A stretch of DNA of 64,000 nucleotides from Firmicutes bacterium HGW-Firmicutes-15 (GTDB lineage: Bacteria; Bacillota; Syntrophomonadia; Syntrophomonadales; Syntrophomonadaceae). The notes below the pieces were generated by a model. It was not told where the DNA came from and searched no databases. It was given only the letters and a program-made list of their open reading frames with translations. A program made the position numbers and the translations under genes. The stretch is taken from positions 1 through 64,000 of the forward strand of contig PHAA01000027.1 in NCBI GenBank assembly GCA_002840245.1, in the 5' to 3' direction. Shown here one piece after another: positions 1 through 64,000 of this stretch; the stretch's first letter is position 1, and every line of letters starts with the position of its first letter.

Positions 1-64
1 TGAGGATCAGCGAAGGATCTTTCCCCTAAGCGTGGGGAAGATTCTTCACTTCGTTCAGAATGAC
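1..64. repeat. Palindromic dispersed repeat, copy 1 (cut by window edge)
   Basis: This is one of two copies of a short palindromic repeat; the other is at 47508-47578. The two agree at essentially every base they share, and a further 9 bases downstream also match. The full copy starts GTCATCCTGAGG and ends TTCAGAATGAC, so its ends are inverted repeats around a CCCC-TAAGCGT-GGGG loop. It resembles the widespread GTCAT...ATGAC class of intergenic palindromes. It carries no coding capacity. Confidence 0.8.
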
Positions 65-72
65 AACTCTTA

Positions 73-98
73 TGTCGCAGTATCCATTAACTGCGACA
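73..98. other. Hairpin upstream of mgtC
   Basis: A perfect 9-bp stem (TGTCGCAGT with ACTGCGACA) encloses an 8-base loop, just after the dispersed palindrome and 57 bases before the mgtC start. No T-run follows, so it is a poor intrinsic terminator. It may be a leader structure or part of the repeat's neighbourhood. Its function is unknown. Confidence 0.4.
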
Positions 99-155
99 CA
101 TTGTACTATTAGATAGGTTTACAGGACTTCTAAAATATTTTGAGGGTGGGTTAAC

Positions 156-821
156 ATGTCGAATTATGAAATTATATTTAAGCTTACCCTAGCATGCATA
201 CTTGGTGGGCTCATAGGATTGGAACGGGAGAGCCTGAGTCGTCCGGCTGGTTTTCGAACTTATACCCTGGTTTGTGTAGGTTCGACCTTGGCTATGTTAG
301 TTTCTTTGGACATGTATTTCCAGTTTTACCGGTCCGTCAATGCTGATCCAGGTCGTATTGCTGCTCAGGTTATAAGCGGGATTGGTTTTCTGGGAGCTGG
401 TACTATCATGAAAGAAGGCCCTACGGTAAGTGGTCTGACTACAGCTGCCGGTCTTTGGGGGGTAGCCTGCATCGGGCTGGCAGTTGGAGCGGGCATGTAC
501 CTGCCGGCTATCGTTACTACCATGCTGATTTTGTTTGTATTAATCTATTTTGCGAAATTTGAACAGCATTTTAAGGGTATGCGTGTATATAAAGGCCTGT
601 TAATGGTCGTAACAGATGGGCCTGGTCAGGTGGGAAATATCGGTTCTATTCTAGGGGAACAGGGAGTTTTAATTAAAAATATTAGTCTAAACCGCCAGGA
701 AAGCGACAACCTTTTGGAAATAGAGTTATTATTGGAGCTGCCTTCGGAACGATCCATTGAACAAGTTGTTGAAGAGTTAGCAGTAGTCAAGGGCTTACAG
801 AGCATAGATAGGTTAAATTAG
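156..821 (+). CDS. MgtC/SapB family membrane protein with C-terminal ACT-like domain
   Basis: The 221-residue protein has the MgtC N-terminal membrane domain: GLIGLERE (residues 18-25), the RTYTLVCVGS segment and the DPGRIAAQVISGIGFLGAG block (residues 64-82). About four or five membrane helices fill residues 5-135. The soluble C-terminal part (about 145-221) looks like the ACT-like domain of long MgtC proteins. Family members are linked to magnesium limitation and membrane energetics, but no transport activity is established. The start has a GAGGGTGGG ribosome site. It ends 12 bases before polC and probably shares its transcript. A shorter paralogue lies at 29302-29730. Confidence 0.88.
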   Translation: MSNYEIIFKLTLACILGGLIGLERESLSRPAGFRTYTLVCVGSTLAMLVSLDMYFQFYRSVNADPGRIAAQVISGIGFLGAGTIMKEGPTVSGLTTAAGLWGVACIGLAVGAGMYLPAIVTTMLILFVLIYFAKFEQHFKGMRVYKGLLMVVTDGPGQVGNIGSILGEQGVLIKNISLNRQESDNLLEIELLLELPSERSIEQVVEELAVVKGLQSIDRLN

Positions 822-833
822 GAGGAATTATCA

Positions 834-3800
834 ATGACTCTGCATTTCCAGGCTTTTATTAATGACAAAATTGACGTACAGCTTACTAAGGAGTGGGATG
901 GTACCCTTATTGAGAAAGTTGAGGTATTCAAGGCTAAGAGAAGCTGGAAGCTTTATCTTCTGGTACCGCAACCCATTCCGGGGTTGGTTATTAGAAATAC
1001 GATCCAGCAGTTAAGTATTTGCCACGATTACCTGGACCATATAGAACTAAATATTGTACTTAAGGATGCGTCCGGGAGCGTGCGACGCATACTGGATGCC
1101 AGGAGGGATGATTTATCATCCTGTTTGTTTTTGGCGGGCAAGTTTATGCTGGAATTGCCATTGGTCAGATGGAAGATCGATAATACTCGGATAGATATTA
1201 TTTGCAGTGATGAGGCTCTTTATAATGAGATAATAGCCAGTGAAACCTGCCCTAGGTTAGCGGACTGGTTCTGGCAGGAGTATTCCATTCAGATTCTGGT
1301 GAGAGTTTTATATCAAGGTAAAGGCCAATCTAAGCATGAAATGGAAAACTGGCTTACCAATCGTCAACTCGATGTAATTGAACCCGGAAAGGATCTTGTC
1401 CTTTCAGGAAAGAGAGGTTTCAATTCCAGGGAAGGAAAAAAACTGGAACAAGCTATACACACGAAACCATTACCGGTTGCCGAACTAGAAGAAGGTATGA
1501 AGACAGCTGTAACTGAAGGAGAAATCTGGCATAAGGAAATCAACGTTTTAAAAGATGGCCGCTTAGTAGTGAGTTATTATCTTACGGATTTCAACGATAC
1601 TATTGTGATAAAGGCCTTTTTGGATAAAAGTGAGAATGACAGAATAAAGGTTGGAGACAGGATAAGGGTAAAAGGCAGTATTCGTTTTGATAGCCGTATG
1701 AAGGAAATTGCTCTATTTATGGATCAATATAAGCAACAGGAGATAGTTTGCCGCAACGACGATAACGAAGATAAAAGGATCGAGTTACATGCCCACACCA
1801 AGATGAGTGCTATGGATGGGTTGGCTGAGGTGAAGGACTTAATCCATAAGGCTGCTCTATGGGGACACCCTGCTATTGCGATAACAGATCACGGCTGTAT
1901 TCAGTCGTTCCCCGTAGCCTACGCTGCAGCCGAAGAGCACAATAAAAAAAGTGAAAATCGTATCAAGATAATATATGGAGTCGAAGGATATCTGGTAGAG
2001 GAAGATAAAAAGGAGCGGCCTTACCATATAATTTTGCTGGCTCGTAACCTGGTGGGGCTAAAGAATCTTTATAAACTTATAAGTATAAGCTACCTGGATC
2101 AATTTTACCGTCAACCCAGAATGCCTCGCCAGGAACTGCTTAAATATCGGGAGGGATTGCTCTTAGGGACAGCATGTGAAGCGGGTGAACTATTCCATGC
2201 TTTGCTGAGAGGTGCGGGTGATGATGAATTGACCTCGATAGCATCTTTTTATGACTATTTAGAAATTCAGCCCCGGGCTAATAATGCTTTTCTGATCAGA
2301 AAAGGCTTGGTGGAATCAGAAGCGGCATTGGCAGATATAAATAGGCGTATAGTTGAGCTAGGGCGAAAAATGAATAAACCGGTAGTTGCTACCGGAGATG
2401 TTCACTTTGTGGAACCCCATCATGAAAAATTTCGCACCATTATTAAGGCAGGCCAGGATTATGAAGATGCTGGCGAGAAACTGCCCTTATATTTTAGAAC
2501 TACAGGTGAAATGTTAGAGGAATTTTCCTATTTGGGTGAAGCTGAGGCTAGACGGGTAGTAATAGCAGATCCTGCCATTGTATCTAGCCTTATTGAACCA
2601 ATTAAACCTGTTCCCGATGGATTTTATCCGCCTCAAATTGAAACTGCCGAACAAGAAATTAATGAATTAACATGGGAAAAGGCTCATTCAATTTATGGGC
2701 GCCAGTTACCTGAAATTGTGGAAGAAAGAGTGAAAAGGGAATTAGCTTCAATCAATAAATATGGCTTTTCGGTATTGTATTTAATTGCCCATAAACTGGT
2801 AAGGAAATCCAATGAAGACGGCTACTTAGTTGGTTCCAGGGGTTCAGTAGGTTCTTCCTTGGTGGCATTTTTCACCGGTATAACCGAAGTAAATGCTTTG
2901 CCACCTCATTATATATGCCCTAACTGCTTTTATTGCGAATTTATCATGGATAATTCGGTGGGTTGCGGAGCCGATTTAGATGACAAAGTATGCCCCTCAT
3001 GCAGTGAAGAATTACATAAGAATGGTTTCGATATACCCTTTGAGACATTTTTAGGCTTCGAAGGAGATAAGGTACCGGATATCGACCTGAATTTCTCCGG
3101 TGATTATCAAAGCCGGGCACATCAATATGTAGAGGAACTGTTTGGCAGCCACAATGTTTTCCGAGCAGGAACCATATCGACTATTGCTGACAAGACTGCT
3201 TTTGGCTTTGTAAAGAAATATGCCGAGGGACTGGGAGTGGATCTAAAAGCCTCAGAAATGGCTCGTCTTTCCCAAGGTATTACCGGGGTAAGAAGAACCA
3301 CCGGCCAGCACCCGGGTGGATTGATTGTTGTTCCCAAGGACAAAGATATTTTAGATTTTACCCCTCTGCAGCACCCGGCTGATAACAAGGGATCCGGGGT
3401 TATCACTACCCATTTTGAATATCATGCTATAGGGGATCAGCTGGTTAAGCTAGATATACTAGGGCATGATGATCCCACAGTTATTAAGGAACTAGAGGAT
3501 TTGACTGGTATTAAGGCATCCTCTATAAGCCTTTCGGAAAAGGAGACCATGAGACTATTTTCCGGGGTTGAACCATTGGGGGTCAAGGCTGAGGATATCG
3601 ATTCCAGTGTCGGCACTTATGGAATACCGGAATTTGGAACGCGTTTTGTCCGGCAGATGCTGGAAGTTACCCGACCTACAACTTTTTCGGAACTAGTTAG
3701 GATAAGCGGGCTCTCTCACGGGACTGATGTATGGCTCAATAATGCCCAGAGCCTGATATCTGATAAATTGGCCACCTTGAATGAAGTAATATGTACTCGC

Positions 3801-4499
3801 GACGATATAATGACCTATTTGATTTATAAAGATATGGATAAGAATAAGGCTTTTGAAATCATGGAAAAGGTTCGCAAGGGAAAAGGCTTGAAACTTCCCG
3901 AGGTGGCTGAAATGGAGAAATGCCATATACCACCCTGGTATATAAATTCGTGCCAAAAGATAAAGTATATGTTTCCGAAAGCCCATGCTGTGGCATATGT
4001 AACTATGGCATTCCGTATTGCCTGGTTCAAAGTCTACTATCCGCTGGAGTTTTATGCCAGTTTTTTTGGTATTAGGGCTGAAGATTTTGAGGCGGAAACA
4101 GTATTGGGAGGATATGATTTGGTGCGGGAGCGAATCAAGGAGATTGAAGGGATGGGGCAAAATGCGCCGCAAAAAGACAAAAAACTGTTGACCATATTGG
4201 AACTGGCTATGGAAATGTATGTTCGGGGATTTCACTTTTATCCAGTAGACATTTATAAATCATATGCCCATAAATTTGTTGTAGCAGGTAAAGGGCTAAT
4301 TTTACCCTTTGCTTCTTTGCCTAATGTTGGAGCGGCTGCTGCTCAAGGTATTATGGACAGCCGGGATAATGGAGAGTATATATCTATCGAAGAATTTCAA
4401 GGAAGAACCCGCCTGAATAAAAGCGCAATGGATATTTTAAGAAAAGAAAATTGTTTTCCCGGCTTACCCGAGAAAACTCAGATTAGTCTTTTTGCCTGA
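834..4499 (+). CDS. polC: DNA polymerase III alpha subunit, PolC type, without the exonuclease domain
   Basis: The 1221-residue replicative polymerase has the PolC order: N-terminal domain, OB-fold (about 235-310), PHP domain opening with ELHAHTKMSAMDG (about residue 317), zinc site (CPNC...C...CPSC), polymerase core and C-terminal (HhH) region. The catalytic acidic residues are visible as PDIDLNF (D749, D751) and KLDILG (D874). The DEDDh proofreading exonuclease that normally splits the PHP domain is absent. The PHP sequence runs directly from YGVEGYLVEEDK (381-392) to RPYHIILLARN (395-405). In Bacillus subtilis PolC (1437 residues) roughly 190 residues sit at that point. The size difference fits a clean domain loss. 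The start has a GGAGGAA ribosome site. Confidence 0.95.
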   Translation: MTLHFQAFINDKIDVQLTKEWDGTLIEKVEVFKAKRSWKLYLLVPQPIPGLVIRNTIQQLSICHDYLDHIELNIVLKDASGSVRRILDARRDDLSSCLFLAGKFMLELPLVRWKIDNTRIDIICSDEALYNEIIASETCPRLADWFWQEYSIQILVRVLYQGKGQSKHEMENWLTNRQLDVIEPGKDLVLSGKRGFNSREGKKLEQAIHTKPLPVAELEEGMKTAVTEGEIWHKEINVLKDGRLVVSYYLTDFNDTIVIKAFLDKSENDRIKVGDRIRVKGSIRFDSRMKEIALFMDQYKQQEIVCRNDDNEDKRIELHAHTKMSAMDGLAEVKDLIHKAALWGHPAIAITDHGCIQSFPVAYAAAEEHNKKSENRIKIIYGVEGYLVEEDKKERPYHIILLARNLVGLKNLYKLISISYLDQFYRQPRMPRQELLKYREGLLLGTACEAGELFHALLRGAGDDELTSIASFYDYLEIQPRANNAFLIRKGLVESEAALADINRRIVELGRKMNKPVVATGDVHFVEPHHEKFRTIIKAGQDYEDAGEKLPLYFRTTGEMLEEFSYLGEAEARRVVIADPAIVSSLIEPIKPVPDGFYPPQIETAEQEINELTWEKAHSIYGRQLPEIVEERVKRELASINKYGFSVLYLIAHKLVRKSNEDGYLVGSRGSVGSSLVAFFTGITEVNALPPHYICPNCFYCEFIMDNSVGCGADLDDKVCPSCSEELHKNGFDIPFETFLGFEGDKVPDIDLNFSGDYQSRAHQYVEELFGSHNVFRAGTISTIADKTAFGFVKKYAEGLGVDLKASEMARLSQGITGVRRTTGQHPGGLIVVPKDKDILDFTPLQHPADNKGSGVITTHFEYHAIGDQLVKLDILGHDDPTVIKELEDLTGIKASSISLSEKETMRLFSGVEPLGVKAEDIDSSVGTYGIPEFGTRFVRQMLEVTRPTTFSELVRISGLSHGTDVWLNNAQSLISDKLATLNEVICTRDDIMTYLIYKDMDKNKAFEIMEKVRKGKGLKLPEVAEMEKCHIPPWYINSCQKIKYMFPKAHAVAYVTMAFRIAWFKVYYPLEFYASFFGIRAEDFEAETVLGGYDLVRERIKEIEGMGQNAPQKDKKLLTILELAMEMYVRGFHFYPVDIYKSYAHKFVVAGKGLILPFASLPNVGAAAAQGIMDSRDNGEYISIEEFQGRTRLNKSAMDILRKENCFPGLPEKTQISLFA

Positions 4500-4526
4500 T
4501 TTCGTGATCCCTTACTGTATGTTCAC

Positions 4527-4556
4527 TTGAATAATTAAATGTCAATGTGTTATACT
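4527..4556 (+). promoter_or_regulatory. Candidate sigma-A promoter for rimP-nusA-infB operon
   Basis: TTGAAT (4527-4532) and TATACT (4551-4556) are separated by 18 bases. They lie in the gap between polC and rimP. A strong hairpin (4584-4613) lies between this promoter and rimP, so read-through or attenuation would be needed. Confidence 0.45.
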
Positions 4557-4583
4557 TCTAATGTATCTTGCTAATACTGTATT

Positions 4584-4613
4584 AGAAAGAGTGGGTAACT
4601 GCCCACTCTTTCT
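4584..4613. terminator. Strong hairpin between polC and rimP
   Basis: A perfect 12-bp stem (AGAAAGAGTGGG with CCCACTCTTTCT) has a 6-base loop. The T-rich right arm is followed by ATTGTAATG rather than a long T-run. It probably terminates polC transcripts. Its position downstream of a promoter-like sequence also allows an attenuator role for the rimP operon. Confidence 0.6.
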
Positions 4614-4661
4614 ATTGTAATGTAGCTTGGAAGCCTCATTAATAACGGGGGTGGCAGGAAA

Positions 4662-5120
4662 ATGGCCATAGGATCGATAAATTCGGAGATTAGGTCTTTA
4701 ATTGCTAGCAAACTTCAGGAAAAGGGAATAGATTTATATGAGATCGAATACAAAAAGGAACCGGATGGGCAGGTTATAAGAATCTATATTGACACTCTAG
4801 AAGGTGTAGATGTGGGTATCTGTGCGAGGGCTACCAGAGCCGTTAAAGAATACATAGATACAGAGAGTAACCTTTATTACGATTATCTAGAAGTATCGTC
4901 TCCAGGTATTGACCGGATATTAAAGACTGATAGCGATTATGAAAGATTTCAGGGTGAAAGAGTATTGGTAAAGACTTCCCAGCTTGTAGAAGGGCAGAAA
5001 AAGTTTGTCGGTATTCTAGCTAATACTAACCAAGATATATTAAGCATCGAAATCGAGGGTAATCTGATGCAAATATCCCGAGATGCTATATCGATCGTAC
5101 GGCTCCATCCAGATATATAA
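4662..5120 (+). CDS. rimP: Ribosome maturation factor RimP
   Basis: RimP (152 residues) assists late assembly of the 30S subunit. The family's central motif is visible as LEVSSPGIDRILKTDSDYERF (about 76-96), followed by the C-terminal SH3-like domain. Length is normal for the family. The gene heads the conserved rimP-nusA-ylxR-ylxQ-infB cluster and stops 9 bases before nusA. The ATG is preceded by a GGGGGTGG-type ribosome site. Confidence 0.95.
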   Translation: MAIGSINSEIRSLIASKLQEKGIDLYEIEYKKEPDGQVIRIYIDTLEGVDVGICARATRAVKEYIDTESNLYYDYLEVSSPGIDRILKTDSDYERFQGERVLVKTSQLVEGQKKFVGILANTNQDILSIEIEGNLMQISRDAISIVRLHPDI

Positions 5121-5129
5121 GGAGGAAGA

Positions 5130-6188
5130 ATGATGTCCAATGAACTCATGCAGGCATTGAAGGAATTGGAAAAGGAACGGGGAATTCCACAGGAAGCGTT
5201 AATTGAAGCAATTAAGTCAGCTTTAAATACAGCTTACAAAAAAAATTTCGGTACCACTCAGAACGTAAGTGTGGAATTGAACAAAATGACCGGCGAGGTG
5301 CAAGTTTATGCTCAGAAGCGGGTTGCACAGCAAGTTAAGGATTCTTGTATGGAAATATCATTGGAAGAAGCTCAAATAATTGATCCCACCTGTGAAGAGG
5401 ACACAATGGTCAATGTGGAGATAACTCCTTCGAATTTTGGCCGGATAGCCGCTCAGACAGCTAAGCAGGTAGTAGTACAGAAACTGCGGGAAGCCGAACG
5501 GATCTTGATATATGAAGAGTTTTCTGAACGAGAAGGAGAAGTAGTAACCGGAACCATTCAAAGGATTGAATCTAAATCGGTAGTGGTAAACCTAGGAAGA
5601 ACCGAGGGAATTATGTTGCCTTCAGATCAAATATTATCTGAAAGGTATGAAGTTGGGCAAAGAGTTAAAGGTTATATATATGAGGTCAAAAACACCTCCA
5701 AGGGTCCGAGCGTATTTATTTCTCGAACTCATCCCTATTTTTTAAAACGTCTATTTGAACTTGAGGTTCCAGAGATATACGAAGGATTAGTTGAAATTAA
5801 ATCTATTGCCAGGGAAGCCGGTTCACGCTCCAAAATATCTGTGCATTCTATTGATGATAAAATCGATTCCGTTGGGTCTTGTGTTGGCCCCCGCGGTATT
5901 AGAGTACAGAATATTGTCACTGAGTTAAATGGTGAAAAAATCGATATTATCAAGTACCATAGAGACCCTGATAAATTTATAGCGAATGCCCTAAGTCCTT
6001 CCAAGGTATTGTCAGTTTGGATAGATGGAGAGGGGAAAAAAGCCCGGGTGGTTGTACCTGATTATCAACTCTCCTTAGCAATTGGCAAAGAAGGGCAAAA
6101 TGCCCGCTTAGCTGCCAAACTTACTGGCTGGAAAATAGATATTAAAAGTGAAAGCCAAGCTGAAGAGGAGAATGAACCCGATGATTAA
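5130..6188 (+). CDS. nusA: Transcription termination/antitermination factor NusA
   Basis: NusA (352 residues) binds RNA polymerase and nascent RNA and modulates pausing, termination and antitermination. The N-terminal polymerase-binding domain, an S1 domain (about 135-200), and two KH domains are all visible. The first KH has [21 protein letters not shown] and the second has [21 protein letters not shown]. The long acidic C-terminal repeats of proteobacterial NusA are absent, as usual in Firmicutes. An AAGGAGGAAG ribosome site precedes two adjacent ATGs (5130 and 5133), so the exact start could be either. The 3' end overlaps ylxR. Confidence 0.96.
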
Positions 6189-6459
6189 AGCGCGCAAACT
6201 GCCGCAGCGAATGTGCGTGGGTTGCAGGGAAATGAAGAATAAGAAGGAATTAATAAGGGTGGTCAGAACCCCTGAAGGCTTGGTGGAAATTGATTCCACG
6301 GGTAAAAAGTCTGGGCGGGGAGCATACCTTTGTCCTGACCAGGAATGTTTCAATCTAGCGCTAAAGGGTAAGCGGCTGCAAAAAGCACTTCAGCACGAGA
6401 TAGCTCTAGATATACTGAATAACATTAGAGAACAGTTAAAGATAAAGGATAGTCCATAG
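6181..6459 (+). CDS. ylxR: YlxR family nucleic-acid-binding protein
   Basis: This small basic protein (92 residues from this start) has the YlxR signature [20 protein letters not shown] and the [10 protein letters not shown] motif. The family is found between nusA and infB across bacteria and is associated with RNA binding or RnpM-type regulation. The ATG at 6181 is chosen over 6172 because the AGAGGAG ribosome site (6164-6170) is then 10 bases away instead of 1. The start overlaps the last codons of nusA by 8 bases, so translation is likely coupled. Confidence 0.93.
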
Positions 6460-6477
6460 AAAAAGGTGAGTGGTAAT

Positions 6478-6822
6478 TTGAAAAGAGTATATAACCTCAT
6501 AGGCATAGCCCAACGAGCCGGAAAGACCTCTTCGGGCGCTATGGCGGCCAGAACTAGTCTGATAAGGCATAGGGCTTGTATTTTGCTTATGAGTAAAGAT
6601 ATAGCTGAAAATACCAGGGAATTATTGATGAAAAGTTGTGCCAAACAGCACATTCCCTGGCTGGTGCTAGGGGATAAATATGAAATAGGTGCCAGTATTG
6701 GTAAAGCCTATCGAGTAGCCGTTACCATAAACGATTCGGGTATGGCTAGTGCTATTCTGAAAGCAGTAGAGGCAGCTGCAAAAGAGGCAAAAACTATGGG
6801 GGTGGTTGAATGGCCAAAATAA
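6478..6822 (+). CDS. ylxQ: L7Ae/L30e/S12e-Gadd45 family RNA-binding protein YlxQ
   Basis: A 114-residue L7Ae-fold protein, homologous to Bacillus YlxQ, which occupies the same place between ylxR and infB. The family binds kink-turn RNA; the cellular role of YlxQ is not settled. Visible features are LIGIAQRAGKTSSG near the N-terminus, the central CILLMSKDIAENT strand-turn and GASIGKAYRVAVTINDSG near the end. The TTG at 6478 is preferred because AAAGGTGAG (6462-6470) is a well-placed ribosome site; a GTG at 6466 would leave none. It overlaps infB by 13 bases. Confidence 0.9.
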   Translation: MKRVYNLIGIAQRAGKTSSGAMAARTSLIRHRACILLMSKDIAENTRELLMKSCAKQHIPWLVLGDKYEIGASIGKAYRVAVTINDSGMASAILKAVEAAAKEAKTMGVVEWPK

Positions 6823-9704
6823 GAGTGCATGAACTGGCGAAAGAACTCGGGATACCCAGCAAAGAGATGGTTGATACCCTGCAAAAGTTGGGGTTGGATC
6901 TAAAAAATCACATGAGTACGATGGAAGAATCACAGGCTTCCTGGGTTAGAAAGCGGCTGGGTGAAAAAAATGAACCAGCCCCTCAAATAGGACGGCCAGT
7001 TGCTCGGGATGAGCACCCAAGTGCTGAACCCCGGAAGGGCTCTACCACTAGTTCTCCCAGGGTGCAGCAGAATACGGGAATAAATAGAGCGGTTCAACCA
7101 AGACCAGGAAGTAATACCCCAAGCGGACCGGTGGGGCAAGATCCGAAAAAGATATCCCAAGGTAGACAATCGGGTTCACAACCTGATCAATCAGGTATAC
7201 AAGCAATTCAGCCTCCTGAGTTCGAAAGACGTGGTAATGAGGTTAGAAACAATCAGCCCAGACCGATGAGTGGCTCTGATAATCGGCAGGGTGATGTTAG
7301 GCCAGGAGTTGGTCCCAGACCGACAAATGGTCCTGATAATCGGCAGGGTGCCCCTAGACCAGGAATTGGCCCCAGGCCAACCAGCGGCCAGGATAATAGA
7401 CCGGGTGCTCCTAGACCAGGAACTGGCCCCAGGCCAACCAGTGGCCAGGATAATAGGCCGGGTGCTCCTAGACCAGGAATTGGCCCCAGGCCAACCACCG
7501 GCCAGGATAATAGGCAGGATGCCTCTAGACCAGGAACTGGCCCCAGGCCAACCAGTGGCCAGGATAATAGGCAGGGTGCTCCTAGACCAGGAACTGGCCC
7601 CAGGCCAGCCAGTGGCCAGGATAATAGGCAGGGTGCTCCTAGACCAGGAACTGGCCCCAGGCCAACCAGTGGCCAGGATAATAGGCCGGGTGCTCCTAGA
7701 CCAGGAACTGGCCCCAGGCCAACCAGTGGCCAGGATAATAGGCCGGGTGCCCCTAGACCAGGAACTGGCCCCAGGCCAGCAGCTTCAACCCCCACCAGTA
7801 ATCCCGGATTCGGACCAAATAAAAAGCCCGGGTTTGCCAATACTCAGGGTAAACCGCCCAAGAAAGCGGTTCCCCCTAAACCCCAGTTTACTAAAGATTA
7901 CAGCCGACCCCAGAAGAAGGGTAAACATAAAAAGAAAAAAGAGGAAGCAATTTTAGTAACGCCTGATTTAATTACTGTAGGTGATTCCCTCCAGGTAAGA
8001 GAATTAGCAGATAGGCTTGCTAAAGGTTCAGCTGAAATCGTTAAAAAGTTAATGGAACTTGGTATAATGGCAACTATCAATCAGGAGATTGATTATGATA
8101 CTGTAGAGATTATTGCCAGCCTTTATGACGTGGCGGTTGAACGTGAAATCCTCGAAGAACAAAAAATACTGGAAGAAATCGTTGACAGCAAGGAAAGCCT
8201 CTTGCCCCGTTCTCCCATTATTACAGTAATGGGCCATGTTGATCATGGTAAGACCTCATTGCTTGATAAGATTCGTAAAGCAGATGTGGTTTCGGGAGAA
8301 GCCGGGGGGATTACTCAGCATATTGGAGCATATCAGGTAACAGTTAATGATAATCGCATAACATTTATTGATACTCCAGGGCATGCGGCGTTTACGGCTA
8401 TGAGAGCCAGAGGTGCTAACCTTACTGATATAGTAATCCTGGTGGTGGCAGCTGATGACGGGGTTATGCCTCAGACCATAGAAGCGATCAATCACATCAA
8501 AGCTGCTAAAGTTCCCTTTGTAGTGGCTTTGAATAAAATGGATAAGCCCGATGTTAATCCAGACAAGGTAATGCAACAGCTGACTGAATACAATATAGTG
8601 GCTGAAGAGTGGGGCGGCGACACCATGTTTGTACCGGTATCTGCGAAAACTGGTATGGGTATTGATAACCTTTTGGAGAGGGTACTGTTGGTGGCTGAAA
8701 TGCATGAAATAAAGGCTAATCCAGACCGACCCGCCGAAGGCGTCGTGATAGAAGGCGAACTCGATAAAGGGCGCGGCGCGGTAGCCACTTTACTAGTTCA
8801 GAAGGGTACTTTAAAGGTAGGGGACTCCATAATATGTGGGTTTACCTGGTGTAAAGTAAGAGCTATGACTGATTACCGAGGACGTAAGGTTGATATGGCC
8901 TTGCCCTCCATGCCGGTAGAAATTACTGGTTGGTCCGATGTTCCCGAAGTAGGAGAAAAAGTTCAGGTATGTGACGAAAAGATAGCCAAGGAGATAGCCA
9001 GTCTGAGATTGAGTGAGAAGAAGCTAGAAGATCAAAAGCGTAACAGTAAGATTTCGCTGGATGATTTCTACAAGCAAATGGCAACGGGAATGAAAGAATT
9101 GAACCTGATAATAAAGGGCGATGTTCAGGGTTCGATTGAAGCCTTGGCGCAATCATTGCTCAGGCTAAGTACCGGTGAGGTCAAGGTGAATGTTATTCAT
9201 TCAGCAGTAGGAGCCATTACCGAAACCGATGTGATGTTGGCTTCGGCATCCAATGCGATTATTATTGGATTCAATGTTCGACCTGATGTGAAAGCCAGGA
9301 AATATGCCGAAGAGGAGAACATAGATGTTCGTCTGTACCGGGTAATATATGAGGCTATTGATGCTGTGAAGAAAGCTATGGAAGGGCTTCTTGATCCTGA
9401 GTACCGCGAGAAATATCTGGGGCGTGCAGAGGTTAGGGCTACCTTCAAAACGCCTAATGCCGGAACTATTGGTGGTTCTTATGTAATTGACGGCAAGCTA
9501 CAAAGAAATGCTAGCATGAGGGTATTGAGGGATTCAGTCATAGTTTATGAGGGGAAACTTTCATCTTTGAGGCGTTTTAAAGATGACGCTAAGGAAGTCG
9601 TTGAGGGTTATGAATGCGGGATTGGCATCAAAGACTTTAACGATATTAGAGAGGGCGACATTATCGAAGCCTATACTATGGAAGAAATTGCACGAAAACT
9701 TTAA
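6810..9704 (+). CDS. infB: Translation initiation factor IF-2 with a repetitive linker
   Basis: IF-2 (964 residues) is the GTPase that brings initiator tRNA to the ribosome. The first IF2_N domain is at about 1-52. A long Pro/Gly/Arg-rich linker follows, including nine 19-residue repeats (residues 153-323). A second IF2_N domain is at about 390-440. The GTPase has GHVDHGKT (about 473-480), DTPGH and NKMD. Domains II-IV, ending near [15 protein letters not shown], complete it. The protein is longer than Bacillus IF-2 (716 residues) because of the linker. Translation is probably coupled to ylxQ. Confidence 0.97.
7266..7778 (+). repeat. Nine tandem 57-bp repeats within infB
   Basis: Nine in-frame 57-bp units encode variants of the 19-residue unit [19 protein letters not shown]. 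The first two units are the most diverged ([10 protein letters not shown]..., TNGPDNRQG...). The later ones differ by only a few bases. This pattern fits recent tandem expansion by slippage or unequal recombination, and copy number is likely to vary between strains. Confidence 0.95.
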
Positions 9705-9805
9705 AATATCGATCACTGGACTTTTTATAACCTATTCTGATAATGGCTGCTTCAATGCAGAAATAATGGAAGAACAGTAAATAGTCCACTGAATGGGGTG
9801 TTAGA

Positions 9806-10189
9806 ATGGGAAAACGTAGGCAGGAAAGAATGGCCGTAGAGATAAAAAGAGTTTTGTCGACCATAATACAGGAAGATATAAAAGACCCCCGTATTGATTT
9901 TACATCGGTTTCAGTCACACGAGTGGATGTAGCCCAGGATATTAGTCATGCTCGGGTCTATATCAGTATCTTGGGTAGTGATGAAAAACAAGCTGAAACC
10001 ATGCAAGCATTGCAAAAAGCTCGGGGATATATCAGGTCAGGACTGGCACAGGGTATCCAGATTAGGCATGCCCCCGACTTGGAATTTCGTCTGGATAAAT
10101 CCATAGAACATGGGATGAAGATTTCTTCATTACTGGAAGGGCTCAAGGAAACTAAGGGGGATAAGGAACTGGGTGATGAAGAGCTTTGA
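9806..10189 (+). CDS. rbfA: Ribosome-binding factor A
   Basis: RbfA (127 residues) binds the 30S subunit during late 16S rRNA maturation. The family pattern is clear: an N-terminal RQERMAVEIKRVLSTIIQ helix, DPRIDFTSVSVTRVDVAQDISHARVYISILG, then a KH-type core ending LEFRLDKSIEHGMKI. Length is normal. A GGGGTG ribosome site precedes the ATG. The 3' end overlaps the next gene by 14 bases. Confidence 0.96.
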   Translation: MGKRRQERMAVEIKRVLSTIIQEDIKDPRIDFTSVSVTRVDVAQDISHARVYISILGSDEKQAETMQALQKARGYIRSGLAQGIQIRHAPDLEFRLDKSIEHGMKISSLLEGLKETKGDKELGDEEL

Positions 10190-11141
10190 TAAAATCGCCC
10201 GAGAAATAAAAAAAAGAGACGATTACTTGCTGGTAGGACATGCCATTCCAGATGGAGATTGTATTGGCTCGTTAATGGCCCTGTATTTAGGGCTTTTGGC
10301 TATGGGAAAGAACGTGAAGATTCTTTTGCAGGATGCGGTGCCAGCTATATATCGTTATTTGGTGGGCAGTGATGCGGTGCTTCGCCCTGAGCAATTGAAA
10401 GAAACGCTAAGAAATGTTATATTTTTGGACTGCTCTGATGAGGAGCGTACTGGTGAACAGGTGGTCAATATCCTGGAAGAGAGGGTATTTACAATCAATA
10501 TAGATCACCACCAGAGTAATACTTTATTTGGCGACTTAAATTATGTTGATGATAAGTCATCATCTACCGCAGAACTAGTACTGGATCTTCTGAAGCACTT
10601 GGAGATTGACATTACTCCCGATATTGCTAACGCTCTATATGTTGGTGTAGTTCAGGATACCGGTGGGTTTCTGCATAATAGCACTAGCAGCGCAACATTC
10701 AGATCTGCGGCTGAATTGCTAGATAAGGGAGTAAACCTTGATTTAGTAAAGCTAAACTTGTTTGAATCAAAGAGCCGGACTGAAATCATGCTATTATCTC
10801 TGGCATTGGAACATATTAATTTTAATGCTAGCGGCAAAATTGCTTGGATGATATTAAATTACGAAGACGTAAAAGCCATTGGAGCGTTAGATATATGCCC
10901 GGAAGGCATTATTAATTATACCTTGATGATAAAAGGTGTAGAGGTGGGACTCCTATTCAGAGAGATAAGCCCAGGACTTATTAAAATAGGTTTTCGTTCC
11001 AAGGGAGATGTGGACGTGTCTGCTCTAGCGGCGATATTCGGCGGTGGTGGTCATCAGAGAGCAGCGGGGGCAAAACAGGAAGGAAGCATCGATGATGCAG
11101 AGAGGCAAGTGATTTTAACCGTGGAGGGTGTGGTCGGTTAG
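10176..11141 (+). CDS. nrnA: DHH/DHHA1 phosphoesterase, NrnA-type oligoribonuclease / pAp phosphatase
   Basis: This 321-residue protein has DHH motifs: GHAIPDGDCIGS (about 23-34), FLDCSD, NIDHHQSN and the C-terminal DHHA1 signature FGGGGHQRAAG. NrnA proteins degrade short RNA oligomers and hydrolyse 3'-phosphoadenosine 5'-phosphate with Mn2+; the same reaction is inferred here. A bifunctional c-di-AMP or pGpG activity is possible in this superfamily. The ATG at 10176 has an AAGGA site 8 bases upstream; a GTG directly before it is the alternative. The gene overlaps rbfA and abuts truB. Confidence 0.92.
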   Translation: MKSFDKIAREIKKRDDYLLVGHAIPDGDCIGSLMALYLGLLAMGKNVKILLQDAVPAIYRYLVGSDAVLRPEQLKETLRNVIFLDCSDEERTGEQVVNILEERVFTINIDHHQSNTLFGDLNYVDDKSSSTAELVLDLLKHLEIDITPDIANALYVGVVQDTGGFLHNSTSSATFRSAAELLDKGVNLDLVKLNLFESKSRTEIMLLSLALEHINFNASGKIAWMILNYEDVKAIGALDICPEGIINYTLMIKGVEVGLLFREISPGLIKIGFRSKGDVDVSALAAIFGGGGHQRAAGAKQEGSIDDAERQVILTVEGVVG

Positions 11142-12032
11142 GTGGATGGGTTTATCAATGTTAATAAAGCCGCAGGCATGACCTCCTTTGATGTAATCAA
11201 AAAGCTGAAGAAAGTGTTTCCTAAGACTAAATTGGGGCATCTGGGGACTTTAGATCCGATGGCATTAGGAGTCCTGCCGGTAGCGATTGGTTATGCTACT
11301 CGAGTCATCGAGTATGTTAGTGAAAAAAACAAGGTATACTTTGCTGCGATGACCCTAGGAGGTGTATCCGATACGCAGGATGCCTGGGGAAATATTGTTT
11401 ATAGCGGAAATATAAATTTTAATGCGGGTCATTTGCCGGACATTCTGAACAAATATACGGGTAATATTCGCCAAATACCACCTATGTATTCGGCCATACA
11501 TCATAATGGAGCTAGGCTGTACGAATTGGCTCGTCAGGGAATCACGGTGGAAAGAGAATCTAGGGAGATTGTTATTGAATATATAAATTTGTTGTCTACG
11601 GATATCGATACTGAAGGCAGACCCCTGATTAATCTGGAAGTGGGATGTTCAAAAGGTACATATATTAGGACCCTTTGTCATGACATTGGTGCAGAACTTG
11701 GAACCGGAGCCTACCTGTCGGAATTGACCCGTAGCCGAGCAGGTATGTTCGCTATCGAAAATTCCTATTCCTTAGAGGAAATCAATCAGCATATCGCTTG
11801 TCTCTCCGACTTGATTAAAGCTGTAGACTTTCCTCTTATGCATTTAGGGAAGATTGAGGTTAATTCAGAGGATTTAGATAAAGTATTAAATGGCAACCGC
11901 ATCACAATGGATGAAAAAATCCCTCCAGGAATTGTCAGAGTTTATGACCCACAGGGCAGGTTGGTTTCTATTGCACAATGCTCGGTGGACGAAAATCGTC
12001 GTCTTTTACAGCCTATCAAAGTATTCAAATAA
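11142..12032 (+). CDS. truB: tRNA pseudouridine-55 synthase TruB
   Basis: TruB (296 residues) forms pseudouridine at position 55 of the tRNA T-loop. The catalytic motif is LGHLGTLDPMALGVLPVAIG, with the nucleophilic Asp in GTLDP. The thumb region, KGTYIRTLCHDIGAELG and a C-terminal PUA-like region follow. The GTG start lies immediately after the nrnA stop codon, with a GGAGGG site inside the nrnA end, so the two are probably translationally coupled. Confidence 0.95.
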   Translation: MDGFINVNKAAGMTSFDVIKKLKKVFPKTKLGHLGTLDPMALGVLPVAIGYATRVIEYVSEKNKVYFAAMTLGGVSDTQDAWGNIVYSGNINFNAGHLPDILNKYTGNIRQIPPMYSAIHHNGARLYELARQGITVERESREIVIEYINLLSTDIDTEGRPLINLEVGCSKGTYIRTLCHDIGAELGTGAYLSELTRSRAGMFAIENSYSLEEINQHIACLSDLIKAVDFPLMHLGKIEVNSEDLDKVLNGNRITMDEKIPPGIVRVYDPQGRLVSIAQCSVDENRRLLQPIKVFK

Positions 12033-12053
12033 TATTTACAAGGAGTTTCCGTA

Positions 12054-12998
12054 ATGCAAACAGTAATGGGGATAGAAAATTTTCATGATAAAAGCAAGCC
12101 GATTTATCTTGCTCTTGGTAATTTTGACGGCGTACATAAGGGGCACCAGAGTTTAATTCAAGCTTTGATCAGGAAGGCTAAGGTTAATGGTGGTCAGGCC
12201 TTAGCATTTATATTTGAACCTCACCCAGCCCAAGTACTAATGCCTGAACGGGCACCCCGCTTGTTACAAACACCCCAGGGAAAAGCTGATTTGTTAGAAA
12301 AAATAGGGCTGGATCTACTTATCTATAATCCTTTTACCAGCGAAATTGCTGCTTGGTCGCCAGAGCAATTTGTGGAAAAAATATTAATAGGCGTACTGCA
12401 AATAAGCGAAGTATTTATAGGGTTTAACTACACATTTGGACATCGGGGAGCTGGAACGCCAGATTATCTGAAGCAACTAGGAGATAAACTGGGTTTCGGG
12501 GTAAACATAATAGCTCCAGTCACCTATGAGGGAGAGCCGATTTCGAGCAGTCTGGTAAGAAAAGCACTGGAAGTTGGCGACATTCTTACTGCTTATAACA
12601 TGTTGGGCTATCATCCGGTTATTGAAGGAGTGGTAGTTGAGGGCGAACATCGAGGTGCCCAAATTGGGTTTCCTACTGCTAATGTAGGGGTGGAAACTAT
12701 GTACAATATTCCCGGCAAGGGCGTTTATGCGGCTCATGCCTGGATAGGCAGCAAGGTCTATCACGGCGTGGTCAATATAGGCAGCAAACCCACCTTTCAT
12801 CAAGAATACCCTCTTTCAATTGAAGCTCATCTGATAGATTTTACAGGAGATATATATGGACAAAATATACGCTTGTCTTTCTTGGAAAAGCTGAGAGAAG
12901 AACAGCGTTTTCAATCTCTAGAGGAACTGGTCTCCCAAATTGCTAGGGATCGTGATAGAGCAGAGGAGATTTGCAGGGCTTATGATGGGGATTTATAA
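12054..12998 (+). CDS. ribF: Bifunctional riboflavin kinase / FAD synthetase
   Basis: RibF (314 residues) phosphorylates riboflavin to FMN and adenylylates FMN to FAD. The N-terminal nucleotidyltransferase shows LALGNFDGVHKGHQ (about 21-34) and ISSSLVRKALEVGDI. The C-terminal kinase domain shows GAQIGFPTANV and NIGSKPTF. An AAGGAGT ribosome site precedes the ATG. It is the last gene before the rpsO leader and follows truB as in many Firmicutes. Confidence 0.95.
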   Translation: MQTVMGIENFHDKSKPIYLALGNFDGVHKGHQSLIQALIRKAKVNGGQALAFIFEPHPAQVLMPERAPRLLQTPQGKADLLEKIGLDLLIYNPFTSEIAAWSPEQFVEKILIGVLQISEVFIGFNYTFGHRGAGTPDYLKQLGDKLGFGVNIIAPVTYEGEPISSSLVRKALEVGDILTAYNMLGYHPVIEGVVVEGEHRGAQIGFPTANVGVETMYNIPGKGVYAAHAWIGSKVYHGVVNIGSKPTFHQEYPLSIEAHLIDFTGDIYGQNIRLSFLEKLREEQRFQSLEELVSQIARDRDRAEEICRAYDGDL

Positions 12999-13011
12999 GG
13001 AAGGCTCCAAG

Positions 13012-13040
13012 TTTACTTTTCATTAGCACTATGTTAAAAT
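13012..13040 (+). promoter_or_regulatory. Candidate sigma-A promoter for rpsO
   Basis: TTTACT (13012-13017) and TAAAAT (13035-13040) are separated by 17 bases. A TG one base before the -10 box gives an extended -10. It lies directly after ribF and leaves a 5' leader of about 185 bases before rpsO. Confidence 0.55.
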
Positions 13041-13047
13041 AACTCTG

Positions 13048-13218
13048 TTGTAGGGGAATAGACAGCAAAGAGCGGCAAGGTCTTTGACCTGGTTTTAAAA
13101 CATAAATATAGGTAATTGGATGAATGCTGTGATAGCCAGGCAGTAATAAGTCCGGGAACCACCGGCTAGGGTTGGCGATTTCACCGACACCAGTCTTGGT
13201 CAGTGGCGTTTATAAAGT
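13048..13218 (+). ncRNA. Structured 5' leader of rpsO (candidate)
   Basis: About 170 non-coding bases lie between the inferred promoter and the rpsO ribosome site. They contain short complementary segments, for example GTTGG with CCGAC around 13171-13190 and ACCA with TGGT around 13190-13202. In other bacteria S15 represses its own mRNA by binding such a leader. That role is inferred from position; no named RNA family was recognised. Confidence 0.35.
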
Positions 13219-13233
13219 GAGGAGGTGAAAAGC

Positions 13234-13503
13234 TTGGCTCTGTCTTTGGAAAAAAAGCAAGAAATAATTAAGGCTTATCAGGTACATGAGAATGACACTG
13301 GTTCTCCCGAGGTGCAAATAGCTATTCTTACTGATAGAATAAACTATTTAAATGAACATCTTAAAGCAAACAAAAAAGACCATCATTCTAGAAGAGGCCT
13401 TTTAAAAATGGTTGGACAAAGGCGGTCACTTTTGGATTATCTGAAGAACAATAATTTTGACCGTTATCGCGTCATTGTTACTCGATTAGGTCTACGCAGG
13501 TAA
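13234..13503 (+). CDS. rpsO: 30S ribosomal protein S15
   Basis: S15 is a primary 16S rRNA-binding protein of the small subunit. From the TTG at 13234 the protein is 89 residues ([12 protein letters not shown]...), exactly the usual length. The conserved [19 protein letters not shown] and [15 protein letters not shown] segments are present. The GAGGAGGTG site at 13219-13227 is 6 bases from this TTG; starting at the GTG 13225 would place the start inside the ribosome site. The S15 gene lies upstream of pnp, as in most bacteria. Confidence 0.96.
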
Positions 13504-13523
13504 AGAGCGGAATGCCGCTCTTT
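13502..13523 (+). terminator. Hairpin at the end of rpsO
   Basis: A 9-bp perfect stem (AAAGAGCGG with CCGCTCTTT) and a 4-base loop begin at the rpsO stop codon. AACTTTA follows, so the T-run is weak. It may terminate rpsO or act as an mRNA processing and stability site before pnp. Confidence 0.55.
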
Positions 13524-13530
13524 AACTTTA

Positions 13531-13737
13531 GGGACTGTTAGGGAATAAAGTGGGAAGAATACTCCGAGTATGTTTCGTGTTAGACAAGGCGTCACCCTTC
13601 GGGTACTACTGGTGCCACCTGGCGGTCGCCAATAATGTTGCAAAGTGCGGTCATACTAAACGTATGACAAGCTTTGATAACGAAGTATAACGCGAAAAAG
13701 ACCGGAGTAAATTACCAATTTATCCCCTTACAATCCC
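13531..13737 (+). mobile_element. MITE-like element E1 between rpsO and pnp
   Basis: This 207-bp non-coding element is bounded by imperfect 19-bp inverted repeats (GGGACTGTTAGGGAATAAA; 16 of 19 match the other end). Inside each end lies a second inverted block (ACTCCG...TTTCGTG...). The centre holds one copy of the 48-bp unit (13593-13642 with flanking CA). It is related to the elements at 16870-17129, 35220-35574 and 48383-48458. It carries no transposase and no clear target duplication. It ends 26 bases before the inferred pnp start, so it sits inside the pnp leader. Confidence 0.82.
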
Positions 13738-13763
13738 GTATATAGCGAAAGGAGGAGTTTCAA

Positions 13764-15878
13764 ATCGTTCACAAATACCAAATAGATATTGCTGGAAGGC
13801 CTCTAGTGGTAGAAGTCGGACAGGTAGCAAAACAGGCCAATGGTTCCGCTTTAGTGAGATATGGAGATACGGTTGTATTAGTTACTGCTACAGCATCTAG
13901 TCCTCGGGAAGGTCTGGATTTTTTCCCACTAACTGTTGAATATGAAGAAAAGCAATATGCAGTAGGAAAGATTCCGGGTGGATTTATTAAAAGAGAAGGT
14001 AGAGCTACAGAAAATGCTACACTTTCGGCTCGCCAGATAGATCGTCCTATTAGACCGCTATTCCCCAAGGGTTATAAAAATGACCTGCAGGTGGTGGCTA
14101 CCATCTTATCAGTAGACAAAGACAATTCACCTGATATTACTGCAATAATTGGTGCTGCAGTAGCCTTAGGTGTTTCCAATATACCTTTTGCTGGACCGGT
14201 GGCAGCAGTCATCGTTGGTCTGGTAGACGGACAACTGATCATAAACCCGACCGTAGAACAGCACCACCAGAGTGATTTGCACCTGGTAGTAGCAGGGACT
14301 AAGGAAGCCATAATGATGGTTGAGGGCCATGCTAATGAAGTTCCAGAACAGACTATCCTGGATGCAATATTCTTTGCTCATGATGAAATCAAGCGGATTA
14401 ATGCTTTCCTGGAACCAATAGTAACTGAACTGGGACAAGTGAAGCTGGAAGTAGCTACTGTAGCTGTAGATGAGCAGATGATCAGCTCAGTTAGAGAATT
14501 TGCCGCAGCCCCTTTAGAAGAAGCAGTTAAAGATCCTGATAAAATGTCGCGTGAAATCCACATGGATGAAGCTCGTGGAACTATCATGGAGCATTTCAAG
14601 GAGATTTACCCTGATCAGGTAAAAGCTATAGCAGGTATAGTGGACAAGCTGCTTAAAGAAATTGTAAGAAAAATGATCTTGGATGAAGGCGACCGAGTAG
14701 ATGGAAGAAAATTGGATGAAATCAGAAAGGTTACCTGCGAAGTGGGTTTCCTACCCAGACCCCATGGTTCAGCCTTGTTCACTCGGGGGCAGACTCAAGT
14801 ATTATCAGTTACTACCTTAGGGCCTATTCGCGAGAATCAGCTCTTAGATGGACTGGGAATTGCTGAATCCAAAAGATATATTCATCACTATAATTTCCCG
14901 CCCTACAGTGTGGGCGAGACCAAGCCCATGCGCGGACCGAGCAGAAGAGATATAGGACATGGAGCCTTAGCTGAAAGGGCTTTGTTGGCAGTTCTTCCAT
15001 CACTTGATGAATTCCCATATACTATTAGAGTTGTTTCAGAAGTGTTGGAATCCAATGGATCCAGTTCTATGGGTAGTGTTTGTGGTAGTAGTTTGTCCCT
15101 GATGCATGCTGGCGTTCCTATCAAGACTCCGGTTTCTGGTATTGCTATGGGATTGGTTAAGGGTGAAGATAAATTTGCTATCTTGAGTGATATTCAGGGG
15201 ATAGAAGATGCGCTAGGGGATATGGACTTCAAGTTAGCTGGTACAGCCCAGGGTGTTACGGCCCTACAGATGGATATAAAGATTAGCGGTGTAAACCGTG
15301 AAATAGTTGAGAGCGCGTTAACAAAGGCCCGTGAGGGAAGAATGTTTATTATGGAGAGAATGATGGCGGCGATTGATAAGCCTAATGTTGAACTATCTCC
15401 ATATGCGCCCCAGATGATTAGAATGCAGATCCACCCCGACAAAATTAGGGAAATCATTGGCCCAGGTGGAAAAACCATTCACAAGATAGTGGCGGAGAGC
15501 GGCTGTAAAATTGACATTGAGGATGACGGCAGCCTGTTTATTATTGCCACCGATGATGAAGGTGCCAAGAAAGCCCGTTTCCTGATTGAATCCATTCTTG
15601 CTGAGGTTGAGGTGGGTAAGATTTATATGGGAACAGTTAAACGAATAATGGACTTCGGAGCTTTTGTTGAGATTATTCCTGGGGTTATGGGTTCCAGCGG
15701 TAAAGAGGGACTGGTGCATATATCCCAGCTTGATGAAGCAAGAGTAAACAAAGTTGAGGATATTGTGAAACTTGGGGACAAAATTGAGGTCAAGGTAACC
15801 GAAGTTGACCGCCAAGGTAGGGTGAACCTTTCTCGGAAGGCAGCTTTGAAAATGGCAAACCAAGCTACAGTTCTTTAA
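13764..15878 (+). CDS. pnp: Polyribonucleotide nucleotidyltransferase (PNPase), apparent ATC start
   Basis: PNPase (704 residues) degrades RNA phosphorolytically from the 3' end. Two RNase PH domains (about 1-225 and 310-545), a KH domain ([20 protein letters not shown]) and a C-terminal S1 domain are present. Homology continues upstream of the first standard start codon (GTG 13806): [19 protein letters not shown] matches the usual PNPase N-terminus. A stop codon at 13743 closes the frame. The only start candidate with correct spacing is ATC at 13764, six bases after a consensus GGAGGAG (13751-13757). Starting at 13806 would delete the first strand of the fold. Confidence 0.94.
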
Positions 15879-16059
15879 GGTTAAGGTGATAGTTTGGAAA
15901 TAAATTAACTGGTACATTTCTGGTTTATTAGGGTTCAAACTCGAACTTTCGTTTCAGCTTGAAAAGAAAACTGAATAGTAGTGCTCACTGCCGAATATTA
16001 TTTTTATAAGAAAATAAAAAGGCGGTGGGTATTATTTTTTAAAGAGAGGGTTTCATGTT

Positions 16060-16887
16060 ATTAAATTAGATAGCCGAACCCTTTTTCTTGTGTCCTTTTT
16101 TATTAGTTTAACACTGATAACAACTTGGATGGATCGAATAGAACGCGACTTATTAGGTGTTCGGGAAGGAGTTACGGTTGAGAATGTCAAGGTGGAAAGA
16201 CTACTTCCGGGAGAACTCCGCGGGGTAGTCGAAGAGATGGCCATAAGATATCAGAAACTACCGATTGAGCCCCGATTAGACCAAGACACAGGGGGTATCA
16301 TTGCCGAAGAATCTGGAATCAGTGTCGATGTGGACAAAACTTTAGCGCAAATCCAAGCAGCTGCACCCGGGCAAATAGTTCAACTAGAAATTATAACCAG
16401 CCAACCTCTTCATCGAAGCCAAGATATTGCGAACGCTAAGCATCCCATAGCGGGGTATCAGACCTGGTTTCATGGTAGTGCGGAAAGATATAATAATATT
16501 TCAGTAGCACTGAAAAGTATAAACAATACTCTGGTATGGCCTGGGGAAGTATTTTCGTTTAATGAGGCTACCGGGCCTAGAACGCCAGAGAGGGGGTATC
16601 TTCCTGCTCCTATTATCTTAAACGGAGGATATGATGTAGGGTACGGGGGAGGTGTCTGCCAGGTATCCAGTACTTTATATAATGCTGCTTTGATAGCTAA
16701 GCTGCCCATCATTGAACGACATGCGCATACTAAGCCCGTTCACTATGTTCCCGAGGGGAGAGATGCCACAGTTAATTTTGGTTATTTAGACTTGAAATTC
16801 ATAAATAATCGGGATGGCCCACTCATAGTTAAGACTACCTTGCAGAATGGCCGTATATATGTGGAGTTAAGGACTATCAAGAAATAA
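16060..16887 (+). CDS. VanW family protein, probably membrane anchored
   Basis: The protein has a VanW domain: FNEATGPRTPERGYLPAPIILNGGYDVGYGGGVCQVSSTLYNAAL, then [27 protein letters not shown]. VanW proteins occur in glycopeptide-resistance clusters and near sporulation genes; their biochemical role is unknown. The first standard start is GTG 16090, which has no ribosome site and cuts the N-terminal helix (TLFLVSFFISLTLITTW). The frame is open upstream to an ATT at 16060, nine bases after GAGAGGG (16044-16050). That gives 275 residues, against 265 from the GTG. An ATG at 16055 is out of frame and stops after four codons. The final codons (TIKK and stop) lie in the end repeat of element E2. 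Confidence 0.78.
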   Translation: MKLDSRTLFLVSFFISLTLITTWMDRIERDLLGVREGVTVENVKVERLLPGELRGVVEEMAIRYQKLPIEPRLDQDTGGIIAEESGISVDVDKTLAQIQAAAPGQIVQLEIITSQPLHRSQDIANAKHPIAGYQTWFHGSAERYNNISVALKSINNTLVWPGEVFSFNEATGPRTPERGYLPAPIILNGGYDVGYGGGVCQVSSTLYNAALIAKLPIIERHAHTKPVHYVPEGRDATVNFGYLDLKFINNRDGPLIVKTTLQNGRIYVELRTIKK

Positions 16888-17129
16888 ACTAGTCATTTAC
16901 TCAGGTATTTTTCTTAGCTCATACTTCGTTATCAAAACGCGATAATACCCTCCAGTATTACCACGTTTTGCAACATTATTGGCGACCACTAGGGAGCACC
17001 AGCAACCTTAATAGTGAGCTGATGCGAACACCAGAAGTCCCCGAAGGGGGTAGTGCCCGGAGGGTGACGCCTTGTCTAGCACGAAAAATACTCGGAGTAT
17101 TCTGCCTTATTCATTCCTGGATAGTCCCT
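16870..17129 (-). mobile_element. MITE-like element E2 between vanW and the deacetylase gene
   Basis: This 260-bp element lies in the opposite orientation to E1. Its reverse complement closely matches the element at 35220-35574, including identical internal blocks. The ends are AGGACTATCAAGAAATAA (16870-16887) and TAGTCCCT (17122-17129). A 98-base segment (16969-17066) is a 50-base core holding a nested 48-base copy of itself. The left end codes for the vanW C-terminus and stop codon. The right end stops five bases before the GGGGAG ribosome site of the next gene. Confidence 0.83.
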
Positions 17130-17150
17130 AAGAGGGGAGAAATGATTTGT

Positions 17151-17882
17151 ATGAAAATATATTTTTTTTCTAGGAGAAGCTTACTCACTATGGCTATAAT
17201 AATGCTGTTAGCTTGTGGATTTTTGAGTCTGGCATTTTTAAGCCAGGAAAATACGATGGTTGCTTCAAATATTGAGGAACCGATATTTCAAGGCAATACA
17301 GGTGCCAAAGTGGTAGCAATAACCGTTAATGTGGATTGGGGCGAAGAGTTTATTCCGCCTATGTTAGAGGAATTTAAGAAAAGCAACGCCCAGGTAAGCT
17401 TTTTTGTTACCGGCAAGTGGGCAGAGAAGAATCCTGAATTACTCAAACAAATGGCACAAGCTGGGCACAGTATCCAAAATCATGGTTACCGGCATTGTCA
17501 TTTTAATCAGTTGTCATCAGGTGAGGTTGGTAGTGAAATTAAAAAGGCCGAAGATATTATCAGCAAAATAATTGGGCAGCCCAGTACCTTCTTTGCCTCT
17601 CCTTACGGAGAATACAATCCTCAACTGGTTAGGGCGGTGACTAGTCTTAACTATAAATATATTATGTGGAGTGTTGATACTATAGATTGGCAGCGTCCTA
17701 ATCCAGCCACAATCGTAAAAAGAGTAAGCAATAAGGTACACAACGATGCCATTATCCTCATGCACCCAACTGAGCCAACTGTGAAAGCACTTCCCGATAT
17801 GCTCAAGTATTTGCAGGAACAAAACTATAAAATGATATCGATAGACAAGATAACGGCTGGCCCTAATAATGCAAATAGTTAG
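17151..17882 (+). CDS. ylxY: Polysaccharide deacetylase-like sporulation protein, YlxY/PdaB type
   Basis: The 243-residue protein has an N-terminal membrane segment (LLTMAIIMLLACGFLSLAFL) and a NodB-type domain. NHGYRHCHF gives the metal-binding HxxxH. The usual catalytic-base position, Asp in the PdaB motif FDISWG, reads VNVDWGEE, so Asn replaces Asp. This suggests altered or lost deacetylase activity, a trait also expected of YlxY-type proteins. Its place between pnp and an M16 peptidase matches Bacillus ylxY. The ATG 17151 fits the GGGGAG site (17134-17139). An upstream open frame to 16968 is only the translated repeat element E2. Confidence 0.85.
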   Translation: MKIYFFSRRSLLTMAIIMLLACGFLSLAFLSQENTMVASNIEEPIFQGNTGAKVVAITVNVDWGEEFIPPMLEEFKKSNAQVSFFVTGKWAEKNPELLKQMAQAGHSIQNHGYRHCHFNQLSSGEVGSEIKKAEDIISKIIGQPSTFFASPYGEYNPQLVRAVTSLNYKYIMWSVDTIDWQRPNPATIVKRVSNKVHNDAIILMHPTEPTVKALPDMLKYLQEQNYKMISIDKITAGPNNANS

Positions 17883-17892
17883 GTTTACTGTG

Positions 17893-19038
17893 ATGAATAG
17901 TAAAAAACTCATCCTTTTGTTGCTTATCATTTGTATATGTCTGTATTTTCCTGCTCCAGTACTTGCTGCGCCTCGCCTTAGCTCATCATACTATTGTCTT
18001 GTTGATCGGGAGACTGGTCAGCCCATTTTGGGACAAAATGCTAACACCAGGCGCCCGATGGCGAGTACTACCAAAATGATGACAGCCATTTTAGCTTTAG
18101 AATATGCTGGCCTTGATGAAATGGCGGTAGTCAGCAAATATGCCGACCGAACACCAGAGTATACCATTGGCTTGCGTGCCGGGCAACAGCTGACTGTGGG
18201 GGAATTGCTAAAGGTTGCTCTTATCCGCTCTTCCAATGATGCGGCTGTGGTGCTGGGTGAACACGTTGCCGGTGATGAAGCTTTTTTTGGCTATCTAATG
18301 ACGAAAAAGGCCTATGCCATTGGGGCAATGCAGACCCGTTTTAAAAATGCTTCCGGGCTTCCTGATTCAGATCATTACAGTACCGCTTATGATCTGGCCT
18401 TGATAGGTCGTAATGCCCTTTCTAAACCCTATATAGCGGAAATGGTATCTACCGCAGAAACCGATTTTAAACATCCTGGATACCAGCAAGCGCTTACCAT
18501 TCGTAATACCAATGGCTTGTTAAGAGCCTATCCGGGAGCAGACGGAATTAAAACGGGTACTGCTGACGCATCAGGGAAATGTCTGGTGGCTTCGGCCACT
18601 CGCGCCAATAGAGGACTAATTGCTGTAGTTCTGAAATCAGGCGATCGGGAGGGAGATTGTATAAAGCTGATGGATTATGGCTTCAAAAATACAAGCCAAC
18701 AAAAATTACTTGACCATGAACTGTCCATTAAAAATCTAAAAATTAATGGTGGTGAGAAAACCTGGGCCGACATCGTCCCGGCAGAGGATTTATGGCTTTG
18801 GTTGGGGAATAATAAATCTAATATTGAAAAAATAGTACGGTTAAATTATAATCTGGAGGCACCTTTAAAGAAAGGCCAGGTTTTAGGAGAAATAGACGTA
18901 TATGTCGATGGAGGATATTTTAGAAGCATTGATTTGGTCAGTCGGGAAGACATTGCTAGGCAATCGTGGTATCTAAAAAGAATAATAAACGGTATTATGA
19001 AACTTACAAACAGGAATAATGCTATTGATGACGAATAG
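17893..19038 (+). CDS. dacF: D-alanyl-D-alanine carboxypeptidase, DacF-like
   Basis: This penicillin-binding protein (381 residues) trims the terminal D-Ala from peptidoglycan stem peptides outside the membrane. It has a signal peptide (about 1-26, ending VLAAP) and the three active-site motifs of the S11 family: STTK with the nucleophilic Ser, SSN and KTG (IKTGTADASG). The C-terminal PBP5-type beta domain and a terminal amphipathic stretch (YLKRIINGIMKLTN) fit membrane attachment. The ATG at 17893 is chosen because it starts right at the signal peptide; an in-frame ATG at 17869 overlaps the previous gene. The neighbouring sporulation genes favour the DacF rather than the DacA subtype. Confidence 0.9.
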   Translation: MNSKKLILLLLIICICLYFPAPVLAAPRLSSSYYCLVDRETGQPILGQNANTRRPMASTTKMMTAILALEYAGLDEMAVVSKYADRTPEYTIGLRAGQQLTVGELLKVALIRSSNDAAVVLGEHVAGDEAFFGYLMTKKAYAIGAMQTRFKNASGLPDSDHYSTAYDLALIGRNALSKPYIAEMVSTAETDFKHPGYQQALTIRNTNGLLRAYPGADGIKTGTADASGKCLVASATRANRGLIAVVLKSGDREGDCIKLMDYGFKNTSQQKLLDHELSIKNLKINGGEKTWADIVPAEDLWLWLGNNKSNIEKIVRLNYNLEAPLKKGQVLGEIDVYVDGGYFRSIDLVSREDIARQSWYLKRIINGIMKLTNRNNAIDDE

Positions 19039-19073
19039 AAATTAAGATTCGCAAGAATATGGAGGTATTTACA

Positions 19074-20348
19074 TTGATTGATAGTTGGAGTCTTAGTAAT
19101 GGTGCAAAACTTGTAGTTGAAGACATACCTTATTTAAAGTCCGCCGCCATAGGAGTATATATCAGAGTTGGATCACGCAATGAAATACTCAGCCTGGCGG
19201 GAGCAAGTCACTTTATAGAGCATATGCTTTTTAAGGGTACAGCAAAGAGGACGGCTAGGGAAATAGCGGAAAGCTTTGAGAGTATTGGCGGGCAGTTAAA
19301 TGCCTTTACATCCAAAGAACATACTTGCGTTTATGCCCGTACCCTGGATGAAGATATATACACAGCCATGGAAATTGTTTTTGATATGCTTTTTTGTTCT
19401 AAGATGGCTGAAAAGGATTTCGATACGGAACGAAACGTCGTGATTGAGGAAATAAACATGTATGAGGATACTCCTGATGAACTGATTCATGACGTATTTG
19501 CCCGTAAGTTCTGGGAAGGACATCCCATGGGATTTTCTATCCTGGGAACAATGGATACTATTTCTAATATGAACCGGGACGAGCTGTTCCAGTTTTATAA
19601 AAAATATTATGTGCCTGCTAATATGGTTATCTCCGTAGCTGGCAATGTGGAAAACGCCAAAATAAGGGAGTTCATAGAACGCACTCTGGAATCACAAAAG
19701 GCGGATCTTCCCGTCTTTGTTCAAGAGAAACCGCTTGAGGGCACCGGATTTATCAACTTACAACCCAAAGAAGTAGAACAAATGCAGATTTGCCTGGGAG
19801 TTCCTGGGATATCTTACCATGATGAAGATAGATATACCCAGAATGTTATGAATAGCATCTTGGGAGGAGGTATGAGTTCTCGCCTTTTCCAGAAACTTAG
19901 GGAGGAGTTGGGCCTGGCTTATTCTGTCTATTCTTACCCTTCCAGCTATTCCGATACCGGCCTGTACAGCATATATATTGGTACTGGCCCAGATAAAGTG
20001 GGTCAGTTCTGTGCCGCTCTTTATGAACAAATTGATAATTTTATCAAGCATGGTGTAAAGGCAGAGGAGATAACCCGTACTCAGAAGTTGATGAAATCCT
20101 CTATTTCTTTAGGTCTGGAAAGTGTCATGAACCGGATGACTAGATTGGCAAAATCGATGCTGATGTATGGTGAGATAGTTAGTCCGGAGGAAGTGATCGA
20201 ACGAGTCTATGCTGTAAAACCAGATATGATACAGGAGATGGCTCACCACATTTTTAAACCGGAACTCTTTTCCCTTGCGGCGATTGGAGATAAAGAAGTC
20301 CTGCCGATTGTGGAACAGGAATTTCAGAAATGGTGGGGGAAGAGATAA
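19074..20348 (+). CDS. mlpA: M16 family zinc metallopeptidase, MlpA/YmxG type
   Basis: A 424-residue processing-peptidase-like protein. The inverted zinc motif is HFIEH in [15 protein letters not shown] (about 48-62), with the downstream Glu in [16 protein letters not shown]. The second, non-catalytic half follows ([25 protein letters not shown]). The family is found next to pnp and ymxH in spore formers. TTG 19074 is preferred because GGAGG at 19061-19065 lies 8 bases upstream; the ATG at 19059 overlaps that site. It overlaps dut by one base. Confidence 0.93.
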
Positions 20349-20785
20349 TGAAGGTAATGATTAAGCGAATTCATTCTTTTGATTTACCCTTACCTCATTA
20401 TATGACTTCCGGCTCAGCCGGGTTAGATATTTATGCAGCAAATGTGGAAGATCTAACGATAAGGATTGGAGCACGGGTACTGGTACCTACGGGCATAGCC
20501 ATTGCCCTGCCGGATGATTGTGAAGCGCAGATTCGTCCCAGGAGCGGATTGGCTTTAAAACATGGTTTGACCCTCTTGAATACGCCCGGCACTATTGATT
20601 CGGACTATCGTGGTGAAATTAAGTTAATTGTTATAAATCTGGGGGACAAAGAGTATACATTAACAAGAGGTGAACGGATTGCCCAGATGGTTTTTGCCAG
20701 GGTGGTCAAGCCAGATATCTTCGAGGTGGAAATATTGGATGAAACCAACCGGGGAGCTGGAGGTTTTGGGCATACCGGAGTTTAG
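20348..20785 (+). CDS. dut: Deoxyuridine triphosphatase
   Basis: dUTPase (145 residues) hydrolyses dUTP to dUMP and keeps uracil out of DNA. The five trimeric-dUTPase motifs are visible: [37 protein letters not shown] and the C-terminal [10 protein letters not shown]. The ATG overlaps the stop of the M16 gene (TAATG), with GGGGGAAGAG upstream, so translation is coupled. Confidence 0.96.
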
Positions 20786-20798
20786 GGGGAATGGATAG

Positions 20799-21068
20799 GT
20801 GCGTCTGAATGAACTGGTAGGCAAGGAAATGGTGAATATTTATGATGGTATGCGTATGGGAACAGTAGGTGAATCAGATATGATGGTAGACCATGAAACC
20901 GGTAAGATTGTATCTATAATATTGCCCAACAAGGGAAATATGCTGAATTTCTGGACGGATAGACAGAAGCTGGTGATACCCTGGGAGGCTGTCAAAAAAA
21001 TCGGCAGGGAAGTCATCGTAGTCGACCTTGATCATACTCATATGAGGTTAAAAAACAATTCGATATGA
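20799..21068 (+). CDS. ymxH: YlmC/YmxH family sporulation protein (PRC-barrel)
   Basis: The 89-residue PRC-barrel protein has RLNELVGKEMVNIYDGMRMGTVG at its N-terminus and IPWEAVKKIGREVIVVDLDH near the end. The family is restricted to spore formers and lies beside mlpA in Bacillus, as here. Its molecular role is not known. The GTG start is 8 bases after AGGGGGA. Confidence 0.9.
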   Translation: MRLNELVGKEMVNIYDGMRMGTVGESDMMVDHETGKIVSIILPNKGNMLNFWTDRQKLVIPWEAVKKIGREVIVVDLDHTHMRLKNNSI

Positions 21069-21082
21069 TACATTGAGAAATG

Positions 21083-21124
21083 TAATAATAAACCTGCTGT
21101 GATTGTCAGTAGGTTTATTATTAT
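21083..21124. terminator. Bidirectional terminator between ymxH and the kinase cluster
   Basis: A long stem pairs TAATAATAAACCTGCTG with CAGTAGGTTTATTATTA, with one mismatch and a 7-base loop. A/T-rich arms supply T-runs on both strands. It separates the rightward dut-ymxH unit from the leftward signalling genes. Confidence 0.85.
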
Positions 21125-21153
21125 TTAAAATCGGGAGTGGTATTTTTTCCGTT

Positions 21154-21567
21154 CTAAGCAGGAAGCTCGCTTAGAGTCCAGTAAAGGTCAATGACCCTAA
21201 CTACTTCTACAAACTGTTTATAATCAACGGGTTTTACCATATAACCAGCGGCTCCCAGATTGAAACTTTGAATTCTATCCCATTCCTCATGCGAAGTTGT
21301 TAATACAATGACTGGAATCATTTTTAGCTGTGCATCATTTTTGGCAACATTAAGAAATTCTATACCATTCATTCTAGGCATATTTAGATCCAGCAGTATA
21401 ATACAAGGTTTTAGATTGTTCTCATTTCTTAAGAATTCCAGGGCCTCTTCTCCATTTTCTTTGCGGATTAACTCGTTGCATACCATTAGGTCTTTTAGAG
21501 CTCTATTTACGGTCATGGCATCAACCTGGTCATCTTCAATCAGTAGAATTGGTTTCTTGCTGCGCAT
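21154..21567 (-). CDS. Stand-alone response regulator, Rcp1-like receiver
   Basis: A single receiver domain of 137 residues has acidic pocket LLIEDDQVD, phospho-acceptor Asp in IILLDLNMPRMNG, Thr in VLTTS and Lys in MVKPVDY. There is no output domain. Its gene directly follows the multi-PAS kinase, with the AGGAGGAAG ribosome site at the kinase stop codon. Rcp1-type regulators commonly pair with kinases whose HisKA resembles the one upstream. The likely role is to accept phosphate from that kinase and signal by protein contact. Confidence 0.92.
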   Translation of the reverse strand: MRSKKPILLIEDDQVDAMTVNRALKDLMVCNELIRKENGEEALEFLRNENNLKPCIILLDLNMPRMNGIEFLNVAKNDAQLKMIPVIVLTTSHEEWDRIQSFNLGAAGYMVKPVDYKQFVEVVRVIDLYWTLSELPA

Positions 21568-21585
21568 TATTCTTCCTCCTAGCAA

Positions 21586-24500
21586 TTACTGTGCCCATGA
21601 TGGCAATGTAAAATAAAAAGTAGTCCCTTCGCCAAGCTGTGAATCAACCCAGACCGTACCATTATATAACTCCACAATCTTTTTGACAATGGTTAGTCCT
21701 ATACCGGTACTTTCAAATTCATCACGGGGTTTAAGGGTCTGGAAAATAGTGAATATCTTATCGAAATATTTAGCATCTATGCCAGGGCCATTATCAGCAA
21801 TTTTAAATAGCCAGTAAGAGCCTTGGTTTTCGCAGGATATCCGGATTTCACCATGCGGTTTATCCATATATTTAATAGAATTACTGATTAGGTTTTCGAA
21901 TATTTGCTCAGTACGCGTTTGTCCCAATACCAAGGTAGGCATCTCGTTTTCGATGATTATGGAAATATTATCTGGGGGAGCTAGTATTTCGATAACATCG
22001 CTTATTATTTCGTTTAGGTTGACTTGCTTTCTAAGTTCCTTTTTAGCGCTTATTCTTGAATATGATAGTATTCCTTCCAGAAGCTTATGCATGCGGTCAA
22101 CTCGGTTCATTAGCATACTCAGTTGTTGCTTGCCATTTTCATCAAACTTATCAATATAATCGGCGTAAAGCCAATCTGCAAGGGATCTAATACCACGTAA
22201 TGGAGCTTTTAGATCATGGGAAACGATGTAAGCAAAATCCTTGAGTTCAAGGTTGGTTGATTCTAATTCTTGCAGAAGTTCCCGGCTTCTTGTTTCTGCA
22301 GCCCGACGCTCAGTAATATCTTCTCCAATAATGGCAAATCCAGCGCTGCTATTGTCCGGGTTGAGTAATATGGTGTTGTTCCATAAGACAATCTTGCGCT
22401 CACCGGACTTAGTCATAATTTCACTTTCCCCATAGGTCGGAGCAGTTCTGCGTTCCAGGCTCTTATTGATAATATGCCGATCCCGCTCACGAACTTCCGG
22501 TGGAACAAATATGTCAAACCAATCCCGGCCAATAACCTCCTCTCGCTTCCAGCCTAACAACTCGAGTAAAAAGTCGTTGCAGAAGGTTATGCGAATCTTA
22601 TCATCCAGTATCGCGGTTACCAGCTTTACATTTTCTAATGTTTCACGAAACCTTCGTTCAGATTCTTGGAGAGCTTCTTCAATGTGTTTACGTTCGGTAA
22701 TATCTTTGGCTACACTAAGTAAATGTGGTTTGCCTCCAAAGTCCATAATATCGGCTGAAAGAAGAAAAGTCCGAATCTCTCCCGATTTCATACGAAACTT
22801 TGTTTCGTAGTTGTAAATTTTGCCAGTTGCCTGGATTTGGTTTAATATATGGTTTCTTTCACTGGGAACCAACCAGATGTTTAATTCTAAGGTAGAATGG
22901 CCAATGACCTCATAATGTTCATAACCAAAGCATTGTAAAAAAGCATCGTTTACTTCAACATAATTTCCTTCTCCTATATTGCTTATTGTTATTGAGTCAG
23001 GGTTACTATTAAAAGCTTTGGAGAACTTAATTTCTGACTCCTGAAGATTTATCTCCATCTGTTTACGTTCAGTGATATCTGTGGCAATACCAACATAATA
23101 AATTGGATTGCCAGCCATATCTTTGACTGCCGCACCACTGGAGGTGTGCCAGCGCCAGGTTCCATCAAGGTGTTTGACCCTATATTCCACTCCTTTTTGG
23201 GGTTTTCCGGAATCGAAAATTTTTCCCATAAAGCTTCTACACTGGTGAATATCATCGGGATGAACAAAAAGTTCAAATGAATGGTTTTCCACTTCGGCTA
23301 TCTCGTGTCCCAGTAGTTCCGTCCAACCCGGAGATACAAAAGTGAATCTTCCGTCAGGTGACAGTGAATAAATGACCCCGTTGACATTTTCAAACATAAT
23401 GCGCAGTTCTGCTTCGCTTTCGCGCAATCGTTTTTCCATTATTCGCTGCTGGGTAATATCAGTTCCGGAACAAATAACGTAGTTAGTGGAACCCAGCTCA
23501 TCAACAAGAAAGGTAGTTGTCCAGCTTATAAGCTGACGTTTGCTATCCTTTGTCAGTAAGTGGTTTTCGAATTTTCGCTTTAAACCGGGGGAATCCCAGT
23601 TAATCAAGGGCTTGTCAAATAAATGTTTAGCATACGTCATGTCCTCCGGGGCAAGCATATCCCAGACATAACTGCCGTTCACATCATTAAAACTAAACCC
23701 AGTAATCTGTTCGCATAATTGATTAAACCTTAATATTTGACCTTTTTGGTTACAGACTATGATTAAGTTTCCGGCGTTATCTAACAGTGCTGCATTAAGA
23801 TTGCGTTCTTGTTTTGAGACGCTTTCTGCTAGCTTGCTCTTACTAATATCGGTAGCGATACCGATCATTCGGAGTGCTCGATTATTGTTATCTCTGGCTA
23901 CTACTTTACCGCGCCCCTGAATCCATTTATAATCACCCGATTTTGTTAAAACTCTATATTCAACTTCATATTGTGGGGTGATTCCTTGTATATGATCACT
24001 AATACGCTTTATCACAGTGGGTCTATCATCGTTGTAAATTAGACTTTTCCATGCTTGAAAAGTTGGCGAAATCTCATTCGGGGAGTAGCCTAGCATCTTA
24101 TGCCAACTTGTGCTGTAACAGAATGCACCTATTTCTAAATTCCAGTCCCAAGAACCACTGTTACTACTCTCTAAAATCAGGTTCAGGCGTTCTTCACTTT
24201 CCCTTGCTGCTGCTTCTTCAGCCTTCAACTGATTTATGCGCTGTAAGCCCATAGTGGACAAAATTTGGGCTAACTGCGAATAAAATGCCATTGTTGCTTC
24301 CACATTATCTTCAGTAATAATGGGAACACGGCGGAGGGCATCAATATAGGCGGATTCGTCAAAACCGAATTTACGCGCCTGCTGGCGAAAGAATTCCTCA
24401 TTAGGCGGTTCAGGCAAAAACTGTCCCGAAAAGAAAGTGCCTAAATGATGGTTATCCACTATAATGGGAACCGCACAATCCATAAGGCCATTTAAGCATT

Positions 24501-24744
24501 TGTAGACTATATAAGGTTTTTCATGCAAGTGCTCTTTGAGATATTGATCACTCTGCCGGCACCTACACTCCGTCTGCGGACAAACGCGGTGAAATTTAGT
24601 GCAAATATCCTGCCAACCTACAGCGAGCAGAATCGCCCCATCCAAATCAACAATTGCCGCTACCATCCCGCTGATATCATGGAAATTTTCCATAAGTTTT
24701 TGCAGTACAGGTATATCTAAGATCTCATTCAAATGATAACGCAA
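21586..24744 (-). CDS. PocR-domain, multi-PAS sensor histidine kinase
   Basis: A 1052-residue soluble kinase. The N-terminal PocR ligand-binding domain (about 1-165) has CTKFHR, the Cys-rich CPQTECRC stretch and YIVYKCLNGLMDCAVPI. Five PAS/PAC units follow. The HisKA domain has the phospho-acceptor His in FAYIVSHDLKAPLRGI, and the ATPase ends with NGPGID and TGIGLTIVKKI. No transmembrane segment is evident. PocR domains are thought to bind small hydrocarbon derivatives. The TTG at 24744 follows AAGGAGAG at a suitable distance; a GTG at 24771 would overlap the upstream gene. Confidence 0.9.
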   Translation of the reverse strand: MRYHLNEILDIPVLQKLMENFHDISGMVAAIVDLDGAILLAVGWQDICTKFHRVCPQTECRCRQSDQYLKEHLHEKPYIVYKCLNGLMDCAVPIIVDNHHLGTFFSGQFLPEPPNEEFFRQQARKFGFDESAYIDALRRVPIITEDNVEATMAFYSQLAQILSTMGLQRINQLKAEEAAARESEERLNLILESSNSGSWDWNLEIGAFCYSTSWHKMLGYSPNEISPTFQAWKSLIYNDDRPTVIKRISDHIQGITPQYEVEYRVLTKSGDYKWIQGRGKVVARDNNNRALRMIGIATDISKSKLAESVSKQERNLNAALLDNAGNLIIVCNQKGQILRFNQLCEQITGFSFNDVNGSYVWDMLAPEDMTYAKHLFDKPLINWDSPGLKRKFENHLLTKDSKRQLISWTTTFLVDELGSTNYVICSGTDITQQRIMEKRLRESEAELRIMFENVNGVIYSLSPDGRFTFVSPGWTELLGHEIAEVENHSFELFVHPDDIHQCRSFMGKIFDSGKPQKGVEYRVKHLDGTWRWHTSSGAAVKDMAGNPIYYVGIATDITERKQMEINLQESEIKFSKAFNSNPDSITISNIGEGNYVEVNDAFLQCFGYEHYEVIGHSTLELNIWLVPSERNHILNQIQATGKIYNYETKFRMKSGEIRTFLLSADIMDFGGKPHLLSVAKDITERKHIEEALQESERRFRETLENVKLVTAILDDKIRITFCNDFLLELLGWKREEVIGRDWFDIFVPPEVRERDRHIINKSLERRTAPTYGESEIMTKSGERKIVLWNNTILLNPDNSSAGFAIIGEDITERRAAETRSRELLQELESTNLELKDFAYIVSHDLKAPLRGIRSLADWLYADYIDKFDENGKQQLSMLMNRVDRMHKLLEGILSYSRISAKKELRKQVNLNEIISDVIEILAPPDNISIIIENEMPTLVLGQTRTEQIFENLISNSIKYMDKPHGEIRISCENQGSYWLFKIADNGPGIDAKYFDKIFTIFQTLKPRDEFESTGIGLTIVKKIVELYNGTVWVDSQLGEGTTFYFTLPSWAQ

Positions 24745-24757
24745 AGTTTTGCTCTCC

Positions 24758-25513
24758 TTATTTCTCGGCACCGTGCAGAATTATTCCCCAATTGGCCAAG
24801 CTTTGCTTGAATAAATTCAGGGTCTTATCGAAATCATCACAGGCTTTGTGGCAAGCTTCAATATCACCCTGCAGGGTGGCTTGTTTTATTTCTTGGGCTA
24901 TTCCCACTACAGTCGTTGCACCGACAGTCTCAGCTGATCCCTTCAGTTTGTGTGCCAACTCAGCTATTATCTGTAAGTCAAAACTCTTCTTTATTTCATC
25001 CACAGCTTCGAGGGAAGTATTACAAAAAACAATGGCTATATCTCTTATGAATTCCCGGTCACCGCCAGTCCGCGATATAAGACCGTTATAATCGATATTA
25101 TCGCAATCTGTAGACGTTAACTGCAGAATTATATTATATAATTTTGCAGGATCTATGGGTTTTATTAGATACCCATTCAATCCCTCAGCCAAAAACTTCT
25201 CGCGAAAAGTCTCCGAAGCAAAAGTGGTCATGGCTACTACTGGAATATTTTGGGTGTGGCTATTTCGTTTCATTTTCCTGGTGAGCGCAAGTCCGTCAAT
25301 TTTTGGCATCGAAATATCCATAAATACAATATCAAACATATCATTGCCCAGAATGGATAGGGCCTTTTGTCCATTAACGGCTGTTTCAACTATATAGCCC
25401 TTTTTCTCAAGAAGCCGTGAGATTACCAGCAGATTTACCTCATCATCCTCCACTATCAGTACCCGTAATTTCTTTTCGGTATATCCATTATCGGCATCGG
25501 CGTCTTTGTTCAT
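24758..25513 (-). CDS. Response regulator with C-terminal Hpt domain
   Basis: The 251-residue protein joins a receiver (LIVEDDEVN, phospho-acceptor in VFMDISMPKIDG, Lys in LIKPID) to a histidine phosphotransfer domain. The phosphorylatable His is in AELAHKLKGSAETVG. Such proteins relay phosphate between hybrid kinases and final regulators. It sits between the hybrid kinase and the PocR kinase and could link them. A TAGGAGG ribosome site precedes the ATG. Confidence 0.92.
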   Translation of the reverse strand: MNKDADADNGYTEKKLRVLIVEDDEVNLLVISRLLEKKGYIVETAVNGQKALSILGNDMFDIVFMDISMPKIDGLALTRKMKRNSHTQNIPVVAMTTFASETFREKFLAEGLNGYLIKPIDPAKLYNIILQLTSTDCDNIDYNGLISRTGGDREFIRDIAIVFCNTSLEAVDEIKKSFDLQIIAELAHKLKGSAETVGATTVVGIAQEIKQATLQGDIEACHKACDDFDKTLNLFKQSLANWGIILHGAEK

Positions 25514-25621
25514 ACTTCAACCTCCTATTATTTATCCAAGCTTGATTAGTTATCTTCCCAACTACAAGAATGGTATTATTTTTCTAATCTCTACAATATC
25601 ATATTCCATTTAGCAATAGTT

Positions 25622-27643
25622 TTAAATGATCCAATGGTCTAAGATTATTTTCATCTTTGGTAATTCCACTGGTTTGCTGATGTAATCATCCATCCCTGCC
25701 TTCAGGCAGATCTCTCTATCTCCCTCCATGGCACGTGCAGTTACCGCTATGATAGGAATGCGTCGCCCCATAGATAGTTCTGCTTCCCGGATGGCACGGG
25801 TAGCCTGGAAACCATCCATACCTGGCATGTGGCAATCCATAAAAACCAGAGTATAGTTATTATTTAGTACCTCATTTACTGCATCCGTACCGCTTGTCAC
25901 CCATTGGACTGAGCAACCTAGCTTATTTAATTGATACTGGGCTACCCTTCCCGAAACTGGATCATCATCAACAAGTAAAACATGGTGCATGAGTTTTGCA
26001 ATAACTACGTCAGAACTGGTACCGGATGTCGGAGATGTTTTCGGCACTGGTATACTATCGAGAATAGTGTCAGTCCCATTTTTGCCGGCGCATTCATTCA
26101 ATTTTTTGGTGGAAAGGGTATAAGGTAATACAAACCAGAAGGTTGATCCCTGACCAAGCGTGCTTTCCAATCCGATAGCACCGCCCATAGCCTCCGCCAG
26201 TCGTTTGGAGATAACCAGTCCCAGGCCGGATCCGCCATGCCTGCGGGTGATGGAGGTGTCTACCTGAACGAAGGGCTGAAACAGCTTGTTTTGGTTATCA
26301 GGGGAAATACCGGTACCACTATCACTAACCGCAAACCTAATGCTTGCATCGCATTCATTTTCCTTTTCCAGCGAAACCTGTAGGGTTACGTGACCCTGAT
26401 CAGTAAACTTGATAGCGTTAGTAGTAAGATTAATCAAAATTTGGCGTAATCGTAGAGGATCACAGTTCACATGGAACGGTACGTCCGGATTGATCAGAGT
26501 CTCAAATGTTAAATTTTTTTTGGCTGCTTCTGGAGATACGATGCGGCTAAGACTGTGTAAAAAAGGAGTGAGTTCAAAAATACTATTATCTATGCTTAAG
26601 AAACCTGACTCAATTTTTGCAACATCTAGAATATCATTGATAACTAATAGCAAATGATGACCTGCATCAAATATGGTATTAGCGAATTCCTGTTGCTGTT
26701 GGTCCAGTGGGGTATCTATAAGAAGCTCGGCCATACTGATAATACCGGTCATTGGAGTCCTGATTTCGTGGCTGATATTGGCTAGGAATTCACTTTTGGC
26801 ACGGTCAGCGGCTTCGGCGGCTACTCGAGCTTGATTAAGTTCCTGTTCCGCCTGCTTTCGCTCTGTAATATCGCGGACTACACCTGTAACAAATAATTCA
26901 TCCTGTAATTTAAAATGGGTAATAGTCAATTCGATAGGGAACTCCTTACCACTTTTATGGCGCCCGGTTATCTCAATTATTTGTCCAGCAAGACGTAAGT
27001 GACCAGTGGTTCTTAGGATGTCAAGCCCCTCCTGGTAAGACTCATAATATTCTGGTGTAGCCAGTAAATCGTGCAATTCCTTGCCTAGAACCTCTTCGGA
27101 TGAATAACCAAAAATGTGCATGGCAGCATCATTCCAGAAAGCAATAGTTCCCTGTTGATTCAAAAGAATTATCCCATCATGTGCCGATGAAGTAATGGCT
27201 CGAAATTTTTCCTCACTTCGTTGCAGGGCCACTTCCGCTAGTCTGCGCTCCAAGATAGACCTTTTTCTTTCAATGGCCTTATCGACGGTGGTTGCTAGTA
27301 TATTCAGGTAGTTACGGTCAGCATCCTTAATAATGTAGTCATCTACACCGCCTTTGATGGCTCTTACCGCAGTTCTTTCATCACCGATTCCAGTTGTAAC
27401 AATAATAGGTATATCTTTTTGAAGTATTGTATTCATAATATCAAATAGGTTACTATCACCCAGTGAAAAATCACTTATGACCAAATCAAATTCTTCATTA
27501 TTCAGTATCTTTGCAGCTTCAGATATGGAACTGGCCACAGTGTATTCGTAGGGCAGGTTTTGTTCTTTTACAGCTCGTTTGAAAGCCATCTGATCAATAA
27601 GGTCATCTTCTATTAAAAGGATTTTAAGTGTTAAATTATCCAT
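25622..27643 (-). CDS. Hybrid histidine kinase, REC-PAS-HisKA-HATPase-REC
   Basis: A 673-residue cytoplasmic hybrid kinase. The N-terminal receiver (LLIEDDLIDQ, LVISDFSLGD) is followed by a PAS domain (about 150-270) and HisKA with FLANISHEIRTPMTGI. The ATPase has NLTTNAIKFTDQG, DSGTGI and GGSGLGLVISKRL. The C-terminal receiver has LLVDDDPVSG, FMDCHMPGMDG and SKPVEL. It lacks membrane helices. The start at 27643 follows a G-rich ribosome site; an in-frame start 12 bases upstream is weaker. It probably feeds the receiver-Hpt protein encoded downstream. Confidence 0.92.
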   Translation of the reverse strand: MDNLTLKILLIEDDLIDQMAFKRAVKEQNLPYEYTVASSISEAAKILNNEEFDLVISDFSLGDSNLFDIMNTILQKDIPIIVTTGIGDERTAVRAIKGGVDDYIIKDADRNYLNILATTVDKAIERKRSILERRLAEVALQRSEEKFRAITSSAHDGIILLNQQGTIAFWNDAAMHIFGYSSEEVLGKELHDLLATPEYYESYQEGLDILRTTGHLRLAGQIIEITGRHKSGKEFPIELTITHFKLQDELFVTGVVRDITERKQAEQELNQARVAAEAADRAKSEFLANISHEIRTPMTGIISMAELLIDTPLDQQQQEFANTIFDAGHHLLLVINDILDVAKIESGFLSIDNSIFELTPFLHSLSRIVSPEAAKKNLTFETLINPDVPFHVNCDPLRLRQILINLTTNAIKFTDQGHVTLQVSLEKENECDASIRFAVSDSGTGISPDNQNKLFQPFVQVDTSITRRHGGSGLGLVISKRLAEAMGGAIGLESTLGQGSTFWFVLPYTLSTKKLNECAGKNGTDTILDSIPVPKTSPTSGTSSDVVIAKLMHHVLLVDDDPVSGRVAQYQLNKLGCSVQWVTSGTDAVNEVLNNNYTLVFMDCHMPGMDGFQATRAIREAELSMGRRIPIIAVTARAMEGDREICLKAGMDDYISKPVELPKMKIILDHWII

Positions 27644-27823
27644 CACTAACCCCACCCCCTATTTATTAAAATTCACTATATTATGAAAAATACCTTTTAA
27701 TACTACATTTAGTTTAGTCCTTAGGCCTGATTTGGTAAATAGGAAGTATTACAACCATTTGAGATTAGCACAACAGTAGCCTTTATATTGATAATTGGGA
27801 TACAATAGTATAAGATAATTTAA

Positions 27824-29299
<1,476 letters not shown>

Positions 29300-29301
29300 C
29301 A

Positions 29302-29730
29302 ATGACTCAGTATCTGTTGCGGGTTTTATTGGCGGGAATTATAGGTCTATTTATAGGTTTAACTAGTACCTCCGCAAATAAAACATTATCCAGTAGAACA
29401 TTTTCGATTATATGTATGGGGTCAGCTCTGATTACCATTACATCAATTGGATTTTATCAGAGTCTTGCATTACCATGGTTTGGCGATCCGGGTAGGTTAC
29501 CTGCCCAAGTAATATCGGCACTAGGTTTTTTGGGTACTGGCTTGATTTGGGTTACTGAAGATCATCAAGTAGCCGGGGTATCCAGCGCCGCATCCCTGTG
29601 GATAACGGCTATGCTGGGTATGATTATAGGAGTAGGTCTCTACAATATTAGCGTATTGGGAGTGGTGTTTTTCTTGATCGTATACTGGGTTTCTCATATT
29701 GTAGAAGGCTATAAGTATGGAAGAAGATAG
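29302..29730 (+). CDS. Short MgtC family membrane protein
   Basis: This 142-residue paralogue of the protein at 156-821 covers only the membrane domain: GIIGLFIGL, SSRTFSIICMGSALI and the DPGRLPAQVISALGFLGTG block. The Glu and Arg of the usual GLERE motif are missing (FIGLTSTS), and there is no C-terminal ACT-like domain. The ATG lies 2 bases after the guaB stop without a good ribosome site, so it is likely coupled to guaB. Its function is unknown. Confidence 0.82.
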   Translation: MTQYLLRVLLAGIIGLFIGLTSTSANKTLSSRTFSIICMGSALITITSIGFYQSLALPWFGDPGRLPAQVISALGFLGTGLIWVTEDHQVAGVSSAASLWITAMLGMIIGVGLYNISVLGVVFFLIVYWVSHIVEGYKYGRR

Positions 29731-29745
29731 ATTGTTGAAAAATAT

Positions 29746-29767
29746 TTCGGGGGAAATTTCCCCCGAA
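29746..29767. terminator. Perfect 22-base palindrome, bidirectional terminator
   Basis: TTCGGGGGAAA is followed directly by its exact reverse complement TTTCCCCCGAA. It lies between the ends of the convergent short mgtC gene (+) and sspF (-) and probably terminates both. Confidence 0.7.
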
Positions 29768-29776
29768 GGTGCGAAG

Positions 29777-29968
29777 TTATCTAAAATTATGGCTATTCTG
29801 AGAAGCAAGGCTTTGTTCCGCAATCTGGATTGCTTTGGAAACCATATTACCGCAATCCCGAGAACTTACTGCGCCCCATCCCTCACTGGCTACGATTCCG
29901 TCCACGCCTAGTTCGCGAGCTATTTCGTATTTAAGCTGATCAGACATGATACTTTTTCTTTTAGCCAT
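29777..29968 (-). CDS. sspF: Small acid-soluble spore protein, SspF-like alpha/beta type
   Basis: The 63-residue protein fits the minor SspF/SspH-type alpha/beta spore proteins: KRKSIMSDQLKYEIARELG, then EGWGAVSSRDCGNMVSKAIQIAEQSL. These proteins coat and protect spore DNA. A Cys occupies the Ala position in the usual SRDAGNMV. The ATG at 29968 follows a GGAGGTT site; an upstream in-frame start (29998) would add residues from the leader. This is direct evidence that the organism forms endospores. Confidence 0.92.
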   Translation of the reverse strand: MAKRKSIMSDQLKYEIARELGVDGIVASEGWGAVSSRDCGNMVSKAIQIAEQSLASQNSHNFR

Positions 29969-30122
29969 ACGAAGAACCTCCTTTTTTGTTACTTGCACCT
30001 TTATTAGTTTGACTTTTGAGGCTAAAATTGATGCTAGATAATTATTTATGAGATGTAACTTATTGTATAATTATTAATTTCCACATTAGGCACCAACTAA
30101 ATAGAATTCAGGAGGTTTTACG

Positions 30123-31001
30123 ATGAGATATGAAGGAAATGTCTTCAGACCACCCAGCGAAGGGAGAAGCTATATACTGCAGTGTACAGTCGGATGCTCA
30201 CATAATAGATGTACTTTTTGCTCAATGTACAAGGATAAAAAATATCATGTTAGAAGTCTAGAGGAAGTAAAAGCAGATATTAAGATGGCCCGTGATTATT
30301 ATGGCGATTTGAATAAAGTATTTCTAGCTGATGGAGATGCGCTGGCTATGTCTACTCCCGATTTGCTGGAAATCCTCTCCGATTTATATCAGAGTTTTCC
30401 CAGCTTGAACCACGTTGGCATCTATGCTAGTCCCGACACGATACTGGCCAAAGATATGAGCGAGCTTACTGCATTAAAGGCGGCTGGAATTACTATTGCA
30501 TATCTGGGGGTGGAAACAGGTGATCCTCAGCTATTAGTAGATATTAGAAAAGGTGTCAGTTATGAAGAAATGGTTGAAGCAGGGCTGAAGATACGAAGTG
30601 CGGGGATACTATTATCAGTCACTATCCTTCTTGGATTGGCTGGAAGGACGCCCAGGGCGGTAGATCATGCTGTTAACACAGCCAAGATCCTTAACGATAT
30701 AAACCCTGATTATATTGGAGCCCTGACTTTGATGCTGGAACCTCGGACAGAACTGTACCGTCGCATGGAAAAAGGAGAATTTGAATTGCCTGGTCCATTT
30801 GAGGTACTGGACGAACTACGAATCATTATCCAGGGTTTAGAGTTGAAGGGGACAGAATTTAGGAGCAATCATGCATCAAATTACTTACCTATCAAAGGCC
30901 GCTTACCGGAAGACAAGCACAAAATGCTGGATTTGATCAATGGTATTATTAAGAAAAATGACCGTAGCTATTTGCGTCCGGATTACCTGAGAGCACTTTA
31001 A
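30123..31001 (+). CDS. Radical SAM protein of unknown substrate
   Basis: This 292-residue protein has its iron-sulfur cysteines spaced C25-X4-C30-X2-C33 (GCSHNRCTFCSMY) instead of the standard CX3CX2C, with another Cys at 21. YLGVETGDPQ and the Gly-rich SVTILLGLAG segment match the SAM-binding barrel strands. The closest relationship seen is to B12-independent COG1032-type proteins with the same GCSHN-C-FC pattern. The substrate is not known. It has its own AGGAGG site and stands alone between sspF and the PhoU-like gene. Confidence 0.82.
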   Translation: MRYEGNVFRPPSEGRSYILQCTVGCSHNRCTFCSMYKDKKYHVRSLEEVKADIKMARDYYGDLNKVFLADGDALAMSTPDLLEILSDLYQSFPSLNHVGIYASPDTILAKDMSELTALKAAGITIAYLGVETGDPQLLVDIRKGVSYEEMVEAGLKIRSAGILLSVTILLGLAGRTPRAVDHAVNTAKILNDINPDYIGALTLMLEPRTELYRRMEKGEFELPGPFEVLDELRIIIQGLELKGTEFRSNHASNYLPIKGRLPEDKHKMLDLINGIIKKNDRSYLRPDYLRAL

Positions 31002-31074
31002 TACAGATTGTCTAAATGATTCTATAAAGGTTGTAAAATACTGTTTTTTATAATATATCTTAGGGGGTAATGGT

Positions 31075-31701
31075 ATGGGTTTGTTTGGTAAGAAAGATGA
31101 GGACTTGTTTTTGCTTTTTGCGGATAGTGCTCGTATGGTAATTAGGGCCGGAGATATTCTTTATGATGTGGTTAATGATTACCGCGATTTGGATAATAAA
31201 ATGGCCCGTTTAACCGCCATGGAGCATGAAGGGGATCGTATTACACAAGCTCTAGTGCGAAAGCTTCACACCAGTTTTATACTCCCATTTGATAGAGAAG
31301 ACGCCTTGCGATTGGTTCAGACACTATCTACTACTCTGGATTATATTACTGGTATCATTGACCGGATGATACTATATAAAGCCGGAGAACCGAATAGTAT
31401 TGTAAAGGAAATGGTAGCTGTATTGATCGAATCCTTACTATTACAAGAGACAGCCTTTAACCTGCTAAATAGGGTTGAACAAAACAAGAATGTGATACTT
31501 GATTCTTGTGAAAAGATCAGGTACCTGGAACGCAAGCAGGATACATTTTACCGTAATGGACTGGCAGATCTGTTTGAAAATGAAAAGAGTGCTGTTGCCA
31601 TCATCAAATGGCGAGAGGTTTATGAACACATTGAAATGGCCATGGATCATGTAGAAGACGTGGCTAACCTGATTCGTAACATATGCATCAAGTATTCGTA
31701 G
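31075..31701 (+). CDS. DUF47 PhoU-like protein
   Basis: The 208-residue helical protein belongs to the DUF47/TIGR00153 family, related to PhoU. MARLTAMEHEGDRITQALVRKL, LPFDREDALRLVQTLSTTLDYI and IIKWREVYEHIEMAMDHVEDVANLI are the typical helices. Members often accompany Pit-type phosphate transporters, but no transporter gene is adjacent here. A role in phosphate or metal transport control is inferred only from the family. The start has a TAGGGGGT site. Confidence 0.85.
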   Translation: MGLFGKKDEDLFLLFADSARMVIRAGDILYDVVNDYRDLDNKMARLTAMEHEGDRITQALVRKLHTSFILPFDREDALRLVQTLSTTLDYITGIIDRMILYKAGEPNSIVKEMVAVLIESLLLQETAFNLLNRVEQNKNVILDSCEKIRYLERKQDTFYRNGLADLFENEKSAVAIIKWREVYEHIEMAMDHVEDVANLIRNICIKYS

Positions 31702-31846
31702 GAACCAGGGTGCGGTTTTTTCTAAAAGGGTCAAGTTCAGAGAGGATATCTTGCTGGATATTGAATAAAGCTGTTCTGTTTTGTAAATTGGAAAAGCAAA
31801 TTTTATTGTTTTTAACAATTATTAAGTTGATTTTTCAGGGGGTCCC

Positions 31847-31884
31847 AAAATGCGACCCTTTGTCTCAAGAAAGGGTCGCATTTT
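31847..31884. promoter_or_regulatory. Inverted repeat, candidate activator site upstream of the chemoreceptor gene
   Basis: A perfect 15-bp inverted repeat (AAAATGCGACCCTTT with AAAGGGTCGCATTTT) has an 8-base spacer. The half-site AAAGGGTCGCA recurs, with changes, three times upstream of the beta-oxidation operon (50773-50817). The inner edge is 107 bases before the GG of the -24/-12 promoter at 31986, the same distance as at the other locus. It looks like a sigma-54 activator binding site, although it could also form an RNA hairpin. Confidence 0.62.
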
Positions 31885-31921
31885 AGGACTGTGGTAACAT
31901 ATGGTAATTGAATTGGGTATT

Positions 31922-31957
31922 AGCCGTATTTTCTAGATGCTGAAAATACGGCTTTTT
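31922..31957 (+). terminator. Intrinsic terminator between the activator site and the -24/-12 promoter
   Basis: A 12-bp perfect stem (AGCCGTATTTTC with GAAAATACGGCT) and an 8-base loop are followed by TTTTGAC. The same stem sequence occurs at 50856-50893 at the equivalent place in the beta-oxidation locus. It probably ends the PhoU-like transcript and insulates the downstream promoter. Confidence 0.75.
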
Positions 31958-31985
31958 GACTGTTTAATTAATTTAATAATCCAGT

Positions 31986-32001
31986 TGGCACATTTATTGC
32001 T
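31986..32001 (+). promoter_or_regulatory. Sigma-54 (-24/-12) promoter of the chemoreceptor gene
   Basis: TGGCAC-ATTTA-TTGCT has the invariant GG and GC exactly 10 bases apart, as in the RpoN consensus TGGCAC-N5-TTGC. It lies 113 bases before the chemoreceptor start. No equally good sigma-A promoter was seen in this gap. Confidence 0.78.
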
Positions 32002-32113
32002 TTAATAGAACTACCAGAAGAAAAATTGAGTATTTTGGCAATAAATATCGAATATCGTTTTTAATGCCGAAAATTGATGTTTTTTGTTTAGCGATTTATT
32101 AAGGGGGGATATA

Positions 32114-33835
32114 GTGAAGTGGTTTAATAATATTAGAACGATGAACAAATTAATAATAAGCTTTACGATAGTAAGTTTATTATTGGCTCTGGTGGGTTAC
32201 GTAGGATGGAGTAGTATGAAGACAACAAATGATGGGATGACCACCATATATCAAGAGCGACTAATCCCGATGGATCAGCTTGGCAAGGCAAATGTTAGTT
32301 TGCTTTCAATTCGAGGTAATATGTGGCAAACATGTACTACCGAAGCCATGCAAAAGGAAGCAATTGACCAAATGAATAAGGATTTCAACTCCCTTAAGGA
32401 AGAATTAAACCAATTCTATGCTGGAGATATGACCCCCGAAGAACAAAAATTGGTGGATCAGCTAAAGCCGGCATTCATCAAATATGAAGCAGTATCAGCT
32501 AAGTATATTCAACTGGTTCAAAGTGGTGCCAGTCTAGAAACAAAGATCCAATTTCTTACCAATACTGTACGTGGAGACAGACAAAATGTTGAGGCATTAA
32601 TGGATCAGCTTATCCAGCTCAATAAAAATATTGCAGATAGTATTAAAAGTGATAGTGATATTAAGTATGTAAGCGCAAGCAAAATGATTATTATGCTTAC
32701 CTTATTAGGTTTCATTTTATCGATCGGATTTGGCATATTTATTGGTCGTCAAATATCGATTCCGTTATATGCTGCAGCAAAGCTAGCAGGGGCCATTGCA
32801 GATGGAGATTTAAGCAAAAAAGTAAATGAAACCAGTTTAGAACGTAAAGATGAAATAGGTATACTGGCTAAAGCTTTTGACGGAATGATAATACAGTTGC
32901 GAGATTTAGTTGGGCAAATATCTGACAATTCTCAGGACATTGCTGCAGCTAGTCAGGAGCTTTCGGCTACCACACAAAATGTATCTTCCACAATGGAAGA
33001 AGTATCGGCTTCCATAGAAGAAATTTCAGCTGGGCTAGAGACGGTATCTGCATCTACCGAAGAAATAAGTGCATCCAGTGAGGAAATGACTGCCTCACTT
33101 AGTCAGATGGTCAGCGAAGCACAAGCCAGTAATGTAATAGCGGGTAAGATTGAGGATAGAGCCAGCAGAATACAGAGAGATGCTACCACTAAAAAGCAAG
33201 CCGGGGCTGAGATACTTGAAGATATAAAAGCGAAAATGACTCAAGCAATCGACGAAGCTAAGATAGTTAATGAAGTATCCGATTTGGCTGATTCAATAGC
33301 CGCCATTGCTTCGCAGACTAACCTATTAGCACTAAATGCTGCAATCGAAGCCGCTCGTGCTGGTGAACAAGGAAAAGGGTTTGCAGTTGTGGCGGAAGAA
33401 GTCCGTAAATTAGCTGAACAATCAGCATCTACAGTGGGGGATATTAAAAAAGTGACTGATGAGGTACAGCGGTCGATCATAAACTTAATAGATAATGCTA
33501 ATAATATCCTGCAATATATGAATAGTGCGGTTATGGAAGACTACGAGACTTTTGTCGCAGTCATGGGCATATACACTAAAGACGCCAAAGCATTCCAACA
33601 AACTACAACTAAGATAACCGGGATGAGCAATCAGGTACTTATTGCAGTAAATGAAGTAGGCAAGGCCATAGAATCAGTTGCCATCAATATGGCTGAAAGT
33701 GCCAGTGGTGCGCAGGAAATTGCGAAAGGGACAGAAGAAACCAGCAGTTCAGTAGTACAAGTCGCTGAGGCGGCAGCAAAATTGGCAGAAAATGCTGAAA
33801 AACTAAACCAACTTATTACCCGATTTAATTTGTAA
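32114..33835 (+). CDS. Methyl-accepting chemotaxis protein
   Basis: A 573-residue chemoreceptor. TM1 (about 14-36) and TM2 (about 197-217) flank an extracytoplasmic four-helix-bundle sensor (MCP_4HB type). HAMP follows (about 220-275). The cytoplasmic coiled coil contains the conserved tip [21 protein letters not shown] and [24 protein letters not shown] 32114 fits AAGGGGGGA at 32101-32109; the open frame extends to 32084 without a site. The gene lies behind a sigma-54 promoter that resembles the beta-oxidation one, suggesting that it senses a fatty-acid-related signal. Confidence 0.93.
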
Positions 33836-33881
33836 ATTATATATTCAATTCTCATTGCATCCATTCTCTATTTAGAAAAAT

Positions 33882-33916
33882 AAGTCCCGTTCAAAATATC
33901 ATTTTGAACGGGACTT
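33882..33916. terminator. Bidirectional terminator between the chemoreceptor gene and corA
   Basis: A perfect 16-bp stem (AAGTCCCGTTCAAAAT with its complement) and a 3-base loop lie between two convergent genes. T-rich sequence lies at the outer edge (TTAATATTT on the + strand). Confidence 0.85.
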
Positions 33917-33923
33917 AATATTT

Positions 33924-34901
33924 CTATACCCATTTTCTATACCTGAAAAAGCCTAGCATGCTTAGTGATAGGCAAAACATCCCCAACAGTATATACCACA
34001 CCATAGACGGGTGTTCGCGTCCGGGAAAATCGACATTCATACCAAAAAAACCGGTGATAACTGTTAGGGGCATCATGATGATGCTGATAATAGTAAGTAT
34101 GGTTATAATTTCACTGGTACGACCAGAAAGGATGGAGTAATAGGTCTCCATTGAGCTGTTTACGAGATCTCGATAGGTGTTCACGGTATCAAGGATACTG
34201 TTCAGGTTATCTGCCAGATCCAAGTAGTAGGGAACATTGTCATCGTTTACGAAAAAAGAGTAACGCCCCCTTATATTTGCGAAAATATGTCTCTGGGGGA
34301 TCAAAACCTTTCTCAAAAGGATTATGGTCCTTTTGAGAGTCAGGATCTCTTCGGTAATGTGCTTATCCTTGCTCGAAAATATATTGTCTTCCAGGTCGTC
34401 AATCCTCTCGCCTAATCTTTCAATTATAGGAAAAGAATCATCCACGATATTGTCCACGATTTTATATAACAAATATTCTGGACCGCGATCCATCATCTCG
34501 GTATCTTTTAAGCTTATGCGAGCTACCTTGCCTACGGCCGAAAGAGCTATGGGATGAATGGTGACGATATAATTAGCGCCTAGAAAAACATCTAGTTCAA
34601 TGCTGGATATTTCATCTTCTTCCTCAGCTTCCTCGAAATAGCGCAAGGAATGAAAGACAAAAAAGTGATAGTCATCGTATTTATCTATCTTGGCGCGTGG
34701 GCTTTCCTGCAAGCAGTCTTCCAAGGCCAAGGGATGAAAATCAAAAATATTGCCGACATAATGCAGCTCGCTTTCGGAGCAGTCATATAGATCAATCCAC
34801 AGGAGATTACTGGGAGAAGATAACAAGTCGTCTGTTGCAGATAAATCTATATCATGATACATATGGTCTTCCTCATGACTATAGAAATAGGTCTTTATCA
34901 A
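33924..34901 (-). CDS. corA: CorA-type magnesium/divalent cation transporter
   Basis: The 325-residue protein has the long soluble N-terminal domain with an acidic/helical region and two C-terminal membrane helices. The selectivity motif GMN is in VITGFFGMNVDFPG (about 287-300), and the second helix is WYILLGMFCLSLSMLGFF. It probably moves Mg2+ (or Co2+/Ni2+) across the membrane as a pentamer. The TTG start follows AAGGAGGG. It is the third protein in this window linked to magnesium, with the two MgtC proteins, but it is not in an operon with either. Confidence 0.93.
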   Translation of the reverse strand: MIKTYFYSHEEDHMYHDIDLSATDDLLSSPSNLLWIDLYDCSESELHYVGNIFDFHPLALEDCLQESPRAKIDKYDDYHFFVFHSLRYFEEAEEEDEISSIELDVFLGANYIVTIHPIALSAVGKVARISLKDTEMMDRGPEYLLYKIVDNIVDDSFPIIERLGERIDDLEDNIFSSKDKHITEEILTLKRTIILLRKVLIPQRHIFANIRGRYSFFVNDDNVPYYLDLADNLNSILDTVNTYRDLVNSSMETYYSILSGRTSEIITILTIISIIMMPLTVITGFFGMNVDFPGREHPSMVWYILLGMFCLSLSMLGFFRYRKWV

Positions 34902-35219
34902 TGTATTAACCCTCCTTTGAATAGAGGGCTATATACCGAACAGGCGGTGTAATATAACCCTACTATTAATATGGTAGTTATTTACGCAAGTTATGAGTGA
35001 CGATCGATATGCAGGTATAGGTTCCATTTCACCACCGCCTTTCGTGCATGATAGTGTTTATTCTGACTAAAATCAGTAGGGGACAGCCTAAGTGGTGTCC
35101 TAAGGGGCTATCAAGAGATATAGTCCCTAAGCTAATAATATACATTTTCCTGATGAATGTTGTCAATCTGCCTATTCATGAGTTTGGATAATTAATCTAA
35201 TAAATGGGAAAAATGATAA
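34902..35219. other. Non-coding upstream region of corA
   Basis: About 320 bases between corA (-) and element E3. No open frame of interest was seen, and no M-box or other known magnesium riboswitch was recognised on the corA strand. Near 35081-35103 is a GGGGACA...TGTCCT fragment resembling the palindrome family at 37634 and 42798. At 35103-35128, GGGGCTATCAA and TATAGTCCC lie almost back to back, like a collapsed copy of the E-family ends. Confidence 0.5.
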
Positions 35220-35574
35220 GGGACTATCACCCTTCGGGTACCACTGGTGTTCGCTAGCGCTTACTAATAATGTTGCAAGGAATAAACAAGGCAGAATAGT
35301 CCGAGGATTTGACGTCCAAGGATGGACTAATGCAGCGGTGCCATGGATGGCAAAGAGCTGCTTCGTGCTAGACAAGGCGTCACCCTCCGGGCACTACCCC
35401 CTTCGGGGACTTCTGGTGTTCGCATCAGCTCACTATTAAGGTTGCTGGTGCTCCCTAGCGGTCGCCAATAATGTTGCAAAGCGCAGTAATACTAGACGTA
35501 TTTCAAGATTTGAGAACGAAGTATAGCACGAAAAAGACCGGAGTGAATGACTAGTTTATTTCTTGATAGTCCCT
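35220..35574 (+). mobile_element. MITE-like element E3 upstream of PBP1A
   Basis: This is the longest family member, at 355 bp. Its ends are GGGACTATCA (35220) and TTTCTTGATAGTCCC. It contains two copies of the 50-base core, 35228-35277 and 35381-35478. The second core is split after 17 bases by an exact 48-base nested copy (35398-35445). Compared with E2 it carries an extra segment (about 35290-35365). It ends six bases before the PBP1A ribosome site, so it forms most of that gene's leader. Confidence 0.83.
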
Positions 35575-35592
35575 ATGGATGGAGGAACATAT

Positions 35593-37563
35593 ATGTTTAG
35601 AAAATTAATTATAACGCTTCTACTAATAATAAGCCTATTGAGCAATGCCGCCTTTACAATTAGTTTGCCTCATATTGCGATCCCGGAAGCATCGGTGGTC
35701 TTTGATGTGAATGGGAGAACTGTTCAAGGGTTGGCAGAACAAAATCAGGTGAATGTATACTTGGAGGAAATATCACCTTACTTTTTAAATGCTGTGATAG
35801 CGATTGAAGATAAGCGATTCTACAAACACCATGGAATTGATATTAATGGTTTGATTAGAGCAGTCTTTATTGATTTGAAAGCACGTAAAATCGTTGCGGG
35901 GGGAAGTACCATAACCCAGCAAACTGCCAAAAACCTATTTCTAAGTAATGAACGTACCTGGATTAGGAAGCTTAAAGAACTTTATTATGCAATTCTACTG
36001 GAAAACAAATACAGTAAGGATGAAATTCTGACCCTGTACTGTAACAGTATCTATTTTGGGCAGGGTGCTTATGGAGTGGAGTTAGCGTCGCGTATTTATT
36101 TCGGTAAAAAAGCTAAGGATTTGAGCTTGGCTCAAGCTGCAATCCTCGCTGGACTTCCTCAAAGCCCTAATTATTATGACCCCTATATCAATCCGGACGA
36201 AGCCAAAAAGAGGCAGACCTTGGTTTTGCAGAGGATGCTGGAGGAAGGTATGATTTCAGCTTTAGAAAAAACAGCAGCCCTTCAGGAGCCTTTACATTAC
36301 CAGAGAGCCCAATTTGCCGATAGTGAAGCCCCCTATTTTGTTGCTATGGTTCGGGACTACCTGCGCGATAAATATGGCGATAGTGTAGTTTACCGAGGAG
36401 GCTTGAAGATTTATACAACCCTGGATATAGACATGCAGAAAGCGGCCAATAATGCGTATCTGGAAGGGATGAAGGTGCAAAACAAGGATTTGCAGGTTGC
36501 TTTGGCAGCATTAGATGTAACCAACGGTCAAATTCGAGCCTTGGTGGGGGGCAGGGATTTCATCACTTCCAACTATAACCGAGCTTATTCTTACCGCCAA
36601 CCAGGATCCACCTTTAAACCTTTCGTTTACTCGCTAGCTATTGACCAGGGGTATACTCCGGCGAATATGATAATGTGTGAAGAAAAAGAGTTTGAATTAA
36701 TTACTGGTGACATCTACAAACCAACTGATTACGGCACTGAGCCCTACCATTGGAAAGACTTTACCTTGAAAGAAGCAATTATGATTTCTGACAATGTGGT
36801 GGCTGTAACCCTAACGGATCAGCTGGGAGTGGATAAGGCGGCACCTTATGCAGAAAAATTCGGATTCAAGAATATAAAGCCGATTTTGTCTTTGCCGCTG
36901 GGTTCCAACGAAGTAAGGCCGATTGACCTGGCGGCGGGTTACAGCGTTTTTGCCAACCAGGGGGTTTACAATGCACCATACTACCTAATTAAGGTAGTGG
37001 ACAAGGATGGTAAGGTGCTGGAGGAAAACCGTTCCCAGACGAAGAGAATCGTTAGTCCTGAAAACGCTTATATCATTTCCAATATGCTTACAGGGGTTTT
37101 GGAACCTGGGGGAACTGGATCGAATCTAAAACAAAAGGTGGGGCGGGTAGCGACTGGAAAGACCGGAACCACAGAAAACAAGAATGATGCCTGGTTTGTA
37201 GGATATACTCCTCAGTTATGTTGTGCGGTGTGGGTGGGATATGATCAGGGCAAAGCGGCCAACTTATTCGGAGGGGCAGCCGCTGGGCCAATATGGGCCA
37301 GTTTTATTCATGATGCATCGGCCAAACTTCCGGAACAGGATTTTAACAAACCGGCGCAGGTGGAATTATTGAATGTCTGCTTAGACACTGGTTTGATAGC
37401 TACTGAATACTGCCCCAGACAAAGTAATATGGCTTTTATGAAAGATAATGAGCCCCAGGATATTTGCTATTTGCATCAGCCTAACATGGAGTGGGCAAAT
37501 GGTGACCCGCTGTTTGATCGAAATGTTTTGCCTAACCGTTCATGGTGGCGATTATGGGATTAA
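35593..37563 (+). CDS. Class A penicillin-binding protein (PBP1A type)
   Basis: A 656-residue bifunctional murein synthase. A short cytoplasmic tail and signal anchor (about 4-22) precede the GT51 glycosyltransferase with IEDKRFYKHHGID (the catalytic Glu is in this motif) and GGSTITQQTAKNLFL. The transpeptidase has GSTFKPF with the active Ser, SDN and KTGTT. The C-terminus lacks the long linker and Fn3 domains of some PBP1 proteins. ATG 35593 follows GGAGGAA; an upstream TTG (35563) lies in the end of element E3. The gene stands alone. Confidence 0.93.
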   Translation: MFRKLIITLLLIISLLSNAAFTISLPHIAIPEASVVFDVNGRTVQGLAEQNQVNVYLEEISPYFLNAVIAIEDKRFYKHHGIDINGLIRAVFIDLKARKIVAGGSTITQQTAKNLFLSNERTWIRKLKELYYAILLENKYSKDEILTLYCNSIYFGQGAYGVELASRIYFGKKAKDLSLAQAAILAGLPQSPNYYDPYINPDEAKKRQTLVLQRMLEEGMISALEKTAALQEPLHYQRAQFADSEAPYFVAMVRDYLRDKYGDSVVYRGGLKIYTTLDIDMQKAANNAYLEGMKVQNKDLQVALAALDVTNGQIRALVGGRDFITSNYNRAYSYRQPGSTFKPFVYSLAIDQGYTPANMIMCEEKEFELITGDIYKPTDYGTEPYHWKDFTLKEAIMISDNVVAVTLTDQLGVDKAAPYAEKFGFKNIKPILSLPLGSNEVRPIDLAAGYSVFANQGVYNAPYYLIKVVDKDGKVLEENRSQTKRIVSPENAYIISNMLTGVLEPGGTGSNLKQKVGRVATGKTGTTENKNDAWFVGYTPQLCCAVWVGYDQGKAANLFGGAAAGPIWASFIHDASAKLPEQDFNKPAQVELLNVCLDTGLIATEYCPRQSNMAFMKDNEPQDICYLHQPNMEWANGDPLFDRNVLPNRSWWRLWD

Positions 37564-37586
37564 ACCGATAACATGAAATGTCTCGG

Positions 37587-37662
37587 GTAAGGTATTGGGA
37601 CACACCTCTTTCAGAGGAATGTTGTAAGGTATTGGGACACACCTCTTTCAGAGGAATGTCCC
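37587..37662. repeat. Tandem duplicate of a GGGACA...TGTCCC palindrome
   Basis: A 36-base unit (37587-37622) is repeated exactly at 37624-37659. The second copy completes a palindrome: GGGACA-CA-CCTCT-TTC-AGAGG-AA-TGTCCC (37634-37662). The same arm sequences occur in a larger array at 42798-42917. It lies 24 bases after the PBP1A stop and may also act as its terminator. Confidence 0.8.
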
Positions 37663-37770
37663 TTATAACTATATAACAAGTATACAATATTATTGCTGAA
37701 AGGGTATTGCCAGCATGTTCAGGGGGAGTTATACTTTGAATGTAAAAACAATATAGAGATGAAACGAAGG

Positions 37771-37813
37771 CGTTTATTTTTCCACTAGCAGGGAGAAAAA
37801 TAAACGTTTTTTT
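37771..37813 (+). terminator. Terminator or attenuator upstream of glnB
   Basis: A perfect 12-bp stem (CGTTTATTTTTC with GAAAAATAAACG) and a 12-base loop are followed directly by TTTTTTTG. It is more than 200 bases past the PBP1A stop and 64 bases before glnB. It may terminate a leader transcript and so control glnB-amtB. After it, TTTTTGTTTCTACAGA occurs twice in tandem. Confidence 0.7.
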
Positions 37814-37876
37814 GTTTCTACAGACATTTTTGTTTCTACAGATTTTGAAAACCTAAATCAAAAGGAGGGGAGTATA

Positions 37877-38215
37877 TTGAAAAAGATTGAGGTAGTCATC
37901 AGGCCCTCGAAGTTAGAAGACCTAAAAGCAGCCCTTGATAAAATAGATGTCAGGGGGATGACCGTTTACGATGTAAAGGGTCGAGGTTTACAAAGGAATC
38001 AGAAACAATATTACCGGGGGCAGGAGCATTCCATAGATTTATTGCCCAAGGTTAAAATGGAGATTGTTTGCCAGGATGAATCAGTAGAGAACATAATATC
38101 AACGATTCTTAAAATATGCATGACAGGCAAAGTAGGAGATGGAAAAATATTTGTATATCCATTAGATAGGATTATCCGTATCAGCAGTCGAGAGGAAGGG
38201 GGAGCAGCCCTGTAA
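37877..38215 (+). CDS. glnB: Nitrogen regulatory protein P-II
   Basis: A P-II signal protein (112 residues) that senses 2-oxoglutarate and ATP/ADP. The T-loop shows QYYRGQEHSIDLLPKVK with the tyrosine used for uridylylation in some bacteria. The C-terminal GKVGDGKIFVYPLDRIIRI is typical. It is followed by amtB, so it is probably the GlnK-like partner that blocks AmtB when nitrogen is plentiful. The TTG start follows AAAGGAGGGGAG. Confidence 0.95.
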   Translation: MKKIEVVIRPSKLEDLKAALDKIDVRGMTVYDVKGRGLQRNQKQYYRGQEHSIDLLPKVKMEIVCQDESVENIISTILKICMTGKVGDGKIFVYPLDRIIRISSREEGGAAL

Positions 38216-38235
38216 TATGATATTTTCTAAGAGCA

Positions 38236-38282
38236 AAGGCGCTCATAAGCAGAGGTTTTTAACCTCTGGGTATGAGCGCCTT
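38236..38282. other. Nested hairpin between glnB and amtB
   Basis: An outer 12-bp stem (AAGGCGCTCATA with TATGAGCGCCTT) encloses an inner stem (CAGAGGTT with AACCTCTG). No T-run follows. Its place between two cotranscribed genes suggests a partial terminator or processing site that lowers amtB relative to glnB. Confidence 0.55.
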
Positions 38283-38368
38283 CGACGTTTAGGAAAAAAA
38301 TTTTGGTTATTGGATTTATAGCAACAAGCAATCTTAATAAATTATTACGATAGAAATGAGGGAGAAAA

Positions 38369-39712
38369 ATGAAAACAAAATGGGGATGGCTAATATCAAT
38401 CGCAATAATGCTAGTTTCAGTGTTAGGGCTTCCCGCCATGGCCTGGGCGGCCGATGAACCGGCTATAAGTTCTGGAGATACCTCTTTTATGATAATCTGC
38501 ACAGCATTGGTAATGATTATGACGCCCGGATTGGCTTTGTTTTATGGAGGAATGGTAAGGCGAAAGAATGTACTCAGCATAATGCTGCAATGTTTTGCCG
38601 CCATGGCTCTAGTATCAGTGCAATGGGTATTGATTGGATATACTCTGGGTTTTGGTGCTGATATTAATGGTCTGGTGGGAAACTTTCAATGGCTAGGACT
38701 GAGTGGAGTGGGAGGAGCTCCAAACGTTGATTATGCAGGAACAATTCCGCACCAGGTCTTTGTACTTTACCAACTGATGTTTGCTATTATTACCGTAGCC
38801 CTAATTTCAGGAGCCTTTGCCGAGCGTTTGAGATTCTCAATATTTGTGGCATTTGTCTTATTATGGACTACCTTAGTTTATGATCCCCTGGCTCATTGGG
38901 TATGGGGAGTGGGAGGATGGCTCCGTGCTATGGGAGCATTGGACTTCGCCGGTGGGACAGTTGTTCATATCAGTTCTGGAGTATCTGGACTGGTAGCCGC
39001 ACTTATTCTTGGGCGTCGTCGTGAAACAGGATCAGAACCCATGGTTCCTCATCACCTACCTATGACCATGTTGGGTGCTGCCTTACTCTGGTTTGGTTGG
39101 TTTGGTTTTAACGCCGGTAGTGCCCTAGCGGCTAATGAGCTTGCAGCTTCAGCCTTTTTGGTTACCAACACCGCTGCCGCCGCCGCAGCTATTAGCTGGG
39201 CAGGTGCAGAATGGATGCATCATGGCAAACCCACTGCTTTAGGCGCAGCTAGTGGTGTTGTAGCAGGCCTGGTAGCCATTACTCCCGCTGCTGGTTTTGT
39301 AAGTGCTTCTAGCTCCATTCTAATAGGTTTATTGGTAGGACCCTTATGTTATTTTGCTGTCAGCAAAATGAAGTTTAAACTGGGTTATGATGATTCGTTG
39401 GATGCTTTTGGTATTCACGCCGTAGGCGGTATATTTGGAGCCTTAATCACTGGTGTACTAGCTTCGAAAGCCATCAATCCTGCTGGAGCGGATGGATTAC
39501 TATTTGGTAATCCCCACCAGTTATTGGTTCAGGCCATAGCGGTCGCAGCTACGATTGCCTTCGCCTCAATTATGACTTTTGTCATATTTAAGTTCTTGAG
39601 TCTGTTTGCCCCCTTAAGGGTTTCAGATGAAGAGGAGGAAATGGGATTAGATATTTCCCAGCATGGAGAGGATGCATACAACTATGGAGAAATGAGTTCA
39701 GCTCACATATAG
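38369..39712 (+). CDS. amtB: Ammonium transporter AmtB
   Basis: The 447-residue protein has a signal sequence (about 1-27, ending MAWA) and eleven expected membrane helices. Family landmarks are FYGGMVRRKNVLSIM, the PLAHWVWG segment, DFAGGTVVHISSGVSGLVAAL and the second pore-lining His in DAFGIHAVGGIFGALITG. It conducts ammonium or ammonia. It pairs with the P-II gene upstream. The C-terminal tail is short and acidic. Confidence 0.96.
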   Translation: MKTKWGWLISIAIMLVSVLGLPAMAWAADEPAISSGDTSFMIICTALVMIMTPGLALFYGGMVRRKNVLSIMLQCFAAMALVSVQWVLIGYTLGFGADINGLVGNFQWLGLSGVGGAPNVDYAGTIPHQVFVLYQLMFAIITVALISGAFAERLRFSIFVAFVLLWTTLVYDPLAHWVWGVGGWLRAMGALDFAGGTVVHISSGVSGLVAALILGRRRETGSEPMVPHHLPMTMLGAALLWFGWFGFNAGSALAANELAASAFLVTNTAAAAAAISWAGAEWMHHGKPTALGAASGVVAGLVAITPAAGFVSASSSILIGLLVGPLCYFAVSKMKFKLGYDDSLDAFGIHAVGGIFGALITGVLASKAINPAGADGLLFGNPHQLLVQAIAVAATIAFASIMTFVIFKFLSLFAPLRVSDEEEEMGLDISQHGEDAYNYGEMSSAHI

Positions 39713-39767
39713 TCTCTAGAAAGCAGCAGGCAGTAAATCTCAATAGTATATAGATACACAGTGCGAA

Positions 39768-39799
39768 GCTCCTGGACAAAGAAATTACCAGGAGCTTTT
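39768..39799 (+). terminator. Terminator of amtB
   Basis: An 8-bp stem (GCTCCTGG with CCAGGAGC) and a 12-base loop are followed by TTTTG, 55 bases after the amtB stop. Confidence 0.75.
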
Positions 39800-40005
39800 G
39801 CATGTTCAGCACTTAAATATGGTATTATTTTTTTGCTAGGGCAAATAATAGGAGGAATTGGCGACATTAATAACTAATAATTAGAAGCAGGTTATTAGGG
39901 TTGCCGACCGCTAATATAATGACCTAGGAATGGTCATCAAAGGAGAATGCGGTATGATGCTTATTTTGATAAACTAGGTCTATTATTTCATGGGGGTGTC
40001 GATGT

Positions 40006-42450
40006 TTGGATACTAGCAAATACCAGGTGAAAACCAAAGATTTATCTAGAAACTGCAAACCATCACTCTTTAAATTTAACAGCACGGCTGACATAGAACC
40101 TTTGCAAGGGATAATAGGTCAGGATAGAGCTGTTCGCTCACTGGGTTTCGGATTAGATATGGACAACGAGGGCTATAACATATATCTGGCTGGTTCTTTT
40201 GGAACCGGTAAAACGACCTTGGCCAGAAAAATGCTTGATGAAAAAGCCCTGAATAAACAGGTGCCGCCAGATTGGTGCTATGTAAATAACTTTAATAATA
40301 TGGAGTCCCCGCGTGCTTTGCAAATCTCGGCAGGGAAGGGGCAGGAATTTAAAAAAGACGTTACCGTAAATATGGACATGGTGATTAAGCTGATTGTAAA
40401 AGCGTTTGAAGGGGAAGAATTTGAACTTCAGAAAAGCGCTATCGTAAGCCGTTTTGTGGAGGAAACCAATCAGATTTACCTGCATCTGGAAGAAGAAGCT
40501 CGTTCCTATGGCTTTACCATCTCTCGCACTCAAAGCGGGGTGAACAGCATCCCTCTCAAGGACGGGGAGAATATGAGCCAGGAAGCGTATATGGCTATGC
40601 CGGAGGATGAACGCACTGAGTTAATGAATAAGAGCTCCATCGTACAGGACAAAATCAATGAATCTTTTAGGCAGTATAAAGAAATAGAAAAAATAGTTAA
40701 AGAAAAAATTAAAGAGTTAGAATTGGACACTGCCCGCATTGTGGCTATGCCCAATTTTGAAGGTTTGTACGAGAAATATAAGTCCTATCCGGAGATTTTA
40801 TCCTACTTGCAGCAGATGCATCAGGATATGCTGGATAATCTTGATATGTTCAGAACTAGCGAAGATGATTCTCCTTTAAGCCTGTTGCGACGGATGGACA
40901 AAAGAGCTATGCTCAGGAGATATCAGGTCAACCTGATTGTTGACAATTCAAGCCTTGAGCACGCACCTGTTATTTTTGAAACCAATCCCAGTTACTCCAA
41001 TTTGTTCGGACAGATTGAGTTTGAAAGCGAATTTGGAGTTCTTACTACCGATTTTTCCAGGATTAAACCCGGTGCAATTCATAAGGCTAACGGAGGGTAC
41101 CTGGTATTGCATGTTTATGACATTATTAAGAATTTTTATGTCTGGGATAAACTCAAACGGATAATAAAGAATAAAGAGATCGTAGTCGAAAGCATTAACA
41201 AAACCTTTGGGTTGGGTACGAGTGAAACCCTGCAACCTGAGACTATTCCGGTTGATATTAAGATTGTCTTAATAGGCGAACCATTATATTATTACTTGCT
41301 ATATGCTCATGATGAAGAGTTTCAAAAGCTGTTTAAAATCCGGGCTGATTTTGATATGGATATGAATCGAACCCAGCGCCATATAAAGGACTATGCGCGA
41401 TTTATCAGTTCTGTATGCTATAGTGAAAAACTACGTCATTTTGATCCGGCAGCGGTAGCTAGAGTAGTGGATTACGGCAGCAGGATGGCGGATGACCAGG
41501 GTAAACTGACTACTCTTTTTAATAAGCTGGTAGAGATTATTTATGAGGCCAATTGTTGGGCTGGTTATGGTCGGGCCAGTGTAGTCAACGGGGATCATGT
41601 GAGGCAGGCTATAGAAGATAAGCAATATCGATCCGCGACCATGGAGGAAAAGTTGCAGGAGTACATAGAGCAGGGTACACTTATGATAAATATTAGTGGC
41701 AGCAAAATTGGTGAACTGAACGGTCTGGCAGTTTATCAAATGGGGGACTATCAGTTTGGTAAACCAGTACGTATAACCGCTAAAACTTTTATGGGTGAAA
41801 AGGGTCTGGTAAATATTGAAAGAGAAATTCATCTCAGCGGGAGCATTCATAGCAAAGGTGTACTAACCTTAAACGGTTACCTGGGATCGCAGTACGCCCA
41901 GGATAAGCCGCTATCCCTGTCGGCTAGCCTGACCATTGAGCAAAGTTACTCTGGTATAGAAGGGGACAGTGCTTCCAGCGCTGAATTATATGCCTTGCTT
42001 TCCAGTTTGGCTGAAGTGCCTTTGCAACAGGGAATAGCCGTTACCGGCTCAGTCAACCAGAGTGGTGAGATTCAAGCGGTAGGAGGGGTAAACCAGAAAA
42101 TTGAAGGTTTTTTTCGGGTGTGTAAAGATCGAGGCTTAAATGGTCAGCAGGGAGTGATTATTCCTCGCCAGAATGTAGCTAACCTTATGCTGAATGAGGA
42201 AGTTATTACTGCAGTGAAAAATAAGCTGTTTACCATATGGGCGGTTCATCATGTAAACGAAGGCATTGAAATTTTAACCGGTATACCTGCCGGAAAGGAC
42301 GGGGAAGCAAGTGATTTTACCCCGGGAAGTATTCACTATCTAGTTAATAAAAAACTGAGTCAGTGGAGCCACAAAGGCAAGTACTCATATGGAGTCGGAG
42401 CGGGGCCCGTGTCTCGAAATAGCGGCTTAAGAAGAAGGTCAAGGAGGTAG
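40006..42450 (+). CDS. Lon-family AAA+ protease (LonB/LonC-like)
   Basis: An 814-residue ATP-dependent protease. The N-terminal AAA domain has LAGSFGTGKTTLARKML (Walker A, about residue 64) split by a long helical insertion (about 110-300). The C-terminal S16 protease domain carries the Ser-Lys dyad: Ser in EGDSASSAELYALLSSL and Lys in GGVNQKIEGFF. It lacks the LAN substrate-binding domain of classical LonA. The TTG start has GGGGGTG seven bases upstream. The next gene, a lipoprotein, follows 5 bases later. Confidence 0.9.
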   Translation: MDTSKYQVKTKDLSRNCKPSLFKFNSTADIEPLQGIIGQDRAVRSLGFGLDMDNEGYNIYLAGSFGTGKTTLARKMLDEKALNKQVPPDWCYVNNFNNMESPRALQISAGKGQEFKKDVTVNMDMVIKLIVKAFEGEEFELQKSAIVSRFVEETNQIYLHLEEEARSYGFTISRTQSGVNSIPLKDGENMSQEAYMAMPEDERTELMNKSSIVQDKINESFRQYKEIEKIVKEKIKELELDTARIVAMPNFEGLYEKYKSYPEILSYLQQMHQDMLDNLDMFRTSEDDSPLSLLRRMDKRAMLRRYQVNLIVDNSSLEHAPVIFETNPSYSNLFGQIEFESEFGVLTTDFSRIKPGAIHKANGGYLVLHVYDIIKNFYVWDKLKRIIKNKEIVVESINKTFGLGTSETLQPETIPVDIKIVLIGEPLYYYLLYAHDEEFQKLFKIRADFDMDMNRTQRHIKDYARFISSVCYSEKLRHFDPAAVARVVDYGSRMADDQGKLTTLFNKLVEIIYEANCWAGYGRASVVNGDHVRQAIEDKQYRSATMEEKLQEYIEQGTLMINISGSKIGELNGLAVYQMGDYQFGKPVRITAKTFMGEKGLVNIEREIHLSGSIHSKGVLTLNGYLGSQYAQDKPLSLSASLTIEQSYSGIEGDSASSAELYALLSSLAEVPLQQGIAVTGSVNQSGEIQAVGGVNQKIEGFFRVCKDRGLNGQQGVIIPRQNVANLMLNEEVITAVKNKLFTIWAVHHVNEGIEILTGIPAGKDGEASDFTPGSIHYLVNKKLSQWSHKGKYSYGVGAGPVSRNSGLRRRSRR

Positions 42451-42455
42451 CGGGG

Positions 42456-42782
42456 GTGAGCAGAATAAAGCGTGCAGTTCTAGCTGTGTTGCTGATGTTT
42501 ATGATTGTTGGAGTGGCAGGTTGCAACGCGGATTATAATCAACTGTTGCAAAAGACCAAAATCCCGGAAGAGCCATTAATTAGAGTGCAAATACAGTTTA
42601 CCGATCAGAAGCAAACCATTTGTTATGTGAAAAGCCTGGGCTTGGAAGAAAAAGGACAAATCTATACGGGCGGAGCCTCCTTGAATTACATGTATGATAG
42701 GGAAGGGAAAATTATTGGTTCGTTTAACTACCAGCGGGTTGTGTATATGAAAATTTTAACGGATGAGGAAAGTACTGATTAA
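42456..42782 (+). CDS. Small lipoprotein of unknown function
   Basis: The 108-residue protein has a lipoprotein signal: a charged start (SRIKRAV), hydrophobic core and lipobox VAGC with Cys at about position 23. The mature part (about 85 residues) has beta-rich composition (VQIQFTDQKQTICYVKSLG, GSFNYQRVVYMKILT). No family was recognised. The GTG start lies after a GGAGG site at the end of the protease gene, so it is in the same transcript. Confidence 0.75.
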   Translation: MSRIKRAVLAVLLMFMIVGVAGCNADYNQLLQKTKIPEEPLIRVQIQFTDQKQTICYVKSLGLEEKGQIYTGGASLNYMYDREGKIIGSFNYQRVVYMKILTDEESTD

Positions 42783-42797
42783 GGTAAGCTAAGATGA

Positions 42798-42917
42798 GGG
42801 GACAACTACACAGGGACATTCACACCAAGGGGACATTCACACCAAGGGGACATTCCCCTTCAGGGGTGTGTCCCCATACCTTAAAGGTGTGTCCCCAAAC
42901 CTCACCGGTGTGTCCCC
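42798..42917. repeat. Multi-arm GGGGACA / TGTCCCC palindromic array
   Basis: Several left arms (GGGGACATTCACACCAA and variants) are followed by three right arms (GGTGTGTCCCC). The innermost pair forms GGGGACA-TT-CCCC-TTCA-GGGG-TG-TGTCCCC. Outer arms can pair concentrically. It belongs to the same family as the palindrome at 37634-37662. It lies entirely between the lipoprotein stop and the DUF2197 gene. An open frame crosses it only by chance. Confidence 0.8.
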
Positions 42918-42952
42918 TCACCGATAATTTAGTTATAAGGAGATGGATTAGG

Positions 42953-43138
42953 ATGGAACATGTGGAAGCTAAATGTATGCTGTGCGGCAAAAGCTATCAA
43001 CTAGGAGAAGATGATAAGGACTTTAAAAAAATGAGTAACAAAGATAAGCCGGGTACATATATATGTGATTTATGTGCCAACCGTGTTAGGTATGAATCAG
43101 ACGAAAATAGGAAAAACCCTAAACCCCAGAATAGTTAG
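42953..43138 (+). CDS. DUF2197 family zinc-ribbon-like small protein
   Basis: The 61-residue protein has two CxxC pairs: KCMLCGKSY near the N-terminus and YICDLCANRVRYES, as in DUF2197 proteins. It probably binds zinc; no function is established. The ATG at 42953 follows ATAAGGAGATGG. The frame is open 53 codons further upstream, but that part is translated palindromic repeat and is excluded. Confidence 0.82.
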   Translation: MEHVEAKCMLCGKSYQLGEDDKDFKKMSNKDKPGTYICDLCANRVRYESDENRKNPKPQNS

Positions 43139-43146
43139 GATTTGGG

Positions 43147-43695
43147 TTAATTCCAGGGTTGGTACCAGTAATAATCAATCAGCTTTACCCCGGATTTAAA
43201 AGCTGCTTTATTCGTGTAATAATTGGTCTGGCCAGCATAGACGTCAACCCAATATGGGTAGTTGTGCCACAAACCATAATAAACATCACCGGTGTCATTA
43301 ACCAATAGGGAGTCATATTTGTTGCCTTGGATTTCAACAGGTTCAGATAGGTATAACCGCGTTCCAAAGGGAATAATCGGTTGTCTTGCTTCGCCACCGG
43401 CATTAAGAGGATGTAGTGGATGGACGGCTCCCGAACCGAGGAAATATCCTTTGGCAGACGCAGAAGCAGGAGCTTGGGCAGCCTCGGTATAATAAGTTGA
43501 TTTTTGTCCTTTTACTGAAAATTGGATATACCATTTCGGCTCGACCTTAGCTGTCTCTCCTTCAGGTTGTACCGTTTCTGCAGGAGGGATAGGCTTTTGT
43601 TCTGGCTTAGGTTTTCCTTGGAATATTAAGAATACAACTATGAATAAGAACACTATTATGAGAGGTAACAATAATATACGCCAATCTCTAACCAT
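43147..43695 (-). CDS. Membrane-anchored 3D-domain protein
   Basis: A 182-residue protein with one N-terminal membrane helix (ILLLPLIIVFLFIVVFLIF) and a Pro/Glu-rich linker. A double-psi beta-barrel 3D domain follows: PFGTRLYL, LLVNDTGDVYYG and YWVDVYAG supply the three Asp positions. 3D domains occur in lytic transglycosylase-like wall enzymes such as YuiC and Rpf-like proteins. A role in peptidoglycan turnover, perhaps in germination or sporulation, is inferred. Confidence 0.8.
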   Translation of the reverse strand: MVRDWRILLLPLIIVFLFIVVFLIFQGKPKPEQKPIPPAETVQPEGETAKVEPKWYIQFSVKGQKSTYYTEAAQAPASASAKGYFLGSGAVHPLHPLNAGGEARQPIIPFGTRLYLSEPVEIQGNKYDSLLVNDTGDVYYGLWHNYPYWVDVYAGQTNYYTNKAAFKSGVKLIDYYWYQPWN

Positions 43696-43763
43696 CTTGA
43701 ATTCCTCCTTTCTGCTGATATTTTGTGCATTTTATGATTTTTTATGAGTAATGGAATCATCAT

Positions 43764-43771
43764 GGTATAAT
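43764..43771 (+). promoter_or_regulatory. Candidate extended -10 promoter for the thioesterase-dinG unit
   Basis: TGGTATAAT is a consensus extended -10 located 40 bases before the thioesterase start. The -35 region is weak (TTTATG, 19 bases upstream). This gap also separates the divergent 3D-domain gene. Confidence 0.45.
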
Positions 43772-43810
43772 TACTTTTAAAAAAAACAATCCGAAAGGGG
43801 TTCAATTACG

Positions 43811-44242
43811 TTGAATGCGGTTAATGCTGGGTTAGATGAAAAGCTTTTCGATTATCTGCAAAAATCGATAAAAGAAACTGCTTTTTATAATTTATTAGGC
43901 TTGGAATTACAGCTGTTAGCACCAGGGTACGCTGAATTTAGGGTTATTTCTACGTCGCAGCATACCAACAGTATTGGATTAATACATGGCGGATTAATTA
44001 TTTCTGTTGTTGATGCCACAATGGGTAATGCCATAAGAAGCTTGGGAATGAAAGGCGCAACTGTGGATATATCAACCTCCCTGATGTCCACAGCCAGGCT
44101 GGGAGATACCATAGTTGCCAGGGGCAAAGTTTTAAAAGCCGGCAAGAATCTGATATTTACTGAGGGACAGGTTTATGTTGGTGACATACTGGTTGCGGAT
44201 TGCAAGGCTACGTTTTATAAAATATCCGATCAGAACAATTAG
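43811..44242 (+). CDS. PaaI-type hotdog thioesterase
   Basis: The 143-residue hotdog-fold protein has GLIHGGLIISVVDATMGNAI, the PaaI/YdiI-type active-site helix. Such enzymes hydrolyse acyl-CoA thioesters. The substrate cannot be told from sequence; in this organism short or aromatic acyl-CoAs are possible. The TTG start follows AAAGGGG. It begins a three-gene unit with the DUF3343 protein and the helicase. Confidence 0.87.
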   Translation: MNAVNAGLDEKLFDYLQKSIKETAFYNLLGLELQLLAPGYAEFRVISTSQHTNSIGLIHGGLIISVVDATMGNAIRSLGMKGATVDISTSLMSTARLGDTIVARGKVLKAGKNLIFTEGQVYVGDILVADCKATFYKISDQNN

Positions 44243-44259
44243 TTTCAGGAGATGTATTA

Positions 44260-44547
44260 ATGGAAAACAGTCTGTTTAAATTCAAGGACTATGGCGTGTT
44301 TACTTTTATATCAACATCGCAGGCGTTAAAAGCGGAGCGGGTACTAAAAAACGCATCCGCTAATTTTTTGATTATGCCCACCCCGCGTGAAATATCGACC
44401 AGTTGTGGCCTAGCTATTAAGGTTGCCTCAGCTGATCGGTCTTCCTGTCATGAAATCTTGATCAATAACCGGGTGGAAGTTGAAGCCGTTTATCAGGTTA
44501 AAGCGGTTGATGGCAAAACTCATACGGAAAGGATCAATAATGAATAA
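44260..44547 (+). CDS. DUF3343 family protein, Se/S carrier-like
   Basis: The 95-residue protein matches DUF3343 proteins, small ferredoxin-like folds with a conserved Ser-Cys-Gly. Visible blocks are FISTSQALKAERVLKNA, MPTPREISTSCGLAIKV and a C-terminal EAVYQV strand. Family members are proposed Se/S carriers because of the conserved Cys; this is not proven. It overlaps the helicase start by 8 bases. Confidence 0.82.
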   Translation: MENSLFKFKDYGVFTFISTSQALKAERVLKNASANFLIMPTPREISTSCGLAIKVASADRSSCHEILINNRVEVEAVYQVKAVDGKTHTERINNE

Positions 44548-46606
44548 TTATCTAGGCTTGGTACAAGGCTTTATGGAGTCTGGCGGGAAAATGGAACAAT
44601 GCCTGGAGGGTTTCATCCATCGGGACGAACAGTTACGCTTTGCCAAGGCCGTCGCGCGAACCTTCGAAAACGATACTTTTCTGGCTGCAGAGGCGGGAAC
44701 AGGGGTGGGAAAGACCTATGCTTATCTAGTGCCCGCTCTAATCTGGGCGAAGCAGAACCAGGACAAGGTCGTCATTTCGACCAAGACCAAAGCTCTGCAG
44801 CAACAGATTATCGACAGCGATTTGCCGGAACTGGAAAGAGTCATGGGCTATGCATTGAAATACACTGAGGCTAAAGGCAGGGATAATTATGTGTGCTGGC
44901 ATAAATACCAGAACATTTTAGCAGGTAAAAAAAGACTGGAACCTGGCGAAACCGATTTCGTAGAAGCGATATTAAGCTGGGCTGAGGTGACCAAAAGCGG
45001 TGATCGCAAAGAACTGGCTCTAAAACAGGATTTGATGCAATACTGGGGACTAATCGCGGCCGATCGGAATAATTGCCAGAGAGAAATGTGCTCCTATCGA
45101 GATAAATGTTTTCGCTTGAAGATGATTAAAAGCATGAACAAAGCAGATCTTATAATAACCAATCACGCCTTGCTTTTATCCGATGTCTTAGTTGATAACA
45201 GTATTCTACCCGAGTTTCAATATTTGATTATTGATGAAGCTCATACCTTTACCAGAGAATCTTTTGAGCGATTAGCCCATCGTTTTTCCCTGTATGATAC
45301 TCTTAATGTCCTGGAAGTACTTTATGTGAAGGACAAACGCTCTAAAAAAGGTTACCTTTTTCACCTGCGTAGCAGTTACGCTCATCTCAGCGCAATGATT
45401 GATGAAACTGGAATGTTGGTGGATAAAGCTATCAAGCTAACCCGGAAGATGTTTGATGCCATGTGCAAAGGGCTGAAGTATGGGGATGAATTTAATTTCA
45501 GTCATATATTAAGCCCTGGGGATAAAAAACGCGAGTGGTTTGCAGACGTGCACGAGATCTACCGGCGGGAATGGAAACCTAATATTGACCTGCTGCTAAA
45601 TAAACTAAGAGATATAACAATGGAACTGGAGGGACAAGCGGAAGGTGGCGACCTCATGGGAATCACTAATGCCCTACAGGAAATCGATGATACCGCCTTT
45701 TCTATATTGGCAGAAGAAATCCACTTTGACGAGAGCATTACCTGGTTGGATTGTTTGAAAGGTAAAGCGGTGGCAATATGTTCTGCTGCGGTACATAGCG
45801 GGGATAAGCTGAATCAGCAGCTATACCAAAAGCTCAAGGCATTGGTTCTGGTTTCCGCTACTCTGGCCATTGAGGATAGCTTCGATCATTTTATTGACCG
45901 AAACGGATTAAGTGAGTATGCCAAAGAAGGGAAAATGGAAACTCTTTTGGAGCACTCGCCTTTTGATTACCAGAAGCAGGCCTGCCTGTATGTAGTAAGG
46001 GATATGCCTGACCCGAGCAGCCAGGTATTTAACCGGGAGGTTAATCAAGTTCTGGCTGACATATTTTTATCCCAAGGTGGGCAGACCATGGTTCTGTTTA
46101 CCTCCAAGAAGCATATGCAAGAGGCGGCTGCTGAGCTTCGTCCTTTTTGCAAAAAGCATAAGCTGAAATTACTAGTTCAACATGAAGATGGAGAGTTTGC
46201 CAGTCTGGTGGAGGAATTTAAGGGCCATGGAAATAGTATATTAATGGGAGTAGAGACCTTTTGGGAAGGAATAGACCTGAAAGGGGAAGTGCTCAAATGC
46301 CTGGTCATTGTCAAGTTGCCATTTCGTTCACCATCAGACCCTTATTGCAGTGCCTGGGACAGGTACTATAAAATGCAGGGCAAAAACAGTTTTGCCAACT
46401 TTATGCTTCCTGATGCGGCAGTTCGTTTTAAGCAGGGGGTAGGCCGTCTGATTAGGAGCGAGAGAGACCGGGGAGCGGTAGTGGTGTTGGATACCAGGTT
46501 AATTAACCGAAACTACGGGGCAGTTTTCAAGAATAGCATTCCCATTAAGAACCTGATCTCACTGCCTAGGACAGAACTCAAGGTGCAACTTGAGCAGTGG
46601 TTGTAA
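44540..46606 (+). CDS. dinG: DinG/XPD-family iron-sulfur DNA helicase
   Basis: A 688-residue superfamily 2 helicase. Walker A is EAGTGVGKTYAYLVPAL (about 46-62), the DEAH box is YLIIDEAHTF and motif VI is GVGRLIRSERDRG. Four Cys between motifs Ia and II (VCWH, NNC, EMC, DKC) form the XPD-type iron-sulfur cluster. It lacks the exonuclease domain of Bacillus DinG (YpvA-like architecture). It probably unwinds damaged or structured DNA 5' to 3'. ATG 44540 follows GGAAAGGA; an open frame to 44480 overlaps the previous gene further. Confidence 0.92.
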   Translation: MNNYLGLVQGFMESGGKMEQCLEGFIHRDEQLRFAKAVARTFENDTFLAAEAGTGVGKTYAYLVPALIWAKQNQDKVVISTKTKALQQQIIDSDLPELERVMGYALKYTEAKGRDNYVCWHKYQNILAGKKRLEPGETDFVEAILSWAEVTKSGDRKELALKQDLMQYWGLIAADRNNCQREMCSYRDKCFRLKMIKSMNKADLIITNHALLLSDVLVDNSILPEFQYLIIDEAHTFTRESFERLAHRFSLYDTLNVLEVLYVKDKRSKKGYLFHLRSSYAHLSAMIDETGMLVDKAIKLTRKMFDAMCKGLKYGDEFNFSHILSPGDKKREWFADVHEIYRREWKPNIDLLLNKLRDITMELEGQAEGGDLMGITNALQEIDDTAFSILAEEIHFDESITWLDCLKGKAVAICSAAVHSGDKLNQQLYQKLKALVLVSATLAIEDSFDHFIDRNGLSEYAKEGKMETLLEHSPFDYQKQACLYVVRDMPDPSSQVFNREVNQVLADIFLSQGGQTMVLFTSKKHMQEAAAELRPFCKKHKLKLLVQHEDGEFASLVEEFKGHGNSILMGVETFWEGIDLKGEVLKCLVIVKLPFRSPSDPYCSAWDRYYKMQGKNSFANFMLPDAAVRFKQGVGRLIRSERDRGAVVVLDTRLINRNYGAVFKNSIPIKNLISLPRTELKVQLEQWL

Positions 46607-46646
46607 AATATTACAAACAGTAAGCAAAATTATATGCGAAAAGGTA

Positions 46647-46674
46647 ACATTTTTCATCATCCCTTCATATCATA
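46647..46674 (+). promoter_or_regulatory. Possible mother-cell sporulation promoter for spoVM
   Basis: AC (46647-46648) and CATATCATA (46666-46674) are 17 bases apart. This fits the sigma-K pattern AC-N16/17-CATANNNTA and is loosely compatible with sigma-E. It lies 70-95 bases before the spoVM start. The motif is short, so chance is possible. Confidence 0.35.
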
Positions 46675-46694
46675 AGGTGAATGTTATTAAGATG

Positions 46695-46715
46695 ACCTGC
46701 AAAAAGCAGGTTTTA
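46695..46715 (+). terminator. Small hairpin before spoVM
   Basis: ACCTGC-AAAAA-GCAGGT followed by TTTT. It may end dinG transcripts. If the promoter at 46647 is real, spoVM transcripts would have to pass it. Confidence 0.5.
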
Positions 46716-46742
46716 AAAAGCTTGTAAAAAGGGGTGAATGTA

Positions 46743-46808
46743 GTGCAGGTTTATTATATTCGTATTCCAAATTTCTTGAGAGATATCTTGCTTAAAATAT
46801 GGGGGTAA
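46743..46808 (+). CDS. spoVM: Stage V sporulation protein M, very short form
   Basis: A 21-residue peptide, MQVYYIRIPNFLRDILLKIW plus a final Gly, matches SpoVM of Bacillus (26 residues, starting MKFYTIKLPKFLGGIV). Shared features are the Tyr-x-Ile-x-x-Pro pattern with Pro at position 9, Phe-Leu at 11-12 and an amphipathic helix after the proline. SpoVM marks the curved forespore membrane and anchors SpoIVA for coat assembly. The C-terminal basic tail of the Bacillus protein is missing. A GTG start follows AAAAGGGGTG, and a terminator follows the stop. Confidence 0.82.
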   Translation: MQVYYIRIPNFLRDILLKIWG

Positions 46809-46812
46809 CTGG

Positions 46813-46840
46813 GGAGTAGTTGTCTACTCCTTCTTTTTCT
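46813..46840 (+). terminator. Terminator of spoVM
   Basis: A 7-bp stem (GGAGTAG with CTACTCC) and TTGT loop are followed by TTCTTTTTCT, starting 5 bases after the spoVM stop. Confidence 0.85.
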
Positions 46841-46861
46841 GTGGGCGAGGGGGTTAAAGAG

Positions 46862-46936
46862 ATGCTCAATCTGCGAATGACTATAGCTGGTTTATTCATT
46901 CTTTGCGGATTGATGCTCTTATGTCTGAGCCGTTGA
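46862..46936 (+). CDS. Possible 24-residue single-helix membrane peptide
   Basis: A short frame (MLNLRMTIAGLFILCGLMLL then CLSR) would give one membrane helix with positive ends. GAGGGGG lies eight to ten bases before the ATG. No homologue is recognised. It follows the spoVM terminator by 21 bases and precedes the terminator at 46976, so it would need its own promoter. It is a candidate only. Confidence 0.4.
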   Translation: MLNLRMTIAGLFILCGLMLLCLSR

Positions 46937-46975
46937 CACATTAGAATTGTTGGTTTTGTAAACAGATCATATTAT

Positions 46976-47006
46976 AAGGGGTGAAGTGAGTAGAATTTCA
47001 CCCCTT
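46976..47006. terminator. Terminator for the leftward membrane-protein gene (bidirectional)
   Basis: A 10-bp stem (AAGGGGTGAA with TTCACCCCTT) and an 11-base loop. It starts 6 bases beyond the end of the - strand gene and has A/T-rich flanks on both sides. Confidence 0.75.
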
Positions 47007-47011
47007 ATTTA

Positions 47012-47383
47012 TTAATTCTCACTTAGACCGATTCCTAATATCCCTCCGATGCCACCTGATACGATGCAGACGGTCAGGGTGTATGCGAATCCTTTGAAAT
47101 AGATGTGGGAAGGACTATAAATGAGCGTAGTTATGAACATAAGAGTAAAGAACATAATGCCCAGGCTTACTCCCCGAACCAATCCCTTGTTGCCATAAGC
47201 TTTACTAACATAGCACCCACCGGTAAAGACGCTGACTACCAGTACCAGTTTAGCTATAGGATTTAGGAGCGTCTCCTTTAGCCCAGTATAATAAACCAGT
47301 ACCGATGCCAGGGTGCAGAGCAGCAAGGCCATGATTATAGATTTACCCAGCCCCTTCAATTCTATAGGTAATTTTTTCCCCAT
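47012..47383 (-). CDS. TIGR04086-type membrane protein
   Basis: A 123-residue protein with four predicted membrane helices (IIMALLLCTLASVLVYY, IAKLVLVVSVFTGGCYVSKA, SLGIMFFTLMFITTLIY, VCIVSGGIGGILGIGL). It resembles the TIGR04086/YrzE family, which is common in spore formers and of unknown function. The ATG at 47383 follows AAAGGAGGTG. Confidence 0.75.
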   Translation of the reverse strand: MGKKLPIELKGLGKSIIMALLLCTLASVLVYYTGLKETLLNPIAKLVLVVSVFTGGCYVSKAYGNKGLVRGVSLGIMFFTLMFITTLIYSPSHIYFKGFAYTLTVCIVSGGIGGILGIGLSEN

Positions 47384-47507
47384 CAACAACACCTCCTTTG
47401 CTAGTAAAATATGTAAGATAAGTTATAAATATGACTGTGCAGATAGATTTATAACTCAATGTTCGCAGTTGACTGATTATGCGCAGCAAAAAGGGGACCG
47501 GTTTTAT

Positions 47508-47578
47508 GTCATCCTGAGGATCAGCGAAGGATCTTTCCCCTAAGCGTGGGGAAGATTCTTCACTTCGTTCAGAATGAC
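47508..47578. repeat. Palindromic dispersed repeat, copy 2 (complete)
   Basis: A 71-base palindrome from GTCATCCTGAGG to TTCAGAATGAC. Its arms pair across a CCCC-TAAGCGT-GGGG loop. It is the same family as the window start (1-64). It lies between the TIGR04086 gene and the ZIP transporter gene in non-coding DNA. Confidence 0.88.
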
Positions 47579-47674
47579 AACTCTTATCTAAAGATATATC
47601 ACGAGGCTAACAGAATAAGCATTTCATCCCCCACATAGACATGGTATATATTGTTTGCAGGTGGGGTGTGGGTT

Positions 47675-48382
47675 TTGACCAACAGTATTCAATGGAGCAT
47701 ATTAGCCGGTCTGGGCACCGTTATAGGAGCCTTGCTCATTTTTGCCAAGAAAAATTGGAGTTCAAAGAGCCTAGCTTTTTACCTGGGTTTGGCTTCGGGT
47801 GTCATGGTGGCTGTGGTAGTTTTTGACATTCTTCCTTCAGCCTTTCTTTTTTCAGGCTTCATAAAGGTTTTTGCCGGTGTCTTACTGGGGGTAGTCTTTA
47901 TGACAACAGGGGATTTGACCTTTTTTAGAAAGACAAGTGGTTATCAGACATTAGGCGGTCTGGGCTATCTAATTATGCTGGGTATTGCTATGCACGATTT
48001 GCCTGAAGGTATGGCAATTGCTCTGGGCGAAGAGATGAAATCCAGAACTGGAATGGTGATTGCTTTAGGGATCGGAATCCATAATGTACCTGAAGGTATG
48101 GCAATCGCTGCCCCCTTAATAATGGCTGGCATAAAAAAAACGACTATATTTATGCAAATACTAGCGGTAGCGTTAATTACACCATTAGGAACGCTGCTAG
48201 GGAAATGCCTGGTCTCCTATTTGCCTTCTTTACTGCCTCTTTTACTGGGGATGGCCTCAGGAATTATGTTCTACTTAGTTCTATTTCAACTCTGGCCCCA
48301 GGCTAAACTAAAAGATCGAAAAAGCCGTTGGTGGGGTTTCTTTATAGGAATGTTAGTTATCTTGGGGGCAACATACCTTTAA
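47675..48382 (+). CDS. ZIP family metal transporter
   Basis: The 235-residue membrane protein has the paired ZIP metal-binding motifs AMHDLPEGMAIALG (TM4) and GIHNVPEGMAIAAPL (TM5). About eight helices are predicted. It probably imports zinc or another divalent metal. TTG 47675 fits AGGTGGGGTG at 47659-47668; an in-frame start at 47651 is less likely. The stop codon overlaps the first bases of element E4. Confidence 0.92.
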   Translation: MTNSIQWSILAGLGTVIGALLIFAKKNWSSKSLAFYLGLASGVMVAVVVFDILPSAFLFSGFIKVFAGVLLGVVFMTTGDLTFFRKTSGYQTLGGLGYLIMLGIAMHDLPEGMAIALGEEMKSRTGMVIALGIGIHNVPEGMAIAAPLIMAGIKKTTIFMQILAVALITPLGTLLGKCLVSYLPSLLPLLLGMASGIMFYLVLFQLWPQAKLKDRKSRWWGFFIGMLVILGATYL

Positions 48383-48458
48383 GGGACTATCAAAAATAAA
48401 ATCTTAGCTAAGCAAAACTATCGAAGTGTTCTGCCTTTTTTGTTCCTTGATAGCCCCT
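48383..48458 (+). mobile_element. Minimal MITE-like element E4
   Basis: A 76-bp element has the family ends GGGACTATCA and TGATAGCCCC, but the 48-bp unit and most of the interior are missing. It begins at the ZIP gene stop codon. It shows that the ends can persist without the core. Confidence 0.65.
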
Positions 48459-48522
48459 AAACGAATAAAAAAGGCTGGCTAGTTGGACAATAAGCCAAAA
48501 ACTTAAAGGAGATTGAACAGCT

Positions 48523-48966
48523 ATGCCTAATCTATTATATTTAGCTATTGCCGCCTTGTCAGGAGCGGCGATGGCTCTTCAGGGAACCTTAAATACTGCT
48601 CTGGGAAAAATCGTAGGAATATGGGAATCTACACTTATTGTCCACTTGGTGGGTACGGTTGCTTCCTTGCTAATCATACTTGTTTTGGGAATTGGCTTTG
48701 GTAACCTGGGAAAGGCGGGCAGCGCACCTTGGTATGTTTACCTGGGTGGAATTCTAAATGTGTTAATAATCTACGCGGTGGTTAGAACTATGCCGCAAAT
48801 TGGGGTTGGCAACGCTACTACCGCTATAGTTGTGGCTCAATTGATTACCGCCCTTATAATTGACAATACAGGAGCTTTTGGAATGAAGAAAGTACCGTTC
48901 CATTACATTGATATACTGGGGATTGTACTGCTTGCCATCGGTGCACGCATATTGTTCCTGGAATGA
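48523..48966 (+). CDS. DMT superfamily transporter, DUF606/YdcZ type
   Basis: The 147-residue membrane protein has about five helices and the DUF606 features: an N-terminal GAAMALQGTLNTALGKIVG, PWYVYLGGILNVLIIY and a C-terminal DILGIVLLAIGARILF. Half-size DMT proteins usually work as dimers. The substrate is unknown. An AAGGAG site precedes the ATG. Confidence 0.85.
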   Translation: MPNLLYLAIAALSGAAMALQGTLNTALGKIVGIWESTLIVHLVGTVASLLIILVLGIGFGNLGKAGSAPWYVYLGGILNVLIIYAVVRTMPQIGVGNATTAIVVAQLITALIIDNTGAFGMKKVPFHYIDILGIVLLAIGARILFLE

Positions 48967-49341
48967 TTACTCCCAATATTTGATAACGATTAGTATTGGC
49001 TTTTTAAATAAAACCTTCCAGGAAAGATACTCAATTATCATTATTTTATCACAACCAGAAGACATTTTTTCATAATTATTGAACAGTCTCGAAATGAGTC
49101 GGAAAATATAGTATAATACAAATAACTATTTATTGATAAATAGAGGGATACATAGCATTTTGTCAAATTATATAGAGAAATAAGTCTATTGCGTAATATT
49201 AACAAAAGAAAACTGACTGAATACTACATAATAGTTACCTGGATTCAGCAGTTATGAATAGTGGCATAGCCCAAATTATGTAGTTGCTGTTGTTTAAGGG
49301 CTTGTTGAGCGAATCGGATGAAGATACAAGGGGGTAGGCCG
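48967..49341. other. AT-rich upstream region of the sigma-54 activator gene
   Basis: About 375 bases, AT-rich, with no credible coding frame. A consensus -10 (TATAAT) is at 49112-49117. No repeat from the other families is present. The leader from that promoter would be about 220 bases and shows no recognised riboswitch. Confidence 0.5.
49089..49117 (+). promoter_or_regulatory. Candidate sigma-A promoter for the activator gene
   Basis: TCGAAA (49089-49094) and TATAAT (49112-49117) are separated by 17 bases. The -10 box is perfect and the -35 box matches four of six positions. Confidence 0.45.
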
Positions 49342-50751
49342 ATGAAAGACTTGAAAAAAGAGGTATTTATAGAGATTTTAGATGGAATCCTGGAGAATCC
49401 ATACATTGGAATCATTATGGTAGATACCTTGGGTAATGTTAATATAGTTAACAAGACCTACCTGGAAATAATGGGTAAGCAGGAAGAAGATGTATTGGAC
49501 AAGCATATATTAGAGGTTACGCCTCACTCTCGGCTTCCGGAGGTGTTGAGGACCAGAGAGGTTCATCTAGCTGATCATTGGCCAGTAAACGGTCATGATA
49601 CCATCGTCTTTCGTATGCCTTTATATAAAGATGGTAAGATGATTGGAGCTATGGGGCAAAGCCTGGTTTTAGGTGCTGCTGGGGTGAGGATTCTTTCCAA
49701 GAAGCTTAAAGAGTTAGAAGGAGAACTGGCTGTTTATAAGGATGTGGTCAGCAGTATATACAGTTCCAAATATTGTTTTGATAGTATTGTGGGTGAGGAT
49801 GTAAACCTGCGCAATGTCAAATCCATAGCCCAGCGAGCTTCGAATACTGGCTCTACTATTCTTATATTGGGGGAAAGCGGCACTGGCAAAGAGCTTTTCG
49901 CCCATGCTATACACCATGCCAGTCCGCGGACGGAGCGTCCGTTTGTCAGGGTAAACTGCGCTGCATTGCCTGATAGTCTTCTAGAATCAGAATTATTTGG
50001 CTACGAAGAGGGAGCCTTTACCGGAGCGCGTAAGGGAGGAAAACCGGGTAAATTTGAAATGGCCAACCATGGGACGATATTTCTGGACGAAATTGGGGAC
50101 ATGCCTCTGGCGATGCAAGCCAAATTGCTCATCGTTTTGCAGGAACGTGAAGTTGAGCGGGTGGGAGGGACCAAACCCATTCGAGTGGATGTTCAGGTTA
50201 TAGCCGCAACCAACCGTAATCTAGAAGATATGATGAAAAAGGGTAAATTCAGAGAGGATCTCTATTATCGCTTGAATGTAGTAACGCTAAATGTTCCTTC
50301 ACTGCGTAAGCGACCGGAGGATATTTATCTATTGATAAGCTATCTTCTGCCCAAACTGAACCAGCGTTTACATACCCAGATAGAAAAAGTATCCAAAGAA
50401 GCATTAAAGCTTCTTTGTACCTATGATTGGCCAGGTAATGTACGGGAGTTGGAAAATTTACTGGAGAGGGCCATTAATTTGGCGGACTTGAATCAAGATT
50501 CTTGTCTTAGTCCCGAGTATTTTCCTTCGTTAACGAGACTGGTTGCGAAACCGGTGCTAGGCATCGAGCCAGTTGGAGACGAGAACGTTGATAACCTGGG
50601 TGAAGCAGTGGAAAAAATGGAAGAGGAAACCATCCGGAGGGTTTTAGAGAAAACCCACAATAATAAAGCTCAAACCGCTAAAATTCTGGGTCTGAATAAA
50701 TCTGTTCTGTATCGTAAATTAAAGAAGTATAATTTAATCTCTGATTTGTGA
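49342..50751 (+). CDS. Sigma-54-dependent activator, PAS-AAA+-Fis
   Basis: A 469-residue enhancer-binding protein. An N-terminal PAS domain (about 10-115) is followed by the AAA+ domain with GESGTGKE (about 176), the sigma-54 contact loop GAFTGA (about 223) and the Walker B region IFLDEIGDM. The C-terminal Fis-type HTH is [22 protein letters not shown]. No receiver is present, so the PAS domain probably senses a small molecule or redox state. The gene is directly upstream of the beta-oxidation operon, whose promoter is of the -24/-12 type. ATG 49342 fits AAGGGGGTAGG; an earlier ATG (49318) lacks a site. Confidence 0.94.
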
Positions 50752-50772
50752 TTGCTGTTTCTTCAGTTTAAA

Positions 50773-50817
50773 AAAGAGTCGCAATTTGCAACCCTTGTCG
50801 TTAAATAAATAGTCGCA
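50773..50817. promoter_or_regulatory. Cluster of three half-sites upstream of the beta-oxidation promoter
   Basis: AAAGAGTCGCA (50773-50783, direct), TTGCAACCCTT (50786-50796, inverted) and AAATAGTCGCA (50807-50817, direct) are variants of the half-site in the inverted repeat at 31847-31884. The last ends 106 bases before the GG of the -24/-12 promoter. They are the best candidates for the activator's binding sites. Confidence 0.6.
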
Positions 50818-50855
50818 TTTTGGTACCATGTAAATAAATAACATTTAAATTAATG

Positions 50856-50897
50856 AAAAGCCGTATCTTCGCAATGCCGAAAATACGGCTTTTATTT
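50856..50897 (+). terminator. Terminator of the activator gene
   Basis: An 11-bp stem (AAAAGCCGTAT with ATACGGCTTTT) and a 16-base loop are followed by ATTTTTT. The stem sequence matches the terminator at 31922-31957, which holds the equivalent place between activator sites and promoter. Confidence 0.8.
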
Positions 50898-50921
50898 TTT
50901 ATTTATTTTCCTTGGCTGGGT

Positions 50922-50937
50922 TGGCATGCTTATTGCG
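50922..50937 (+). promoter_or_regulatory. Sigma-54 (-24/-12) promoter of the beta-oxidation operon
   Basis: TGGCAT-GCTTA-TTGCG has GG (50923-50924) and GC (50935-50936) with 10 bases between them, as required for RpoN. It lies 105 bases before the Hbd start and immediately follows the activator's terminator. Confidence 0.75.
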
Positions 50938-51026
50938 TAAATAAAGTGTACAAGGAGAACAAAGGAGGTGAGGGGTGGACAGGCAGGGTAATACTTTTCC
51001 ATAAATATTGAAGAGGAGGAATAATA

Positions 51027-51881
51027 GTGGAAATTAAGAAAATTGGAGTATTGGGTGCTGGCACCATGGGTGCGGGAATTGCTCAAGTAAGCGTTGAAGC
51101 AGGATATAGTGTAGTTTTAATAGATGTTGTACCAGAAATAGTTGAAAAGGCAGTTAAGGGTTTAAATAAAGCATGGGCCAAAGCCGTGGAAAAGGGCAAG
51201 AAGACTGCTGATGATGTGAGCGCATATAATGCTCTGTTAACTAGCAGTACAGATATTAACGATTTTAAAGATGTTGACATTGTAATCGAAGCGATTGTCG
51301 AAAACATTGATATCAAGAAAAAAGTCCAAAAACAACTGGGTGAAATTTGTAAGGCTGATGCCATTTTGGCTACCAATACCTCAGCTCTAAGTATTACTGA
51401 GATTGCTGCAGCCACCAACCGCCCCGACAAAGTATTAGGAATGCATTTCTTCAATCCAGTAGTCATGATGAAATTAGTGGAAGTAATTCCGGGCGCTGTA
51501 ACAACTGATGATGTTGTACAGGCAGTCGTAGAAATGTCCAAGAAAATTGGCAAAGAACCAGTACCAGTTAAGGAAAGTCCTGGATTCATCGTAAACCGCA
51601 TCTTGGTTCCGTATATTAATGAAGCAGCTATCGTTTTCCAAGAAGGTGTCGCATCAGCTGCAGAAATTGACAAGGCTATGAAACTGGGCGCAGGAATGCC
51701 TATGGGCCCCTTGGCGCTGGCTGACATGGTTGGAATAGATATTGTTTTAGCAGTATGTGAATTCTTTGTAAAAGAATTTGCGGATTCCAAATACCGTCCT
51801 TCCTTGGCATTCAGAACAAAAGTTCGTGCTGGACACCTGGGAATGAAGACTGGCAAAGGCTTCTACGACTATAGCAAATAG
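51027..51881 (+). CDS. hbd: 3-hydroxybutyryl-CoA dehydrogenase
   Basis: The 284-residue enzyme interconverts (S)-3-hydroxybutyryl-CoA and acetoacetyl-CoA with NAD(P). The Rossmann motif is GVLGAGTMGAGIAQ (about 7-20). The family signature HFFNPV with the catalytic His and the C-terminal helical domain GMPMGPLALADMVGIDI are present. It is the first gene of the operon, behind the sigma-54 promoter. The GTG start follows GAGGAGGA. Confidence 0.96.
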   Translation: MEIKKIGVLGAGTMGAGIAQVSVEAGYSVVLIDVVPEIVEKAVKGLNKAWAKAVEKGKKTADDVSAYNALLTSSTDINDFKDVDIVIEAIVENIDIKKKVQKQLGEICKADAILATNTSALSITEIAAATNRPDKVLGMHFFNPVVMMKLVEVIPGAVTTDDVVQAVVEMSKKIGKEPVPVKESPGFIVNRILVPYINEAAIVFQEGVASAAEIDKAMKLGAGMPMGPLALADMVGIDIVLAVCEFFVKEFADSKYRPSLAFRTKVRAGHLGMKTGKGFYDYSK

Positions 51882-51943
51882 GGCGTATCCGGCGAGACAT
51901 AGACCGAGGAGTTCGGCCGACACAATGGAAGGAAGGTCATAAT

Positions 51944-52726
51944 ATGGAATTTGAAAACCTCATTTTGGAAAAAGAAGATTATCTAGCCATACTCTATATT
52001 AACCGACCCAAAGCCTTGAATGCTCTCAATGCTGAAACCTTGTACGAACTGGAAGCGGCTGTTAAAGATGTAAAAGCTGATCCCAATATTAAGGTTATGA
52101 TCGTTACCGGTGTAGGAGATAAATCCTTCGTGGCCGGGGCTGACATCACCTTCATGCTTCCACTCTCTCCAGCTGAGGGAAGATTCTTCTCTGATGTAGG
52201 AGAAAGAGTAATGCGGCAGTTTGAGCTTTTGGAAAAACCAGTTATTGCTGCTATCAACGGCTTTGCACTCGGTGGCGGTTGTGAGTTGGCCATGTCCTGT
52301 GACATCAGGTTGGCCTCGGAAACCGCAATTTTTGCTCAACCTGAAGTGGGACTGGGTGTTATACCTGGCTTTGGTGGAACACAACGGCTTCCTCGTTTGA
52401 TTGGTGAAGGACGTGCCAAAGAACTCACCTACACAGCCGATGTAATCAATGCTCAGGAAGCATATCGTATAGGTCTGGTAAACCATGTTTATCCCCTTGA
52501 CCAGTTGATGGTTGAAGCCAAGAAACTTGCCAAGAAGATTGCCGCCAAGGCTCCGCTGGCAGTTGGTTATGCCAAATTTGCCATCAACAAAGGCATGCAG
52601 GTAGATATAGACACAGCTATGAGTATTGAGTCTGATATGTTCGGTATGTGCTGTGCTACAACAGATAAGTTCGAAGGAATGGGCGCGTTTGTTGAAAAGA
52701 GGAAACCACAGTTTACGGGTAAGTAA
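51944..52726 (+). CDS. crt: Enoyl-CoA hydratase (crotonase)
   Basis: The 260-residue crotonase-fold enzyme hydrates crotonyl-CoA to 3-hydroxybutyryl-CoA. The oxyanion-hole segments are VAGADI and ALGGGCELAMSCDIRLAS. Catalytic Glu residues are in GGGCELA and PEVGLGVIPGFGGTQRLPRLIG. Length and order fit butyrate-type hydratases. It lies 62 bases after hbd with its own GGAAGG site. Confidence 0.95.
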   Translation: MEFENLILEKEDYLAILYINRPKALNALNAETLYELEAAVKDVKADPNIKVMIVTGVGDKSFVAGADITFMLPLSPAEGRFFSDVGERVMRQFELLEKPVIAAINGFALGGGCELAMSCDIRLASETAIFAQPEVGLGVIPGFGGTQRLPRLIGEGRAKELTYTADVINAQEAYRIGLVNHVYPLDQLMVEAKKLAKKIAAKAPLAVGYAKFAINKGMQVDIDTAMSIESDMFGMCCATTDKFEGMGAFVEKRKPQFTGK

Positions 52727-52800
52727 CTTAGAAACTTAAGGGATTATTTATACTCTACAAATTTACCACCATTCCAGGCAATGCAACAGGAGGCTGACCA

Positions 52801-53949
52801 ATGGATTTTAGATTTACCGAAGAGCAGGAAACGATGCGGCGTATGGCTCGAGATTTTGCCGATAAAGAGATAGCCCCTTTTGCGGGAGAATGGGATAAGC
52901 ACAATGAGTTTCCCTTGGCAACCGTAAAAAGAATGCGCGAATTGGGGTTGATGACGATTGGTGTGCCAGCTGAGTATGGCGGAGCCGGTTTAGATCATGT
53001 ATCTCAGAACTTGGTAACCGAAGAAATCGCTCGCGGAGATGCTGGAATTGCCACTACGATGGTTGCCAGCACCTTACTGGGTCCGGATCCGGTCTTAGTT
53101 GCTGCTACCCATGAACAAAAAAAATGGTGGTATGAAAAGGAACTGGAAGGTTGTATGACTGCTTTCTGCCTGACCGAACCAGGGGCAGGTTCAGATGTGG
53201 GAGGTATGGCCACCAGATGTTACAAGGTAGGGGACGAATATGTTCTGAACGGCAATAAGCAGTTTATCAGTAATGGTGGAGTTGCGGGACTTTATACCGT
53301 CTTTACGACTCTCGACCAGAAAATGGGCTTGCAAGGCATGTGTGCTTTTATGGTGGATCGAAATACGCCAGGTATATCGGTAGGCCCCCAGGAAGACAAA
53401 CTGGGCATTCGTAGCTCCAATACGGTACCGATTATATTTGAAGATGTTCGCGTGCCTGCTAAGAATCTGTTGGGCAATGAGGGAGATGGCTTTAAAATAG
53501 CCATGAAGACTCTGGATATTTCCCGAACCTCAGTTGCCGCTATGGCTTTGGGAGTAGCCCAAGCGGCTTATGAATCAGCTGCTAAATATTCATTTGAACG
53601 GTACCAGTTTGGTAAACCCATTTTTGCATTTCAAGCTATCCAGTTCATGTTGGCGGATATGGCGCAGTATATCGAAGCCGGTCGTTTGCTGTACCTATCT
53701 GCTTCTAATAAACAGGATCAGGGTATACCGTACACTCAAGCTGCTTCCCTATCCAAGTGTTTCTGTGGAGATATCGCTATGAAGGTTGCCACTGATGCGG
53801 TGCAGATTTATGGTGGATACGGTTATACCAAGGAATATCCGGTAGAAAAATATTTCCGCGATGCCAAGATCATGCAGATCTTTGAGGGAACATCTCAGGT
53901 GCAAAGAATGGTTATCGCAGGTGATATAGCCAAAACCTTCGGTAAATAA
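52801..53949 (+). CDS. Short-chain acyl-CoA dehydrogenase
   Basis: The 382-residue FAD enzyme probably oxidises butyryl-CoA to crotonyl-CoA. FAD/substrate motifs are AFCLTEPGAGSD and ISNGG. The catalytic Glu is in MQIFEGTSQVQRMVI near the C-terminus, the position used by short-chain enzymes. Electron transfer flavoprotein genes are not in this operon and must be elsewhere. Confidence 0.94.
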   Translation: MDFRFTEEQETMRRMARDFADKEIAPFAGEWDKHNEFPLATVKRMRELGLMTIGVPAEYGGAGLDHVSQNLVTEEIARGDAGIATTMVASTLLGPDPVLVAATHEQKKWWYEKELEGCMTAFCLTEPGAGSDVGGMATRCYKVGDEYVLNGNKQFISNGGVAGLYTVFTTLDQKMGLQGMCAFMVDRNTPGISVGPQEDKLGIRSSNTVPIIFEDVRVPAKNLLGNEGDGFKIAMKTLDISRTSVAAMALGVAQAAYESAAKYSFERYQFGKPIFAFQAIQFMLADMAQYIEAGRLLYLSASNKQDQGIPYTQAASLSKCFCGDIAMKVATDAVQIYGGYGYTKEYPVEKYFRDAKIMQIFEGTSQVQRMVIAGDIAKTFGK

Positions 53950-53969
53950 AATAATGAGGAGGGGTTGAC

Positions 53970-55313
53970 TTGGATTTTAAGAGTGAATATGAGCGCAAAT
54001 TCGTCTCTGCCGATGAAGCGGTCAAGGTAGTTAAATCTGGAGATCTTGTACATTACGGTGAATTCATGATGAATTCTCATGTTTTGGATGCTGCTCTAGC
54101 CAAGAGGAAAGATGAATTGGAAGGGGTAATCATTAGAACGGTTACTTGTCCATTTCCTCCGCAAACGGTTGTAAATGATCCGGAAAGAAAGCATTTTATC
54201 TACAATGACTGGCATTTCAGCGGGGCTAGCAGAAAGTTGCATGATAAGAATATGTGCAACTATATTTCATTGACCTATCACGAAGGTCCCAGCTTTTATG
54301 ACAAGGGTTGGGTGCCCGTTGACGTAGCTTTAATAAAGGTTACTCCTCCCGATCAACATGGCTTTGTGAACCTGGGAACATCAAATTCCATTACACATGC
54401 CTTTTGCGACCAGGCTAAAATTGTTATTGCCGAAGTAAATGAGTCAGTACCGAGATGTTTGGGTGGTTCAAGGGAGACTTTGCATATATCAGAAATTGAC
54501 TATTTTGTCCAGGGTGACAATAGACCATTGATTCAGCTTCCTGAAACACCGGTAACCGATGTGGATAGAAAAATTGCAGCAATTGTCTTGGAACAAATCG
54601 AGGATGGAGCCTGTCTGCAGTTGGGGATAGGAGCTATGCCCAATGTAGTTGGAGCGATGATAGCCCAATCGGACTTAAAAGATCTGGGTGTTCATACCGA
54701 AATGCTGGTAGATTCATTCGTGGATATGTACGAAGCTGGAAGAATTACCGGTCTCCGCAAACAGCTTGACAAAGGTAAGATGGTTTATACCTTTGCTATG
54801 GGAACCAAGAAGCTCTATGATTTCTTGGACAATAATCCGATTTGTGCCAGCTACCCGGTTAATTATACCAACGATCCTGATATTATTTGCCAAAATGATA
54901 ATGTAATCGGCATAAACAATGCTATTGAAGTGGACCTTTATGGTCAGGTAGCATCAGAGTCAAATGGAGTGAGGCAGATTTCAGGAACTGGCGGCCAGCT
55001 AGACTTTATTTATGGGTCATATAAATCCAAAGGAGGCAAGGGGTTGATCTGTCTTACCTCTACCTTCCTTGGCAAAGATGGCCAGATTAAATCACGGATC
55101 AAGCCTATTCTGACCCCAGGGGCAATTGTTACCGTTCCCAGAAGTATAAATTATTATGTGGTTACTGAATATGGTATTTGTAATCTTAAATCCAAGAGTT
55201 CTTGGGAAAGGGCGGAAGCTTTGGTCAACATTGCGCATCCAGATTTGCGTGATGAACTTATTAAAGAAGCTGATGCCAATCATATTTGGGTAAGAAGCAA
55301 CAAGATATCATAA
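53970..55313 (+). CDS. Acetyl-CoA/butyrate-type CoA-transferase (4-hydroxybutyrate CoA-transferase family)
   Basis: A 447-residue class I CoA-transferase of the AbfT/Cat1-like family. Visible blocks are DQHGFVNLGTSNS, LQLGIGAMPNVVGAMI and HTEMLVDSFVDM, which holds the expected catalytic Glu that forms the CoA thioester. In syntrophic butyrate users it would activate butyrate with CoA from acetyl-CoA, avoiding ATP use. The precise acyl preference is inferred from the operon. The TTG start follows GAGGAGGGG. Confidence 0.9.
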   Translation: MDFKSEYERKFVSADEAVKVVKSGDLVHYGEFMMNSHVLDAALAKRKDELEGVIIRTVTCPFPPQTVVNDPERKHFIYNDWHFSGASRKLHDKNMCNYISLTYHEGPSFYDKGWVPVDVALIKVTPPDQHGFVNLGTSNSITHAFCDQAKIVIAEVNESVPRCLGGSRETLHISEIDYFVQGDNRPLIQLPETPVTDVDRKIAAIVLEQIEDGACLQLGIGAMPNVVGAMIAQSDLKDLGVHTEMLVDSFVDMYEAGRITGLRKQLDKGKMVYTFAMGTKKLYDFLDNNPICASYPVNYTNDPDIICQNDNVIGINNAIEVDLYGQVASESNGVRQISGTGGQLDFIYGSYKSKGGKGLICLTSTFLGKDGQIKSRIKPILTPGAIVTVPRSINYYVVTEYGICNLKSKSSWERAEALVNIAHPDLRDELIKEADANHIWVRSNKIS

Positions 55314-55375
55314 GGCAGTAGATCACTCGAATTCCGGGTGTAATATTAAAATTTATTGAAAAGGAGAAATTAATA

Positions 55376-56605
55376 ATGGCAAAAGAAATTAACGAAGTTG
55401 TAATAGTTAGCGCATGTAGAACACCTATTGGTGCTTATGGAGGAACACTTCAATCAGTTAGAGCCAACGAATTATCGAAAATTGCTGGTGCCGAAGCTAT
55501 TAAGAGAGCTGGAATTGATGCCACACAGATCGATGAGCTCCAGTTGGGAATGTGTCTGCATCATGGTAATGGTTCCCTTCCAGCCCGTATTGTGGCAATG
55601 GGAATAGGTATGGATCCTAAATCTACTGCCAGCATGGTCAACCAGAATTGCGCCTCCGGCATGAGAGCTATGGAAATCGCAGCTATGGGTCTGATGTTAG
55701 GTAAAAACGAAATAGCCCTCGTAATCGGTACTGAAAGTATGAGTAACATTCCTTATATCTCTCAGACTGGCAGATGGGGTGCGAGAATGGGCGATGTTAA
55801 GCTGCAGGATGCCATGCTTGCAGATGGACTGGTATGTCAACTGGCCCAATCGCATATGGGCGTCACCGCTGAAAACATTGCTGAACAATACGGAATTACT
55901 AGAGAACAATGTGACGAATTAGCACTCCTCAGCCATCAAAGAGCTGTAAGAGCTGTTGATGAAGGCCGCTTCAAGAGAGAGATTGTTCCTGTTCTTGTTA
56001 AAAAAGGCAAAAAGGAAATATTGTTTGAGAATGATGAACATCCCATCCGCGGAGCAAGCGTCGAAAGCATGGCTAGACTGCAACCAGCATTTAAAAAAGG
56101 CGGAGTAGTAACTGCTGCTAACGCTTCCGGTCTGAATGACTGTTCGGCTGCCGTAGTCATGATGACTAAGAAAAAAGCCGAAGAACTGGGCATTAAGCCT
56201 TTGATGAAGCTTATAAATGTTTGCAGTGAAGGCGTAGAAGCCCGTATTATGGGAGTTGGCCCAGCAGTAGCAATACCCAAATGTTTAGCTCAAGCTGGCA
56301 TGAAGTATTCGGACGTAGATTACTGGGAAATCAATGAAGCATTTGCAGCTCAAGTACTGGGCGTTGGCAAAATGATTAAAGAAGTTGCCGACATAGATGT
56401 AAATATAGGTACCTTTGAGCAGGATGGCAACATTAACACCAATGGTTCCGGTATAGGTCTAGGACATCCGGTTGGTGCTACTGCACTACGTATAATTGTC
56501 AGCCTTTACTATGAACTGGAAAGACTTGGAAAAACAGTTGGCGGCGCTTCCCTTTGCGTAGGTGGCGGATCAGCTATGGCTTCCCTGTGGACTAGAGATA
56601 TATAG
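55376..56605 (+). CDS. Acetyl-CoA acetyltransferase (thiolase)
   Basis: The 409-residue thiolase cleaves acetoacetyl-CoA to two acetyl-CoA in the oxidative direction. The nucleophilic Cys is in NQNCASGMRAME, and the C-terminal Cys is in SLCVGGGSAMASL. EINEAFAAQ and GIGLGHPVGATALR carry the catalytic His residues. It is the last enzyme of the core operon, 62 bases after the CoA-transferase, with AAAGGAG. Confidence 0.96.
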   Translation: MAKEINEVVIVSACRTPIGAYGGTLQSVRANELSKIAGAEAIKRAGIDATQIDELQLGMCLHHGNGSLPARIVAMGIGMDPKSTASMVNQNCASGMRAMEIAAMGLMLGKNEIALVIGTESMSNIPYISQTGRWGARMGDVKLQDAMLADGLVCQLAQSHMGVTAENIAEQYGITREQCDELALLSHQRAVRAVDEGRFKREIVPVLVKKGKKEILFENDEHPIRGASVESMARLQPAFKKGGVVTAANASGLNDCSAAVVMMTKKKAEELGIKPLMKLINVCSEGVEARIMGVGPAVAIPKCLAQAGMKYSDVDYWEINEAFAAQVLGVGKMIKEVADIDVNIGTFEQDGNINTNGSGIGLGHPVGATALRIIVSLYYELERLGKTVGGASLCVGGGSAMASLWTRDI

Positions 56606-56632
56606 AGCCTCCTCTCTATAATCTATATTGTG

Positions 56633-56658
56633 GGTGATGGTTTTTATAAGCCATCACC
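56633..56658 (+). terminator. Hairpin between thiolase and the long acyl-CoA dehydrogenase
   Basis: An 8-bp stem (GGTGATGG with CCATCACC) and a 10-base loop start 28 bases after the thiolase stop. No immediate T-run follows, so it may be a weak terminator separating the last gene from the operon. Confidence 0.55.
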
Positions 56659-56725
56659 TGCCTCTTTTAATAATAAGAGGTAAAAAATGGTGAAAAATTA
56701 TATTTGAAATGGAGGGAATTTAAAC

Positions 56726-58561
56726 ATGGCTTCTAATTTTGCGGTAAATAATATTAGAGATTTTGAATTTATATTATCAGAATGGCTTCCGACCGAGGGA
56801 GTATTTAACTATCCGCAGTTTGCTGACTACTATTCCAGAGATGATATCAAAGCGGTTCTGGGACCAATTTTAAAAATGTGTAAAGAAGTAATTGAGGCCA
56901 CCAATGATGATGGTGAAGAAAATCCAATCAAGTGCGAAAATGGTAAGGTAACTACCCCAAAAAGTTTTGGACCGCTTTTCCATAAGTTGCAGAGCGAAGG
57001 ATGGGGAACCAGCAACATAGATGACTCACCTGATGCAATGGTACTGCCTGAAATGCTGAATGGTGCGGTTTGGGAACTGATTGGCGCAGCCAATCCTACT
57101 TTTATGCCTTATGTACTGCTGACCAGCGGTGCTGCCGGCCTTATCCAGAGCTTTGGCGATGATAAACTGAAGGCTATGTTCTTACCCAACATGATGGATG
57201 GAACCTGGTCTGGAACCATGTGCCTTACTGAGCCCAGCGCCGGTTCTGATGTAGGCGACATTCTTTCCAAAGCTTATCCCACCGACGATCCCCGCATCTT
57301 TAAAATTAAAGGAAGCAAAATATTCATAACCGCTGGCGACAATGACTTCTGCGACAACATCATTCACCTTTATCTGGCCCGCGTTGAGGGAGCCAAACAA
57401 GGTACCGGCGGAATCTCACTGTTTGTAGTACCGAAATTCTGGGTAAATGAAGATGGCACTTTTGAAGACAATGATTTCCAGACCACTGGTGTAGAACACA
57501 AAATGGGCCAGGCTGGTTCCGTAACCGCTGCTCTGTCAGCAGGCGAAAATGACGGTTGCCGCGGCTGGCTGCTGGGTGTAGACCCCCGCACCAACGAAGG
57601 TAAAGGCCAAGGCATGGCTCAGATGTTCCAGATGATGAATCTGGCTCGTATGGAGACCGGTCACATGGCTCTGTCCTGTATCATCAATGCGTTTGCCAAT
57701 GCTCGCGACAATGCCAAGGAAAGAGTTCAGGGCCGTCTTATGACCAATCCCAAAGCTGGTCGGGTAGCGATCATCCACCATGAAGACATCAAGCGTACTC
57801 TGATGCTCGGCAAAGCTCACATTGAAGCTATGAGAGCTATGATGTACCGTGTATATCTGGCATTTGACCAGAGACACCGTGATCCCGATCCGGAAGTAAG
57901 AAAAGCTGCTGCTGACCTGATTGAGATGACCACTCCGTTGGTCAAGGCCTATATCTCTGATGAGAGCTGGGGTCTGATTTCAGAAGCAATCCAGTCCTAT
58001 GGCGGCTATGGCTACTGCGAAGAATATCCTGTTTCCAAGCTGGCTCGTGATTCCAAGATCTATTCCATCTGGGAAGGCACCAACTACATCCAGTCCATGG
58101 ACCTGGTTGGCCGCAAGATGACCATGAAAGGCGGATCGGTTTTCGCATCCTTTGTACAGGACATGGTTGATTTCTATGAAGCAAACAAAGCCAATGAAAC
58201 CTTCCTTAAAGAATTTGCCAATCTGGGCAAAGCCCTTAACGCTTTCAAGGAAATGCTCACGGTCTACAATGATAAAGCCAAGACCAATCCCAGCATAATT
58301 CCGGTATTCTCACGCCGGGTTCTGACTGCCACCTCACAGCTCTATTGCGGCCGCCTGATTATTGATCAGGCTTTACTGGCTGATAAGAGAGCCAAAGAAC
58401 TTGGTGCAGATCACTTTGATTATAAGTTCTACATCGGCAAAGTTGCTGCTGCCAGGTACTATCTTAGAAACGTAGTACCTAATGTATGGTCGATTGCGGA
58501 GATCGTAATAGATGGTGATACCTCAGCGATTGATGTACCGATTGATGTTTTTGAATACTAG
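56726..58561 (+). CDS. Long-form acyl-CoA dehydrogenase (about 600-residue type)
   Basis: A 611-residue flavoenzyme of the AidB/FadE5-like long subfamily with an extra C-terminal helical domain. MCLTEPSAGSDVG binds flavin and substrate. IYSIWEGTNYIQSMDLVGRKM carries the Glu-Gly-Thr catalytic region. The substrate length is unknown; together with the operon it may act on longer or branched acyl-CoA. It is separated from the thiolase by 120 bases and a hairpin, and has a TGGAGGG ribosome site. Codon use shifts toward C-ending codons, suggesting high expression. Confidence 0.92.
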   Translation: MASNFAVNNIRDFEFILSEWLPTEGVFNYPQFADYYSRDDIKAVLGPILKMCKEVIEATNDDGEENPIKCENGKVTTPKSFGPLFHKLQSEGWGTSNIDDSPDAMVLPEMLNGAVWELIGAANPTFMPYVLLTSGAAGLIQSFGDDKLKAMFLPNMMDGTWSGTMCLTEPSAGSDVGDILSKAYPTDDPRIFKIKGSKIFITAGDNDFCDNIIHLYLARVEGAKQGTGGISLFVVPKFWVNEDGTFEDNDFQTTGVEHKMGQAGSVTAALSAGENDGCRGWLLGVDPRTNEGKGQGMAQMFQMMNLARMETGHMALSCIINAFANARDNAKERVQGRLMTNPKAGRVAIIHHEDIKRTLMLGKAHIEAMRAMMYRVYLAFDQRHRDPDPEVRKAAADLIEMTTPLVKAYISDESWGLISEAIQSYGGYGYCEEYPVSKLARDSKIYSIWEGTNYIQSMDLVGRKMTMKGGSVFASFVQDMVDFYEANKANETFLKEFANLGKALNAFKEMLTVYNDKAKTNPSIIPVFSRRVLTATSQLYCGRLIIDQALLADKRAKELGADHFDYKFYIGKVAAARYYLRNVVPNVWSIAEIVIDGDTSAIDVPIDVFEY

Positions 58562-58580
58562 AAAATAGTAAAGCATAATC

Positions 58581-58615
58581 AAAAAGGCCTTCGCATAATA
58601 AGCGGAGGCCTTTTT
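58581..58615 (+). terminator. Terminator after the long acyl-CoA dehydrogenase
   Basis: A stem pairs AAAAAGGCCT with AGGCCTTTTT, extended by CGC/GCG around a 7-base loop. It ends in TTTTT, 20 bases after the stop. Confidence 0.9.
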
Positions 58616-58739
58616 GCGTGCGATTAGAGGTTTTGCCCGAGTGAAAACCAGGGACGATTCTTGAAGTAATAATTTATTACATTGTCGTATTCTGGAAATT
58701 CAATTCAAACTTTCCCCTATTTCTTATAGCACCTATTTT

Positions 58740-59177
58740 CTAGGCAAAGCCCAGCAGGTTAAGACCGGTTAGGGCATCCAGGGTACGGATGGCTCCACTG
58801 TCTAAAAGCTCCAGAACAATAACTTCAACCACCAGATATACCCGAGCATCTTTTCTTATACATCCTGTCAATGGTTCTTCTCCCCGACCCAACGAGGCGT
58901 GCAGATGAATGACTGGTTCACTGCCCTCGGTGAAAACGGTTGCCATACCCAGTAATTCCCGCCCATCCTGAAACTCTTTCCATACCGGTTGGGGTGGAAC
59001 GGTGCAGTCTTCAGGACCTACGACCAGGGAACCACCTTGCAAAGCGCCGATCATAAACATAAGACCTGCCTGAATTTGTTCAGTCCGTAACAGATTCTGC
59101 AATTCTTCCAACAGATCATCACCGTGTTCTATTTTAGCCACTATTACTCTGCCCAGAGATGCTTTCTGGTATTGCAT
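58740..59177 (-). CDS. PPC/DUF296 domain protein
   Basis: The 145-residue PPC-domain protein has a GDDLLEELQNLL helix, FMIGALQGGSLVVG and the metal-site strand IHLHASLGR. Bacterial members form trimers and are annotated as DNA-binding-like, but their role is unknown. It is a lone leftward gene between the beta-oxidation region and addB. Confidence 0.82.
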   Translation of the reverse strand: MQYQKASLGRVIVAKIEHGDDLLEELQNLLRTEQIQAGLMFMIGALQGGSLVVGPEDCTVPPQPVWKEFQDGRELLGMATVFTEGSEPVIHLHASLGRGEEPLTGCIRKDARVYLVVEVIVLELLDSGAIRTLDALTGLNLLGFA

Positions 59178-59357
59178 TAATCCTAGCCTCCTATACTGGT
59201 AAATTAAAAGGGATGTTGTACAGCTTATATATTTGCCATTACAAAAGGGATTTCCTGCCCGCAGGCGAATTATTATCTAATATAGATTACCGATACGTGC
59301 TTCCTTGGTTACAAGTTAAGGATTGCTAGCGTCAATTATACCAACGGGGGTGAAAAG

Positions 59358-62300
59358 TTGGCCATACGATTTATCTTGGGTAGGGCTGGTATGGGTAAAA
59401 GCCATCATATCCTCCAAGAAATTAAAGAGAACCTAAAGGATGACGGAGAAGATAGATTAATTCTACTGGTTCCGGAACAATTTACTCTTCAATCAGAACG
59501 GGATTTAATCCAGAAGTTGAAACTACCGGGAATTATGCGGGTGGAGGTTTTAAGTTTCACCAGGCTGGCCCAGCGGGTTTTCAATGAAGTGGGCGGGCTG
59601 ACCCGCACCCTCCTAAATGAGCAGGGCAAAAATATGGTATTAAGAAAGATGATCGACGAGGTCGCTCGCGATTTGAGTATTTATAAAAAGGCTGTCCAGC
59701 AGGACGGTTTTGTAAGCAAATTCAGCGAACTCTTATCTGAACTCAAACAACAGGATATTCTTCCAGCGCAACTCCTTGCCAGTATGGAAGGAGAGGAAGA
59801 GCTTATCATAAAACACCCTTCGGGTACGCCTGATGCTCCCGGGGGGTCGCTAATAATGTTGCATAAGATACATGATATTGCCCTCATCTATGAGCATTTT
59901 AACGAGTACCTGCAGGGACGTTACCTGGATACCGAAGACTACCTGAACCTTTTAATAGATAAGATAGACGGAGCCCAGTTCTTAAAAGGGGCCCGGGTTT
60001 GGCTGGATGGGTTTACCACCTTTTCACCTCAGAGCTTAAAAATCCTTAAAAAAATAATGTTCCTGGCTCGGGATACCACCATCAGTTTGAGCCTGGATGG
60101 TAACCGGCAGGCCAGGGATAGCGATTTGTTCACCCTGTCCTGGCGCAGCTTCCAAAAGATTCAGGCCATTGCCCGGGAGCATGGATTAGCTGAGGAAACT
60201 ATCCGCTTGAATGGCGCAGCAGCTGATTCCATGAAAAGTCCTGAAATCCTGCATGTGGAATCAGAACTATACGCCTATCCGAATCGCATTTTCCCGGGAG
60301 ATGTCCAGCATCTTGAACTATTCGCGGCCACCAATATCAACAGTGAGCTAGAATACGTGGCAGCTCAAATCCTGAAACTGGTGCGGGAACAGGGCTATCG
60401 CTGGAGAGACCTGGCCGTGGTCTGTAATAATATGGACAGCTATGGAAGTCTATTTAAACGGGTTTTTGATGAATATTCAATACCCTATTTTATGGATCAA
60501 AAGAGGGATATCATGAACAACCCCCTCATTCAACTCATTCTGTCTTCATTAGAAGTGATTCGTCGGGGGTATCGCTATGAAGATGTATTTCGCTTCTTTA
60601 AAACCGGTTATAGCGGCTTGACGGGTGATGATATCGAGAAATTGGAGAATTTCGTGCTCCGTTATGGAATTCAGGGACAGGGTTGGAAGCAAGAGTTTTT
60701 CCTGGATCAGTCTGAGCCTTTAGAAGAATTGAACCGATGGAGGGAGACCTTTATCATTCCGATCCAGAAGCTTGAAAATCAGGTGAAGGGGAAGAATTCT
60801 ATCGCTTACATCACCAGGGCCTTCTATGAATACCTGGAAGACATTGGGGTGCATGCGCGACTTCAAGAGTGGATAGAAAAACTGAACGATGAGAACCGCT
60901 ATGAACTGGTGCGAGAGAATACCCAGATATGGAATATCGTTCTGGAAATATTTGACCAGATGGTAGAGATAATGGGCGACCAGGAAGTCAATATTAAAGA
61001 ATATCTGCGTATCTTGGAGGCGGGCTTTTTGTCGCAGGAAGTGGGTATCATTCCCACTACTATTGATCAAGTTCTGGTTGGCAATATTCAAAGGTCAAAA
61101 AGTCATGATATTCGTGGGCTGCTGGTAGTGGGGGTAAATGACGGGGTCTTACCATCTGGTCAGGAAGAGGAGGGCATTTTGTCCGAGACTGAGAAAGTTT
61201 TGCTTTTAAATAAGGGAGTAGATTTGGGTTTTGATCTTAATCGCAAATTATCGGAGGAGAGGTTTTTAATCTATACAGCTCTGACCAAACCCACCGAGTA
61301 TCTTGGTTTGTCTTTTGCCCTAGCGGACATGGAGGGTAAAGCATTGCGCCCGTCGCTCTTAATCAACCGCTGCCAGAAAATATTTCCCGGACTGCAGATA
61401 GAGAGTGACGTGGTAAATAATTATTTTCATGAGTTGAATAAGGTATCTGCTTCTAACAGTACCTTTAAATATTTGGTCGAAAACCTGCGACTTAGACTGG
61501 ATGGTAAAGCTAGCGAAGAATTTTGGTGGGATGTATATGCTTGGTTTTATGGACAGGAAGCATGGCAGGAACGGCTCAGTTCAGTTATTGATGGCCTGTT
61601 TCATCGTAATCAGGCTGCTTTTATTGGTTCCGAAAATGCCCATAAGTTGTATCACCTTCCGCTTCATTCTACGGTTTCACGGGTGGAGCAATTTGTAAGC
61701 TGCCCTTTCGCCCATTTTGTCCGTTATGGGTTAAAACCGCAGGAACGCAAGATATTTGCGGTTGGAGCACCGGATGTGGGAGAACTCTTTCATAATTGTC
61801 TGCAGTCTTTTGCTCTAAAACTGAGGGAAGAGCATATAAACTGGTCGGAGCTACAGCGGGTAGAATGCGAGAGCATCATGGACGGTATTATGGATGAAAT
61901 GGCGCCCGTGCATGGGCATGGGGTATTCGCCAGTACACACCGATACCAGTATCTTATGAAAAGACTGAAGAGAATTAGCCGCCGGGCGGTGTGGACGCTC
62001 ACCACCCATCTTCAACACGGCGATTTTAAACCCCTGGATTTTGAAGTGAGTTTTGGGCCGGGATGCCCTTTCCCTGCCATCAAAATCGAAATTGGGAATG
62101 GGGAAATATTTTATCTGGTGGGAAGAATAGACCGTGTTGACTTGCTGGACGAGGAAGGCGGAACTTTTGTTAAAATAATTGATTATAAATCCGGGAATCA
62201 GAAATTTAGTCTATCTGATGTCTATTATGGATTAAGCTTGCAACTAATGATTTATCTCCAGGCTGTTTTGGCTAGCCATCATCAGCTACAGCGCCCGCAG

Positions 62301-62933
62301 CTGATGCCAGGTGGAATATTCTATTTTAAGATTGATGACCCTCTGATTAATACCGAATCCAAGGTAGTGGAGACAATTGAGAAAGAAATTGCCAAAAAGC
62401 TGAAAATGACGGGGTTGGCTTTGGAAGATGTGAGACTGGTTCGCCAATTGGATCGCGAAATCGGGAAGAGTTCGGAAATACTGCCGATAGCTTTAACTAA
62501 GGATGAAGGTTTTACAAAGAATTCATCCGTGTTACCACAGGAGGATTTCATGGCCCTAATCAGCCATGTTGAGGGACTTCTCCAGGAAATTGGCCGGGAG
62601 ATCATGCGTGGCAAGGTGAAAATCGAGCCGATTAATGACGGCCTCCGGACGGCCTGTACCTTCTGCTCCTACCGAGCTGTTTGTCAGTTTGATCGCTTGT
62701 TGGAGGATAATAACTACAGAAATATTAAGCCTTTGAAGGACGAGGAAGTCATTACCCGGATTCGCCCTGCGGGCACTTCTGGTGCTCCCACCCTTCACCC
62801 TTCGGGTACTCCTGATGTTCGCGATAGCTCACCAATAATGTTGCACCCTGCGGGTACTCCTGATGGCAGCACACTATCACTGCCAAAGTTGGACGGGACA
62901 AAGGAGGGGACTGAACTTGCGAGAGTGGACTGA
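59358..62933 (+). CDS. addB: ATP-dependent helicase/nuclease subunit B (AddB) with in-frame repeat insertions
   Basis: AddB (1191 residues) works with AddA to resect double-strand breaks before recombination. The N-terminal Walker motif is GRAGMGKS (8-15). The C-terminal nuclease has RIDRVDLL and KIIDYKSG. The iron-sulfur cluster cysteines are in VSCPFAHF and in CTFCSYRAVC. Residues 153-169 (HPSGTPDAPGGSLIMLH) and the tail 1137-1191 are translated copies of the 48-bp repeat found in the window's MITE-like elements. Both keep the frame open. The tail carries the addA ribosome site. The TTG start follows a GGGGGTG site. Confidence 0.93.
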   Translation: MAIRFILGRAGMGKSHHILQEIKENLKDDGEDRLILLVPEQFTLQSERDLIQKLKLPGIMRVEVLSFTRLAQRVFNEVGGLTRTLLNEQGKNMVLRKMIDEVARDLSIYKKAVQQDGFVSKFSELLSELKQQDILPAQLLASMEGEEELIIKHPSGTPDAPGGSLIMLHKIHDIALIYEHFNEYLQGRYLDTEDYLNLLIDKIDGAQFLKGARVWLDGFTTFSPQSLKILKKIMFLARDTTISLSLDGNRQARDSDLFTLSWRSFQKIQAIAREHGLAEETIRLNGAAADSMKSPEILHVESELYAYPNRIFPGDVQHLELFAATNINSELEYVAAQILKLVREQGYRWRDLAVVCNNMDSYGSLFKRVFDEYSIPYFMDQKRDIMNNPLIQLILSSLEVIRRGYRYEDVFRFFKTGYSGLTGDDIEKLENFVLRYGIQGQGWKQEFFLDQSEPLEELNRWRETFIIPIQKLENQVKGKNSIAYITRAFYEYLEDIGVHARLQEWIEKLNDENRYELVRENTQIWNIVLEIFDQMVEIMGDQEVNIKEYLRILEAGFLSQEVGIIPTTIDQVLVGNIQRSKSHDIRGLLVVGVNDGVLPSGQEEEGILSETEKVLLLNKGVDLGFDLNRKLSEERFLIYTALTKPTEYLGLSFALADMEGKALRPSLLINRCQKIFPGLQIESDVVNNYFHELNKVSASNSTFKYLVENLRLRLDGKASEEFWWDVYAWFYGQEAWQERLSSVIDGLFHRNQAAFIGSENAHKLYHLPLHSTVSRVEQFVSCPFAHFVRYGLKPQERKIFAVGAPDVGELFHNCLQSFALKLREEHINWSELQRVECESIMDGIMDEMAPVHGHGVFASTHRYQYLMKRLKRISRRAVWTLTTHLQHGDFKPLDFEVSFGPGCPFPAIKIEIGNGEIFYLVGRIDRVDLLDEEGGTFVKIIDYKSGNQKFSLSDVYYGLSLQLMIYLQAVLASHHQLQRPQLMPGGIFYFKIDDPLINTESKVVETIEKEIAKKLKMTGLALEDVRLVRQLDREIGKSSEILPIALTKDEGFTKNSSVLPQEDFMALISHVEGLLQEIGREIMRGKVKIEPINDGLRTACTFCSYRAVCQFDRLLEDNNYRNIKPLKDEEVITRIRPAGTSGAPTLHPSGTPDVRDSSPIMLHPAGTPDGSTLSLPKLDGTKEGTELARVD
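59814..59863 (+). repeat. 48-bp unit inserted in addB (internal copy)
   Basis: This 50-base core (a 48-base unit with flanking CA) matches the core of element E1 (13593-13642) at 42 of 50 positions. The first 14 and last 12 bases are identical. In this frame it encodes HPSGTPDAPGGSLIMLH, placed before KIHDIALIYEHF, where AddB proteins normally have no such segment. Confidence 0.85.
62764..62880 (+). repeat. Tandem 48-bp units forming the AddB C-terminal tail
   Basis: A partial unit (from 62764), a full 50-base core (62796-62845) and another partial unit (from 62844) lie in tandem; the last two share CA, giving a 48-base period. Translated, they read RPAGTSGAPTLH, PSGTPDVRDSSPIMLH and PAGTPDGSTLS. 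They fall between the end of the conserved AddB sequence (FDRLLEDNNYRNIKPLKDEEV) and the addA start. Confidence 0.85.
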
Positions 62934-64000
62934 AGAACAGGAAAATGCTATCACAGCTAGAAATACGAATCTTTTGGTGGCTGCAGCAGCAGGTTCAGGC
63001 AAAACTGCGGTTCTGGTGGAGCGCATTATCCAGCTGATAATAAAGGATAAGGTGGATATTGACCGGATGCTGGTTGCAACCTTTACCCATGCAGCAGCCG
63101 GAGAGATGCGCGAGAGAATCAGTGCTGCCCTCTTGGCGGAATTGGAAAAGAAAGATGAAAATGAAGAATACTTGAGAAAGCAGATGAACTTATTAAACCG
63201 GGCATCCATCAACACTTTACATGCATTTTGTACTGATGTGGTCAGGAAATATTTTTATTTAATTGATGTTGATCCGAATTTCCGTATCGGAGATACTACT
63301 GAAACTTCAATAATGAAGCTGGAAGCCATAGAAGAGCTGTTGGAAAGCGAATACGCTAAGGAATCCCCTGCCTTTCTAAATCTGGTGGAAATGTTTGGCG
63401 GGGGCAAAGATGATGCTCCCCTGCAAAAATTGGTTTTGCAGGCATATGAGTTTATTCAGAGCAAGCCGAATCCGCTGGCATGGATGGAAACCCGAGCTGG
63501 GGATTTTAATATGACTGAGGAAGAATTTGCCTGCTGTCCATGGATAGAGAGTCTTACCCAGCAACTTCGTATTAACCTATCTGGGGCCAGGGATCTTTTC
63601 AGCGAAGCCGTACAGATTACAGAAATGGTGCAAGGACCTCTGGCTTACCAGCCCGCCCTCATAGATGATGTGCAAACGGTAGAGCAGCTTATTAAGGCTT
63701 TGGGTCAGGGACTACCCTCACTATACGAGCAGTTAGCTGAGGTGCAGTACTCGCGGCTAGGACGGGTTAGCAAAGATACTGATGCGGTATTACAGGAAGA
63801 GGTCAAGGAACTTCGAGCACAAGGAAAAAAAGTCATTGACAACATCCAGTCTAAAATATTGTTCCAAACTCCGGAACAATTTCGCCAGGACTTAAATGAA
63901 CTCTATCCTGAAATAGAATATCTATGTAAACTGGTCACTTCCTTTACAGCGGTATATCGGGATAAAAAGAGTGATAAAGGAATCTTAGATTTCAACGACC
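62917..64000 (+). CDS. addA: ATP-dependent helicase/nuclease subunit A (AddA), 5' part
   Basis: The first 361 residues of AddA, a UvrD-type helicase with a C-terminal nuclease, are present; the gene runs off the window. REWTEEQENAI forms the Q-motif region and LLVAAAAGSGKTAVLVERI (about 18-36) the Walker A motif. ATFTHAAAGEMRERI is motif Ia, and NTLHAFC follows. The TTG at 62917 is six bases after AAGGAGGGGA and overlaps the end of addB by 17 bases. Confidence 0.95.
   Translation, partial: MREWTEEQENAITARNTNLLVAAAAGSGKTAVLVERIIQLIIKDKVDIDRMLVATFTHAAAGEMRERISAALLAELEKKDENEEYLRKQMNLLNRASINTLHAFCTDVVRKYFYLIDVDPNFRIGDTTETSIMKLEAIEELLESEYAKESPAFLNLVEMFGGGKDDAPLQKLVLQAYEFIQSKPNPLAWMETRAGDFNMTEEEFACCPWIESLTQQLRINLSGARDLFSEAVQITEMVQGPLAYQPALIDDVQTVEQLIKALGQGLPSLYEQLAEVQYSRLGRVSKDTDAVLQEEVKELRAQGKKVIDNIQSKILFQTPEQFRQDLNELYPEIEYLCKLVTSFTAVYRDKKSDKGILDFND

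Follow-up and report, generated by a model that had tools for sequence, protein, structure and literature searches.

An exonuclease-less PolC native to a Syntrophomonas-like bacterium, with the PHP domain as best candidate proofreader

The window, a stretch of 64,000 nucleotides from Firmicutes bacterium HGW-Firmicutes-15, carries an open reading frame encoding a full-length PolC of 1221 aa (834..4499, + strand, as are all further coordinates given for polC and its parts). The protein matches the PolC models NF001688 (1473 bits) and TIGR01405 (1356 bits) over their full length and above both cut-offs, and with its catalytic Asp triad and zinc-site cysteines it is a PolC-type DNA polymerase III. 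Pfam matches to PHP, DNA_pol3_alpha, finger and HHH_6 and a weak one to OB place its domains in the order NTD/OB, PHP, polymerase core and helix-hairpin-helix. The OB-fold domain (aa 228-294; 1515..1715) stays below the Pfam cut-off (PF01336, E 2e-4) and is homologous to that of the Geobacillus PolC structure 3f2b. The Pfam-covered part of the PHP domain (aa 317-472; 1782..2249; PF02811, E 1.6e-34) forms one uninterrupted stretch. The polymerase core (2646..4223) retains the catalytic residues D749, D751 and D874 and the zinc-site residues C695, C698, C720 and C723, so that the first-pass annotation was right in describing the core and its zinc site as intact. A tandem helix-hairpin-helix (aa 1133-1211; 4230..4466; PF14579, E 3.7e-10) and a predicted C-terminal sliding-clamp-binding motif, QISLF (aa 1216-1220; 4479..4493), complete the protein.

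Downstream of polC lie rimP and nusA (4662..6188, + strand), neighbours conserved with chromosomal polC, followed by ylxR, a gene for an L7Ae-family protein, infB (identified by sequence only) and rbfA. A position before a rimP-nusA-type operon is the usual chromosomal location of polC, and this gene order thus marks the gene as the chromosomal polC native to its Syntrophomonas-like host. A search of the genome found no second PolC, with or without an exonuclease, and the one described here is its sole PolC. As a separate observation, the infB frame (6810-9704) contains a 57-bp tandem repeat at 7278-7778 of the window (8.8 copies, 91% matches), which encodes a GPRP/GQDNR-rich N-terminal part of IF-2.

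In canonical PolC, such as that of Bacillus subtilis or the Geobacillus protein 3f2b, a DEDDh 3'-5' exonuclease (Exo) is inserted in a loop of the PHP domain, and this insertion has been termed a hallmark of PolC (PMC3919608). The query lacks it. Between the metal ligands E384 and H398 there are 13 residues (aa 385-397; 1986..2024), as against 205-219 in exo-containing PolCs, and BLAST alignments with the latter split at residues 390-397 of the query, opposite about 200 additional residues in the subject. The Geobacillus protein otherwise aligns with 1126 bits over query aa 220-1221, with the same catalytic and PHP residues. A Pfam scan of the whole 1221-aa protein found RNase_T (PF00929, DEDDh) nowhere, by which relocation of Exo to another part of PolC is rejected, and the single PF00929 match of the genome sits on another contig than polC. 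The claim that had drawn attention to the locus, a PolC with an unbroken PHP domain and no 3'-5' exonuclease, is thereby borne out. An assembly deletion is excluded as the cause, as the closest named relative, the PolC of a Syntrophomonas sp. (L006), is 92% identical to the query and also lacks Exo, as do all other Syntrophomonadaceae PolCs found.

The query therefore belongs to the exo-less subset of PolC rather than to canonical PolC. This architecture is already known: Timinskas et al. (2013/14) found the Exo insertion to be absent from 6% of PolCs, all but one of them in Clostridia and Negativicutes, and described the genomes concerned as pairing PolC with DnaE1 (PMC3919608). Those proteins have the same NTD-OB-PHP-Pol3-HhH order and clostridial hosts with DnaE1, and there is no structural difference between them and the query, which likewise has no Exo, a Syntrophomonas-like host and a DnaE1 encoded in the same genome. 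A 2026 survey gives three active proofreaders as the usual state in Clostridia, in passages that do not dwell on exo-less PolC (PMC12926913). What is new here is quantitative evidence for the commonness and repeated evolution of exo-less PolC, together with the hypothesis of proofreading by PHP only.

How common is exo-less PolC? In an even draw of 398 genomes of the same phylum, each at least 90% complete, a strong PolC match was found in 281 and none in 117. Exo state, scored from match extent and open-frame length, was absent in 142, present in 132 and decayed in two; five PolCs ending at contig edges were left out of the classification. Exo-less PolC is thus found in 142 of 276 classifiable PolC genomes, which bears out the earlier suggestion that some clostridial lineages may share it; this share is much higher than that in PMC3919608, although it hinges on sampling, so that it and the 6% of 2013 do not allow a direct comparison. 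A full alignment of 233 PolCs matches the classification for the members included. By family, 54 are exo-less only, 48 exo-containing only and three mixed, and Exo state is nearly fixed within families. A census that required the RNase_T insertion for a protein to count as PolC (PMC11963600) would, by that rule, miss about half of the species sampled here that have PolC. A candidate loss of PolC in a genome of the query's genus (G261) was rejected, as its nusA match is missing too, probably because of an assembly gap. In one mixed family (f49), two PolC lineages, one exo-less and one exo-containing, are distant from each other (L178 and L179 versus L180 and L181), and it looks as if one PolC came by transfer.

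Exo-less PolCs are not one clade. On an unrooted tree of 143 PolC cores, from which the insert columns were excluded, 13 changes of Exo state are required, at least seven of them forced by well-supported branches, and forcing exo-less monophyly makes the tree 411 log-likelihood units worse (AU p ~1e-59; LG+G4, quick search). Distances between Exo domains correlate with those between PolC cores (r = 0.75; 0 of 2000 permutations), which indicates that Exo and PolC have for the most part moved together and favours one insertion followed by many losses, though the direction of change is only deduced since the tree is unrooted. Decay can be seen within one genus (g96) of family f20, other genomes of which have an intact Exo: two of its PolCs (L160 in G126 and L154 in G243) contain a 198-residue insert in which AxA stands in place of DxE and the DEDDh residues further along are lost, and their sister (L159 in G097) has only a 39-residue remnant or linker at this place, with the PHP site complete in all three alike. 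Judged by these residues, the insert of the two is a dead, decaying Exo. The reverse history, in which the ancestral PolC had no Exo and acquired it later, perhaps by several insertions in the same loop, would suit the scatter of exo-less PolCs over an unrooted tree; however, the insertion site is identical everywhere, Exo co-varies with the core and an existing Exo is seen to decay, and we regard this history as highly improbable. The data fit repeated loss of a single ancestral Exo insertion, and these many independent losses are a point in which the present sample differs from PMC3919608.

What, then, could proofread for such a polymerase? The first-pass annotation had proposed a separate exonuclease, the PHP domain or a second DNA polymerase III. 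A stand-alone DEDDh (DnaQ/epsilon-like) protein taking over for PolC, DnaE1 or both has some points in its favour: the genome does encode a single intact DEDDh protein, 229 aa long, which could serve in trans, and DEDDh proteins other than PolC occur somewhat more often in exo-less than in exo-containing genomes (102/142 versus 68/124; Fisher p 0.005, ignoring relatedness), but these PF00929 counts include DinG and other fusions. Moreover, the 229-aa protein does not reach the NCBIfam cut-off of any DnaQ family, and its gene adjoins a transporter gene away from polC. PF00929 detected no DEDDh protein in 8 of the 13 PolC-bearing genomes of the query's family, in any of the four of the same order, single-contig genomes being among these, or in 40 of the 142 exo-less genomes. 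A looser search of 19 genomes with the TIGR00573 dnaQ model gave weak or no matches in the PF00929-empty ones, two of which have a partial 18-bit match (E 0.002) within a 905-residue frame. With so many exo-less genomes and most of the family devoid of a detectable DEDDh protein, a stand-alone DnaQ cannot be a general substitute, and such a takeover is unlikely. The suggested separate exonuclease is present in this genome but fails as a general replacement.

The nine PHP metal ligands, whose conservation had been proposed as a check, are all present in the query (H319, H321, D352, H353, E384, H398, C448, D522 and H524; 1788..2405; HHDHEHCDH), which align to the solved PolC structure and make up the complete site HHDHEH[C/H]DH characteristic of PHP-exonuclease polymerases. 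The site is complete in 156/156 exo-less PolCs aligned, the query counted in, and in both PolCs with decayed Exo. It is broken in 15 of 75 PolCs with Exo, mainly by D to N changes; since these breaks are only about three events on the tree (independent pairs), their confinement to PolCs with Exo is suggestive but falls short of significance. Among the 158 PolCs without a live Exo, all have the catalytic Asp triad and 148 a clamp motif of the class QxxL[FY]. The query genome also encodes both a DnaE1, above the NF005298 cut-off and with a complete PHP site, and a second DnaE (L003, G000:C26), whose PHP site HHDHEHCNH has one D to N change and which reaches the cut-off of no specific NCBIfam model. 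In exo-less or decayed-Exo genomes without a DEDDh protein, the DnaE1 PHP site is complete in all 28 that are readable over its whole length. MutS is encoded as well, which gives replication the further safeguard of mismatch repair.

In Mycobacterium tuberculosis DnaE1 (PMC5636811), which shares the nine-residue metal site with the query, proofreading by PHP is an established activity of a site with nine ligands and three zincs. The former is a DnaE1 with proven proofreading, and we infer by analogy that the PHP domain of PolC would proofread; PolC and DnaE1 would presumably divide the work between them. The PHP sites of the two polymerases are the best candidate proofreaders, though the function of the PHP metals may instead be structural or pyrophosphatase-like. 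The account we prefer is that the DEDDh Exo, once inserted in the PHP loop, would have been lost long ago in the query lineage, in one of many independent losses; that the native exo-less PolC would stay an active polymerase bound to the clamp; and that proofreading would be performed most likely by its own three-metal PHP site, together with that of DnaE1. We give this account as a whole a probability of roughly 0.7. Its extension to many clostridial lineages, most relatives of the query included, in which PolC and DnaE1 would proofread only via PHP with no cellular DEDDh protein after repeated loss of the ancestral Exo, is an even bet. A different solution, raised in PMC3919608, is that the bulk of replication falls to DnaE1, PolC being confined to a limited role in which its proofreading no longer matters. 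The complete DnaE1 with its intact PHP site would suit it, as would the 117/398 genomes without a PolC match, but exo-less PolC keeps its catalytic residues, its nine-residue PHP site and usually its clamp motif, conservation unlike that of a polymerase freed from fidelity constraint, and we consider this solution improbable.

Should two replicases in such bacteria be proofread by PHP sites alone, these bacteria would be natural tests of PHP replacing a DEDDh exonuclease in PolC, a polymerase that is also a drug target (ibezapolstat). As a minor observation, one PolC of the sample (L149; G311:C1:1541021-1544619), in a single-contig genome, is interrupted by stops, with its frame split, in the Exo/PHP region and is either a pseudogene or the product of a sequencing error.

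Follow-up and report, generated by a model that had tools for sequence, protein, structure and literature searches.

Small dispersed repeats (SDR) of Nostoc, which Elhai et al. are said to have described in 2008, are reportedly shorter than 100 nt, dispersed and folded into a hairpin that is kept by compensatory change. They are also said to occur within their own copies and near heptamer arrays, and to be confined to one clade; their reported length is 21-27 nt and their reported hosts are cyanobacteria. Elements of the IS200/IS605 type have neither terminal inverted repeats nor target duplication, carry subterminal hairpins and insert in one orientation 3′ of a fixed short motif.

Other short repeats show related features. 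Insertion into or beside existing copies is reported for REPINs in PMC3733652 and PMC3116915. Rickettsia palindromic elements (RPE) are described in PMC2229807 as single stem-loops of 105-146 bp with terminal inverted repeats, located in frame in conserved protein genes. The GC clusters of yeast mitochondria, according to PMC4478555, are dispersed hairpin-forming sequences of about 40-50 nt that occur in tandem and merged arrays and are flanked by AG or ACT direct repeats.

Here we describe a small repeat unit found in the window (the whole 64,000-nt stretch of DNA that was analysed) and in related genomes. By analogy, this unit appears to work like a cyanobacterial SDR. Set against the reported SDR features, the unit is likewise shorter than 100 nt, dispersed (at least 80-81 copies in the source genome), subject to compensatory change (hairpin 2) and found within its own copies (38/250). 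Proximity to heptamer arrays and confinement to one clade are further common traits. In a comparison of descriptions only, it differs from the reported SDR by its length of 47-54 nt, its two hairpins, its occurrence in Syntrophomonadaceae, its C^ target rule and its in-frame gene insertions. Insertion 3′ of a short motif, in one orientation and without duplication, recalls IS200/IS605, as a likeness rather than a membership, whereas the unit is far smaller, its motif has about three bases and no transposase gene lies inside or beside it. As short hairpin repeats in many copies, REPs and REPINs (as presented in PMC3733652 and PMC3116915) are also similar. However, the unit ends carry no GTAG/CGTC tag, the sole CTAC/GTAG-like spot being internal with A as third base in 43 of 71 copies; in addition, inverted pairs are absent (37 same, 0 opposite where heads are split), most copies are solo and they do not lie beside the Y1 genes examined. 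The unit resembles RPE in its in-frame insertion in protein genes, here addB and addA, but has 48 nt, two hairpins and no terminal inverted repeat. Size, hairpins, dispersal and tandem or merged arrays are shared with the GC clusters, in contrast to which there is no duplication beyond a possible single C. Unlike a MITE, the unit lacks both terminal inverted repeats and target-site duplication.

Results

Nested composites and other repeats in the window

The units of the window are collected in Table 1. In the larger repeat E3, host segments of 16 and 32 bases, exactly 48 together, surround a complete related 48-base unit (composite 35382-35477). A preliminary description had reported here a 50-base core split 17/33 by a 48-base unit; the splitting unit (35398-35445) was found as described, whereas the core is 48 bases long (16 + 32), the figure of 50 counting one flanking base per side. 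The same description had assigned this composite to E2, where it is indeed present on the minus strand with one host base different (16970-17065), and had seen units joined head to tail with a 48-base period in addB. The latter start at 62797 and 62845, the second copy being degenerate, and are preceded by a truncated host half and a 7-base stub. The 20-base head of the unit matched eight times in the window, against a mean of 0.00 in 100 shuffles.

Table 1. Units and unit parts located in the window
Feature	Position	Strand	Basis or remark
E3 host unit, first 16 bases	35382-35397	+	
E3 nested unit, 48 nt, after host base 16	35398-35445	+	same letters in E2 and G000:C84 (L010)
E3 host unit, last 32 bases	35446-35477	+	
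Solo unit, left end of larger repeat E3	35229-35276	+	E3 right end is the empty form
E2 nested unit, 48 nt	17002-17049	-	
E2 host unit, last 32 bases	16970-17001	-	
E2 host unit, first 16 bases	17050-17065	-	
Solo unit in larger repeat E1	13594-13641	+	sister copies of the repeat include empty forms
Solo unit within addB, in frame, +16 residues	59815-59862	+	empty in G001, three units in G006
Truncated host half (26 nt) and 7-nt stub, addB 3′ end	62764-62796	+	
Unit, addB 3′ end	62797-62844	+	
Degenerate unit, head to tail with the 62797-62844 unit, addB/addA junction	62845-62893	+	

The window also contains other repeats. E3 (35218-35575), E2 (16868-17131) and E1 (13528-13737) belong to a larger dispersed repeat with inverted ends AGGGACTATCAAG(A/G)AATAAA, which measures about 215 bp without the small units in E3 and has many genome copies, with and without small units; it looks like a separate MITE. 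A 57-bp tandem repeat of about nine copies (7200-7835) lies inside a 964-aa open frame, where it forms 19-residue repeats. An identical, hairpin-like 73-bp sequence (GATCTTTCCCC...GGGGAAGATTC) occurs at 1-73 and 47515-47587, 47.5 kb apart, and a perfect 37-bp tandem duplication (37587-37659) is located in non-coding DNA after a penicillin-binding protein gene.

Anatomy of the unit

We derived the anatomy from 41 distinct equal-length copies and 71 non-redundant copies of all lengths. On one strand, the unit comprises hairpin 1 (ACCC-TNC-GGGT, with a CCCC...GGGG stem in a few copies), the linker ACTMCTGRTG, a variable hairpin 2 and a conserved 3′ tail, ATTAAGGTTGC. Its ends are ACCC and GTTGC, and terminal inverted repeats are absent, as ACCCT... 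and ...GGTTGC are not complementary. Hairpin 2 covaried strongly, with C-G vs T-A and C-G vs G-C exchanges. Both helices together presented 39 doubly changed cells vs 11.9 in shuffles, a value that 0/500 shuffles reached, and sliding the helix partners abolished the signal. The RNA fold energy of five single copies was in no case clearly better than that of shuffles, and wobble asymmetry, inspected by eye in the 71 non-redundant copies as a means of telling RNA from DNA, revealed no clear difference.

The unit length, which had been taken as fixed, turned out to vary. Among the 182 of 207 copies with a recognised end, 61 measured 53 nt, 59 measured 48 nt, 50 measured 47 nt and 12 had other lengths; rows near locus ends or N runs were dropped before this count and before those of empty sites, hairpin loops, target profile, orientation and strand. 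Units mostly range from 47 to 54 nt, their length following the size of hairpin 2, and 48 nt is the usual length in the source genome (38 of its 51 clean copies) rather than a family-wide constant.

Distribution

The covariance model found at least 80-81 copies in the source genome and matches in 28 of 61 genomes, namely 26 of 37 Syntrophomonadaceae, two of nine from the rest of the order and none of 15 from the rest of the phylum. In an even sample of 299 phylum genomes, at least eight had matches at E <= 1e-6, six of those being Syntrophomonadaceae. These model counts are lower bounds, with 99 candidates scored per genome in the 61-genome survey, 150 in the source genome and 20 in the 299-genome sample. 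Named records with the unit head were mostly Syntrophomonas or Syntrophomonadaceae among the matches listed. We regard the unit as a dispersed element of a single family, the Syntrophomonadaceae. Copies were collected by their head pattern, so the set consists of copies with an unchanged head. Two Bacteroidales loci (L079 and L108) considered as copies matched in the head, without a tail, and are probably due to chance. No Rfam family reached its gathering score within the window, searches of phages and plasmids with the E3 unit were negative at E <= 0.01, and listings of the open-licence PMC literature on Syntrophomonas repeats, palindromes or miniature elements showed no description of the unit.

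The exact sequence of the E3 insert recurs at L010 in the source genome, in a diverged host unit whose flanks are different; another unit of this genome is also identical at two sites. We infer that the unit was mobile in fairly recent time. One small contig of the same genome (L196, G000:C38:4700-7250) bears at least three units in 2.5 kb, of which two lie antisense within open frames.

Positions of nesting and the target rule

In the source and related genomes, 38 of 250 copies lay inside another copy. When head and tail profiles were used and all break points from 2 to 47 were allowed, hosts were broken only after bases 7 (23 copies), 16 (9) and 26 (6); a second tally, with slightly different thresholds and covering the breaks ahead of the tail, gave 22, 10 and 6 at the same positions. 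Insertion thus uses three internal positions plus the ends, instead of the one constant internal position for which the preliminary description had proposed a test. Shuffled-flank controls produced nesting in 0/5,000 and 0/12,500 cases. Where heads were split, 37 inserts had the orientation of the host and none the opposite one. A three-level nest was present in addA of the source genome, just past the window (L055), in which one unit sits in a second that itself sits in a third. The heptamer ACCCTGC corresponds to the stub left of host site 7. In S. wolfei-type genomes it forms short tandem runs directly ahead of nested units (L070, L221, L234 and L174), and their number varies between orthologues.

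At 55 independent sites outside units, C preceded the insertion in 52, T or G stood one base further back in 45, and the second base after the insertion was A or G in 42. The target consensus is [T/G]C^N[A/G], and its best form (A)[T/G]C^N[A/G]. A profile made from non-unit sites only was run along 68 distinct 48-nt units and placed positions 48, 0, 7, 4, 16, 36 and 26 at the top. The used sites 7, 16 and 26 ranked among the top five of the 47 internal positions, which three positions picked at random would do with a probability of about 6e-4. This indicates that self-nesting follows the general target rule, and no special self-recognition is needed to explain where it occurs. Positions 4 and 36 also had a high target score, and no insertions were seen at them. 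Most units read TAC at site 16, and TTC hosts were enriched among those split there (6/10 vs 4/68, p = 1.4e-4), as they were with E2 and E3 counted once (6/9, p = 6e-5). A general targeting of hairpin loops, an idea drawn from sites 7 and 26, was unsupported outside units (64 clusters, mean rank 0.54, p = 0.26).

Nesting nevertheless occurs much more often than the target rule by itself predicts. It affected 16 of 61 copies in the source genome vs 0.3-0.7 expected if insertions land anywhere in non-coding DNA, an expectation that assumes a 10-20% non-coding genome.

Empty sites and insertions in addB and addA

Relatives carry the empty sites that the preliminary description had proposed to look for. 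Genome G001 reads CTCAAAC^AAAAAA at the addB site, without a unit; the source genome has one 48-nt unit there and G006 three different 48-nt units in tandem, each unit adding 16 residues in frame. Within the DNA compared, 65 of 239 copies had a flank-matched site free of the unit, and these cases are not independent because the larger repeats are multi-copy. Gaps at empty sites were 0, 48 or 96 in the larger repeats of the source genus, and also -2 to +2 in S. wolfei repeats. One locus of genome G026 and its orthologue, the methylbutyratica locus L177, differed by one 53-nt unit and one ACCCTGC heptamer. Target duplication was absent at empty sites, or was at most an undecidable single C.

Compared with G001, AddB has an internal 16-residue block and an extended C-terminus, the block falling in a stretch that requires a gap in the alignment with the solved AddB chain 3u44_B. 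AddA contains a block of three units in antisense and a sense block of 16 residues, both absent from G012. According to PMC3733652, REPs lie inside recB of Xanthomonas, which represents a parallel in an enzyme analogous to AddAB.

Search for a mover

No transposase linked to the unit was found in the genomes surveyed. Y1 genes occurred in 37 of 61 genomes. Across the 37 family genomes, unit number correlated with Y1 number (Spearman 0.52, p = 0.001; 0.37 given genome size, p = 0.023; shared descent ignored) and with genome size (Spearman 0.60), and did not correlate with IS110 transposases. Among 10 of the 13 Y1 genes of G000, G006 and G026 that were examined, none was flanked by a unit, one weak half-head apart. 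This half-head (L211, G000:C65), tailless and about 550 bp from the Y1 gene, is probably chance or a remnant. The draft genomes G011 and G014, with 54 and 30 units, showed no Y1 match. We also considered an autonomous parent flanked by unit halves; the orphan heads looked like degenerate solos, copies beside masked or cut sequence, or chance, and none enclosed a gene.

Discussion

The exact ends, the exact empty sites and the precise nesting argue for a specific insertion process and not for random duplication, as the preliminary description had suggested when it postulated a defined unit. Most likely, the unit is a tiny non-autonomous mobile element that lacks terminal inverted repeats and is inserted whole, 3′ of C, under a general target rule. 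It would enter immediately 3′ of C with, at most, the undecidable single C duplicated, and the TGC at its own end would recreate a target site. Since host bases 7, 16 and 26 and both copy ends are acceptable targets under the general rule, copies would nest and stack.

Other origins were weighed against this insertion process. Tandem duplication and replication slippage in a minisatellite that was later scrambled could mimic nesting, and head-to-tail arrays with a period of 47-53 bases do exist: 34 of 250 copies adjoin another unit in this way without nesting, and one G007 array gave five model matches with one identical score. Some of these arrays may well be ordinary tandem duplications. However, tandem duplication would not produce a sequence that passes from host base 16 (or 7, or 26) to unit base 1 and afterwards continues with the following base of the host, and solo copies are found at unrelated sites that are empty elsewhere, so that we disfavour slippage as a very improbable source of the composites. 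An unlikely, less extreme alternative is that one or a few old insertions gave rise to the composites, with the larger repeats or gene conversion between units making the copies. E2 and E3 probably do represent one event, because they are 96% alike over 135 nt and have the composite in common, but hosts, inserts and outer flanks differ among the nested copies, which come from several genomes, and the diverged host at L010 received the very insert of E3 between other flanks.

The route of movement could involve RNA, with reverse splicing or reverse transcription carrying a transcribed copy into new sites, a mechanism put forward for other tiny repeats. The fold is conserved on one strand and reverse transcriptases are present in 28 of 61 genomes, which would agree with such a route. 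Nevertheless, a sense-strand bias is missing. Of 85 independent sites, 15 lay in open frames, 8 sense and 7 antisense, and the two same-direction intergenic contexts held 24 and 25 sites (from simple ORF calls, with some composites parsed as 46-nt units). This lack of strand bias relative to genes is expected of insertion at the DNA level. In addition, unit number was hardly related to reverse-transcriptase number (Spearman 0.24, p = 0.15), and G006, G007, G011, G025, G032 and G035 have at least 20 units but no reverse-transcriptase match, leaving the RNA route with a low probability in our view. Service by RAYT transposases, as for a REP/REPIN-type repeat, would suit a short, dispersed, hairpin-forming sequence that is sometimes inside genes, in genomes where Y1 genes are present. 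The missing conserved GTAG end tag, the absence of inverted doublets and the lack of flanking units at the Y1 genes examined refute membership by the features tested, and we hold this relationship to be quite unlikely.

For the insertion of whole units into DNA, we propose as a tentative guess that a Y1/HUH (IS200/IS605-like) transposase, acting in trans on a folded single strand, might perform strand-specific cutting after C at both ends. This guess is based on the exact ends, the C at both junctions, the lack of duplication, the one orientation and the one-strand fold. A bolder and somewhat more doubtful possibility is that the unit stands for an undescribed class of minimal mobile element. 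Such an element would be a two-hairpin DNA strand of 47-54 nt that is cut 3′ of C at each end, goes in behind [T/G]C^ and recreates its own target, thereby building multi-level nests. It would supply conserved proteins of a single bacterial family with in-frame blocks of 16 residues, and a trans-acting enzyme whose partnership with it has yet to be recognised would move it.

Mobile elements so small are rarely described. In the present case the sequence itself reveals the unit together with its ends, target rule and empty sites, and it does so in a family with cultured species, which makes the mover directly testable. The unit also represents a route by which the conserved repair proteins AddA and AddB gain 16-residue blocks, singly or in threes.

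Follow-up and report, generated by a model that had tools for sequence, protein, structure and literature searches.

The addB gene near the end of the 64,000-nt stretch analysed here (the window) carries the same 48-bp unit at two places, and this raises the question whether a mobile repeat has entered the gene and is translated within it. A preliminary description had placed the unit at 59814-59863 and an array of it at 62764-62880; both are present, while their limits are corrected to 59814-59861 and 62765-62891, the two bases after the site 1 unit (CA) being target and outside the unit. Its claim that both insertions preserve the reading frame holds, as the frame of the 1191-aa AddB is uninterrupted.

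Table 1. Positions of addAB, of the 48-bp units and of the MITEs (window coordinates unless a contig of the source genome, G000, is named).
Feature	Position	Strand	Remarks
addB	59358..62933	+	1191 aa, two in-frame insertions; ADDB_N 9e-90, PDDEXK_1 1.5e-46
Full unit, addB site 1	59814..59861	+	Peptide HPSGTPDAPGGSLIML, AddB residues 153-168; empty site in relative G001 AAA|CAAAAA
Truncated unit, head of addB tail array	62765..62795	+	
Full 48-bp unit, addB tail	62796..62843	+	HPSGTPDVRDSSPIML
Degenerate 48-bp unit, addB tail	62844..62891	+	Head intact; hairpin-2 stem now GGCAG...CTGCC (read from sequence)
addA	62917..64000	+	Runs past window; overlaps addB end
addA insertion, antisense, nested	G000:C68:64409-64552		
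addA insertion, sense	G000:C68:65818-65865		
MITE interrupted by unit	13529..13740	+	
Unit in MITE	13593..13640	+	At GGCGT|CAAAGT
Outer unit with nested inner unit, in MITE	16971..17066	-	Outer 17066-17051 plus 17002-16971; at GGCGT|CAAAAC
Inner 48-bp unit	17003..17050	-	Nested in outer at position 16|17
Unit in MITE terminal repeat	35228..35275	+	GGACTAT|CAAGGA
Outer unit with nested inner unit, in MITE of 35228 unit	35381..35476	+	Outer 35381-35396 plus 35445-35476, inner 35397-35444; at GGCGT|CAAAGC
MITE stretches in window	13529-13740, 16868-17131, 35276-35575		

Copies of the unit in genomes and in genes

The consensus of the unit, approximately CACCCTTCGGGTACTACTGATGTTCGCTATCGCTCACCAATAATGTTG, begins CACCCTTCGGGTAC and finishes AATAATGTTG. 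It is frequent in the 3.47-Mb source genome (G000), as a mobile repeat had been expected to be, with about 48 sites. The site counts derive from searches and fetched stretches: blastn of the genome with the unit gave 47 hits, a profile search of fetched loci gave 69 units grouped in 45 clusters, and four further sites lie beyond these clusters (C84:55569, C31:70531, C71:61597, C30:90969). The contig of the window holds 9 unit clusters in 78 kb where about 1 is expected, four of them within MITEs, and the 22-nt head of the unit matches the window 7 times, while no shuffled window gives any match. The unit is confined to the Syntrophomonadaceae, 22 of 54 family genomes carrying it in a patchy manner, and was absent from all 24 order- and phylum-level outgroup genomes. 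When 84,980 species genomes were scanned with a stringent pattern, all hits fell in this family (S. zehnderi and S. wolfei among them) apart from a single MAG labelled Bacillota. Searched against Rfam, the unit matched no known structured-RNA family.

Nine of the sites fall inside genes, including addA, addB and mutL, and each copy there adds 16 amino acids. Both orientations (sense 5, antisense 4, relative to the gene) and three reading frames are used. The sense-frame peptide HPSGTPD...IML occurs in addB, addA and mutL and the antisense-frame peptide ATLVVSDSEHQACPKGD in addA, cheA, parA and a TPR-like gene, while a second sense frame yields PFGYHRC...NNVA in tldD. The in-frame copies thus extend to mutL, cheA and the small TPR-like gene adjoining parA, and the carA C-terminus is likewise altered. 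Five of the nine sites lie in addA, addB or mutL, yet these represent two loci only and do not establish an enrichment in repair genes. Repeats of another kind, about ten of 57 bp (19 aa) each in an array, make up window 7200-7835, in the part of infB that encodes the N-terminal region of initiation factor IF-2.

Filled and empty alleles

Base-level comparison of filled and empty alleles was obtained for parA, tldD, addB site 1, addA site 2 and the addB tail. The empty reference was the sister genome G006, which at ~86% DNA identity to G000 is the closest genome compared, except at addB site 1, where it was G001. In addB, addA, parA and tldD the filled allele differs from the empty one by exactly 48 bp. 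At the DNA level the junctions, with [48] standing for the unit, read CTAT|[48]|C in parA, CATG|[48]|CC in tldD and TTAAT|[48]| in addA (all against G006), and AAA|[48]|CA in addB site 1 (against G001). No target-site duplication exceeds one base at these insertions; as the first base of the unit is a C, a duplication of 1 bp looks the same as none.

As the preliminary description had predicted, the relatives in the AddB alignment cleanly lack residues 153-168, and a second clean gap follows about residue 1136. Site 1 holds one unit in G000, three in tandem in G006 and none in G001 and the other relatives; the entire tail insertion (43 aa) is found in G000 only, being missing in G006, G001 and all other relatives. 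In other genes the sister genome has units of its own: two in cheA near residue 213. Its mutL has a related but altered insert, which counts against the reading as a mobile element. A BcrA/BadF-type ATPase gene of G031 contains three near-identical units. At several intergenic sites no clean empty alignment was obtained, G006 having gaps or N runs there.

These alleles bear on the view that the inserts are ancient protein parts that relatives have lost. Directly upstream of the ribosome-binding site of rplF (L026, L246, L253), two units lie in G000, divergent ones occupy the same place in G001, and none is present in G006; G006 seems to have lost them, so that loss probably also happens. As an account of the inserts, however, ancient parts are contradicted by a repeat that is common to unrelated proteins in three frames, and by its absence from the AddB of at least 20 relatives, which have neither insert, and from relatives of TldD, ParA and AddA site 2. 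We therefore give this view practically no weight.

The proteins that received units appear to function. Judged by dN/dS values of 0.06-0.18 in seven comparisons between G000 and G006, the hit genes are under purifying selection, and their Pfam domains are intact. This agrees with the earlier remark that the conserved parts of AddB are undisturbed: both of its inserts are modelled as disordered, AlphaFold giving pLDDT <50 at residues 148-162 and 1138-1191 next to confident flanking helices. All in-gene units are 48 bp long, whereas 12 of 35 intergenic units in G000 depart from this length, at 46, 47 or 49 bp (p = 0.01 from a tally by hand). The length kept in genes points to selection for frame, and hence to translation of the inserts inside the proteins. 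We also weighed translational bypassing of the inserts but set it aside, as it would need neither the 48-bp length nor the stop-free frames that in-gene units keep.

Altogether, we propose that this 48-bp unit is a non-autonomous mobile element of very small size, private to the Syntrophomonadaceae, and that it is tolerated and translated in proteins (probability about 0.86). Its movement is inferred from the alleles rather than observed directly, the nearest genome compared being ~86% identical in DNA.

Target preference, self-nesting and the MITE

The unit had been described as the core of the MITE-like elements of this genome, and this part of the preliminary description has to be abandoned. 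The MITE is 164 bp long, with ends TAGGGACTATCAAGGAATAAA and a self-complementary middle, and about 35 copies or fragments exist in the genome. Some 17 full-length copies are without the unit; in roughly a dozen others it splits the MITE at GGCGT|CAAAGC, and the match segments 1-66 and 65-163 of such a split MITE have just CA in common. The unit also occupies another position in the MITE, where it has the opposite orientation, and is found in the MITE terminal repeat; these other positions and the uninterrupted copies rule it out as a core. Like bacterial MITEs the unit is non-autonomous and dispersed, but its ends (CACCC...GTTG) are not inverted repeats, it makes no duplication of more than 1 bp, and it inserts into a true MITE of G000. 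By these sequence comparisons the unit is an element in its own right, for which both the MITE and other copies of the unit serve as insertion targets. Another repeat, GACGTCCAAGGATGGACTA..GCAGCGGTGCCATGGATGGCAA, is present at window 35313-35358 and at loci C25, C45, C57 and C73, often beside units and MITEs.

In 25 cases, taking a full unit out of the sequence brings back an intact host unit, with the same orientation in 25 of 25, although the cases are not all independent, as composites can be copied. Only three entry points are used: host positions 7|8 (hairpin 1 loop), 16|17 (linker) and 26|27 (near the hairpin 2 apex). The best case is cheA, where the G000 array is the G006 unit CACCCTTCGGGCACGCCTGATGTTCG|CTGTCGCTCACCACTAATGTTG with a second unit lodged at TTCG|CTGT; addA contains a three-level nest (read from sequence). 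Across 48 distinct flanks, C stands at position +1 in 44 (p ~4e-23), G at +3 in 26 and T at -1 in 25. The resulting T|CNG also occurs inside the unit at nesting point 7|8 and, in most copies, at 16|17, so that a preference for sequence may be enough, with no need of one for structure.

Ordinary minisatellite slippage with gene conversion, and no mobile element, might be held responsible for the differences between arrays. Tandem copies do exist (G006 addB, the G031 BcrA-like gene), and slippage may explain part of the change in copy number. As a full explanation it is contradicted by the empty sites, by single units at unrelated places with sequence-specific junctions, and by inner nested units that differ in sequence from their hosts; it could account only for local array growth, and we consider it very improbable as the whole story.

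Fold, candidate movers and comparable repeats

The unit can fold into two hairpins, hairpin 1 being ACCC-TNC-GGGT and hairpin 2 having a conserved TC/TC mismatch. Six base pairs show two-sided change; pair 23-36 occurs as C-G in 15 sequences and as T-A in 12, and pair 26-33 as C-G in 14 and as G-C in 13. The observed covariation is not attained on any of five measures in 500 shuffles, a control that relatedness inflates, and the signal disappears when the structures are slid. Folded as RNA, single units mostly gave no significant z-score, and the structural claim thus rests on covariation, which supports two hairpins kept by compensatory change, as RNA or as DNA on either strand.

Such a fold, together with same-orientation self-nesting at fixed positions, recalls twintrons and the RNA route that has been suggested for the small dispersed repeats (SDRs) of cyanobacteria, and the unit might likewise spread via an RNA copy, by reverse splicing or template-primed reverse transcription. 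The in-gene insertions are, however, about equally sense and antisense (5 to 4), and this absence of a transcription bias speaks against mRNA-directed insertion, host mRNA not being the target; we regard an RNA route as unlikely.

A REP/BIME-type repeat moved on folded single-stranded DNA by a Y1 (HuH) transposase of the RAYT/TnpA-REP kind would fit a unit that forms hairpins, is dispersed and inserts without duplication. REPs are known in frame within repair genes (PMC3733652; PMC6006769), Y1 genes occur in G000 and most carriers, and at C65 a 21-bp partial unit lies ~550 bp from a Y1 match. On the other hand, the 30 Y1 loci fetched offer no full unit within 1.5 kb and one weak partial match, and hence no repeat-flanked transposase gene. 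Carrier G011 has units without a Y1 match, and many non-carriers have Y1 genes. The foot tetranucleotide GT[AG]G or CGTC is absent ahead of single inserted units, the 5' flanks varying and GTTG/GTAG standing at the 3' end only. Finally, orientation is 15 with against 13 opposed to the leading strand; lagging-strand insertion would give a bias, and its absence speaks against insertion on the lagging strand only. In G026 (a 2.94-Mb single-contig genome) unit orientations likewise have no replichore bias evident by eye. Mobilisation by a RAYT, unsupported by flanks, distribution among genomes and strand bias, appears doubtful to us. Y1 transposase genes at L155 (G000:C11) and L158 (G007:C5) are flanked by their own inverted repeats, AAACAAAAAGAACGTCCC, which are TIRYT-like and unrelated to the unit.

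Neither a mobilising enzyme nor an autonomous parent of the unit was found. For the mobile element proposed here, we infer a trans-acting recombinase or transposase that would move the 48 nt in folded or circular form and join them at N|C. The unit has inserted as exactly 48 bp and nearly always directly ahead of a C. A recombinase acting in trans on such a form is the most likely mover, a choice that we hold at slightly under even odds. The unit would act as a parasite of the genome. Given its length of 48 bp and its several open frames, copies that land in flexible protein loops or tails could escape selection, would be translated as Pro/Gly/Ser/Thr-rich peptides, and would later grow by tandem or nested insertion in frame-keeping steps. 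A bolder formulation, which we offer tentatively as possible rather than probable, would place the unit among the smallest independently mobile elements, with a new recombination route that joins the folded or circular 48-nt form to N|C in either strand, prefers itself as target, and repeatedly builds peptide segments into core recombination and repair proteins.

The suggested likeness to Rickettsia palindromic elements (RPEs) is valid for the way the unit works and fails for membership. RPEs are dispersed repeats of ~150 bp found in Rickettsia between genes and in frame in conserved proteins (PMC2229807, PMC10969869). The unit shares with them this distribution, the empty orthologues of its in-frame insertions and a mobiliser unknown for both; RPEs are restricted to Rickettsia and each has an ORF for a conserved peptide, whereas the unit has 48 bp, three frames, self-nesting and hosts in the Syntrophomonadaceae. 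Intragenic GTAG/CGTC REPs, too, are short and palindromic and lie in frame within proteins, many of which serve DNA repair (uvrA, uvrB, recB), as monomers, dimers and groups (PMC3733652). The two-hairpin, 48-bp unit differs in having no GTAG/CGTC tag at a hairpin foot and no REPtron.

By anatomy the nearest kind is the cyanobacterial SDR, set beside the unit by description. SDRs are said to have been described by Elhai et al. in 2008 (cited in PMC3116915), from Nostoc and relatives, as elements of 21-27 nt. Both kinds are very small, have a covarying hairpin, are embedded in minitransposons and nested in themselves, belong to one coherent clade and have an unknown mobiliser; the unit differs in length (48 nt) and in its clade, and to our knowledge in-frame insertion into many conserved proteins is not a hallmark of SDRs. 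Double-hairpin elements of fungal mitochondria are ~50-bp mobile units with two hairpins and nested insertion, similar by description in size, fold and nesting and different in being mitochondrial. The unit thus works like RPEs, intragenic REPs and cyanobacterial SDRs, but misses defining features of each. In the literature searched for this repeat in Syntrophomonas we found no description of the family, in line with the preliminary claim of novelty, which does not extend to the kind: very small mobile repeats, some in frame in repair genes, are already known.

How repeats too small for a transposase spread (RPEs, SDRs, double-hairpin elements) is a long-standing open question, which base-exact filled and empty alleles, the before-C rule, three nesting entry points and the addAB targets make testable. 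Mobile DNA that builds 16-residue segments into proteins in three frames would also add another case of small repeats in recombination and repair genes.

Two further repeats were noted in the window. A perfect 73-bp direct repeat, TGAGGATCAGCGAAGGATCTTTCCCC...AGAATGACAACTCTTAT, is another dispersed repeat, at 1-73 and 47515-47587, and a 90-bp repeat pair (31867-31956 and 50804-50893, 70% alike) ends in a terminator-like hairpin (AGCCGTATTTTC...GAAAATACGGCTTTT).
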